Origin: Candidatus Pacearchaeota archaeon
Lineage (GTDB): Archaea; Nanobdellota; Nanobdellia; Pacearchaeales; GW2011-AR1
Assembly (NCBI GenBank): GCA_018304055.1
Contig: JAGVWY010000005.1
Location: forward strand, 1-39,315
Length of the DNA: 39,315 nucleotides
Direction of reading: 5' to 3'
Of the stretch, positions 1 through 39,315 are shown piece after piece; position 1 is the stretch's first letter, and the number at the start of each line of letters is the position of its first letter. The translations under genes were made by a program, and so were the position numbers. Under the pieces are notes generated by a model. It was not told where the DNA came from, did not search any database, and was given only the letters and a program-made list of their open reading frames with translations.

Positions 1-1
1 A

Positions 2-88
2 ATATGGATAGCAAGAGGAAAATTATCTATCAATAATAAAATTTCAATTTTTTATCTGATTATTGAGAATAATCAAATTGAATTGTAA
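2..88 (+). CDS. possible 3' end of a gene entering the window
   Basis: One plus-strand frame is open from the window edge to a TAA at 86-88, giving a 28-residue tail of ordinary composition. The other two plus frames stop earlier. Nothing in it is recognisable, and an AT-rich non-coding stretch could give this by chance, so this is only a possible C-terminus of an upstream gene. Confidence 0.25.
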   Translation: MWIARGKLSINNKISIFYLIIENNQIEL

Positions 89-101
89 CACAGCCTGCAA
101 A

Positions 102-300
102 GTATATGGCGTGTTATGGTTCTTGACATAGTCAAACAACTAATTTATTAGGTTGTTGCAAACTAAAAGCATTTGCTATCTTTTTATTTTATTTATAATT
201 GCTCTTAGTTTGTTTGACTTATTAGTAAACCAATTTACTGACAAAGATAAATTGGTTTGCTATAGTTTAATTCTCAAGGATAATCTATTATTTTTTTATT
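102..300 (+). ncRNA. candidate structured small RNA with its own TATA box; rest of the 89-400 gap
   Basis: No gene is visible from 89 to 540. The gap holds a TATA-like AAGTATATGG near 100-109. About 26 bases later, at 131, a nested structure begins: a 9-bp outer stem (131-139 with 210-218), an inner stem of 4+3 bp (163-170 with 201-208), a small CTAAT/ATTAG hairpin (140-151), and a separate 11-bp hairpin (227-237 with 248-258). A T-rich stretch follows near 285-300 and could end a transcript. I recognise no known RNA family. In AT-rich DNA some pairing is expected by chance, but four stems in 130 bases starting at the predicted transcription start make an RNA gene possible. Confidence 0.3.
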
Positions 301-401
301 CTAATTAAAATAAAATGTATAATCTTAAAATTAAAGAGGTTTAATTGTGTATGGATTAACAAAAAATATTATTAAAATTTTATGAAGAGTCAAGAAAAAG
401 A

Positions 402-410
402 TTTATATAC
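402..410 (+). promoter_or_regulatory. TATA box for the giant surface gene
   Basis: TTTATATAC is the best archaeal TATA box ahead of the 541 gene. A start about 26 bases downstream would fall near 428-432, the left edge of repeat element A1. The whole element would then form the roughly 110-base 5' leader. Confidence 0.5.
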
Positions 411-426
411 TATCATAAATTAGAAA

Positions 427-523
427 TATAGAGAATTTTGAAAGAATCTAAGTAACAAAATTCTCTAAGAAGAACTTTGCCGAAATTTCCTTCGGAAATC
501 GCAATTATGCAAAGTTCTCTATA
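427..523. mobile_element. family A palindromic element, copy A1 (MITE/REP-like)
   Basis: The core (431-519, 89 bases) is flanked on both sides by TATA. It has two hairpins: stem 1 is 11 bp (430-440 with 456-466), stem 2 is 10 bp (471-480 with 509-518). Stem 2 encloses a short TTTCC-TTC-GGAAA hairpin. All four arms fit one consensus, AGAGAAYTTTG, so the outermost arms are near-perfect terminal inverted repeats. Compared with copy A2, two positions of stem 2 changed on both strands, keeping the pairing. There is no ORF. It sits between the promoter and start codon of the 541 gene and probably serves as its leader. Confidence 0.7.
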
Positions 524-540
524 ATAAAAAAGAGCGTGAA

Positions 541-3500
541 ATGAAAAATTATATTAAATGGCATTTCAGTTTATTTATTTTAATTTTATTTAGTTTAAAT
601 TTTGTTAGTGCGAATAATTACACCGTAGATATTTTCTTTACTGTTCCAGATACAGTTTATCAAACAAATGAAAGAATAGAAATAAAAGGTTCTGTTCATT
701 TATCAAATACTTCTGATAATGGAACTTTAATTACTAATATATCGGGTTTTGAGAATGCGCTAGTTAATTTAACCATTAAAAATGTTAATGGAACTTTTCA
801 TAGCAATTACACATTTACAACTTATACTAATGGAACCTTTTATTCTAAAAGCAGCTATTATAATAATGCAACTGAAATAAATGCTTCTAATGTTTCAGGA
901 GATTATTTAATTAGAGCAGAATATAAAGATCCCAATAATAAAATCTGGTATTCAGAGCTTGATATTAGAGTTTTAAATAATACGGTTGATCATCTGTTAG
1001 TAGGCCCTGAAAAAGCAAAATATAATCCATCAGAAACAGTTAAGGTAGTTGTAGTAGCTATGCAATTAATAGAAGGTCGAAATTTATATATTAGTAATGT
1101 TAGTGTTAATGGAACCTTAAGAAATCATACAAAAGGAATTTTAAGTAGTTTCAACTGCACAACAGGAGTATATGGATTTTGTATTGTCAGTTTAACAGCT
1201 CCAAGTGATTATGGTAGATATTTATTAGAGTTAAATAATTTTAAAGCATTTAGCAGTTTTTCAGTTGTTCCTTTTTCAGTTAATGTATACATGAAAGATG
1301 AATTAGGAAAATCAGTAAAAAATGTTTTTGCTAGCGGAGAAAAAGCGCGAGTTGAAGTTAGTATCTTAAATGCAAGTTCTACTGACGAATACACGTTTTC
1401 TGGATATATTAGAGATGCTTCTGGAAATGTTCTAAAAACAATAAATTCAACAACGTTAAATGATAATAATACCTTCATTAATACATTTCAGTTTACTATT
1501 GATAGTTTAACTTTTTCTAGCGGAGCATATTCTGCTTTTGTTACTGTCAATAAAACAGGGGATGGAAGTATTAACTCTTCTACCTCATTTGAAGTTAAAG
1601 ATTGGGTATTAACTATGACAAAAAAATCGTCTGGCTCTGGATTTGAATACGAGCATAGTGTTTTTCCTAATAGAACAGTAAAATTTGATGTTTATCCTAC
1701 TTATCGTTCTAATGGTTCTGTTATCAAAAATTTAAGCTCAAATCTTTTTACTGTTAATTTAAAAGATAATCTTAACAATGTAGTTGTTGTTGGAAATATT
1801 AGTTGGAATGAAAGTTGCGGAAACGAAGGATGTTATGAATTAGCCATGAATTCCACTAATGGAACTGGACAGTTTACTCTCTATGTTACTCTATCTAATG
1901 AAGGACTCACTCAAACAGTAACCAGAATAATAAATGTTATAAATGGAATTCTTTCTGCTCAATCAACTGATAGCGAGGGAAATTTGAAAGAATTGTTTGG
2001 CGCTAATGATTATGTATATTTTTCTTTAACAAGTTATAATACAACTTCAAGCTTTAATTTATCTGATGCAGAGATTTTTTTAGTTAAATATATGAATGGC
2101 AGCGAATATAATTACACAAATGTTAGTTATAATGCTGTTAATTATTCTAATTCTGTTTATGAATGGGGATGGAACGCTACTTTGCAAAGATTAAGATTGG
2201 ATGTGCCTAAAACAGGAGGGGTATATAATGTATTTATTTTTGGTAATAATAGGACTGTTGGAGCAACTTCTCGTTTTATAATAAATCCTTATTCATTGTG
2301 TTCAGTTCCAAAAGATACTCCAGGAAGTGTTTCTTCAACATCTGGAGCTTATTATGTTTGGCAGTTTAAAACAAGTGATACTGTTTATTTTGAATTAAAA
2401 ATAACGCAAGCAGATAATCCTTTAGGAAGAGCAAGTGCATTAAATTCAAGTTCATCGAATGGAACTTCAGGATTAGGAAGTGGATGTTCGATTGATACTT
2501 CAACAAAACAAGTAGTAAGTAATGCTACTATTAGTATTGTAGAAGTTAAACATTTAGAAACAGGAGCCCTTGATAATATTAATGTAAGTGAATCAAAATG
2601 CAAATCTGATGATAGCTCTGGAGGTTACACTTGCACTGTTCAGCCACTGACAAAATGGGCTGGAGGCAATCACATAGTTAAATTTAAAATTGAAGGACAG
2701 GATGGAACTACTGGAATAGGCTATAGTAGATTTGAAGCAAGAGCTTTCTATATGTATGGTTATAGTACAACCTGGCAAAATAGTCCTTCAAGTAATATTT
2801 CTTTAAATGTTCAATTATATGAAGCTGGAAGTGGGTGGTGGGGAAGTAGCAGTGGATTAAGTGGAACTGTTACTGTAAAAAAAGTAGAATATATGGGAAG
2901 AGATGGTGAATGGATATGGCCTCCTGTTGATTCTGGATTAAACGTTTCTAATTTATCAGCTTCAATTACATCTGGCTCTAGTTCAATAACAATTCCTGTA
3001 TCGAGAACAACTACAGGATCATGGAAAACTGGTTATTACAGAGTAGTTATGGAAGGAAAAACAAGTTCAGGAGATACTGATTATGGATATGCTTGGTTTG
3101 GTGTAAAATTATGGGATGTTTATGGAATGCCTGTTGATTGTACTACAAGTAGTTGTAATTATAAGAGCTATTTTAACTCAAAAGAAAATATAACTTTATA
3201 TGTAAAAATATCAAAGGCAGGTAGTTATAGTTACAGTTATAGTGGAGGACAAGATATTTGGGGAAATGTAAGTATTGGAGTTAAAAAAATACAAGATTGC
3301 AGAAAATGGCCATGTTCAGAATATAATGCCAGTAAATATAGCGCAACTATAATTTATGTTAATGAATCAAGTCCATGGTATTGGAACGCTAATACAAATA
3401 ATCAAAGTAAATTCCTTATAGGGATAAATAACACTGAAGGTAGCTGGGGAACAGGATGGTGGAGTGTTGTTTTAAACGTTAATGGAACTGATACAGGATA

Positions 3501-6500
3501 TGCTTGGTTTAATACAATTGCATTTTATGTTGGAATAAGGCCAACAGACATAAATGGCTCAAATTACAAATATAACATTAAACCAGGAGAAAGCAAATAT
3601 TATAATATAACAATAACAAAAAATTATAAAGGATGGGGTGTAAATTATAATGAAAGTGACTATGTAAGTGTTACTTTTGATGATCTTACTTTAAGAGCGT
3701 GGGACGATACAACTTATCAAACAATTGAAAAAAATTATCCTCAAGATTTAAATGTAACTCCTTTAGTAATTAATGGAAGTGTTTTAGTAAATATTAGCTA
3801 CGTTAATGGAAGTTGGCCTACTGGATGGTACTGGGGAGAAATTGTATACAGAAATAACTTAACAAATGAAACTTCTAGTGGATATATTTATTTTGGAGTT
3901 AAACCTTTTAGAGTAAATATAAATAGAAATACAGGTTATGAGATAGATGAATCGCAATGTACGAATGTTACTTTACAAATATATGAACCTGACTGGGGGA
4001 TTAATAGTTATATAGGAGGAAATTATTCAATTAAAACTATTTATGAAAATGTATGGAGTAGTGGATCAAGAAGAAGTATTAATTTAACTAATTATACAAT
4101 TGCAGAAACCTTTAATGCAACAACAAATGTTACTTTATGTCCTAACAATGGAACTTGGGGAAGCGGAAATTGGGGAGGATATCATTACATAAATTTTATA
4201 GTAATTGATAATTCAAATAATAACACAGCTAGTGGAGGAGATGGTTTTAGAGCAATGCCTTTTAGAATACGATGGGGTAGTGTCCAAGGTGTTTCAACTA
4301 AAATAATATCTGAACCTATTTATGTAAATGCGAATGTATCTCAATTTATATCAGGAGCAAGTGCAAACGGAAATTTAAGTTCTGTTTATCAATGGAGATA
4401 TGATAATTCATTTACTGGAAAAGAAACTTATGTATTTAGTGTAGGTAGTTGTTTTTCAAATGTGTCAGGACAATGCAATATAACAGGAGTAAAAAATGTA
4501 ACTATTTATCCTAATTCACGAGGATGGAGAGAAGGATATAATTATTTAACAACAGAATGGAATAAAGTTGATGATTCTTCAAGCAAAATTACTGATTGGA
4601 GCGGCATTTATTTTAATGCTAAACAAGCTTATACAGGAAGTTTTAGTAATACTAATAGGAATGGTAACTGGAAATACAACTTTTATGAAAATGATAGTGT
4701 AACTATAAGAATAACCGTAAGAGATACAAGCAATAATGCTGCAAATGTATCAATAACTTCTGTTTCATACGCTAATACAGGAGGAAATTGTTGGAGTGAA
4801 TGGTGCAAAAGTTATACTACTGCTAATGAATGGTCTTTAACTGATACAAACGCAACAAATGATACAGGAACAAGCGATGGTTCAGCTATTATTTTAATAA
4901 ATAAGCCAACTTCTAATTGGTCTAAAGGAGAATATACAATTAAAGTAGGTATAACAGGAATTAATGGTTCAGCAACAGTTACAGGAGGAAATTTCAGAAT
5001 AATAGATTCAGTTCTTCCAAATATAACAGTTACCTCTCCAACAGTGAATCAAACAATTACAAATAATAGTTTTTCAGTAAGCTGGACAACTACTGAAACT
5101 ACAAGTTGTTACTTATATTTTTGGGACTATAATACTTTTTACAACTATTATTGTGGTGCAGCTAATGCTTCAAATGCTTCTACTGTTGGTTTAACAGAAT
5201 CATGTAATGTAACAAAATATGGATTTAGTAATAATACTCTTTACTATTTTGAATATATAGGTAAAGACTATCAATCAGCTTCGAGTGGTTCTAGTTATGA
5301 CCATTGGTGGCAATCTGGCTCAACTGGATTAAGTACTGATAGCACAAGTCATTCATATTCATTTAATACTTCAAATAAAGTAACAAAAGGATTTTTGAGA
5401 ACACAGAATTATGGTCTTCAATTTTACTGTTATGACAGTGATTATAACTCTGTTAGTGCGTATGTTGCATTAAAAATAGATATAAATTCTAGTAATAATA
5501 TAACAGCTCCAACAATAACTTTAAATTCTCCTACTCATGATCAACATTTTAACACAACATCTGTAACTTTTAATTTTACTTTGGATAAAGCAGGTTATTG
5601 TGAATATTCATTAAATAACGGAACTGCAAATTACACCATGACGAATACAGATACAACTGTCAACTTAAGATTTAATGCCACAAATTCTTCTATTACCGAC
5701 GGAACTTATTTATTATATCCATATTGTAATGATACTTTTGGAAATACAAATTATACTTATAGAACTAACTTTACTATAGATACTATTAATCCTAACATAG
5801 TCTATGGTATTGGTACTGTTAATGATAGTACAAATCTTTCTGGTAATAGTATTTATGTAAATGTAACTGTTAATGATACAACTATAAATAATGTGACATT
5901 TAGATTATTTTATGCTAATGGAACAGCTGTTAATACAACTACTATAACAAGGACAATAACATCTGGATCTATGGGAACAACTGTTTCTGAAGGACTAAAT
6001 TATAAATCTATAAATTGGACTGGATTGGCTGATAATGTTACATATAAATTTAATGTCACTGCAATGGATAAAGCTAATAATAAAAATTCAACTTCAACTA
6101 TAACAACTACTATTAATTTGTCAGATACAACAAATCCTTCGCTAAATTTTACATCAGCTACTTCTAGTGCTGGAAATCAATCTTCAACTTCAATTAATGT
6201 AACTGTAAATGTAACAGAAGTAAATCAACAAGCGGTTGTATTCAGTTTATGGTATACTAATGGGTCATTAGTTAATAGAACTCAATTTAATGATAATAAA
6301 ACTAATTTTAATTGGACTGATTTAAGTGATGAAGATTATCATTTTAATGTAACTGTTAATGATACTGTTGGAAATAAAGGTGCAAGTGAAACTAGGGCAA
6401 TAACTATTGATACTATTAATCCTAACATAGACTATGGTATTGGTACTGTTAATGATAGTACAAATCTTTCTGGTAATAGTATTTATGTAAATGTAACTGT

Positions 6501-7317
6501 TAATGATACTAATCTGAATAATGTGACATTTAGATTATTTTATTCTAATGGAACAATTGTAAATACGACTAATAACCCGATGGCCATAGCGTCAGGAGGA
6601 GCTTTGAATTATCAATTTGTAAACTGGACTGGATTGAGTGATAATGTTACATATAAATTTAATGTTACAGTTAGAGATAGAGCTAATAATAAAAATTCAA
6701 CTTCAACGATTACAACAACAACGAATTTTTCTGATACAATAAATCCTTCGCTAAATTTAACAGTTTTAACTACGAATGCTGGAAATAAATCGACTAGTTT
6801 TATTTCTGTAGAAGTAAATGCAACAGATGACCATGTACAAGCTATTGTATTTGGTTTATGGTATACTAACGGAACATTAGTTAATAGAAGTCAATTTACT
6901 AATAATTGGAGTAATGTAAACTGGACTAATTTAATTGATGAAGACTATCATTTCAATGTTACAGCTAATGATAGTTATGGGAATATAAATACAACTGCAA
7001 CAAGAGCAGTTACTATTGATACTACAAATCCTTCTATAAATTACAGCGAAGGAACAGCAGTAAATTATGCAAATTTAACCCAGAATAATACTTATGTTAA
7101 TGTAAGTGTAACTGAAATTAACTTTTTGAATATTACATTTAGATTATATTATGGAAATCATACTATAGTAAATACTACAGCTTATACTGATAGGATATTT
7201 ACAATTAATTGGACGAATTTATCAATGACTAATTATACTTATAATGTAACTATATATGACGCTGCTGGAAATAAAAATGCAACCTCAAGCAGATATATAA
7301 ATTTATCAGCAGCTTAA
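541..7317 (+). CDS. giant secreted surface glycoprotein with Ig-like repeats
   Basis: A 2258-residue protein with a clear N-terminal signal peptide (lysine-containing start, then a hydrophobic run ending near residue 24). The rest is beta-rich, very high in Asn, Ser and Thr, and carries dozens of N-x-S/T sequons, so it is probably a heavily N-glycosylated exported protein. The middle (about residues 750-1500) contains Trp- and Gly-rich segments of similar design. The last 550 residues are repeats of about 100 residues, each beginning with a D-T-x-N-P-like motif and ending in N-x-T-rich strands, in the manner of bacterial Ig-like adhesin domains. No C-terminal membrane anchor is seen, unlike the two genes that follow 6 and 36 bases downstream in the same direction. 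Adhesion or cell-surface contact is inferred from architecture only. The leader is repeat element A1; no strong Shine-Dalgarno sequence is present. Confidence 0.85.
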   Translation: MKNYIKWHFSLFILILFSLNFVSANNYTVDIFFTVPDTVYQTNERIEIKGSVHLSNTSDNGTLITNISGFENALVNLTIKNVNGTFHSNYTFTTYTNGTFYSKSSYYNNATEINASNVSGDYLIRAEYKDPNNKIWYSELDIRVLNNTVDHLLVGPEKAKYNPSETVKVVVVAMQLIEGRNLYISNVSVNGTLRNHTKGILSSFNCTTGVYGFCIVSLTAPSDYGRYLLELNNFKAFSSFSVVPFSVNVYMKDELGKSVKNVFASGEKARVEVSILNASSTDEYTFSGYIRDASGNVLKTINSTTLNDNNTFINTFQFTIDSLTFSSGAYSAFVTVNKTGDGSINSSTSFEVKDWVLTMTKKSSGSGFEYEHSVFPNRTVKFDVYPTYRSNGSVIKNLSSNLFTVNLKDNLNNVVVVGNISWNESCGNEGCYELAMNSTNGTGQFTLYVTLSNEGLTQTVTRIINVINGILSAQSTDSEGNLKELFGANDYVYFSLTSYNTTSSFNLSDAEIFLVKYMNGSEYNYTNVSYNAVNYSNSVYEWGWNATLQRLRLDVPKTGGVYNVFIFGNNRTVGATSRFIINPYSLCSVPKDTPGSVSSTSGAYYVWQFKTSDTVYFELKITQADNPLGRASALNSSSSNGTSGLGSGCSIDTSTKQVVSNATISIVEVKHLETGALDNINVSESKCKSDDSSGGYTCTVQPLTKWAGGNHIVKFKIEGQDGTTGIGYSRFEARAFYMYGYSTTWQNSPSSNISLNVQLYEAGSGWWGSSSGLSGTVTVKKVEYMGRDGEWIWPPVDSGLNVSNLSASITSGSSSITIPVSRTTTGSWKTGYYRVVMEGKTSSGDTDYGYAWFGVKLWDVYGMPVDCTTSSCNYKSYFNSKENITLYVKISKAGSYSYSYSGGQDIWGNVSIGVKKIQDCRKWPCSEYNASKYSATIIYVNESSPWYWNANTNNQSKFLIGINNTEGSWGTGWWSVVLNVNGTDTGYAWFNTIAFYVGIRPTDINGSNYKYNIKPGESKYYNITITKNYKGWGVNYNESDYVSVTFDDLTLRAWDDTTYQTIEKNYPQDLNVTPLVINGSVLVNISYVNGSWPTGWYWGEIVYRNNLTNETSSGYIYFGVKPFRVNINRNTGYEIDESQCTNVTLQIYEPDWGINSYIGGNYSIKTIYENVWSSGSRRSINLTNYTIAETFNATTNVTLCPNNGTWGSGNWGGYHYINFIVIDNSNNNTASGGDGFRAMPFRIRWGSVQGVSTKIISEPIYVNANVSQFISGASANGNLSSVYQWRYDNSFTGKETYVFSVGSCFSNVSGQCNITGVKNVTIYPNSRGWREGYNYLTTEWNKVDDSSSKITDWSGIYFNAKQAYTGSFSNTNRNGNWKYNFYENDSVTIRITVRDTSNNAANVSITSVSYANTGGNCWSEWCKSYTTANEWSLTDTNATNDTGTSDGSAIILINKPTSNWSKGEYTIKVGITGINGSATVTGGNFRIIDSVLPNITVTSPTVNQTITNNSFSVSWTTTETTSCYLYFWDYNTFYNYYCGAANASNASTVGLTESCNVTKYGFSNNTLYYFEYIGKDYQSASSGSSYDHWWQSGSTGLSTDSTSHSYSFNTSNKVTKGFLRTQNYGLQFYCYDSDYNSVSAYVALKIDINSSNNITAPTITLNSPTHDQHFNTTSVTFNFTLDKAGYCEYSLNNGTANYTMTNTDTTVNLRFNATNSSITDGTYLLYPYCNDTFGNTNYTYRTNFTIDTINPNIVYGIGTVNDSTNLSGNSIYVNVTVNDTTINNVTFRLFYANGTAVNTTTITRTITSGSMGTTVSEGLNYKSINWTGLADNVTYKFNVTAMDKANNKNSTSTITTTINLSDTTNPSLNFTSATSSAGNQSSTSINVTVNVTEVNQQAVVFSLWYTNGSLVNRTQFNDNKTNFNWTDLSDEDYHFNVTVNDTVGNKGASETRAITIDTINPNIDYGIGTVNDSTNLSGNSIYVNVTVNDTNLNNVTFRLFYSNGTIVNTTNNPMAIASGGALNYQFVNWTGLSDNVTYKFNVTVRDRANNKNSTSTITTTTNFSDTINPSLNLTVLTTNAGNKSTSFISVEVNATDDHVQAIVFGLWYTNGTLVNRSQFTNNWSNVNWTNLIDEDYHFNVTANDSYGNINTTATRAVTIDTTNPSINYSEGTAVNYANLTQNNTYVNVSVTEINFLNITFRLYYGNHTIVNTTAYTDRIFTINWTNLSMTNYTYNVTIYDAAGNKNATSSRYINLSAA
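5779..6560 (+). repeat. near-identical internal repeat of the giant surface gene (period 630)
   Basis: About 100 bases from 5779 recur from 6409 with a single mismatch, and weaker similarity continues to about 5930/6560. The offset of exactly 630 bases is 210 codons, two Ig-like units. The near identity at DNA level points to recent duplication or gene conversion within the repeat region. Confidence 0.85.
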
Positions 7318-7323
7318 TGAAAA

Positions 7324-8670
7324 ATGATAAACAAAAAAAAGAAGGAAATAAGTAGAGAAAGCTCTTCTATGAAAATAGTTAGAATTAATTTGTTGATATT
7401 ATTTATAATTTTATTAATTCCTTTTGCAAAATCTGCTGCTGATTTTTCTGTAAATACTTTTTCTTGTACACCCAGTGAAATTGCTATAAATGATGTTTTC
7501 TCATGCACTGCACAAATAAAAAATAACGGGGATGCAGCTGGTTCTGTAAGCACTGCTACATTGTATCCTGATGCAGGTAATTGGCTAGAAGAATCTAGTT
7601 ATGCACAAGCTTCTGGATCAAGTGTGGATCCTGGACAGACAACAGAAGTCACTTTTACGAATTTAAGATCTGTACTATCTGGAAATAATGGATTTTCTAA
7701 AATAATGTTAGATGATGTAACCGATACTTATGTTGCAGACAATAATGTTAAAGAAAACGTTATAGATGTTGTTGTAAGTGTTAATAGTTCTGTAACAAGT
7801 GCAGATGCCAGCGATGATTTTGATGCAACTGCAGAAGTTACTGCTGGAGGAAACATTGACGTTGAATTAACTTTTACTGTGAATTCTGGAGGATGTAGTA
7901 TCGGAAGTCAGCAAAATCCTAAAACAATCTCTGACATGAGTGATGGAAATATTCAATCAAAATCATGGAGTGTTACAATGGGAACAACAGGGAGTTGCTC
8001 TTATAAGGTTACTGCTTCGGCAACAGGAGATGCAGGTGTTGCCTCAAAAGATGATAGTGATAGTGGGACAGTTAGCTGTAATGACTGTTCAAGTAGTAGT
8101 AATACTTCTTCGAGTTCTAGTGGAGGTGGGGGAGGTGGAGGAATTGGAACAACTGTAAAATCCATAGGAGAGCTTCCTGCTAGTTATACTATAGAGCTAT
8201 CAGCAAATGAAAATCTTGCATTTAATTATTCAGGAGAAAGGCATTATGTAAGTGTTACTGATATTAAAGAAACTTCTGCAACAATCGTAATAGAAAGTGA
8301 GCAACAGACTTTTGTCCTATCTATAGGACAGATAATTAACGCTGATTTAAACGGAGATAATTATGCAGAAGTTTCAGTTGAATTAAGATCAATTAACATA
8401 ATAACAAAAAAAGCAAAGGTGGTTATAACAAGATTAACTGAAGGAATAATTGCAGATAAAGGAGAAGAAGATAAGAAATTAGAGGGAGGAATAACTGGAA
8501 GAGCTGTTGATGGAAGTGACAAGGAAATTAGTGAAAAAGAAAAGTCAGAGACTTTAGAAGCTAAAAAAGGATTTTATAAAATCTTGTTAATTATCGTTGG
8601 TATAGTGATTATTTTGATTGTTATAATATTTATTTTAAAGAAATTCTCAAAGAGAAATATTTATAAATAA
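7324..8670 (+). CDS. membrane-anchored surface protein with poly-Gly linker
   Basis: 448 residues. Either the first Met or Met16 (7369) could be the start; both precede a hydrophobic signal segment, and the Met16 start gives a more typical signal peptide. The mature part has two beta-rich, CARDB-like halves with cysteine pairs (about residues 40-250), a Ser-rich stretch running into an eight-glycine linker (about 258-275), then a domain of roughly 110 residues that also occurs at the C-terminus of the 8707 gene. A G-I-T-G-R motif, an acidic/lysine-rich spacer, one long transmembrane helix and a basic tail end the protein. This arrangement suits a wall-anchored protein and could be an archaeosortase substrate (inference; an archaeosortase lies at 19168). 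It starts 6 bases after the 541 gene stops, so co-transcription is likely. Confidence 0.8.
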   Translation: MINKKKKEISRESSSMKIVRINLLILFIILLIPFAKSAADFSVNTFSCTPSEIAINDVFSCTAQIKNNGDAAGSVSTATLYPDAGNWLEESSYAQASGSSVDPGQTTEVTFTNLRSVLSGNNGFSKIMLDDVTDTYVADNNVKENVIDVVVSVNSSVTSADASDDFDATAEVTAGGNIDVELTFTVNSGGCSIGSQQNPKTISDMSDGNIQSKSWSVTMGTTGSCSYKVTASATGDAGVASKDDSDSGTVSCNDCSSSSNTSSSSSGGGGGGGIGTTVKSIGELPASYTIELSANENLAFNYSGERHYVSVTDIKETSATIVIESEQQTFVLSIGQIINADLNGDNYAEVSVELRSINIITKKAKVVITRLTEGIIADKGEEDKKLEGGITGRAVDGSDKEISEKEKSETLEAKKGFYKILLIIVGIVIILIVIIFILKKFSKRNIYK

Positions 8671-8706
8671 TAAAAATTTAATAAGTTATCTAAAAAGGGT
8701 GATAAA

Positions 8707-11700
8707 ATGGATAATAAAGAGAATATTGGTTACATTATTGTTTTCTTAGCCTTGATAATTATTTTATTATCTTATCCTGCGATTGCCTGGACCACAAGCG
8801 TATTAAGCTCAAGTGAAACAGCAGTGGTTAATTATTCTTCTATTTTTGGAGTTGTTAACGAGGATAAAGGACAAATTTATAATATCTCTATTAATCATAC
8901 TTCTGGGACTAATAATGTAACAGAAATTAACATTTCATTATGGGGAAATTTTATTTTTGTTTCTGGCTCAAATCAAACAGCAAATGTAACTGAAGGAAGT
9001 GATGAGCAATTTGCAATTTATTTTTCTAATACAAGTGATACTTTATCATGGAATGCAACTAATAGTACTAGTTATATTTTTCCATTCAACAAGTCGTTAA
9101 ATAGCACTTTTTTCTGGTTTAACGCAACTGTTGCAACACCAGGTAAATATAATATCACTGTAAGAGTTAGATACAATAATACAGTTGTTATAAACGAAAC
9201 TAATATTACTGTTTTAATTAATGATACAACTCTTCCTGATGAAATTAATGTAACATTAACTCCAATGTTTCTGGTTCTTTAACAATTAATGTTTCTGTTG
9301 CAGATAACGGAAATTTCTCTGCAGGAGGTAGAGAAATCACAGGAGTTAATATTTCATTTTTTAATGGAACTGAATATAATACTTCTTATATTGCTTTAAA
9401 TCAAAGTGCATTTTCTTATAGAGGATATTATTGGAATGTTACTGTTGATACTTCTATCATAACTCAAGGAGTTTATAACATTACTATAATAACAAATGAT
9501 TCAAATAATAATTTTAATATCACAAATATCAGCAATATAAGAATTGATAATGTTATTCCTTATGAGGTAAATATAAGTAACTCAAGCCATGTTTCTAGAG
9601 GAAATTACTCTGGAATTATTATATTTAATGCTTCTGTATTAGATGCTATTGCTGGAGTTAATACAGTAGTATTTAATATTACAAATGCTTCAGCAGAACA
9701 GAATATTACTCATATGTATTATACTGCTGCTCGTTCAGGGGATTATTTTAATTCGACTGTTAACACAAGTCTATTTGCTGATGGAGTTTATAATTTAACA
9801 ATTTATGCTAATGATAGTGCAGGGAATTTGAATGCTACAATTTCATGGTATAATATTACTTTTGATAATACAAAGCCGAATAATGTTAGTAATGCAAATG
9901 CTAGTCAAATTGATAATAGTAATTATACTGGAATATTTATTTTTAATGTAAGTGCTGTTGATGCAACTGCATTAGTAGCTACAGTTATTTTTAATGTAAC
10001 TTATGTTAATGGAACGCAGAATGCAAGTTATACTGCCCAAAGATCTGGAGATTATTTTAATATAACTATTAATACTTCACAATTTCCTGAAGGAAGATTT
10101 AATATTTCAGTTATTGTTAATGATAGTGCAAATAATTTGAATAATACTCTCTATATTGGTAATCTTACTTTTGATAATATTGTTCCTAATAATTTAAGTA
10201 ATGCAAATACAAGCATTCTATCAGGAGGGAATTATTCTGGAAGTTTTGTGTTTAATGTTAGTGCATTAGATGCAACTGTTGGAATGCAGACAGTTATTTT
10301 TAATGTGACTTATGTTAATGGAACACAAGCTCAAAATGGAAGTGCTACGACAACAAGATCAGGAGATTATTTCACGGCAACTATTAATACAAGTTTATTT
10401 TTAGAAGGAAGATATAATATTAGTATTATTGCAAATGACAGCTTAAATAATTTGAATACAACCTTGCTTATACTTAATTTAACGTTTGATAATACAGTAC
10501 CTAATAATGTAAGTAATGCTAATGCGAGTCATGTTGCTACAGGAAATTATTCAGGAACATTTGTATTTAATGTTAGTGCTTTGGATACTATAGCTGGCGT
10601 AAATACAGTAATTGTTAATATTACAAATTCTACAAGTAGCCAGAATGCAAGTTATACAGCAGCTAGATCAGGAGATTACTTTAATGTGACTATTGTTACA
10701 ACTCAATTTCCAGATGGAAGATATAATATCAGTGTATTGGCTAATGATAGTGCAGGAAATTTAAATAATACATTTTATTTAGGAAATATTACTTTTGATA
10801 ATACAAAGCCAAATAATGTTAGTAATGCAAATACAAGTATAATTTCAACTGGAAATTACTCAGGAACATTTGTATTTAATGTTAGTGCATTAGATGCTAC
10901 TGCTGGAATGGGGAATGTAATTGTTAATTTGACTAATTCATCTGGAGGACAAAACGCATCATATACCGCCGCACGTTCTGGAGATTATTTTAATGCAACA
11001 ATAAACACAAGTAATTTCCCTGATGGAAGATATAATATCAGTGTATTGGCTAATGATAGTGCAGGAAATTTAAATAATACATTTTATTTAGGAAATATTA
11101 CTTTTGATAATACAAGGCCTAATGAAGTTAATTTTACAAATTCTAGCTTTATTTCATTTGCAAATTTTTCAGGAGTTATTTTTATTAATGTTTCAGCTTT
11201 AGATGCTACTGCAGGAATTAATACAGTTTATGTAAATATAACAAATGCTACGGCTGTAGTGCAAAATGCAACTTATACAGCATCAAAAGTAGGAAATATA
11301 TTCAATGTAACTGTAAACACAAGCCACTTTGTTGATGGAAGATATAATATAACTGTTTGGTGCTCTGACGCAACTACTTCAGATGCTTTCCCTTGTTCAT
11401 GCACAAGAGAAGATAATGTATCAGGAATACAGTCAACATCAGAATCTTCTGACTCTCCTGATAATCTTGCAAGACCAAGCACTACTGGATCTTTTATTTA
11501 TACCTGTACTGTTACGAATCATGCTGGAATAAGCACAACAAGAACAGCAGGTTATAGAATAACTCAAGGCGGATCGTCTGTTGGTGGTGGCGGAGGAGGT
11601 GGAGGAACATCCTCTACATCAGATTATAAAAGAACAATTACTGTAAGTGAAAAACTTAATAAAGAAGGAATATCTGTTAACAAACAATTAGCTGAAAAAG

Positions 11701-12161
11701 AAAGAATAAAAATAGAAGTAGTTGAAAGTAGTAGTGTTAGTGGAGGAGGAGGAGGAGGAACATCTACACACTATGTAGGAATTAAAGATATTAAAAATAA
11801 TTCAGTAGTAATTGAAATAACAAGTAATCCTATAATTGTTGAATTGTTTGTTGGAGAAGAAAAGAAAGTAGATCTTAATAATGATGATATTTATGATATT
11901 AAAGTAAAACTTAATAGTATTATAAATAATAATAAAGCTGATTTAAAAGTTGAATATATAAGAGAAGCTCTTCCTCAAGAAGTGACTCCTCCAGTAGAAG
12001 AAAGTATTGAAGAGGAAGAACCTGTTGTGGAACAAGAGGAAGAAGAGATTAGCGTTAAAAAAAGTTATGGATGGTTATGGACACTACTAGCTGTAATAAT
12101 AATTATAATCATTATAATAGTTTTGATTATGACAAGGGCGCCAAAGAAAAGGTTTTATTAG
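8707..12161 (+). pseudogene. repeat-rich surface glycoprotein, split by one frameshift
   Basis: The ORF track shows two pieces (8707-9282 and 9714-12161), but they belong to one gene of about 1150 codons. The frame that reaches 9714 is open back to 9264. The first piece reads through to Thr-Pro at 9259-9264 and then stops, while the other frame continues with the same N-x-T-rich protein from 9264. A single missing base in the CCAAT at 9262-9266 explains the break. The product has a signal or anchor helix near residues 8-28, six repeats of about 103 residues, a Cys-rich segment, a glycine-run linker, the C-terminal domain shared with the 7324 gene, an acidic stretch, one transmembrane helix and a basic tail. 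The start has a GGGTGAT Shine-Dalgarno sequence 5 bases upstream. It could be a real disruption, a phase-variable gene or a sequencing error; the site is not a long homopolymer. Confidence 0.8.
9546..11400 (+). repeat. six tandem repeats of about 309 bases coding Ig-like units
   Basis: Each unit begins with D-N-x-x-P-N and contains a G-N-Y-S-G-like motif followed by F-N-V-S-A-x-D-A and, later, a D-G-R-Y-N-I-S strand. Unit starts fall near 9546, 9870, 10170, 10485, 10795 and 11105. About 100 bases at 10713 recur at 11022 with about two mismatches, so neighbouring units are being homogenised. Confidence 0.85.
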
Positions 12162-12331
12162 GAGTAAAAACAAATAATTAGCTGATTTTTGAGATATGAT
12201 TCCTCTTTCAACCACTTAAAAGAAACTTAGTGTTTAAGTCTTCTTTGCTTCTAAGGCAAGAAATTAGGCTGGGCTATATGGAAGATAATAAAATTCTTAA
12301 AAAGCATTATTATGAGTTAATTTTAACTATT
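12162..12331. other. convergent intergenic region with weak hairpins
   Basis: No gene is seen between the frameshifted surface gene and the minus-strand regulator. Two modest hairpins are present (ACTTAAA/TTTAAGT near 12216-12241 and TTCTT-TGC/GCA-AGAA just after). They may mark transcript ends of the plus-strand operon. Confidence 0.3.
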
Positions 12332-12682
12332 TTATATATTTATAGTTATAATTAACTGATCTAAATCAACAATAGGCCTTAGTCTTTCTCTGCCTGATTT
12401 ATGAGAGCTAATTAACTCAATAAAGCCGTATTTCTCCAATAATTTAATATCATGCCTTACTGCTTTAAAATCCCTTCCTAATAGCTTTGCTAATTTATAG
12501 ATAGAATCAGGAGATTTGGTTTTACAAACGTGCAATAAACGAGCTTTTTCATTGCTTAATACCTGCCTTAAGTTTATTAATTCTGTGTTTTTAGAGCTTC
12601 CTTTTATTCTTTTAAATAACACTGAAAAAGTCCCTTCTTTTTCTGATATAGATATTGATTTTGTTTTTATTTTTTTAGCCAT
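12332..12682 (-). CDS. winged-helix transcriptional regulator (HVO_A0114/MarR-like)
   Basis: 116 residues. The first 35 or so are basic and low-complexity. From about residue 42 comes a winged helix-turn-helix: a Leu-Ser-x-x-Lys-Ala-Arg-Leu-Leu helix, a second helix with Ser-Ile-Tyr-Lys-Leu-Ala, the recognition helix Phe-Lys-Ala-Val-Arg-His-Asp, and a wing ending in Gly-Phe-Ile-Glu-Leu. This order matches the archaeal COG4190-type regulators often found as stand-alone repressors or antitoxins. It lies alone, convergent with the surface operon and divergent from the S-layer gene. Its start codon is preceded by the family B leader, which it shares with rpoP. Target genes cannot be read from the sequence; the divergent S-layer gene is a natural guess. 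Confidence 0.75.
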   Translation of the reverse strand: MAKKIKTKSISISEKEGTFSVLFKRIKGSSKNTELINLRQVLSNEKARLLHVCKTKSPDSIYKLAKLLGRDFKAVRHDIKLLEKYGFIELISSHKSGRERLRPIVDLDQLIITINI

Positions 12683-12800
12683 ATCATATGAAAACCTAAG
12701 GTTTTCCTAAACTCAAAATTTGAATGTGATTATTTTTTATATATTGACATTCAAATTTCTCGCAAGTCACCTTTCCTAATATTGCTAGTGATATATTTAC
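12683..12800 (-). promoter_or_regulatory. family B structured leader, copy B1, with TATA box
   Basis: Read on the minus strand, a TATA-like GTAAATATAT (12791-12800) is followed by the leader from GGAAAGGTGACTTGCGAGAA (5' end about 12776) to the start codon, 94 bases. It contains a perfect 12-bp stem (12716-12727 with 12747-12758) and a perfect 7-bp stem with a 3-base loop (12690-12696 with 12700-12706). Single-stranded stretches match copy B2 almost exactly, while the stems differ by paired changes. Between 12780 and 12829 there is a further 8-bp inverted repeat (TATTGCTA/TAGCAATA) spanning the promoter. Confidence 0.65.
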
Positions 12801-12979
12801 TTTTTTATTATATTTTATAGATAGCAATAGTATATAAATCTTACCATATATCTAAAGAATATATATTATAGATATGTGTTATAATAAAACATATATGTTT
12901 AAAAAAATACCATATAACTTTTTTAATTATTTTTGATAACCTGAAAATAATTGTATTTATTGTAGAGTTACATGGCAAC

Positions 12980-13127
12980 ATTTATAAAGAGAAAAAAATA
13001 TTATTAAGTATTGTCAATAGTTTGGCAAGAAAAAAGATGGCAGAAAACACAGTATTGTCTGAAAGGTATTGCAGAAAAAGAGGGACTTTTTTTATTATCA
13101 AATATTTTGAAAGGAGGTTATAATAAT
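12980..13127 (+). promoter_or_regulatory. S-layer promoter and long leader with strong Shine-Dalgarno
   Basis: A TATA box (TTTATAAAG, about 12982-12990) predicts transcription from about 13012-13016, leaving a leader of about 115 bases. It ends with AAGGAGGT (13111-13118), the best Shine-Dalgarno match in the window, 9 bases before ATG at 13128. This fixes the start and rejects the ORF-track start at 13011. The 12803-12979 stretch is very AT-rich with no gene seen. Confidence 0.7.
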
Positions 13128-15824
13128 ATGTTTAAATTTAAAAAGATAGCATCTGTACTCGCAAGTGCAGTAATGCTATCAAGTACAATAGGATTTGCTG
13201 CTGCTGCAAGTTATCCGCAACCATTTGTCACAAGTGGTTTAGCTGATGCAGCAGTTGTTTATGGTGCAAATGCTGCTATAAGCGATGTAACTGCTGCTAT
13301 AGATGTTCAGCAAAAATTAGGTGCTTTGGCTACAAGCGGTACTGCTACAACAAGTAGTTCAGTAAGCGGAGAAGCTACTCCTCTTTTTACAGGAGGAACA
13401 AAACTATACATTAATGATAGTTTAAACACAATTAAAGGAGTTTTAACTAAAAATGAAATGCCTACTATATTAAAGGCAGGTTCATTTTCAGGTAATGTAG
13501 ATGCTTCTATAACTCAAACAATTGATATTGGATCAAACCCAAGAATTACATTTAAAAGGCAACCTACAAGCTCTGATGACCCTAATTTTGCTGTAACAAC
13601 AAGTACAACTCAAGCTAACTATATTTATAATGCGACTATTAAGTTTGGCAAAGCAGTAAACTTCACTCATCCAGACTCTGAAGGAAGTGCTATAAAGCTT
13701 TTTGGTATGGACTATACTATTGGTTCTGCTACTGATGATGATACTCTCGTATTATTAAAAAGTGCGACTAAAGTTAACTTAGATAGTGACAATCCTTCAG
13801 CAGATGTTACAGTATCTGGAAAGGTTTATACTGTTGAGTTAGTTTCAGCATCAGACACTTCTGCAACAATAAAAATTACTGATAGCGATGGAAACAGTGA
13901 TAGCAAAGAAATTAACGAAGCTGCTTCAAAAAAAGTTCAAGGAATAACTGTTGCTGTAGTAACTGCAGATGAAACTAATCTAAAGTTATCTGCAAGTATT
14001 ATTGCAGGCTCTGAAAAAGTAACTTTTGAAAATGCTACTGCTGTTAAATATGGTGAGGAAGATAATAGCATTGATGGAACATTAGTTTTGTTCGGAGGCG
14101 GAGCTAATATGCAAACTGTTTCTTCTATAAGCGTTAGCATTTATGCTCCTGAATCTGATAAAGATGCTATTAAGGCTGGAGAATCTTTCGTGGATCCAGT
14201 TTTTGGAACATTTAAGCTTGACTTTTCAGGATTAAATATCCAAAACAATACTGCTGCTAGAGAAAATATCGAGATAACTCCTAATGGTGATGACAAATTA
14301 AACATTAATTTTAAGGACCATAGAGGTTATGAAAAAACATTCCAGTTTGCAAAAGACATTTCTGGGCAAAATGTTGCAAGTTCTCGAGGTAGTGTAGCAT
14401 TAATGTCAGATGATGACAACAGAAATATAACAGTTGCAGAAATGCAGAATATCACTTCTCAAAGCTATGTTATTGTTGGTAATGAAGATGAAGGTTACTT
14501 ATTAAAATTATCAGGAGTAAAGAATTCATCTGATACAGGTACATCAAATACTGCAGGAGATAAAGTTGAATTCACTGATGTGTTTTCAAGTGAAGTTTAC
14601 AAAACTACATGGACATCTGATGGAGTTGGTAGTGTTATTATTGGAGGTAAAACATATAATGTTTACTTATCTGGTAACGCTAACACTGCAACAGAAGACT
14701 ACCAGGTTCATTTAGATTATCCTGATAGTCCAACTGCAAATACAGATGTAATATTATTCCCAACAATACAGACTTCAAAAGGAGCAAAAATTGCGTTCTA
14801 TGAACCAGTTGAGCTTCACGTTGGTCGTCATGGATATAGAGCAGGATCTACTGGAGGTTATAATTTAACCACTATAAGAGTTCCTGATGGAGATGGATAT
14901 GAAACTGCTACTGTAGCTATTCAGGGTGATGGAGATCATACAAACTCTAGTGCAGTCACTATTACAGTTGATGGAACTGCAAGTCAACTTGTAACAAACG
15001 CAAGCGCTGCAGATAGTGGAGTAACATGGAGAGTTGAAGGACTTATCTATAATATTACAAACCATAATTTTACTGCAGAAGAAGGTTACATTAATGACAC
15101 AATCGTTGTTTACCTTGTTGAACCAGACGCTGGTGGAAATATTAATCAAACAGCTTTAGTTGTTTGGGAAGAAAAAGATGATAACAGCAATTACGAGGCA
15201 ATGATTATCTTGTTAGAAAATGGTAGAACAAGTGACGATGGACTTGGAATAGATACTTCTGGATCAGGAGATACTTGGAGTAATGTATCTGCTGGATGGA
15301 GATCATCTAGAGCCAGTGATAGTAAAATTACTGATGTTGCTGATTTATGGGGTACAATCTTAACACTTGATGCAGGAGACTCTGATCAAGCAAAAGCAAC
15401 AATAAGCTACCCTGATGAGCAGTTATATGCACAGGTTTATATGGCTGAACAATCAGCTGCAATTACCCCTGGACAATCAGGAACTACTGGTGGTGGACAG
15501 GTAATAATTGTAAAAGATTCAGAAGTAACATCTGTTTCTGATAAGAACTTATTTGTTGTTGGTGGAAGCTGTATTAATACAGTTGCTGCAAAGATTTTGG
15601 GAAGTGAAGTTCCATTATGTGGAGAAGATTTCACTGCTCAAACACAAGCAGGATCTGGACAATACATTATCAAGAGTATAAAATCGCCTTACAACGATAA
15701 TAAAATCGCTTTGTTAGTTGCTGGATATGAAGCTCCTGATACTGTAAACGCAGTAAAGAAAGCTATGGAAGGGGTTATGACTGATTCTGGTACAAGCCAA
15801 GTCTATCCTATCGTAAGTAGTTAA
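13128..15824 (+). CDS. S-layer protein (methanococcal type)
   Basis: 898 residues from the ATG after the GGAGGT. A signal peptide of about 24 residues (Lys-rich start, hydrophobic core, Ala-rich cleavage region) is followed by the SYPQPFV segment and an Ala/Val-rich stretch typical of the N-terminal S-layer family of methanogens and DPANN archaea. The C-terminal 130 residues carry the matching S-layer C-terminal features: a V-G-G-S-C-x-N motif, a second Cys in L-C-G-E-D-F, and A-L-L-V-A-G-Y near the end. There is no transmembrane helix, as expected for a lattice protein. It should be the main cell-wall protein and highly expressed, in line with the long leader, strong ribosome site and T-rich terminator. 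Glycosylation sequons are far fewer than in the 541-12161 proteins. Confidence 0.9.
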   Translation: MFKFKKIASVLASAVMLSSTIGFAAAASYPQPFVTSGLADAAVVYGANAAISDVTAAIDVQQKLGALATSGTATTSSSVSGEATPLFTGGTKLYINDSLNTIKGVLTKNEMPTILKAGSFSGNVDASITQTIDIGSNPRITFKRQPTSSDDPNFAVTTSTTQANYIYNATIKFGKAVNFTHPDSEGSAIKLFGMDYTIGSATDDDTLVLLKSATKVNLDSDNPSADVTVSGKVYTVELVSASDTSATIKITDSDGNSDSKEINEAASKKVQGITVAVVTADETNLKLSASIIAGSEKVTFENATAVKYGEEDNSIDGTLVLFGGGANMQTVSSISVSIYAPESDKDAIKAGESFVDPVFGTFKLDFSGLNIQNNTAARENIEITPNGDDKLNINFKDHRGYEKTFQFAKDISGQNVASSRGSVALMSDDDNRNITVAEMQNITSQSYVIVGNEDEGYLLKLSGVKNSSDTGTSNTAGDKVEFTDVFSSEVYKTTWTSDGVGSVIIGGKTYNVYLSGNANTATEDYQVHLDYPDSPTANTDVILFPTIQTSKGAKIAFYEPVELHVGRHGYRAGSTGGYNLTTIRVPDGDGYETATVAIQGDGDHTNSSAVTITVDGTASQLVTNASAADSGVTWRVEGLIYNITNHNFTAEEGYINDTIVVYLVEPDAGGNINQTALVVWEEKDDNSNYEAMIILLENGRTSDDGLGIDTSGSGDTWSNVSAGWRSSRASDSKITDVADLWGTILTLDAGDSDQAKATISYPDEQLYAQVYMAEQSAAITPGQSGTTGGGQVIIVKDSEVTSVSDKNLFVVGGSCINTVAAKILGSEVPLCGEDFTAQTQAGSGQYIIKSIKSPYNDNKIALLVAGYEAPDTVNAVKKAMEGVMTDSGTSQVYPIVSS

Positions 15825-15862
15825 TTTTTTATTTATTTTTCTTTCTTTTTTTTATTTTTTAT
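15825..15862 (+). terminator. T-rich terminator after the S-layer gene
   Basis: Directly after the stop codon come several T-runs (including a run of eight or more) without a needed hairpin, the usual form of archaeal termination signals. Confidence 0.6.
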
Positions 15863-15941
15863 TATCTTATAGATACATTTTGAACACATGGTTTTCCATT
15901 TAGGAAACATTTATATATCTATAGATACATTAACGTTTATA

Positions 15942-16481
15942 ATGGAACAAAAAAGTATCTTCAAATCAAGTGTTTGGAAAGTTTTTGAAATATTTATAGA
16001 TGAGCCAAGAAAAGTTCACTATATAAAAGAAATATCAAAAAAAATAAATTTAGCTCCAACTTCTGTAAAAAAATATATAGAAAATTTACAAAAAAATGAT
16101 ATGATAATAAAGACTAAAGGAAATATATTTAATGGTTATATCGCAAATAGGGATTATAATGAATTTCTTTTTTATAAAAGAATATTCAATTTAATAAAAA
16201 TTAAAGAATCAAAATTAGTAGATTATCTCATTACATTACTGTATCCTACCGCTATTATATTATACGGCTCTTATGTAAGAGGAGAAGATATTGAAGAAAG
16301 CGATATTGATTTGTTAATAATTTCAAAAGTAAAAAAAAGATTTGAAATAGAATCTTTTGAAAAAATTCTTCATAGGAAAATACATATTATAATTGATGAA
16401 AATTTAAAAAATCTGAATAAAAATCTTAGGCAAGAGATTATTAATGGTTATGTTTTATATGGTTATCTAAAAGATGGATGA
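15942..16481 (+). CDS. nucleotidyltransferase (MNT-type) with N-terminal winged helix
   Basis: The track begins at 15888, but a TATA box at about 15908-15917 sits inside that extension, and ATG 15942 lies about 27 bases after it, so I take 15942 (179 residues, leaderless). Residues about 5-75 form a winged helix-turn-helix (Tyr-Ile-Lys-Glu-Ile-Ser, then a Ser-Val-Lys-Lys recognition helix). After that comes a minimal nucleotidyltransferase with the G-S-Y-x-R-G and S-D-I-D-L-L motifs, where the two Asp bind metal. The third acidic position is less clear. It overlaps the next gene by 8 bases, a HEPN-type protein. By analogy with MNT/HEPN toxin-antitoxin pairs it would be the antitoxin, modifying the HEPN partner with nucleotides. 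Confidence 0.85.
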   Translation: MEQKSIFKSSVWKVFEIFIDEPRKVHYIKEISKKINLAPTSVKKYIENLQKNDMIIKTKGNIFNGYIANRDYNEFLFYKRIFNLIKIKESKLVDYLITLLYPTAIILYGSYVRGEDIEESDIDLLIISKVKKRFEIESFEKILHRKIHIIIDENLKNLNKNLRQEIINGYVLYGYLKDG

Positions 16482-16866
16482 AGAAATTTTCCGGGTAAGT
16501 AAGAACGAAAATAGAGCTAGCTCGCTTGTTGAAATGGCAAAAGAAAGATATAGTGATTTAAAAGATGAGGATAAACCATACAAAATTGTTGAAGAATATT
16601 ACGAAATCATAAAAGAATTAATAACTGCATTGATGTATTTGAACGGGTATAAGACATTGAGCCATAAAACTTTAGTTTCTTATTTAGAGAAAAATTATAA
16701 AGATTTTGATAAATCAGAGATAATTCTTATAGATGAGCTAAGAAAATTAAGGAACAACATTGTTTACTATGGCCAGAAAGTAGAAAAAGAATTTATTACT
16801 AACAATAAAAAAGAGTTAGATAAAATTATAGAAAAATTATTTAAAATCTTGAATTCTTTATTGTGA
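16474..16866 (+). CDS. HEPN-family protein, partner of the nucleotidyltransferase
   Basis: 130 residues, all-helical. The helix that normally carries the R-x4-6-H RNase motif reads R-K-L-R-N-N-I-V-Y-Y-G, so the catalytic His position is Tyr. The protein may therefore not be a standard HEPN RNase, or may use other residues; archaeal HEPN relatives with Tyr at this place are common, in my recollection. The 8-base overlap with the nucleotidyltransferase gene indicates translational coupling and a two-gene system. Confidence 0.75.
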   Translation: MDEEIFRVSKNENRASSLVEMAKERYSDLKDEDKPYKIVEEYYEIIKELITALMYLNGYKTLSHKTLVSYLEKNYKDFDKSEIILIDELRKLRNNIVYYGQKVEKEFITNNKKELDKIIEKLFKILNSLL

Positions 16867-16900
16867 TAATTTATTTAAAGAGGAATAAATTAGTTGCAGT

Positions 16901-17485
16901 ATGAAAAAAATACTAAGCAAGGAAGAAAAAGATAGAATAACAAGAAGAAATCAGCTTATTCTTGGATTAATTTTAATTGGATTAATGATATTAAGTACTT
17001 TGGGATTTGCATTTAGTAATAATATCGCTGGAAATTCCCAGGGAAAAATAGAATACAATGGCATAGAGTTTACACAAGATAACGGTTATTGGAAATTTTC
17101 TGCTTCTGGTTATGAATTTTTAACTCTGTATAATCCAGAAGAAACAAAAGACATTGCTTTTTCTGGTTATGTTAGTTTAAATAATTATATGAGTAAACCT
17201 CTTTATTTTGTCAGTAAAAAAAACTCATTTTCAGAGATAGAGAGAAATTTGGCAGGAAGAATTGCATTAAGAGTTCAGGAAGCCTGCATAGAAAATGGAT
17301 CTTGCGATAAAGATTTGCCTGTAAAAAATTGTAAAGATGATAACATTATCGTCTATAAAGAAGTTATAAATAACAGCGATGAAAAAATATACCAAAAAGA
17401 CAACTGCATATTTATTGAAACTCAAGTAAGCAATGTGGAAAAATATGAAGATGCGTTTTTGTTTAACATTTTAGGGATAAACTGA
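16901..17485 (+). CDS. membrane-anchored protein of unknown function, paralogue 1
   Basis: 194 residues: basic N-terminus, one transmembrane helix (about 18-38), then an extracytoplasmic domain. The domain opens with an E-Y-x-G-I-E-F motif and ends with several Cys and an I-I-V-Y-K-E...C-I-F-I-E-T pattern. The 17626 gene has the same layout (E-Y-K-G-L-E-F; I-V-V-T-D-G...C-R-I-L-E-V), so the two are diverged tandem paralogues. A TATA-like AATTTATTTAAAG at 16867-16880 makes this a leaderless gene. I do not recognise the family. Confidence 0.75.
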   Translation: MKKILSKEEKDRITRRNQLILGLILIGLMILSTLGFAFSNNIAGNSQGKIEYNGIEFTQDNGYWKFSASGYEFLTLYNPEETKDIAFSGYVSLNNYMSKPLYFVSKKNSFSEIERNLAGRIALRVQEACIENGSCDKDLPVKNCKDDNIIVYKEVINNSDEKIYQKDNCIFIETQVSNVEKYEDAFLFNILGIN

Positions 17486-17525
17486 ATAAAAAAGTTAATC
17501 TTATATATTTTCTTGACTTCAAGAA

Positions 17526-17625
17526 AATTTAAAAACTCTTGTTTTTTATTCAAAGGATAACGAAACCTTTCTAGGTTTCGAATATCACAAAATCATAAAT
17601 ATGGAGTTTCAGGAGATTTTGCAAT
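17526..17625 (+). promoter_or_regulatory. promoter and two-hairpin leader of the 17626 gene
   Basis: TATA-like AATTTAAAAAC at 17526-17536 predicts a start near 17557. An 8-bp hairpin follows at once (17561-17568 with 17573-17580, loop TTCT). A second stem, CAAAATC (17588-17594) with GATTTTG (17615-17621), then takes up the last G of the Shine-Dalgarno GGAG (17612-17615) ahead of ATG 17626. Upstream, 17505-17527 also forms a 9-bp hairpin (ATTTTCTTG/CAAGAAAAT) that may end the previous transcript. Confidence 0.5.
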
Positions 17626-18363
17626 ATGAAAGAGATAAAGGAAAAAATAGAGGATAATCAAAAGAATGAAGATAAAGAAGAGGTTAATGAAGCTATTAAG
17701 AAAAAACAAAATAGCCAAATGAGGTTTGCGCTCTTTCTTATGGTAGCAATAATAATTATCATTGTTGGTGTTCCTTATATTAACAATACTTTTTTAAATA
17801 ACTTTGAATACAAAGGATTAGAGTTTCAAAAAACAAAATTAGGAGATTTGGTTTTTTATTCAAGCAGATTTCCGGTTGTAACTCCCACAGGCAAGGTTAT
17901 AGGAAATTATGCTGTTAATTTTAGGAATGATCCAAGAAAATTAGAGGATATTAAAGTTAATGTTTCAAATAACACTATTAAATTTGCGGTAGAGGGAAAT
18001 AAATTTTCTCCAGTATACATTTCCTTAAATCCTTATATGGAAATATGTGAAGATAGCGTTATAAGCATGGCAGGCTTATCTAAATTTTTAGGAGATTCTG
18101 GATTACAAGTAAGTTCAGCGTATACTGATAAACCATTTGCAACAAAGAATAATGCAACTTATAGGTGGTGTGATTCAAGTTTTTTTGATACAGTTATTGT
18201 TGTCACTGATGGAAATGAAAGCTCTATAACAGAAATAATGCCTAATTGTTATAAATTAACTTTTAACGATTGTAGGATTTTAGAGGTTAGTGAAAAATTC
18301 CAGCTATCAATATTAGAGGAATATGCTTTTAGATTTAAAAATAAAGAAAATTTTGAAAAATGA
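17626..18363 (+). CDS. membrane-anchored protein of unknown function, paralogue 2
   Basis: 245 residues: a charged, Glu/Lys-rich cytoplasmic stretch of about 35 residues, one transmembrane helix (about 36-55), and an extracytoplasmic domain sharing motifs with the 16901 product. Four to six Cys in the outer part could form disulfides. It has its own promoter with a structured leader, so it need not be co-transcribed with 16901. Function unknown. The 18364-18540 gap after it has one imperfect hairpin and the promoter of the next gene. Confidence 0.75.
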   Translation: MKEIKEKIEDNQKNEDKEEVNEAIKKKQNSQMRFALFLMVAIIIIIVGVPYINNTFLNNFEYKGLEFQKTKLGDLVFYSSRFPVVTPTGKVIGNYAVNFRNDPRKLEDIKVNVSNNTIKFAVEGNKFSPVYISLNPYMEICEDSVISMAGLSKFLGDSGLQVSSAYTDKPFATKNNATYRWCDSSFFDTVIVVTDGNESSITEIMPNCYKLTFNDCRILEVSEKFQLSILEEYAFRFKNKENFEK

Positions 18364-18544
18364 GAATACGGGGATTTCAAGTTTAGAAATTGGTCGCCTT
18401 CAGACAGCCCAATTTTTCTGGTTAGATTGGTAAGTTATATAAGATTTAATAAAGTGTGTGGAATAGTAAAGATTGGCCTAAAGTAGATATTTGGCTTTAC
18501 AAAACACAAAGATTAAATATAAACCTCTTTTCTTATTTTTTAAT

Positions 18545-19198
18545 ATGACTGTTATAACTGAATTTACACAAGGGATAATTAATTTGTTTATTTCTTTTGT
18601 AGGAACTCTAGATTATTTAGGAATTTTTATTTTAATGGCTATAGAAAGCTCATTTATCCCTTTTCCAAGTGAAGTTGTTTTAATTCCAGCAGGAGTTTTA
18701 GTTCAACAAGGCAAGATGAATTTTTTTCTTGTTTTATTTATGGGAATTTTAGGGAGTTTAACTGGAGCATTATTTAATTATTATCTCGCTTTACATTTAG
18801 GAAGAAAAACCGTTAACTCATTAATAAAAAAATATGGAAAAATATTTTTAATTGATGAAATTAAGCTAATAAAAAATGACCATTTTTTTGAGAAGCATGG
18901 ACCTATTGCTACTTTTGTAGGAAGATTAATTCCTGTTATAAGACAGTTAATTTCTCTTCCTGCAGGATTTTCACGAATGAATTTATTTAAGTTTTCATTG
19001 TATACTTGTTTAGGAGCAGGTATATGGAGCTTTATATTAATAGCACTAGGATATTTGTATGGAGACAACATGGAGGTTATTAATAAAAATCTTGATGTTA
19101 TAACGCTAGTACTTATTTTCTTGTCTTTATTAATAGTATTAATTTATGTAATGAAAAAAAGAAAACGTTATTTTAATAAAGAAGCTACATCAGTATAA
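18545..19198 (+). CDS. DedA-family membrane protein
   Basis: 217 residues from ATG 18545. The track start at 18491 is a TTG placed ahead of the TATA-like TTAAATATAA near 18511-18521, so the later ATG fits a leaderless mRNA. DedA hallmarks are present: E-x-S-F-I-P-F-P-S-E in the first re-entrant segment and the G-R-x-I-P-x-x-R-x-x-x-x-x-P-A-G motif in the second, with four or five membrane segments. The family is thought to move undecaprenyl or other phospholipids across the membrane. Its end overlaps the convergent archaeosortase gene by 31 bases. Confidence 0.88.
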   Translation: MTVITEFTQGIINLFISFVGTLDYLGIFILMAIESSFIPFPSEVVLIPAGVLVQQGKMNFFLVLFMGILGSLTGALFNYYLALHLGRKTVNSLIKKYGKIFLIDEIKLIKNDHFFEKHGPIATFVGRLIPVIRQLISLPAGFSRMNLFKFSLYTCLGAGIWSFILIALGYLYGDNMEVINKNLDVITLVLIFLSLLIVLIYVMKKRKRYFNKEATSV

Positions 19199-19737
19199 AC
19201 AGGTATTTCTTTAATTTTGAAAAGCTTAACTAAAAAAAACCATATGCCTGCAACAATCACAATGCTCAAACCATACCAAAATAATTTATGAGTAAAATCA
19301 AAAAACAAAAATCCTTCATGAAACCATATAGAAAAAAGAGAGATTCTTAGTATGTTTATTACAAGTAAAGAAAATACAGCTAATAAGGTAGCGAAAATTC
19401 TTTTTTTAAGATCCATAGGGATTGAGAAAATTAAGATAAGCAATAATAGATAGGCAGAGCCAGCAATACACGCAGGAATAATTTCCACTAATGTTAAATT
19501 ATTTATGATTATATTTTTTTCTGCTATTTCAACATCATAAAAAATATCTAAGAGCCAGGAAGAGGGATACATGGTTATTGGATAAAAAATTATATAGACT
19601 ATTTTTAAAGACAAAACAAGTAATAAGATGAATAAGTATCTTAAAAAAATTGAATAAATATTTTTATCTGATTTTTTCTTTTTATTAATTTTATGTATCT
19701 TTTCTTTTTTATTTACTTTTTTCCCTCTTTTTTTCAT
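19168..19737 (-). CDS. archaeosortase/exosortase-family protease
   Basis: 189 residues with a Lys-rich N-terminus and about five membrane helices. The predicted catalytic triad of the family is visible: Cys in I-P-A-C-I-A-G-S, Arg in N-I-L-R-I, and His in F-T-H-K-L-F-W-Y. Archaeosortases cut exported proteins at a C-terminal tripartite signal (motif, transmembrane helix, basic tail) and link them to lipid. Possible substrates in the window are the products at 7324, 8707 and 21591, which all end in that layout, but no known sorting motif such as PGF or PEF is visible, so the pairing is inference. It overlaps the DedA gene tail to tail. Confidence 0.85.
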   Translation of the reverse strand: MKKRGKKVNKKEKIHKINKKKKSDKNIYSIFLRYLFILLLVLSLKIVYIIFYPITMYPSSWLLDIFYDVEIAEKNIIINNLTLVEIIPACIAGSAYLLLLILIFSIPMDLKKRIFATLLAVFSLLVINILRISLFSIWFHEGFLFFDFTHKLFWYGLSIVIVAGIWFFLVKLFKIKEIPVYTDVASLLK

Positions 19738-19840
19738 GTATATACTAAAGGAGGATGTTTTAAATATCTATCTTTCACATTCTCAATCTTTAATTATTTG
19801 TTATGAATATCTTTAAATATTACCATAATTCATATTATTT

Positions 19841-20074
19841 ATGAAAAAAATATTATACAAGAATATTGTTGTAGATTATAATGTGATGGTTGGAAAACCA
19901 GTTATAGATGGAACAAGAATACCCATTGATTTAATAATTGAATTAATGGCTCAAGGAACAACAACTAATGAAATATTAGAAGATTATCCGAATTTAAAAA
20001 AGGAGGATATTATAACAGTATTAGAATATGTTGCAAAAGTAGTTAGAGGTGAGAGTATTTTACCTGTCAGCTGA
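19841..20074 (+). CDS. DUF433 antitoxin-like protein
   Basis: 77 residues matching DUF433: G-K-P-V-I-D-G-T-R-I-P near the start, then a helix-turn-helix-like part with T-T-N-E-I-L-E-D-Y-P and a C-terminal helix. These small proteins pair with DUF5615 PIN-like toxins as VapB-type antitoxins. A TATA-like CTTTAAATAT at about 19811-19820 makes it leaderless. The next gene starts 6 bases after its stop. Confidence 0.88.
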   Translation: MKKILYKNIVVDYNVMVGKPVIDGTRIPIDLIIELMAQGTTTNEILEDYPNLKKEDIITVLEYVAKVVRGESILPVS

Positions 20075-20080
20075 TTTTCA

Positions 20081-20434
20081 ATGGTAAGGTTTCTAGTAGA
20101 TGAGAGTTCTGGAAAAAGAATTTCAATTTTTTTAAAGTCTAAAGATTTTGATGTTAAATTTGTTGGTGATGAAATGCACAAGGCAGATGACCTAGATATT
20201 TTAAAGAGTGCAGAAAATGAAAAAAGAGTTTTAATAACCAATGATAAAGATTTTGGAGAGTTGATATTTAGACTAAAAATGCCAAGTTCAGGAGTTATAC
20301 TCCTAAGGTTAAAAAAAGATAATTATAAAAATAGAGAGAAGTATTTAGAATTTTTATTAAATAACTATTTGAACAGATTAGAAGATAATTTTATAGTAAT
20401 AGATGAATCAAGTGTAAGATTTAGAGAAATTTAG
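20081..20434 (+). CDS. DUF5615 PIN-like toxin
   Basis: 117 residues. The acidic PIN-like residues are in place: L-V-D-E at the start, A-D-D-x-D-I in the middle and the I-T-N-D-K-D-F-G-E-L signature near residue 58, followed by G-V-I-L-L-R-L. The family is predicted to be a metal-dependent RNase paired with DUF433. The motifs look intact, so the pair may be active. Confidence 0.88.
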   Translation: MVRFLVDESSGKRISIFLKSKDFDVKFVGDEMHKADDLDILKSAENEKRVLITNDKDFGELIFRLKMPSSGVILLRLKKDNYKNREKYLEFLLNNYLNRLEDNFIVIDESSVRFREI

Positions 20435-20461
20435 TTTTGATTAGAACACAATTTTTATATT

Positions 20462-20521
20462 TTATTGTTTCATGTTTACTGCTTCATAATCTTCATCTCT
20501 GTAAGGCCTTACCTCTATCAT
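20462..20521 (-). pseudogene. 5' remnant of a GNAT acetyltransferase gene
   Basis: Below the ORF-track cutoff. An ATG at 20519-20521 opens a frame reading M-I-E-V-R-P-Y-R-D-E-D-Y-E-A-V, the typical first strand and helix of GNAT N-acetyltransferases. It stops after 19 residues. A TATA-like stretch lies at about 20547-20556. Nothing GNAT-like follows, so the rest of the gene appears to have been lost, with the DUF433/DUF5615 pair now occupying the space. The match is short and from memory of the family. Confidence 0.5.
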
Positions 20522-20578
20522 GAGAATTAATTAAGATAGTTGTTAATAAATATTTGTACAATAAAATTGGTTGTTTTG

Positions 20579-21460
20579 TTATTTTTTGCTCATTAAAAAA
20601 TCACAAAACATTGAATAATTTTCAGATGTTGAAGCTGCAATAATTCCGTTCATTGATTCAAAGCCTGTTCTTTCATTTCCATTCAAATCTCTAAAAATCC
20701 CTTCTAAATCAGTAATAATCTTCCCAGCTGCAACAGTATCATAAAAATGATGTTTATCTTTTCCCTTTACCATATAAATATCACAAGAACCAGTAACAAT
20801 ACTCATTAAATTTTTTGAAAGAGAGCCGAGAGGTCTTTTAATCGAAACATCTAAAAAAGTTCTCATTTCATCTAATCTCGTTCTTATGTTATCATCGAAA
20901 AATTCATACCTTTCGGATATCCTAAGTTCTTTAAAAGAACTCCGAGATTTTTTTGGTGATAGTTTATATTTTTCAATTAAGTTTCTATTCGTATCAATCT
21001 CGTCCAAAACATCATTAGGTATTCTATAAACATTTTTATTAACATCAACAATTCTTTCCCTGCCGAATGGATAAGAAATTACACTAAGAGGAATAGTTCC
21101 ATCATTCATAACAATGGCTAAAGTAGAAGCAACTTCTGTTCCACCTCCCTTCAATTCTGCAGAACCATCAACAACGTCAACTACTACTATTGGATATTCT
21201 CTGTAAGTAGGAGTTATATTTAATCTATCATCCAAAAAAATACCTGCACCTGGAATAATATCCTTTAATTCCTTAACTCTATCTATCAATATTCTATTAA
21301 TAACTTCTTCAGCTCCTTCAAAGTTTTCTCTCTTCACCAAGATTGTGTGAGGAAGCCTCGTTGCTATCATTTTTTCAACTTTATCAAAATAACTGTGACT
21401 TAGTTTAATATAAACTTCCCAGAAATCTACTGATGGAGGAGATAAATTAATTTCGGCCAT
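20579..21460 (-). CDS. inositol-monophosphatase-family (IMPase/FBPase-like) protein
   Basis: About 293 residues from ATG 21460; the track start at 21496 is a TTG. The metal-binding D-V-V-D-G-S stands for the family's D-P-x-D-G-T, and the C-terminal Y-D-T-V-A-A-G-K-I-I with L-E-G-I-F-R-D-L-N-G matches W-D-x-A-A-G...E-A-G-G-x-x-x-D. The usual first motif (G-E-E or S-E-E) is not clear; the likely equivalent is F-L-D-D. Substrate could be an inositol phosphate, fructose-1,6-bisphosphate or a nucleotide bisphosphate and cannot be decided from motifs. It stands alone, behind the COG1361-like gene. Confidence 0.7.
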   Translation of the reverse strand: MAEINLSPPSVDFWEVYIKLSHSYFDKVEKMIATRLPHTILVKRENFEGAEEVINRILIDRVKELKDIIPGAGIFLDDRLNITPTYREYPIVVVDVVDGSAELKGGGTEVASTLAIVMNDGTIPLSVISYPFGRERIVDVNKNVYRIPNDVLDEIDTNRNLIEKYKLSPKKSRSSFKELRISERYEFFDDNIRTRLDEMRTFLDVSIKRPLGSLSKNLMSIVTGSCDIYMVKGKDKHHFYDTVAAGKIITDLEGIFRDLNGNERTGFESMNGIIAASTSENYSMFCDFLMSKK

Positions 21461-21590
21461 AAAATTCTTTATAGTTTCCAATTGTCCTTTGAACAACTAA
21501 ATATTCCCCTTCTCTGTTTAATTGATCATTCATTTTATTTTAAAATAAGTAATCTTATAAAGTTATTTATAGAGTTTTATCTATATTTAT

Positions 21591-23282
21591 TTACAAAGTT
21601 TCTTTAGGAGCAACCATGCTTCTAATCACTAGAATTATTGCTATTATCAAAATTATATTAACTACTATTATAAGATAGATAAACCAATTATTCCTTATAT
21701 GCTCAATAATTGGTCCTATTTGAGGCTCTTGTGTTTGGCCTATAAGAATGGTAACTTTTTGTTCTTTTGTCATTCCATCAAATGAGGTTTTTATTGAAAA
21801 TGTTTTTTCTCCTGATGCTGTTGGAAGAATATTCAAAACAACATTTGCCTCTCGTGATTCCCCTGGCGCTAAGATTAAAATTTGAGGGTCTATAGATACA
21901 AGATTAGACCATTCTGTATTTCCTGTTACTGATAAAATATAATTTGTTTGTTTAGTTCCTGTATTCTTTAAATTTGCATTTATAACTACTTGTTTTCCCG
22001 CAATAGCTTCAGGAGTTTCTGGGTCAAGTTGTGCAGTTATTACTACATCTTTTACTTCAGTAGTTGGTGGTAGTTCTTCTTCTAAACAATTTCCTTCAAC
22101 AGTAAGTTGTTGGGTAAACCTTCTATCTGAGGTTATATCATACTCGTCATTATCTTCATCATAATCATAATAAGTTCTAAATTCTAATGTATAGCTTTTT
22201 TCCTGCGCATTTTTAGGAACAACAAAGTCAAAATCAACTAATTCTGAATCTCCTTCATCTAAATCTCCCCTTACAATTTTTTCTAAATTTAATTTAAGTT
22301 CAGAATTAACTAAAGTTACTTTAACCTGGTCTTCATAGTCCTCATCCCCAATATTTGCAACCTCTCCTGTTAGCTGAACAGTTTCTCCACATTGTGCTGG
22401 TGATGGCTCTACTTTAATATTGCTGAATATTACATGCCTGTCTTCATCTGTTTCTCTTTCTCCGCTTATAGTCTGGTAGAAATCATGGCTCAAATCTGAT
22501 GAACGTGAAACACATAACATATCCTCTCCAAGAGCACTATCATCACTAAATGTTTTAACAACTAATTTATAATTTCCATCTTCAAAATCAGCAGGTATTG
22601 TGAATTTGAAAAGAGCTGTTTCTTTATCTCCATCTTTTATACTTCCTAAATCTATTTGTTCGTCATCTAAACTATCCAAATCTCTTGTTATGTCCCTTCC
22701 ATTTTCATCAAATAGTCCAAGTTCAACGAACACATCGCTTAATTTTTCATCTCCCCTATTTGAAACCTCTACTTCAATTTCAATCTCATCTAAAGGCGAC
22801 CATTCATCATCATCTCCATCACTGTTTTTCATATCAACGTTTCTTATTTCTAAATCTGTTCCTATTTCTCCATCACTACAGAAAGAGCCAATAAAACTTA
22901 TAGGTAAAATTATTTTATCATTAGTAAGAGTATTATTTGAATCAAACTCTACAATTTCAATGTTTCCAGAATAGGTTTTCCCAACACTTATTTCATCATA
23001 ATTCACATTTGCACTAATAGTTATTGTTTGGGCTGAATTAATATCTGTAATATCTCCAGAAGAAGTAAAATCTATGAATACTTGATTATCTTGAGCAATT
23101 TGAGGGAAAGTTATTTGATAGGTATGAGTTTGATTACCAGTTGGAGGGGTTAATATAAGATTAAGCGAAGTAGTAGGTTCTGTAAATTTTAAAGAAGTTG
23201 GAGCAACAGTATGCGTTGCAGTTATGAAAGCAAGAGTTAAAAAAACCGTCAATAAACTTGCAGTTATTATTTTATGTTTCAT
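21591..23282 (-). CDS. COG1361-like surface protein with CARDB domains
   Basis: 563 residues: signal peptide (about 1-23), acidic beta-sandwich domains of the CARDB/NEW3 type (S-N-R-G-D-E-K-L near 175; N-I-G-D-E near 310; N-T-G-T-K near 437), one transmembrane helix (about 530-553) and a short basic/acidic tail. Such proteins decorate archaeal envelopes or act as chaperone-like envelope factors. It is a candidate archaeosortase or membrane-anchored substrate. A 7-bp inverted repeat (GTTATAA/TTATAAC) lies at about 23286-23307, just before the start. Confidence 0.8.
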   Translation of the reverse strand: MKHKIITASLLTVFLTLAFITATHTVAPTSLKFTEPTTSLNLILTPPTGNQTHTYQITFPQIAQDNQVFIDFTSSGDITDINSAQTITISANVNYDEISVGKTYSGNIEIVEFDSNNTLTNDKIILPISFIGSFCSDGEIGTDLEIRNVDMKNSDGDDDEWSPLDEIEIEVEVSNRGDEKLSDVFVELGLFDENGRDITRDLDSLDDEQIDLGSIKDGDKETALFKFTIPADFEDGNYKLVVKTFSDDSALGEDMLCVSRSSDLSHDFYQTISGERETDEDRHVIFSNIKVEPSPAQCGETVQLTGEVANIGDEDYEDQVKVTLVNSELKLNLEKIVRGDLDEGDSELVDFDFVVPKNAQEKSYTLEFRTYYDYDEDNDEYDITSDRRFTQQLTVEGNCLEEELPPTTEVKDVVITAQLDPETPEAIAGKQVVINANLKNTGTKQTNYILSVTGNTEWSNLVSIDPQILILAPGESREANVVLNILPTASGEKTFSIKTSFDGMTKEQKVTILIGQTQEPQIGPIIEHIRNNWFIYLIIVVNIILIIAIILVIRSMVAPKETL

Positions 23283-23454
23283 TTTGTTATAATTTCTTAG
23301 TTATAACAGGTTTTTAAACTTTGTTGTTTTTGAAAATATAATATTTTATCACTTTTATCAGATAAAAATTTTCATTTATAGGAAACCAAAAAAAAGTCTT
23401 TTTGTTAATCTTTGTTTGTTATATCCGAAGAGAACAAGACTCTAATGTTTGATA

Positions 23455-23550
23455 TATAGAGAATTTTGAAAAACCCAAGAAATCAAAATTCTCTAAGAAG
23501 GACTTTGACGAATTTCCTTCGGAAAACGGGGTAAATCAAAGTCCTGTATA
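23455..23550. mobile_element. family A palindromic element, copy A2 (MITE/REP-like)
   Basis: Core 23459-23546 (88 bases) flanked by TATA on both sides. Stem 1 is 12 bp (23458-23469 with 23483-23494), stem 2 is 10 bp (23499-23508 with 23536-23545), with the same enclosed TTTCC-TTC-GGAAA hairpin as A1. Stem 2 reads AGGACTTTGA/TCAAAGTCCT against AGAACTTTGC/GCAAAGTTCT in A1: two paired substitutions. It lies between sepF and the COG1361-like gene, both on the minus strand. Confidence 0.75.
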
Positions 23551-23574
23551 GATGATAATTCAATTCGAGAATAA

Positions 23575-23955
23575 TTATCCTTTTAAAATTTTATTGTCTG
23601 AAACAGGTTTTTTTTCAGCCCTATATATATCTGCAAATTGAGGAGTAACAATTATAATGTTTTCTCCAAAACCAGCAATATTTCCCTCTAATGCGTCAGC
23701 AGTTTTCTTTATTTTTGAGATAGCCCTCTTTAACTCTAATATATCTTTTGATCTTAAAGGCTTGATATCTATTACTGCAATTGTATAGCCCTCTCGTAAA
23801 GAATTTAAAATAATCGTAACATCTTCAAAGCTTTTCAGAATAAATGGTCTCACAAGAACTTTAGATTTTTTTACTTCTCTTCCGAGGTCTATTTCAATAT
23901 ACTCTTGGCCATTATCTGATGATGAAAAAACTTTCTTTAATTTATCGAAAACCAT
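23575..23955 (-). CDS. sepF: SepF, FtsZ membrane anchor
   Basis: 126 residues. After a short N-terminal region comes the SepF/DUF552 core: V-R-P-F-I-L-K-S-F-E-D-V, then I-A-V-I-D-I-K-P-L and the C-terminal G-F-G-E-N-I-I-I-V-T-P strand. SepF links FtsZ to the membrane and is the usual anchor in FtsZ-bearing archaea without FtsA. The N-terminal M-V-F-D-K-L-K-K-V-F could be the amphipathic membrane helix. A TATA box at about 23974-23984 makes it leaderless. FtsZ lies about 10 kb away at 34151. Confidence 0.88.
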   Translation of the reverse strand: MVFDKLKKVFSSSDNGQEYIEIDLGREVKKSKVLVRPFILKSFEDVTIILNSLREGYTIAVIDIKPLRSKDILELKRAISKIKKTADALEGNIAGFGENIIIVTPQFADIYRAEKKPVSDNKILKG

Positions 23956-24011
23956 GTATACAAAATAAAGATGAAGTTTATAAATATTTCTGTGTTAAAT
24001 TTTGAGAGCTG

Positions 24012-24030
24012 TAATAAAAAGTTTTTATTA
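24012..24030. promoter_or_regulatory. 19-base perfect palindrome between sepF and the 24078 gene
   Basis: TAATAAAAA-G-TTTTTATTA has nine paired bases each side of one central base, in the 122-base gap between the two divergent genes. It could be an operator, but A/T palindromes arise easily here. Confidence 0.3.
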
Positions 24031-24077
24031 GGATAAAAGATAATAGACTTTATAAATATAATGACCATGAGAAATCT

Positions 24078-24404
24078 ATGGAAAAAGAAACTAAGAATGA
24101 TAAATTATTAGAAAGATTGACTTTATCCCAGAAAGTTGATTATACTCTATTAGAAGGAAAGTTAGGAATTTTTTGTTTTGTAAGAAGAACAGACGAATAT
24201 ATTCAAGCCATAAGAGAACATTTAGAAGGAGGTATCCTTCCAAGAGAAATGATTTTTGCGAGAGTTTATAGGGATATTATGTATAATATGACAGAGGGTA
24301 ATAAGTTTTTTCAGGATTCTCCTACTTTAATTGCTTATTCGGTTGAAGAGGTTTATCAAGCCTTTAAAAAAGAATTAGATGAATATGAAAAGTCAATGAA
24401 ATAA
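24078..24404 (+). CDS. conserved-looking hypothetical protein
   Basis: 108 residues, soluble, mostly helical, no signal or membrane segment. Features are F-C-F-V-R-R near residue 32, a G-G-I-L-P-R-E-M motif near 50 and an acidic/lysine C-terminus. A TATA box (CTTTATAAATA, about 24049-24059) about 24 bases upstream supports expression as a leaderless mRNA. Its TAA directly abuts the stop codon of convergent prefoldin beta with no base between. I do not recognise the family. Confidence 0.7.
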   Translation: MEKETKNDKLLERLTLSQKVDYTLLEGKLGIFCFVRRTDEYIQAIREHLEGGILPREMIFARVYRDIMYNMTEGNKFFQDSPTLIAYSVEEVYQAFKKELDEYEKSMK

Positions 24405-24734
24405 TTATTTAATTTTGTTTAAAACATCTTTTTTTAACTCATCGAGCTGTTTTTGGACTGTCTCTTCCTGTTTTTCTATTGATCTTAACCTTAAATCAAT
24501 CATATCTCTCCTTTTTTTCAACTCTTTCTCGATTTTTTCTTTATCTGACTTAACCATGATGTTGCCTATAAGCTTGAAAATTTCATCTTTTGACTTATTA
24601 ATTTCAGTAAGAGCATTTTCTGTCTCGTTTAATTCTACCTGAAATGCCTGCTTCTGCATCATAAGATTATTCAAATTCTGCTCGTAAAGCTGTAATTCCT
24701 TAATCTTCTCCTGTGTTTCTTTGTCTATATTCAT
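24405..24734 (-). CDS. pfdB: prefoldin beta subunit
   Basis: 109 residues: two long coiled-coil helices (about 5-45 and 65-108) joined by a short hairpin region with the G-N-I-M-V-K motif near residue 57, as in archaeal prefoldin beta. Prefoldin captures unfolded proteins and passes them to the thermosome. It starts 11 bases after rpoP, in the L37Ae-rpoP-prefoldin order common in archaea. Confidence 0.9.
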   Translation of the reverse strand: MNIDKETQEKIKELQLYEQNLNNLMMQKQAFQVELNETENALTEINKSKDEIFKLIGNIMVKSDKEKIEKELKKRRDMIDLRLRSIEKQEETVQKQLDELKKDVLNKIK

Positions 24735-24745
24735 TATAAGAATTA

Positions 24746-24883
24746 TTAAATAGCTTTAATTTTAACCACGTTTTTTCTTGGCTTGTAAAACATTTTTGAT
24801 CTGCAATTGGGACAGAGAAATCTCTTTTCTAAAGCTGTATGAGATATCTTCTTGCTGCACTTAAAACATTTATAGGTGACCAT
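24746..24883 (-). CDS. rpoP: RNA polymerase subunit P (Rpb12-like)
   Basis: 45 residues, below the ORF-track cutoff. Y-K-C-F-K-C and L-C-P-N-C form a four-Cys zinc site, followed by a basic C-terminus (P-R-K-N-V-V-K-I-K), the layout of archaeal RpoP. It lies between L37Ae and prefoldin beta, a known archaeal gene order. Its start codon is preceded by the family B leader rather than by a leaderless promoter. Confidence 0.88.
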   Translation of the reverse strand: MVTYKCFKCSKKISHTALEKRFLCPNCRSKMFYKPRKNVVKIKAI

Positions 24884-25010
24884 TCTCGTATGGAAACCTA
24901 AGGTTTCCCTAAACTCAAACTTTGACTTTGTTTTTTATTCATTTTGCCAAAGTCCAAGTTCTCGCAAGTCACCCTTCCTAAGAGTGATTTTCAATTTAAT
25001 TTTATTTATC
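24884..25010 (-). promoter_or_regulatory. family B structured leader, copy B2, with TATA box
   Basis: A TATA-like GATAAATAAAAT (24999-25010) predicts a transcript starting near GGAAGGGTGACTTGCGAG (5' end about 24978), 95 bases before the rpoP ATG; copy B1 is 94 bases. It has a 13-position stem with one mismatch (24918-24930 with 24948-24960) and a perfect 7-bp stem with loop TAA (24892-24898 with 24902-24908). Relative to B1, an A-T pair became G-C in the small stem, and several positions of the long stem changed on both sides. Confidence 0.65.
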
Positions 25011-25012
25011 TT

Positions 25013-25029
25013 CATTCTCGTATGAAAAC
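25013..25029 (-). repeat. second partial copy of the family B 3' end
   Basis: CATTCTCGTATGRAAAC occurs at 24881-24897 (covering the rpoP start codon) and again here, 132 bases upstream, with one difference. It looks like the remnant of a duplicated leader. From its ATG a 26-codon ORF runs through the first half of B2 (24935-25015); whether this is translated is unknown. Confidence 0.5.
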
Positions 25030-25065
25030 TTTTTCTATTTATTATATATTACAAGCTTTTTAAGT

Positions 25066-25284
25066 TTATTGATTTTTTAAAAAATAAATATGGCTAGTAA
25101 ACTTTTTGTTGCATTTCTTGCATTGCCAAATTCCTTTTGAAATCCTCTTTGCAGTTCCATTGCAGAAGATACATTTTTGGTCTTTTCTTTGCAAAGACTC
25201 TATCTCTGCAATTTTAGTTCTTACTCTTCTTCCATATCTAGGTCCAAACCTTCCTGCTGATTTTACTTTTTTAGTTTTTGGCAT
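25066..25284 (-). CDS. rpl37ae: ribosomal protein L37Ae
   Basis: 72 residues from M-P-K-T-K-K; the track start at 25377 runs back into the tRNA and is rejected. G-R-F-G-P-R-Y-G-R-R is the family's N-terminal motif, and C-I-F-C with C-K-K-C makes the zinc ribbon. A TATA-like TTTAAAAATA at about 25302-25312 fits a leaderless start. It opens the L37Ae-rpoP-prefoldin cluster. Confidence 0.9.
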   Translation of the reverse strand: MPKTKKVKSAGRFGPRYGRRVRTKIAEIESLQRKDQKCIFCNGTAKRISKGIWQCKKCNKKFTSHIYFLKNQ

Positions 25285-25337
25285 TTTTATGTATAGTGAG
25301 TTTATTTTTAAAGGTTTTGATTGAAGCGAACTTGTGA

Positions 25338-25410
25338 TGGGGATGCTGAGATTTGAACTCAGATCGCAAGCTCCCAAAGCTCGAAGGCTACCAGGTTACC
25401 CCACATCCCC
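25338..25410 (-). tRNA. tRNA-Pro (anticodon TGG)
   Basis: Acceptor GGGGATG pairs with CATCCCC, discriminator A. The D-arm is GGGTAACCTGGTAGCC-like. The anticodon stem CGAGC/GCTTG holds loop TTTGGGA, giving anticodon TGG, and the T-arm is CTGAG-TTCAAAT-CTCAG. It is 73 bases with no intron and no encoded CCA. A TATA box (ATTTATAAATC, about 25436-25446) lies about 30 bases upstream. Confidence 0.93.
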
Positions 25411-25450
25411 TCATTTAATTAGTAATTAAACTGATTTATAAATATAATTA

Positions 25451-25885
25451 TTACAATCTCTTAATTAAATTTTCTGGAGGGATAATTTCTTCTATAAAAC
25501 CTCTCATGGCTATATCTGCTAGTTCTGATGAAGACAAAATGGTTCTTGGTTTTTCGTAGGAACAATACTTTTTAATTCCATAAGCAAAACCCATTTCAGA
25601 ACAAACACCATTCCCAACATACCCTTCTCTACCTCCATAAACATAAACGATATCTGTTTCCAGTATTCTATGTCTATGGAGTTCCATATTTCTCCAAAAT
25701 GCTTCAAATAATTCTGGTTGGGAAATAATTAATTTATTTCTTAATAACCAGGGTTTTTTAGGATGAAGAAACTCATTCGGCACTGGTATCTCGGTTCTAA
25801 TACCTGCTTCTTCTAATTGTTTTTGAAGCTCTAAAACATCAGGATAAAACCTAAAACTACTACATATCACAATTGAAATCGCCAT
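25451..25885 (-). CDS. nucleoside 2-deoxyribosyltransferase-like protein
   Basis: 144 residues with a Rossmann-like start (I-S-I-V-I-C-S-S-F-R-F) and the motif D-I-V-Y-V-Y...G-Y-V-G-N-G-V-C-S-E-M-G-F-A-Y-G, which resembles the D-x-x-x-x-x-N...G...E-x-G-x-A catalytic region of nucleoside deoxyribosyltransferase and SLOG-type proteins. A role in nucleotide salvage or sensing is inferred; the substrate is unknown. It follows L11 by about 40 bases on the same strand and may be read with it. Confidence 0.6.
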   Translation of the reverse strand: MAISIVICSSFRFYPDVLELQKQLEEAGIRTEIPVPNEFLHPKKPWLLRNKLIISQPELFEAFWRNMELHRHRILETDIVYVYGGREGYVGNGVCSEMGFAYGIKKYCSYEKPRTILSSSELADIAMRGFIEEIIPPENLIKRL

Positions 25886-25925
25886 TAATCAAATAAATAG
25901 ATAAATTTTATAAACCTTTTTGAAT

Positions 25926-26642
25926 TTATTTTTTCTTTTCTTGTTTTGCAGGGGATTTAGCAACGGGCTTTTCCGTAGTTGTTGAGGATTTTGCAGCAGC
26001 TTTCTGCTCTTTAGCTGGTGTTTTACCTGGTGCTGTAGTCTTATCAGTTTCTTTCGTTTCTTCTTCTGGTTTTGGAGCTGCGGCAGCGGCTTTAGCTTCT
26101 TGCACAGCTTTATATTCTTGAAAGAATGATTGGAGTGCTTTTCTCTTTTCACCATCAGTTATTTCTTTTCCTTCATTAATTTCTTCATCATATTTTCCTT
26201 TTTCTACTTCTTCTGTTATTTCTTTGGGATCTTTGTTTTCTACCAAAAGTCCCATAGAAGCGCAGCTTCCTAATATTGATTTCACTGCTTTTTTAAGGTT
26301 TTTTTCAAGCATACTCACATATTTTATTTTTGCTATTTTTATTACATCTTCAATAGATGCATTTCCTACTTTTGTTACAGAAATCTTGTCAGAACCTTTC
26401 TCTAATGAAAGTTCTTTTTTTAATAATTCAGAAATTGGAGGAGAAGACACTTTAATAGCAAATTCTTTTGTTTTTTCGTTAACATCCAGCTCTACTGGAA
26501 CTTTCATGCCCTTGAAGTTTTTCGTTGCTTCATTAATGTTGGAAATGACTTTTCCTAGGTTTATACCAATAGGTCCAAGCTGCTGAGCTACTGCCGGACC
26601 TGGTTTCATGTCTCCACCTTCAATTAATAATTTTATTTGCAT
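25926..26642 (-). CDS. rpl11: ribosomal protein L11 with long C-terminal extension
   Basis: 238 residues. The first 140 or so are L11: K-L-L-I-E-G-G-D-M-K-P-G-P-A-V at the start (P-G-P-A motif), G-P-I-G-I-N, P-V-E-L-D-V, and the C-terminal rRNA-binding domain ending C-A-S-M-G-L. The remaining 95 residues are an acidic then Ala/Lys/Pro/Thr-rich low-complexity tail, much longer than usual for archaeal L11. L1, L10 and L12, which normally follow, are absent here. It has its own promoter and leader. Confidence 0.92.
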   Translation of the reverse strand: MQIKLLIEGGDMKPGPAVAQQLGPIGINLGKVISNINEATKNFKGMKVPVELDVNEKTKEFAIKVSSPPISELLKKELSLEKGSDKISVTKVGNASIEDVIKIAKIKYVSMLEKNLKKAVKSILGSCASMGLLVENKDPKEITEEVEKGKYDEEINEGKEITDGEKRKALQSFFQEYKAVQEAKAAAAAPKPEEETKETDKTTAPGKTPAKEQKAAAKSSTTTEKPVAKSPAKQEKKK

Positions 26643-26751
26643 AATCTAAATCCAAGGAACCAAGTTTCCTTAGATGTATCCTCCTTCAATTGTCTTCGAT
26701 GTATCTTTCCTCAAATTGCTGCTTTGCAGTTTTCTCTTTTGTTTATTTAAC
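26643..26751 (-). promoter_or_regulatory. promoter and leader of L11 with tandem repeat and hairpin
   Basis: On the minus strand a TATA-like GTTAAATAAA (about 26742-26751) predicts a leader of about 78 bases. It begins with a small ACTGC/GCAG(T) hairpin, then holds two imperfect copies of a 25-base unit (CAATTTGAGGAAAGATACATC and CAATTGAAGGAGGATACATC). It ends in a 9-bp stem TCTAAGGAA/TTCCTTGGA just before the ATG. The arrangement would suit autoregulation by a ribosomal protein, but this is inference. Confidence 0.5.
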
Positions 26752-26790
26752 TTTTTATGTTGAAATAATATTTGTTTAAAAAACTTTGGT

Positions 26791-27438
26791 TTAATAATCT
26801 TCTGGTATAAGGCTTCCAGAAAAGTTATCTCCTCTACTTATCTCAGGAGAATCACCCATGGGAGTTTCTGTATCAATAAGTTCGCTCTCCTCTCCTTCTG
26901 TTGGTTCTTTTTCTCTTCGTATAACTTTTACATTGTCCAATTTTACTGTTACTGGAATTGGAACAACTGCTGCTAACAAAGTAACAACAACCTCTCCTTT
27001 CGGTTTATCAACTCTGATAACCTTTGCCTTTTCTTTCTTAAAGGGTTCTCCGATAATCTCTACAATATCCCCTTTTTCTATATTAATCTCTTCTAATACT
27101 GGCTCAATCATATTTTTAATTTCGTCATAAGAAACAGTTTTTCCAATGATGCCTTTGACATAAGGAAGGTTATAGGCTGCTTCTTCTGCATTCTCTCTAT
27201 CTGCAGCTTCTAGAAATATATACCCCCTCAATCCATGAGGTCTTGCAAGAGAATACACTAATAAATTCTTTTTATGAATTTTGTCAGAGATTAATTCTAA
27301 GGCGCGATCTTCTTTGTTAGTTGTGACTTTTATAATGAAGATCTGACTCTCTTCAGGTTTTTCCTCGAGATTATTTTTAGGTTCTATATTTTCAACTTCA
27401 TTCTCCGTTCCTGTATTTTCAAATTCTAATTCTTCCAT
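26791..27438 (-). CDS. spt5: transcription elongation factor Spt5 (NusG homologue)
   Basis: 215 residues from ATG 27438; the track start at 27450 is a TTG. After an acidic N-terminal extension of about 30 residues comes the NGN domain (F-I-I-K-V-T-T-N-K-E...R-P-H-G-L-R-G-Y-I-F-L-E), then a KOW domain (K-G-D-I-V-E-I-I-G-E-P-F-K-K-E-K-A-K-V). An acidic C-terminal tail of about 40 residues follows. Typical archaeal Spt5 is about 150 residues, so both tails are extra. It keeps RNA polymerase processive and couples it to ribosomes. The SecE-Spt5-L11 order is archaeal, here interrupted by one small membrane protein. Confidence 0.9.
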   Translation of the reverse strand: MEELEFENTGTENEVENIEPKNNLEEKPEESQIFIIKVTTNKEDRALELISDKIHKKNLLVYSLARPHGLRGYIFLEAADRENAEEAAYNLPYVKGIIGKTVSYDEIKNMIEPVLEEINIEKGDIVEIIGEPFKKEKAKVIRVDKPKGEVVVTLLAAVVPIPVTVKLDNVKVIRREKEPTEGEESELIDTETPMGDSPEISRGDNFSGSLIPEDY

Positions 27439-27680
27439 TTTTACGCCCAACTAGCTATTAATATAATAGAAGCCGGTAATAATATTTAAGATTATGGGTT
27501 TAAAAAACTTTCGTTTTTTAACTCATTAAAATTTACATTTTGAAGATTTAAGAATTGTATAAACAATTTTCAAGCCACAAAAACCTTTGGTTTTTGATGT
27601 TTATGAATGTTATGACGTTTGTGATTTTATATATAAATATACCAACAACAAAAAAAGTAAAAATAGAATAATTCTCCAGT
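27439..27680 (-). promoter_or_regulatory. Spt5 upstream region with three perfect hairpins
   Basis: This 242-base gap has a strong TATA-like TATTTATATATAAA (27624-27640) and, right after its predicted start near 27605, an 8-bp hairpin CAAAAACC/GGTTTTTG (27578-27596). Next come a 6-bp hairpin (27553-27568) and a 9-bp hairpin TTAAAAAAC/GTTTTTTAA (27500-27521). A second TATA-like CTTAAATATT lies closer to the gene (about 27482-27490). Either the hairpins form a long leader from the distal promoter, or they end the upstream transcript and the proximal promoter serves Spt5. Confidence 0.45.
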
Positions 27681-27959
27681 CTATTTGAATTTGTGATTTC
27701 TCTCCCATTTCTCTTTAAAATATTCTAAGTTTTTAATCCTTTCTGATAATCTGAGTTTTTCGTTAAATAATTTTATTTTTATTTTGTTGTCTTCAATTGA
27801 CTTGTAAATGTCAAACATAATGAATATAACTAAAGTAAGCATAATTAATCCGAAGAAAATTGCTTTTCCTTCAAAATCTGCTTCTCTGGGATCATAAAAT
27901 AATGAAAGAATGGCAAGTATTACTAAAGCCAATATCTGGATTACTGTTTCTTGTCTCAT
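27681..27959 (-). CDS. small membrane protein of unknown function
   Basis: 92 residues: two transmembrane helices (about 6-22 and 32-52) and a C-terminal charged helix of about 40 residues that could form a coiled coil. A TATA-like CTTAAATATG about 28 bases upstream supports expression. It sits between SecE and Spt5; no family recognised. Confidence 0.65.
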   Translation of the reverse strand: MRQETVIQILALVILAILSLFYDPREADFEGKAIFFGLIMLTLVIFIMFDIYKSIEDNKIKIKLFNEKLRLSERIKNLEYFKEKWERNHKFK

Positions 27960-28013
27960 TTAAAAGTAGAATTAATATCAACATATTTAAGAATTATTAT
28001 AACAGAAGAATAA

Positions 28014-28187
28014 TTACTTCAAGCCAAAATATCCAAAAATCATTGAAATGGCAAATCCTATAAAGCCCACTACAACAAGTCCTATTGCAGAAACTTTTGC
28101 AACTGTTTTAAATTCATAAGAATCTGGCTTTTTCAAAAGATGCCAAACTCTTGTACATTGTTTTGCGAATGATTTGAAGTTAAACAT
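28014..28187 (-). CDS. secE: preprotein translocase subunit SecE (Sec61 gamma)
   Basis: 57 residues, missing from the ORF track because it is short. An amphipathic N-terminal helix (F-A-K-Q-C-T-R-V-W-H-L-L-K-K-P) leads to D-S-Y-E-F-K-T-V-A-K and one transmembrane helix of about 24 residues, the standard archaeal SecE plan. It clamps SecY in the translocon. It starts a run ending in Spt5 and L11, the usual archaeal context, which supports the call. Confidence 0.9.
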   Translation of the reverse strand: MFNFKSFAKQCTRVWHLLKKPDSYEFKTVAKVSAIGLVVVGFIGFAISMIFGYFGLK

Positions 28188-28204
28188 GATAATAATTAGA
28201 AGAA

Positions 28205-28218
28205 AGGATTTTTAAAGT
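28205..28218. promoter_or_regulatory. shared TATA box of divergent secE and pterin dehydratase genes
   Basis: The two start codons are only 50 bases apart. One symmetrical A/T box (TTTTTAAAG read one way, CTTTAAAAA the other) centred at about 28212 is 25 bases from the secE ATG and 26 bases from the other ATG, right for leaderless transcription in both directions. Confidence 0.5.
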
Positions 28219-28237
28219 TTTAGGAATATAAAGTTTT

Positions 28238-28609
28238 ATGAAAGACAAGGCAAGTTTAACATCTAATAATGTAGAAGACATTGATGATTTAACTAAAAAA
28301 ATGTGTAGGGCTTGTGAAGGATTTGATAAGCCGATGAATTTAAAAGAAGCCGAAAAGTATCTGAAGAAAATTAATAATTGGAAATTAATTGATAATGGAA
28401 AAGCTATTGAAAAAGAGTTTTCATTTAAAGATTTTAAAGAAGCTCTTGAATTTGTAAATAAGATTGGTGAGATTGCAGAAAAAGAAGGCCATCATCCAGA
28501 TATAAACTTGCATAGTTATAAAAAAGTTAGAGTAAAGCTTTGGACACACGCTATTAAAGGATTGTCTGAGAATGATTTTATCGAGGCTGCAAAGATAGAT
28601 GCGATTTAG
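28238..28609 (+). CDS. pterin-4a-carbinolamine dehydratase family protein
   Basis: 123 residues. The family signature is intact: E-K-E-G-H-H-P-D, then the aromatic Tyr of L-H-S-Y, W-T-H and the final L-S-x-N-D. The first 20 residues (before M-C-R-A-C) are an extension without clear homology. These proteins dehydrate 4a-hydroxytetrahydrobiopterin in pterin recycling; in archaea they may act in molybdopterin or other pterin chemistry, which nothing else in the window explains. Confidence 0.9.
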   Translation: MKDKASLTSNNVEDIDDLTKKMCRACEGFDKPMNLKEAEKYLKKINNWKLIDNGKAIEKEFSFKDFKEALEFVNKIGEIAEKEGHHPDINLHSYKKVRVKLWTHAIKGLSENDFIEAAKIDAI

Positions 28610-28702
28610 GATTTTGGTGATTCTGAAATTTTTTAAATGTTCTGTTATAACGGAGAATTAAACTTAATGCATTTGCTATAGAATTAGTACTTACAATGTA
28701 GG

Positions 28703-29527
28703 TTATATCAATGCTTCATTTCTATAAGTAAAAAGACTTCGGAAAAACCAATACATTGCATATAATTCAAGGGCAAATGGAAAATAACCTAAATAACCTA
28801 AAACAGGCATTTCAAAAATCTTGAAAAATCCAACGAAAGGAATGTCATACTTCCATTTAATAACTGCCCAATAATTCCAGAATTCCCATAAAAATCCAAG
28901 AATTATTCCTGCAAGTAACAATGAGAGAGGAGTTGAGATATTTTTATCTTTTAAATGGCCTATTACACTTGGCTGTTTGTTCATATAATTTATTGGATCA
29001 AGCAAAAGAAAGAAGGACAACCAAATTAATGGAAATGTGAATCTGGGAAAAAATATGGGAAGGAAAAAACAAAAAATTCCTAGAATTATCATTATGTAAA
29101 GCAAAGACTTAGAAAAATTATATTTGCGTTTTAATTTTATTTTGTCAAATAAATGAATTGATTTAATTAAAGATGAAGTTTCAAAAAATGCAGGAAGAAC
29201 AGTTGAAAATGATATAACTTTAAATAATTCTTGAAATGAACCTAATCCTTCAGTTCCTATATATTCCCAGTTTTTTACAAAAATATTAAGGAATTCAAAT
29301 GTATACCAGAAAAAAATTGATAAAACAAATAATCCTATAAAACTGAAAAAATGATTGTTAATAAGAGAATTTTTCCTTATTTTATAGACAAGTGCATCAA
29401 TAACAAGAATGTATGAAAACCAGATTAAAGGAAAGTATAAACTTGCTAATGGTTCTATTTTTAAAAAGAAATTAATTTCTACTAATACTATGATAATAAG
29501 TCCAATAATCCCATATTTTTTGAGCAT
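28703..29527 (-). CDS. integral membrane protein with internal duplication
   Basis: 274 residues with about eight membrane helices. The two halves repeat one pattern: F-P-L-I-W-x-S-(F/Y)-x-L-x-x-D-x-(I/L)...followed about 60 residues later by a W-x-x-F-E-F / L-W-E-F-W-N-Y-W motif and a K-W-x-Y segment. Conserved Asp, Glu and Trp in membrane segments suggest a functional site rather than a plain anchor. A TATA-like CTTTAAAATC is about 24 bases upstream. Family not recognised with certainty. Confidence 0.7.
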   Translation of the reverse strand: MLKKYGIIGLIIIVLVEINFFLKIEPLASLYFPLIWFSYILVIDALVYKIRKNSLINNHFFSFIGLFVLSIFFWYTFEFLNIFVKNWEYIGTEGLGSFQELFKVISFSTVLPAFFETSSLIKSIHLFDKIKLKRKYNFSKSLLYIMIILGIFCFFLPIFFPRFTFPLIWLSFFLLLDPINYMNKQPSVIGHLKDKNISTPLSLLLAGIILGFLWEFWNYWAVIKWKYDIPFVGFFKIFEMPVLGYLGYFPFALELYAMYWFFRSLFTYRNEALI

Positions 29528-29593
29528 GAAAAAATAAAGATTAAAGAGATTTTAAAGGTATTGAAATAATTTCAGTTATTTGATATAAATATC

Positions 29594-30013
29594 TCACTGC
29601 CACACTGCAAGAATTCCTCCCATAATAAGTAGAGAGATAAAATGATAAGTAATATTGATAAAATAAAAAACAAGTTTTTTACCTTCCCATAAAATACTTC
29701 CTAAAAGAACAGGAACAAAAAATCCAAGCCAAATCCAAAATCCATTTGTCATTCCTAAAAGAAATGTTGTTGAGCCTGTATAATCTACAAAATGAGCTAG
29801 GACATAAGCCATTAATAATGAACCAAGAAACGCGAATAAATATCTCCATGACATACCTTTTTTATGTTTTTCCATGAATTCTTTAGTTAATCCAGCAGAT
29901 TTCATCCAAGCATTACCAAACAGAAGAGGAGAATACCATAATGCACCAAGAATCATAGATATAATTGCAGCAACTAATACAGCTAAATAATTAATAGAAA
30001 CTTCAATTGCCAT
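29594..30013 (-). CDS. DUF1761 membrane protein
   Basis: 139 residues, four membrane helices, with the family's opening (L-A-V-L-V-A-A-I...G-A-L-W-Y-S-P-L-L-F-G) and A-W-M-K-S-A-G motif. Function of DUF1761 is unknown. TATA box at about 30034-30043 fits a leaderless start. Confidence 0.82.
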   Translation of the reverse strand: MAIEVSINYLAVLVAAIISMILGALWYSPLLFGNAWMKSAGLTKEFMEKHKKGMSWRYLFAFLGSLLMAYVLAHFVDYTGSTTFLLGMTNGFWIWLGFFVPVLLGSILWEGKKLVFYFINITYHFISLLIMGGILAVWQ

Positions 30014-30103
30014 GTAATTTTATTGATTCTTAGATTTAAATATGTTTCTTTTTTATTGTCAATAATTAACATATAGTTTTATTTTGGTTTAATTTTATGG
30101 ATT

Positions 30104-30139
30104 CACATTGTGTTTATAATAGTTAAGTCACATTTGTGA
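30104..30139. promoter_or_regulatory. pair of CACA-type palindromes between DUF1761 and CorA genes
   Basis: CACATTGTG (30104-30112) and TCACATTTGTGA (30128-30139) lie 15 bases apart in the divergent promoter region. Both are short palindromes of the same kind, such as a dimeric regulator might bind. The rest of the 30014-30209 gap holds only promoters. Confidence 0.3.
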
Positions 30140-30209
30140 GTTATTATCATAGAAAATCATAGAAAAATCAAGAACTCAACATTTTTAAAATACAATCCTT
30201 TATATTTAT

Positions 30210-31319
30210 ATGAAAAAAAAGGGGTTTTTTAAGGATCCGATGAATCTTCTAGAATTTTCTAGATTTTTTCCTAAAAAATCAGGAAAAACCGGGAAGCCAC
30301 CGGGAACTGTGCAATATCTAGGGAAGAAAAGAATTGAAGACGTCACTATAAATATTGCTACATATGATTACTTGGAATATTTTGAGAAAACTACTAAAGA
30401 TGTTAACGAGATTAAAAAGTATATTAATAAAAAAAAGATGTTGTGGATTAACGTTAACGGCGTCCATAAAACAGAGATTATAGAAAAAATAGGAGAGATA
30501 TTTAAACTACATCCGTTGTTGTTAGAGGATATTGCAAATGTTGATCAAAGGCCAAAGATAGAATATTATGATGACTTAATTTTTGTTATTTTCAAAATTT
30601 TTTCTTTTAATGAAACTAAAAAAACACTAACAAGTGAACAAATTAGCTTGATAATTGGAAAAAATTTTGTTTTGTCTTTTCAGGAAAATGATAAAGATGA
30701 TTTTGATATTATAAGAAACAGATTAAAAAAAAGCGGAAATAAAATTAGAAAACTTGGAAGTGATTATTTAATGTATACATTAATGGACTACATAATTGAT
30801 AGTTATTTCATTGTTTTAGAGAATATCGGTGAATATATTGAGCAAGTTGAACAAGATACTATTTTTAATCCAAGCATAAAAACACAAAATGAGATTTATA
30901 GTTTAAAAAGGGAATTAATATTATTAAGGAAATCTGTATGGCCACTTAGAGAAGTTCTAAGCTCTCTTCAAAGAGAAAATAATAAGTTAATTAGTAAAGA
31001 AATTTTATTTTTTTTAAGAGATATTTATGACCACACTATTCAGATAATAGATACTGTTGAAACATTCAGAGATATGCTTTCAGGAATGTTAGATTTATAT
31101 TTATCAAATGTAAGTAATAAGATGAATGAAGTTATGAAAATATTAACTGTAATTGCTACAATTTTTATTCCTTTAACTTTTATCGTCGGGATTTATGGAA
31201 TGAATTTTAGATATATGCCTGAATTAGAAATTTGGTGGTTTTATCCATCGTTATGGGGGGTAATGGTTGGAGTAGCCTTACTTATGTTTTTTGCTTTTAA
31301 AAAGAAAGGGTGGGTTTAA
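30210..31319 (+). CDS. corA: CorA-type magnesium/cobalt transporter
   Basis: 369 residues. A large cytoplasmic alpha/beta domain and long helix are followed by two C-terminal membrane helices, with the selectivity motif Y-G-M-N-F at the end of the first. The basic tail follows the second helix. It makes a homopentameric channel for Mg2+ entry. A TATA-like TTTTTAAAA at 30183-30191 is about 23 bases from ATG, supporting this start. Its stop overlaps that of the convergent pyrD gene. Confidence 0.93.
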   Translation: MKKKGFFKDPMNLLEFSRFFPKKSGKTGKPPGTVQYLGKKRIEDVTINIATYDYLEYFEKTTKDVNEIKKYINKKKMLWINVNGVHKTEIIEKIGEIFKLHPLLLEDIANVDQRPKIEYYDDLIFVIFKIFSFNETKKTLTSEQISLIIGKNFVLSFQENDKDDFDIIRNRLKKSGNKIRKLGSDYLMYTLMDYIIDSYFIVLENIGEYIEQVEQDTIFNPSIKTQNEIYSLKRELILLRKSVWPLREVLSSLQRENNKLISKEILFFLRDIYDHTIQIIDTVETFRDMLSGMLDLYLSNVSNKMNEVMKILTVIATIFIPLTFIVGIYGMNFRYMPELEIWWFYPSLWGVMVGVALLMFFAFKKKGWV

Positions 31320-32419
31320 CTCCTAAAAAATTGTCTATAAACATTATGTCCATATTTTGAGAAATTTTCCCAATATCCTGTAAAACATTGATTTAATGAA
31401 ATGCCTGCTTTTTCAGATTCTTTAATATCATCTAAAGATTCTATTCCACCGGTTCTTATTACATGAAATTCTTGTGAAGGTTTTCCATGATTAAGATATT
31501 CAACTGCACTTGAACATATTTCTAATGATTTAGCTTTTAAAACTTTTCCAGAAACTCCTCCTCCAAATGTTTTAGTGAAATAATCAAATAGTTTTCTTTC
31601 TGCATGATGTATTTTTTTTCTTATTTCTAAATAATTTGTAGATGTATTGCCAAAATTAACGCCATCATAACCTAATTTAAATAATAAATCCATTAGAAAA
31701 GGAATTTGTTCTTTTTGCGTATCATTTGAAAATTTAACAATAACCGGAAGATTTCTAGTTATTTGATCTAAAAAATTCTCTTTTATGAATTTTAACCTGT
31801 ATTCTAAACTATTATATTCTTTATTTTGCGAAATGTTGGGACAACTTTCGTTAATCTCAATAAAATCAACTCCTGCTTTTTCATACATTTTTAATGATGA
31901 AGTAAATAATTTTAACCAATCAAATGCATGAAGATCAGAAGATGCACTTAAACTCCATCCAACTGGAAAATTCTCGTATTTTATTATTTTTTCTAGTCTA
32001 TTACTATTGATAAAATCCCCATCATTAGGTAAGCCAAGAAAATTTGATGCACAATTTGATTTAGGATATGGAACAAATGGTTGTAATATTCCTTGACCAT
32101 TATTTCCTATTCTCCAATTAATCGTGGATGTTCCTCCTAGATAAGCTCCAGCTCCTTGTCTATAAGAATGTTCATACCATTCACAATTTTTGAACATTCC
32201 TGCTGCGTTCATTATAGGAGAGCGAAAAGTTAATCCCCATAATTTTCTATGATATTCTATTGGAGGATGGAAAATTTCTTCAGGAATTTCATCTTCATTT
32301 AATTTTTTTATTAATTTAATTCTAGCTCTTGAATATTGAGAAATTACAAAATGAGGTGGTAAAGAGACTATATATGGACGAATAAATGATTCTAATTTTG
32401 ATAATGTTAAGAGTTTCAT
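31316..32419 (-). CDS. pyrD: dihydroorotate dehydrogenase
   Basis: 367 residues forming the FMN-binding TIM barrel: N-A-A-G-M-F near residue 71, the N-E-S-C-P-N catalytic-loop strand, P-V-I-V-K, N-F-G-N-T-S, G-G-V-S-G-K and the I-R-T-G-G-I phosphate-binding turn. The N-terminal helical extension is class-2-like, but the class and electron acceptor cannot be settled from these motifs. It oxidises dihydroorotate to orotate. It lies 92 bases downstream of pyrC on the same strand, so two successive steps of pyrimidine synthesis are together. Confidence 0.87.
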   Translation of the reverse strand: MKLLTLSKLESFIRPYIVSLPPHFVISQYSRARIKLIKKLNEDEIPEEIFHPPIEYHRKLWGLTFRSPIMNAAGMFKNCEWYEHSYRQGAGAYLGGTSTINWRIGNNGQGILQPFVPYPKSNCASNFLGLPNDGDFINSNRLEKIIKYENFPVGWSLSASSDLHAFDWLKLFTSSLKMYEKAGVDFIEINESCPNISQNKEYNSLEYRLKFIKENFLDQITRNLPVIVKFSNDTQKEQIPFLMDLLFKLGYDGVNFGNTSTNYLEIRKKIHHAERKLFDYFTKTFGGGVSGKVLKAKSLEICSSAVEYLNHGKPSQEFHVIRTGGIESLDDIKESEKAGISLNQCFTGYWENFSKYGHNVYRQFFRS

Positions 32420-32511
32420 TAATTAAGCAAAAATTTACTATTTTTATTTTTTATGGTGTCTTATTAAATAAGAATGATATGACTTTATAAATGGATAGAT
32501 TTAACATATAA

Positions 32512-33552
32512 TTATACTTCATTAAGTTCCTCTTCTAAAGATTCATAATAATTAAAACCATAATCATATGTTCTATCTTTTGTTTTTCTTCGTGATTTAT
32601 CTACATCTAGTTCAAATCTCTCCATTACATTTGAAAAAGTCAGTTTTTCTATTTCATCTTCAGAAAAATTATTTTTTCTTAAAAATTCATGAAATAAAGG
32701 CCAGTGTGGTAGACCTATAATTCCTGACAAATGATTATTTATTTTGTCCTTGACTGAATGAGGTGCATGATCTGTTTCTATCCAATTTATTTTTCCTTCT
32801 TTTAAATGATCTAACATTTTTTTTCGGGAATTATCAGATCTTAAAGGAGGATTCACTTTGTACATTATTCCATGTTCATTAAACATTTTGCTCCAATCAA
32901 AAATTAAATGATGTGGGCAAACTCCACAAGATATATCTAATTTTGATTTAGCTTTATTAACAATTTCAACAGCTCTTGGAGAAGAAATATGAGCTATATG
33001 CAATTTTCCTTTAAAGTTATATAGCTCTGCAAATTTTATTTGGTCTTTAATAGATTCAATCTCTGCTTTTTCTGGTCGAGCTAGACAATGAGTAAAAGGT
33101 TTTGAATGATTCCATAATTTGTGATTCATGTTAGATTCTTTTTCACAATGAACTGCTAAAATTCCTTCGTACCCTTCATTAGCTAAAGTTTCATAAATCA
33201 TTTGTTGATCTTCTTCTTTAATTATCCCGAGATTATTTGTTGAATGTCCAGCATACATTTTTATTCCAATGACTTCAGTGTATTCTCTAGCTAAATCAAT
33301 CGCATGTTTAACCTGTTCTCTATTTGATGTTAGACCAATATACAAATAATAAGAAACTTCTTTAACTCCTGAATTCTTTGCTAAAGAAATCCGCTCTTTA
33401 ACAGTTCCTTCATTTAATATTGGTGGATTAGTATTTGGCATATCACAAACAGCATCTACTCCCGAATCTAGTGCAACTTCTAATCCATGTTTAATAGTCT
33501 CCTTATATTTTTCATTAAAATCTCTTAAATGAACGTGACAATCTATATACAT
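32512..33552 (-). CDS. pyrC: dihydroorotase
   Basis: 346 residues. The metal-binding H-V-H-L-R-D lies at residues 6-11, followed by M-P-N-T-N-P, a Lys in G-I-K-M-Y-A-G, His residues in A-V-H-C-E and H-I-A-H-I-S-S, and the catalytic Asp in E-T-D-H-A-P-H-S. The small N-terminal beta domain of class I enzymes is missing, since the protein begins right at the first metal motif. A TATA box 24 bases upstream (about 33570-33580) confirms this start. It closes carbamoyl-aspartate to dihydroorotate, the substrate of the next gene. Confidence 0.88.
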   Translation of the reverse strand: MYIDCHVHLRDFNEKYKETIKHGLEVALDSGVDAVCDMPNTNPPILNEGTVKERISLAKNSGVKEVSYYLYIGLTSNREQVKHAIDLAREYTEVIGIKMYAGHSTNNLGIIKEEDQQMIYETLANEGYEGILAVHCEKESNMNHKLWNHSKPFTHCLARPEKAEIESIKDQIKFAELYNFKGKLHIAHISSPRAVEIVNKAKSKLDISCGVCPHHLIFDWSKMFNEHGIMYKVNPPLRSDNSRKKMLDHLKEGKINWIETDHAPHSVKDKINNHLSGIIGLPHWPLFHEFLRKNNFSEDEIEKLTFSNVMERFELDVDKSRRKTKDRTYDYGFNYYESLEEELNEV

Positions 33553-33673
33553 GGAAAGATAATTTAAACTGTATTTATAAAAATTTATATTATAGTTAAA
33601 AATAATATTTTATATGAGTTTAGATAACTATTGTTAAGAGTATATTTATATAGGTGATGTGAGATAAATTGAA

Positions 33674-34150
33674 ATGAAAAAAGTTCATTATGCTATTGGG
33701 ATATTAAGAATAATTCTTGGATTAATTTTTTTATGGGCATTTTTTGATAAATTATTTGGTTTAGGATTTGCAACTCCCTACGATAAAGGATGGATTGAAG
33801 GAAATTCTCCAACTTATGGATTTTTAATGAGCACAAAAGGACCTTTTGCACCCTTATTTCAAGCTATTGCAGGTAATGTAATAATTGATATGTTGTTCAT
33901 GATTGGGTTACTTTTGATAGGATTAACGTTAGTGATTGGAATAATGGTAAATATTGCAGGTTATAGTGGATCTTTAATGATTTTTTTAATGTGGCTTGCG
34001 GTTTTGCCTCCGAAAAATCACCCTATTCTTGATGAGCATATTGTTTATATCTTTGTATTAATACTATTTATTTATTTTGAAGCTGGAAGTTATCTTGGAT
34101 TAGGAAAACAATGGAAAAGAATTGTTAACAGAAATAGATTTTTGCAATAA
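33674..34150 (+). CDS. DoxX-family membrane protein
   Basis: 158 residues with four membrane helices and the DoxX opening (R-I-I-L-G-L-I-F-L-W-A-F-F-D-K-L-F-G-L-G). The family includes the membrane subunit of thiosulfate:quinone oxidoreductase and many redox proteins of unclear role. The TATA-like TATATTTATATA lies at about 33640-33651, with a GGTGAT nearby. The stop codon directly abuts that of convergent ftsZ. Confidence 0.82.
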   Translation: MKKVHYAIGILRIILGLIFLWAFFDKLFGLGFATPYDKGWIEGNSPTYGFLMSTKGPFAPLFQAIAGNVIIDMLFMIGLLLIGLTLVIGIMVNIAGYSGSLMIFLMWLAVLPPKNHPILDEHIVYIFVLILFIYFEAGSYLGLGKQWKRIVNRNRFLQ

Positions 34151-35308
34151 TCACTCTAGAAATTCAATGCCAAATTCTTCTTCAAACTCATTATGTTGTT
34201 TAACTTCTTTTGGAATTTCTCCACCAACTATTTGAGAGCTTCTTACTCCTGTAATAATTATCATAACTCTAATAGACTTTTCCATTTCTGCAGAGATATT
34301 TGCACCCCAGATCATTTTTGCGTCGTTGCTTAACCTACCACCTACGTGAGAAATTATGGCTCGTGCTTCATCCAAAGACATATCAATTCCCCCAATAATA
34401 TTTACTAATGCTCCTGTTGCATTGGAAATATCAACATCTAATAATGGATTATTAATAGCTTTCTCAACTGATTCCAGCGCCCTATTTGCAGAATCAGATT
34501 CTCCCATGCCTATTAACGAAACTCCTCCATTTGTCATGACAGCTTTAACATCTGCAAAATCCAAATTAACTAACCCTGTTTTTGTAACTAATTCTGTTAC
34601 TCCCTTCACTGCATTTGTTAAGATTTCATCTGCGACTTTAAAAGCAGTTTGTAATGGCAGTTCTGGAGCAATTTCCAAAAGCTTATCATTTGGAATAATT
34701 ATCAATGTATCAACAACAGACTCCATTCTTTCTAAAGCGTATTCTGCATTTTCTATTCTTTTTTTTCCTTCTATAGTGAATGGCAGAGTTACAACACCTA
34801 TTGTCAATGCTCCTTGTTTTTTTGCCAACTCTGCAATAACTGGAGCTGCGCCACTTCCAGTTCCTCCTCCAAAACCACAGGTTACAAAAACCATATCGCA
34901 ATTAGCTAATCTTTTTTTTATGTCTTGTTCTGTTTCACGAGCAGCTTCTTCACCTATTTTAGGATCACTTCCTGCTCCCAATCCCATTGTTAATTCCCTT
35001 CCTATCAATATTTTGTAATCTGCATTAGTGTATAATAAATCTTGGGCATCTGTATTAACTGCTATGAATTCTCCTCCTTTAATACCAATTTCTTTCATCC
35101 TGCTTATAGTATTTCCCCCTCCACCACCAACTCCGAAAACTTTAACCTTGGAATGATGTTTTTTAAGAAGTTCTTCTAATTCTCTGTCTATTTCAGCTAA
35201 TTCAGGAGATCTATCAAATGATTTTTTAGAAAATCCCTCTTTTATAAAATCATGTTTTTCAGAAACCCCGTAACTTCTGTTGTAATCGTCTTTAAATACC
35301 TCTTCCAT
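34151..35308 (-). CDS. ftsZ: cell division protein FtsZ
   Basis: 385 residues from ATG 35308; the codon before it is the GTG used by the track. GTP-binding G-V-G-G-G-G-G-N and the tubulin signature F-G-G-G-T-G-S-G are intact, as is the T7 loop N-L-D-F-A-D-V that completes the GTPase site of the neighbouring subunit. The N-terminal 50 residues are a charged extension; the C-terminus ends F-G-I-E-F-L-E, a likely SepF-binding peptide. It polymerises into the division ring; SepF at 23575 is the probable membrane anchor. Confidence 0.96.
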   Translation of the reverse strand: MEEVFKDDYNRSYGVSEKHDFIKEGFSKKSFDRSPELAEIDRELEELLKKHHSKVKVFGVGGGGGNTISRMKEIGIKGGEFIAVNTDAQDLLYTNADYKILIGRELTMGLGAGSDPKIGEEAARETEQDIKKRLANCDMVFVTCGFGGGTGSGAAPVIAELAKKQGALTIGVVTLPFTIEGKKRIENAEYALERMESVVDTLIIIPNDKLLEIAPELPLQTAFKVADEILTNAVKGVTELVTKTGLVNLDFADVKAVMTNGGVSLIGMGESDSANRALESVEKAINNPLLDVDISNATGALVNIIGGIDMSLDEARAIISHVGGRLSNDAKMIWGANISAEMEKSIRVMIIITGVRSSQIVGGEIPKEVKQHNEFEEEFGIEFLE

Positions 35309-35320
35309 CACTGAAAAAGT

Positions 35321-35344
35321 AATAATCTCTATTTAAAGATTATT
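35321..35344 (-). promoter_or_regulatory. ftsZ TATA box inside an 8-bp inverted repeat
   Basis: AATAATCT and AGATTATT flank an 8-base spacer. The TATA box (CTTTAAATAG on the minus strand) lies in the spacer and spills into one arm, centred about 25 bases before ATG. A protein bound to the repeat would block TBP, so this is a candidate ftsZ operator. Confidence 0.45.
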
Positions 35345-35425
35345 GCAGTTTTATTATAGTTTTAGTTAAGTAATCTTGAATTGGATATTAATCTAAATTC
35401 TAGGTTACATAAAGAGATTATAGTA

Positions 35426-35939
35426 TTAATGAGAATTATCGTTTTCTATTATTTTTACTCTATCTTTATTTTTTTCTAGAATAATCTTGCAATCATTAAA
35501 TAATTTAATTCCTACTAACGAAAAATTTGAAGAAGTTGACAAGACAAATATTTCTTTTTCTTTATTGAATACATTGATATTTGCCTTATACAATTTAGTT
35601 ATTACTTTTTCTCCACTCACAGTTTATATTCTGAAAATCCAAAATGAATTAACCCAAGGCTATGAATCGTGGTTTCTGATAGCATCATATAACTATTAAA
35701 ACCAGTATCAAGACAGTATCAAGAAGAAAATCAATATCATTCATATTGACAGTTAAAGATATTATAGGGAATTTTGAAAAAATAGGAATAACAAAATTCT
35801 CTAAGAAGGACTCAGAGAACAAGTTCTCTGATACATTCAAAATCTTCGATTTTGAAGTCTTTGACGAATTTTCCTTCAGAAAACTGGGTTATTCAAAGTC
35901 CTCTACAGGGAACCCGGATTTAAAGCATCCTTTTATTAG
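35426..35939 (-). pseudogene. clan AA (retropepsin-like) aspartic protease gene, broken
   Basis: Reading the minus strand and joining frames gives a normal small aspartic protease: I-K-G-C-F-K-S-G-F-P-I-I-S-L-T-V, then I-D-F-L-L-D-T-G-F-N-S-Y-M-M-L (catalytic D-T-G), then S-G-E-K-V-I-T-K-L-Y-K-A and F-S-L-V-G-I-K-L-F-N-D-C-K-I-I-L. Four defects break it. The first codon is CTA. Element A3 (35767-35903) is inserted after S-G-F-P. An 11-base tandem duplication (CAGTATCAAGA twice, about 35703-35725) shifts the frame at D-T-G. One missing base near 35620 shifts it again. The track ORF 35426-35620 is the intact C-terminal third only. It overlaps the end of the 35920-36164 pseudogene, so the two were an operon. 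Confidence 0.75.
35763..35907. mobile_element. family A palindromic element, copy A3, inserted in a gene
   Basis: Core 35767-35903 (137 bases), flanked by TATA on the left and TACA on the right. Stem 1 (35766-35776 with 35792-35802) keeps pairing with one G-T wobble; stem 2 is AGGACT...CTTTGA with TCAAAGTCCT (35893-35902). Compared with A2 there are 48 extra bases inside stem 2, themselves two hairpins (CAGAGAA-CAAG-TTCTCTG and TTCAAAATC-TTC-GATTTTGAA). Removing the element and one TATA restores the protease reading frame across the junction. Confidence 0.8.
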
Positions 35940-36164
35940 TTGAGTCATTATAAGTTCCTACTAGATACGCTGTTTCAAATCCTATTCTTTTAAAAAAAAA
36001 TTTTTATTTGGATGTTGTTTTTTTGCTCTTTTATATGCTTCTATTTAATTTTCATCTATAAAATAATCTCCTGATTCTGGTTCTATAACTAAGATTTTTC
36101 CCTTGTCTTCTGGAAATTTTTCATTTATTTCTTTAAATATCATATTTACTTTATTAGATTCCAT
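35920..36164 (-). pseudogene. small DUF5678-like gene next to the protease, broken
   Basis: ATG 36164 opens a frame M-E-S-N-K-V-N-M-I-F-K-E-I-N-E-K-F-P, continuing I-E-P-E-S-G-D-Y-F-I to an early TAA near 36047. In the same frame after the stop comes E-A-Y-K-R-A-K-K-Q-H-P-N-K, then a frameshift in a T/A run (about 35992-36005). After it, K-R-I-G-F-E-T-A-Y-L-V-G-T-Y-N completes a typical small protein found beside clan AA proteases (family name from memory). One in-frame stop and one frameshift show decay. The original stop overlapped the protease start. Confidence 0.6.
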
Positions 36165-36188
36165 TTTTATATTAATATTAGGAAATAT

Positions 36189-36962
36189 TTAAGTTTTATT
36201 ATTTTCTTTCTTGTTTTCCTTGTCTTCTTTAGTTTTTTCCTTATTAGTTTCTTTCTTTTCCTCTTTTTTCTTTCCTTTCTTTTTTTCTTTAACATCTTCC
36301 TTATCTTCTTTAAGTTTTTCTTTAATATCTTCCTTGTCTTTTTTCTGTTCCTCAATGACAAATTCCATCCCAGTTATCTCCTTGAATTTTTCTCCTAATA
36401 AATCTAAAAATACCTTAACAACATTATCCTTAAAAACAACTTTTTTGTCTTTTATGGAAAACTCAAATCTCTGTCTAAAAAAATAATCTTGTAAGGCATT
36501 TATTTTTTCATTTTCATCTTCAACTTTTCTTTTTATCGTAAATTCATAATCTACTTCTTTTCCTGCAAGAGGATTATTAAAATCAACCATTACTCTTCCT
36601 CCTGTCACTGACCTTACAATTGCAATTGAATTATCTAATTGGAGAGTTAAACCTGGATAGGGATTTATGTTATTTTTTTTGAAAGAATTTAAAGAATAAG
36701 TCTTTATCAAATTCGGATTTCTTATTCCAAATGCTTTTTCTGGTTCTAAATGTATTGAATATTTTTTTTCTATTTCTTTTCCTATTAATGCTTCATCAAA
36801 TCCTTTTAATAGCATGTTATTTCCAACTGCTATTATTAGTGGTTTAACTTCTATATCTAATCCTATTTCTTTTGCTTCGTCTTTATTTGTTGTGTCAAAA
36901 ATTTTTCCATCAGATTTCCCTGTATAGGAAATTTCAATAAAATCATTTTTTTGCATTGCCAT
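36189..36962 (-). CDS. FKBP-type peptidyl-prolyl isomerase (SlyD-like)
   Basis: 257 residues: FKBP fold strands D-F-I-E-I-S-Y-T-G and G-K-I-F-D-T-T, the inserted flap domain with G-G-R-V-M-V-D-F-N-N-P-L-A-G-K, and a further archaeal C-terminal domain (about 150-205). The last 50 residues are almost wholly Lys and Glu. It should isomerise Xaa-Pro bonds and act as a folding chaperone. A TATA-like TTTTTTAAAC about 25 bases upstream fits a leaderless start. Confidence 0.9.
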   Translation of the reverse strand: MAMQKNDFIEISYTGKSDGKIFDTTNKDEAKEIGLDIEVKPLIIAVGNNMLLKGFDEALIGKEIEKKYSIHLEPEKAFGIRNPNLIKTYSLNSFKKNNINPYPGLTLQLDNSIAIVRSVTGGRVMVDFNNPLAGKEVDYEFTIKRKVEDENEKINALQDYFFRQRFEFSIKDKKVVFKDNVVKVFLDLLGEKFKEITGMEFVIEEQKKDKEDIKEKLKEDKEDVKEKKKGKKKEEKKETNKEKTKEDKENKKENNKT

Positions 36963-37071
36963 GATTAACTTTGTGAAAAGCAGTTTAAAAAATTAATGGA
37001 TTTCTTATTAATTTTTATTTTACATGATTCAAGGCAATAATGTTTAAATAAACTTAGATTCTTCAATTTTC

Positions 37072-37572
37072 ATGAGTGATAATCTTTCAGAATCTTTAGA
37101 TAGTACTGTTGAAAATATTCCGGTTTATTATACAACAGGACAAGCAGCTAAATATTTATCTTTATCCGCTCATAAAATAACTGAATTATTCGAAAATGGT
37201 TACTTAGAAGGATTTTGCATCCCGAGAGGAGGACATAGAAGAATTTCTTATAAATCTTTAAAAGAATTAAAAGAAAAAATGAAAAGAGATTCTGGAGAAG
37301 ATAATACAGATAAGTTTAGTTCAGACACTTATACAACTGGAGAAGTTTCAAGAATTTGTAATTTATCTCCACAAACTATTACAAGGTATTTTAACGGGGG
37401 TACATTGAGAGGCTATCGTGTCCCTGATTCATCTCATAGAAGAATTCCTCATAAAAATTTAGTTGATTTTATGATAGAATACGGCATACCTCAAGATAGA
37501 TTGAGAATATTTCTCGAGAAAAAGAAATCGCGAATATCTAAAAAACAACAACCAGAAAACAGGAGAGATTAG
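37072..37572 (+). CDS. tandem MerR/excisionase-type helix-turn-helix protein
   Basis: 166 residues with two copies of one DNA-binding domain, at about 18-70 and 85-150. Each opens with Y-T-T-G-(Q/E)-(A/V)-(A/S)-(K/R), contains a recognition helix, and ends with a wing G-x-x-(I/V)-P-x-x-x-H-R-R-I. The second copy continues with F-M-I-E-Y-G-I-P as in the HTH tails fused to some response regulators. Two domains in one chain suggest recognition of a two-part operator. A TATA-like GTTTAAATAA lies about 30 bases upstream. Targets unknown. Confidence 0.8.
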   Translation: MSDNLSESLDSTVENIPVYYTTGQAAKYLSLSAHKITELFENGYLEGFCIPRGGHRRISYKSLKELKEKMKRDSGEDNTDKFSSDTYTTGEVSRICNLSPQTITRYFNGGTLRGYRVPDSSHRRIPHKNLVDFMIEYGIPQDRLRIFLEKKKSRISKKQQPENRRD

Positions 37573-37651
37573 TTGTTTAACTATATCTAAAAAATTACAA
37601 TCCTAAAAATACAATACAAATATTTTAATAGCTGATAATACAGAGGATTGT

Positions 37652-37900
37652 ATGGAAGATGATAATATTCAGAGATATAGGTCAATAGATAGAATTTATA
37701 CAACTGGGGAAATAGCTAGAATATGGGAAGTTTCTATAAAATCAGTTATAAAATGTATTGATAGCGGACATTTAAAAGCAGTTAGGTTTACGACCAAAGG
37801 TTTTAGAAGGGTATCAAACTCTGACCTTGTTGATTGTATGGTTAACCACAATATTCCATTGAATGGGTTAGACCGCTATGTGCGGGAAAGAGAAGATTAA
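37652..37900 (+). CDS. single-domain MerR/excisionase-type helix-turn-helix protein
   Basis: 82 residues, closest to the second domain of the 37072 product: Y-T-T-G-E-I-A-R-I-W, wing F-R-R-V, then C-M-V-N-H-N-I-P-L. The wing lacks the His of the H-R-R motif. It is 79 bases after the first gene, on the same strand, and 53 bases before aIF5A. This is a local paralogue, probably from tandem duplication. Confidence 0.75.
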   Translation: MEDDNIQRYRSIDRIYTTGEIARIWEVSIKSVIKCIDSGHLKAVRFTTKGFRRVSNSDLVDCMVNHNIPLNGLDRYVRERED

Positions 37901-37953
37901 TTCTGCAAAACTTTATAAATCTATTTGAGTACATTACTAGAACGATTTTAAAA

Positions 37954-38343
37954 ATGGCTTTTAAATTAATTAATGCTGCTGAATCTCGACCAGGAACTAC
38001 TATTTCAGTTGATGGAACTGCTTGCGTAGTAAAAAACAATGATATTAGCAAAACAGGAAAACACGGACATGCAAAATGCAGGATTGAGGCTGTTAGTATT
38101 ATTGATGGCAAGAAAAAAGTTTTTGTTGTTGGAGGTCATGAGAGATTAGAGGTTCCTATGATAGAAAAAAATAAAGCTCAAGTTTTAACTATAACAGAAG
38201 ATAAAGCTAATATCATGGATTTAGAAAATTTTGAAACATTTGAAATACCTATACATGAAGATGTAAAAGGACAAATAGCTGAAGGGGATCAAGTTGAATA
38301 TTGGAATATTGAAGGGATTAAAATAATTAAGAGGAAAATGTAA
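37954..38343 (+). CDS. eif5a: translation factor aIF5A
   Basis: 129 residues, the usual archaeal length. The N-terminal SH3-like domain carries the hypusination loop K-T-G-K-H-G-H-A-K, whose Lys between Gly and His is the modified one; the C-terminal OB domain follows. It helps ribosomes through polyproline and other stall sequences and at termination. A TATA box (CTTTATAAAT, about 37910-37919) predicts a short leader of about 12 bases. Confidence 0.95.
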   Translation: MAFKLINAAESRPGTTISVDGTACVVKNNDISKTGKHGHAKCRIEAVSIIDGKKKVFVVGGHERLEVPMIEKNKAQVLTITEDKANIMDLENFETFEIPIHEDVKGQIAEGDQVEYWNIEGIKIIKRKM

Positions 38344-38347
38344 ATGG

Positions 38348-38409
38348 CAAAATCATCTTTGATGATTTTGAATATTTTAACTCCCAGAAATGGGAGAAGG
38401 AGTTAAATC
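38348..38409 (+). promoter_or_regulatory. structured spacer controlling the L40e start
   Basis: The 66-base space between aIF5A and L40e has a perfect 10-bp hairpin (38348-38357 with 38361-38370, loop TTT). After it comes a 9-bp stem, TTTAACTCC (38376-38384) with GGAGTTAAA (38399-38407), that takes in the Shine-Dalgarno GGAG 8 bases before ATG. CTCCC (38381-38385) can instead pair with GGGAG (38392-38396), freeing the Shine-Dalgarno. The two pairings exclude each other, as in a translational switch. Confidence 0.55.
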
Positions 38410-38574
38410 ATGGCAACAAAAATTCCGGCTGCACAAGCAAGACTTTTTAAAAATATTTTTGTATGTAAAAATTGTAAAGCAAAAATTAGATCTGATCCGA
38501 GAAAAATTATAGAGGGAAAAGTTAGATGCAGAAAGTGTTTAAAAAAAGCGTTCAGGCCTGTTAGGAAGAAATAG
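38410..38574 (+). CDS. rpl40e: ribosomal protein L40e
   Basis: 54 residues, too short for the ORF track. R-L-F-K-N-I-F-V-C-K-N-C-K-A-K and V-R-C-R-K-C-L-K-K give the two zinc-binding Cys pairs, with the R-x-D-P-R-K link of L40e. Follows aIF5A by 66 bases on the same strand and is probably co-transcribed with it. Confidence 0.92.
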   Translation: MATKIPAAQARLFKNIFVCKNCKAKIRSDPRKIIEGKVRCRKCLKKAFRPVRKK

Positions 38575-38745
38575 GTTTTAGGTTAATAGATTCTGATTAA
38601 ATATAATTGAGGACATTTGATAAGTTTTATATATCATATTATGTTTACTTGAAAATGAAAAAGAGTATGGTAATTGGTTAAGACAAAAGTAGTTGGGGTA
38701 ATTTGGATGAGATAAACTTATAAAATATAGATAATTTGAAAATAT

Positions 38746-39315
38746 ATGAAAAATAGAGGTACTATTGTGATAATATTCTTTATTTTAGTTATACTTCCGA
38801 TAAATATTTATGCAGAAATATTAATTAGTGATGTAGGAGTGGAATATGAAAGTGAAATCTTAAATAAATTTAACGAAGATAATCAGATTGAGTTAAAACT
38901 TGTTATAGAGTTAAGAGATGAATCTGGTATCATTGTTAATGGTACTAAAGAAGAAAAAAGAGAACAATTAAGGCAAATTGATGAATGGTTTAAGCCAAGA
39001 ATAGATGAAGTTTTGTTGGATTATTCTAATAATAGTAATTTTGTTATTTTAGATAAAACTTCCAGAGGATTTGCTGCATTCACAAGTAAGGATAGTTTTG
39101 ATAAATTGGCTGAGGATAGTAGAATAATGAAGATTGATATAGATAAACCCATATATCCTGGTGATAATGAAATTGGCAATGAAAGCGATATTATCGCTGA
39201 AGAATACGAATCTTCAGAAGAAACCATTAAGTATAAACAAGAGATAGATTTTGTTTACCTCAAAATATTAATAACATTTATAATACTATTAACATTAGTA
39301 GTTATGTGGTTTATA
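38746..39315 (+). CDS. secreted membrane-anchored protein, 3' end outside window
   Basis: 190 codons are open to the window edge, so the ORF track missed it. The signal peptide (about 1-24) is followed by a domain of about 110 residues, whose later part (G-F-A-A-F-T-S-K-D-S-F-D-K-L-A-E-D-S-R-I-M-K-I-D-I-D) looks like a subtilisin propeptide/I9 inhibitor domain. A Glu-rich spacer follows, then a transmembrane helix begins near residue 172. It may be a truncated, membrane-bound I9-type inhibitor rather than a protease precursor, since the transmembrane helix comes where a catalytic domain would start. A TATA box (CTTATAAAATA, about 38718-38728) fits a leaderless start. Confidence 0.7.
   Translation, partial: MKNRGTIVIIFFILVILPINIYAEILISDVGVEYESEILNKFNEDNQIELKLVIELRDESGIIVNGTKEEKREQLRQIDEWFKPRIDEVLLDYSNNSNFVILDKTSRGFAAFTSKDSFDKLAEDSRIMKIDIDKPIYPGDNEIGNESDIIAEEYESSEETIKYKQEIDFVYLKILITFIILLTLVVMWFI

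Follow-up and report, generated by a model that had tools for sequence, protein, structure and literature searches.

A 20-codon open reading frame between the aIF5A and L40e genes as a candidate translational relay in Pacearchaeota

The stretch of DNA analysed here, referred to as the window, is 39,315 nt long and represents contig C15 of a 1.23-Mb genome bin with a completeness of 92%. Its closest relatives by aIF5A are Pacearchaeota/Nanoarchaeota bins, and all compared genomes have at most 74% aIF5A identity to it. The aIF5A gene is followed on the same strand by the gene of ribosomal protein L40e (eL40), with a spacer of 66 nt, and two small helix-turn-helix proteins (HTH_17/MerR-like, 37072-37900) lie immediately 5' of aIF5A. 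Elsewhere in the window, a row of very large Asn/Thr/Ser-rich surface-type proteins (2258, 448, 191 and 815 aa) occupies 541-12161, and a zinc-ribbon ORF resembling ribosomal L37Ae is found on the minus strand at 25066-25410, just 3' of tRNA-Pro(TGG); its start is probably near 25284, since the longest reading overruns into that tRNA. The features of the aIF5A-L40e locus are as follows.

37954..38343, plus strand: aIF5A gene, the upstream partner, 129 codons (NCBIfam eIF_5A, E 5.8e-29; Pfam IF5A-like_N and eIF-5a); stop TAA at 38341-38343
38330..38335, plus strand: AGAGGA, Shine-Dalgarno (SD)-like, in the last aIF5A codons; its GAGG is 9 nt before the ATG of the relay ORF
38344..38406, plus strand: ORF of 20 codons encoding MAKSSLMILNILTPRNGRRS, here called the relay ORF, which fills the spacer; stop TAA at 38404-38406
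38348..38370, plus strand: perfect 10-bp hairpin CAAAATCATC-TTT-GATGATTTTG with a TTT loop, inside the relay ORF, beginning 4 nt past the aIF5A stop
38376..38407, plus strand: perfect 9-bp stem, TTTAACTCC (38376-38384) with GGAGTTAAA (38399-38407), loop of 14 nt, pairing the L40e SD
38381..38396, plus strand: rival hairpin CTCCCA-GAAA-TGGGAG with a GAAA loop, 6 bp counting the A-T pair
38399..38402, plus strand: GGAG, the L40e SD, 7 nt 5' of the ATG at 38410, in the last codons of the relay ORF
38410..38574, plus strand: L40e gene, 54 codons (profile and NF003161 matches)

Single-sequence searches with the L40e of the window gave weak matches, and PF01020 did not match L40e. The L40e profile of 18 relatives matches the archaeal eL40 chains 9sra (E 1.5e-5) and 4v6u (E 1.6e-5), and NF003161 L40e was found in all 18 profile members. 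Moreover, the cysteines by which archaeal eL40 was judged (C19, C22, C40 and C43) are invariant.

A strong archaeal promoter was predicted upstream of aIF5A (10.9 bits, promoter model). No site was found before L40e by the promoter matrix, including positions overlapping the spacer (-4.1 bits), and this score is the lowest among the 16 close loci listed. The relay ORF directly abuts the aIF5A stop (0 nt) and ends 3 nt before the L40e ATG, so that both of its junctions lie within the distance used for TeRe gene pairs, while the 66 nt from aIF5A directly to L40e would be too long a gap. Reinitiation in Haloferax volcanii is reduced by 60% when the distance is 13 nt and is lost at 22 nt; in E. 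coli it needs no more than the final 15 nt of the upstream gene (PMC10666635). By this published distance rule, coupling should fail over 66 nt and work over 0 and 3 nt. The 16S of five genomes of the same genus ends with the anti-SD GGATCACCTCCT, which makes SD pairing possible in the genus; the 16S of the window genome itself is incomplete.

The sequence itself shows the ORF with its two short junctions and two SD motifs, the lack of a promoter match and the recurrence in relatives described below. We propose with moderate confidence, on sequence grounds, that the spacer is a translational relay working by termination-reinitiation. aIF5A and L40e would probably share one transcript, and a ribosome ending aIF5A at TAA 38341-38343 would restart at the abutting ATG 38344, aided by AGAGGA. 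Translation of the 20 relay codons would open all the hairpins of the spacer, and the ribosome, after stopping at TAA 38404-38406, would reinitiate 3 nt further on at L40e with the aid of GGAG. The hairpins, chiefly the 9-bp stem that pairs the SD, may restrict direct ribosome entry at L40e, which would then depend on the relay. The initial annotation had suggested that ribosomes finishing aIF5A feed L40e; this idea survives in altered form, with the 20-codon ORF, which had been overlooked, as the probable path. The short relay peptides have no convincing match in Pfam and are mostly unrelated to one another, and the peptide itself is probably unimportant.

We then turn to the relatives, where the order aIF5A then L40e is widely kept (66 loci in a first set, and 98 in a second set drawn from further genomes of the same family). 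The spacer between them varies from -1 to more than 400 nt, and in the loci L151/L006 (G001) the two same-strand genes are separated by about 2 kb. A spacer was regarded as bridged if an ATG at most 6 nt from the aIF5A stop opens an ORF of at least 8 codons whose stop is at most 10 nt from the L40e start. As a result, 7 of the 33 first-set spacers of 36-400 nt were bridged, with 0.2 expected and none of 1000 shuffles reaching 7; an ATG near the aIF5A stop occurs in 8 first-set spacers, and 7 of these 8 stay open to L40e. This rule was fixed after three of the cases were known, which we count against the relay, and it was therefore tested, unchanged, in the second set of separately fetched family genomes. 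There, 3 of 35 spacers were bridged, with 0.17 expected and no such count in 1000 shuffles, and the reverse-complement control gave 0 and 0 in the two sets. In the genome of the window itself, bridging of same-strand spacers of 36-150 nt is mildly above chance, with 7 cases including the window and 2.2 expected; the other six are L057, L059, L069, L081, L084 and L096, some of which may be unannotated small genes.

The promoter and SD motifs of L40e were also compared by spacer class. Median promoter scores before L40e are 0.8 bits for tight, 7.6 for long unbridged and 1.95 for bridged spacers, the bridged ones being lower than the long ones (p=0.005). An L40e SD was found in 5/8 bridged, 11/23 tight and 1/27 long unbridged loci of the first set (bridged vs long, p=0.0009) and in 3/3, 31/48 and 3/40 of the second (p=0.002). 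An SD motif in the last 20 nt of aIF5A, which can serve the relay start alone in bridged loci, is present in 6/8 bridged, 15/23 tight and 7/27 long unbridged loci of the first set (bridged vs long, p=0.03), and the corresponding values in the second set are 3/3, 31/48 and 12/40 (p=0.04). In the window genome (the window and L048-L107), genes with their own promoter have BRE/TATA about 36-20 nt 5' of the ATG and an SD in 10.5% of cases, compared with 39% among genes at most 15 nt from the upstream partner. Own-promoter genes of this genome are thus likely to be mostly leaderless, with SD motifs mainly in operon-internal genes. The L40e loci follow the same split, and long unbridged spacers are usually promoter-led and SD-free. 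A sigma-70 scan was set aside as irrelevant to archaea, and a literature search on L40e with aIF5A, on leaderless genes in Pacearchaeota and on leaderless or SD-led genes in DPANN returned nothing usable.

The spacer of the window also has marked folding potential. When the 66-nt spacer undergoes dinucleotide shuffling, a perfect stem of 10 bp or longer arises in 0.45% of cases; one of 9 bp or longer arises in 0.2% when the remaining 39 nt are shuffled. A 111-nt piece folds with a z of -2.66, and the spacer by itself with a z of about -3.7 to -4.1; by this measure it takes 4th place among 197 same-strand spacers with lengths of 40-150 nt within 0.82 Mb of its own genome. The 10-bp hairpin noted in the initial annotation just past the aIF5A stop is indeed present at 38348-38370, and the placement of GGAG within a perfect 9-bp stem can be read directly from the sequence. 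As also proposed there, a competing CTCCC/GGGAG hairpin exists and excludes the 9-bp stem, since CTCC is common to both; it does not fully free GGAG, which can re-pair with UUUU in the rival fold. At equilibrium in a wider context, the rival hairpin dominates at 37 C (P 0.998; 9-bp stem, 0.004). GGAG is unpaired in 24% of the local ensemble at 37 C and in 2% at 15 C. Strong folding (z -6.0 to -2.7) is likewise seen in the spacers of L015, L126, L008 and L005, which have no bridging ORF and whose structures are unrelated; a z below -2 occurs in 9 of 33 first-set spacers, compared with 10% of own-genome spacers.

The only spacer clearly homologous to that of the window is that of L011 (alignment z 5.15, 0/500 shuffles), and the homology of the L013 spacer is weaker (p=0.006). 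L011 is the sister species of L010 (G005), in which a 155-codon ORF with no significant Pfam match stands between aIF5A and L40e, 1 nt from each; L011 has a 19-codon relay in its place. All 8 aligned pairs of the 9-bp stem are retained in L011, with both sides altered in three (C-G to A-T, T-A and T-A). The probability of such conservation is about 0.0003 under independent change and 0.013-0.024 conditional on three C-G pairs changed on both sides, both values being rough because the substitutions behind them were counted over a few dozen columns. L011 retains 1 of 6 pairs of the rival hairpin and 3 of 8 aligned pairs of the 10-bp hairpin. This comparison lends modest backing, from one relative, to the predicted 9-bp stem pairing the SD, and none to a switch.

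It had been proposed that the exclusive pairings form a two-state device, possibly set by L40e itself. A riboswitch-like arrangement of this kind, in which L40e protein or another ligand decides whether the L40e SD is hidden or free, would fit the presence of both pairings beyond chance and the three compensatory changes by which L011 keeps the 9-bp stem. Against it stand the loss of the rival hairpin in the same relative and a hidden state with a share of 0.4% in the ensemble at 37 C. Neither pairing is present in most relatives, so that by the refutation criterion given in the initial annotation the switch does not stand as a feature of the family, and the 71 of 164 spacers that are at most 13 nt long leave no room for the pairings, which also argues against a conserved switch. 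The Rfam scan of the spacer returned weak chance-level matches, none above the gathering score; in a search for an autogenous r-protein leader, the other spacers had no shared structure, with one partial case in L011, and nothing was found in support of control by L40e. Across 32 long spacers, accessibility of the L40e start was not below that of shuffles (mean rank 0.62), which counts against the relay as well. Switching between the two pairings is thus weakly supported, and we consider a riboswitch-like device quite improbable.

Three other explanations deserve weighing. The spacer could be an ordinary decaying one, with L40e started independently from its own SD on a joint transcript and with ORF and hairpins accidental; low GC makes stems and ORFs easy to obtain, the codon-position pattern shows no conservation of the peptide, and bridging in the window's own genome is only mildly above chance (7 vs 2.2). 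However, bridging recurs at aIF5A-L40e and was replicated in the second set, SD motifs partition by spacer class and the spacer of the window folds strongly, so we judge this explanation unlikely. The probability is smaller still that the 20-codon ORF represents a genuine microprotein gene which stands between aIF5A and L40e by chance. ORFs of 55-155 codons do occupy the same position in other loci, and the alignment of the window and L011 peptides beats shuffles (p=0.0005), but the short ORFs are mostly unrelated among themselves, have no Pfam match and, between the window and L011, differ with no excess at third positions. Finally, the 10-bp hairpin with its T-rich tail may represent an aIF5A terminator or 3'-end processing site, L40e having its own promoter. 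A terminator-like scan match does cover 38348-38370 (1 found vs 0.5 expected); however, the promoter match before L40e is absent (-4.1 bits), and L40e has an SD, unlike the promoter-led L40e genes of relatives, which makes this the least credible of the readings.

The relay by termination-reinitiation also has points against it beyond those already named. Coupling is reportedly weakened by a hairpin just past the stop codon (PMC12548453). By a by-eye count, the relay ORFs of the window and L011 differ at codon positions 1/2/3 by 6/10/8, a split with no sign of protein-level selection, and since the two have a single shared origin they amount to one event. In five loci the bridging ORFs have 55-155 codons and may simply be genes, and a short ORF is found in only one of the three second-set bridged cases (13 codons, L166). 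In L013 and L110, SD motifs are absent at both junctions.

As for the origin of the relay, the relay ORFs of L011 and L026 start like L40e, with 11 of 15 nt after the ATG identical, a match equalled by 0.1% and 0% of 888 own-genome genes, respectively; this points to a truncated copy of the beginning of L40e. The start in the window is less L40e-like (8 of 15 nt, equalled by 11% of genes), and its origin is deduced through the spacer homology with L011. The L026 relay ORF, MAKIPELKYRDFKCVILGAVYG, opens like its L40e (MAKIPEAQNR) but differs from it at several synonymous sites, as if left by an old partial duplication, and in L018 a second ATGGCAACAAAA (the L40e start) 27 nt past the aIF5A stop opens a 9-codon ORF. 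The spacer of the window does not behave as a repeat, its one full-length match in its own genome being itself. We tentatively suggest, at somewhat less than even probability, that in this Pacearchaeota family selection maintains an unbroken translation chain across the gap whenever an aIF5A-L40e pair became separated and gained no new promoter, some of the bridges being a truncated copy of the L40e start. The old L40e start would have turned into the relay start, and a new L40e copy would be fed from the relay stop.

If the relay reading is right, archaea with mostly leaderless genes rebuild translational coupling as an operon spacer grows, using ORFs so short that the length cut-offs of gene callers would miss them. 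It would give a testable rule for operon spacers, namely a tight junction, an own promoter or a relay ORF, and would explain how a translation factor remains in step with a ribosomal protein when no regulatory RNA is conserved. It would also extend to archaea a design known from mgtQ and synthetic bicistronic leaders.

Several known systems resemble the arrangement in the window. In the E. coli infC-rpmI-rplT operon, reportedly described by Lesage in 1992, a translation-factor gene stands beside a ribosomal protein gene, and mRNA structure and translational coupling are involved. Unlike the locus in the window, that operon is bacterial, with long-range pairing, L20 as repressor and no relay ORF. 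The 8-codon mgtQ of Salmonella, between mgtC and mgtB, is likewise a short ORF between operon genes, and its translation frees the downstream ribosome site (PMC8092293). In both cases exclusive stem-loops overlap the ORF and one of them masks the next SD, although in the window they are predicted and the masking state is minor at equilibrium. mgtQ relies on ribosome-destabilising Asp/Glu codons and answers low Mg2+, whereas the window peptide has no D/E; reinitiation is a simpler reading than the mgtQ mode, since both ends of the window ORF are at most 3 nt from their neighbours. The mgtQ layout indicates that the pairings of the initial annotation and the relay can be one device. TeRe pairs of archaea and bacteria (PMC6728339, PMC10666635) share with the window the very short stop-to-start distances, the downstream SD and the co-directed genes, but the window chains two junctions through a 20-codon frame where its relatives have one. 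The MIRU elements of mycobacteria, as described in PMC12548453, are mobile repeats with a spacing of -4 nt, in contrast to the single-copy spacer of the window with its junctions of 0 and +3 nt. The components are thus known elsewhere, in TeRe, mgtQ and MIRU, and their combination in archaea looks new.
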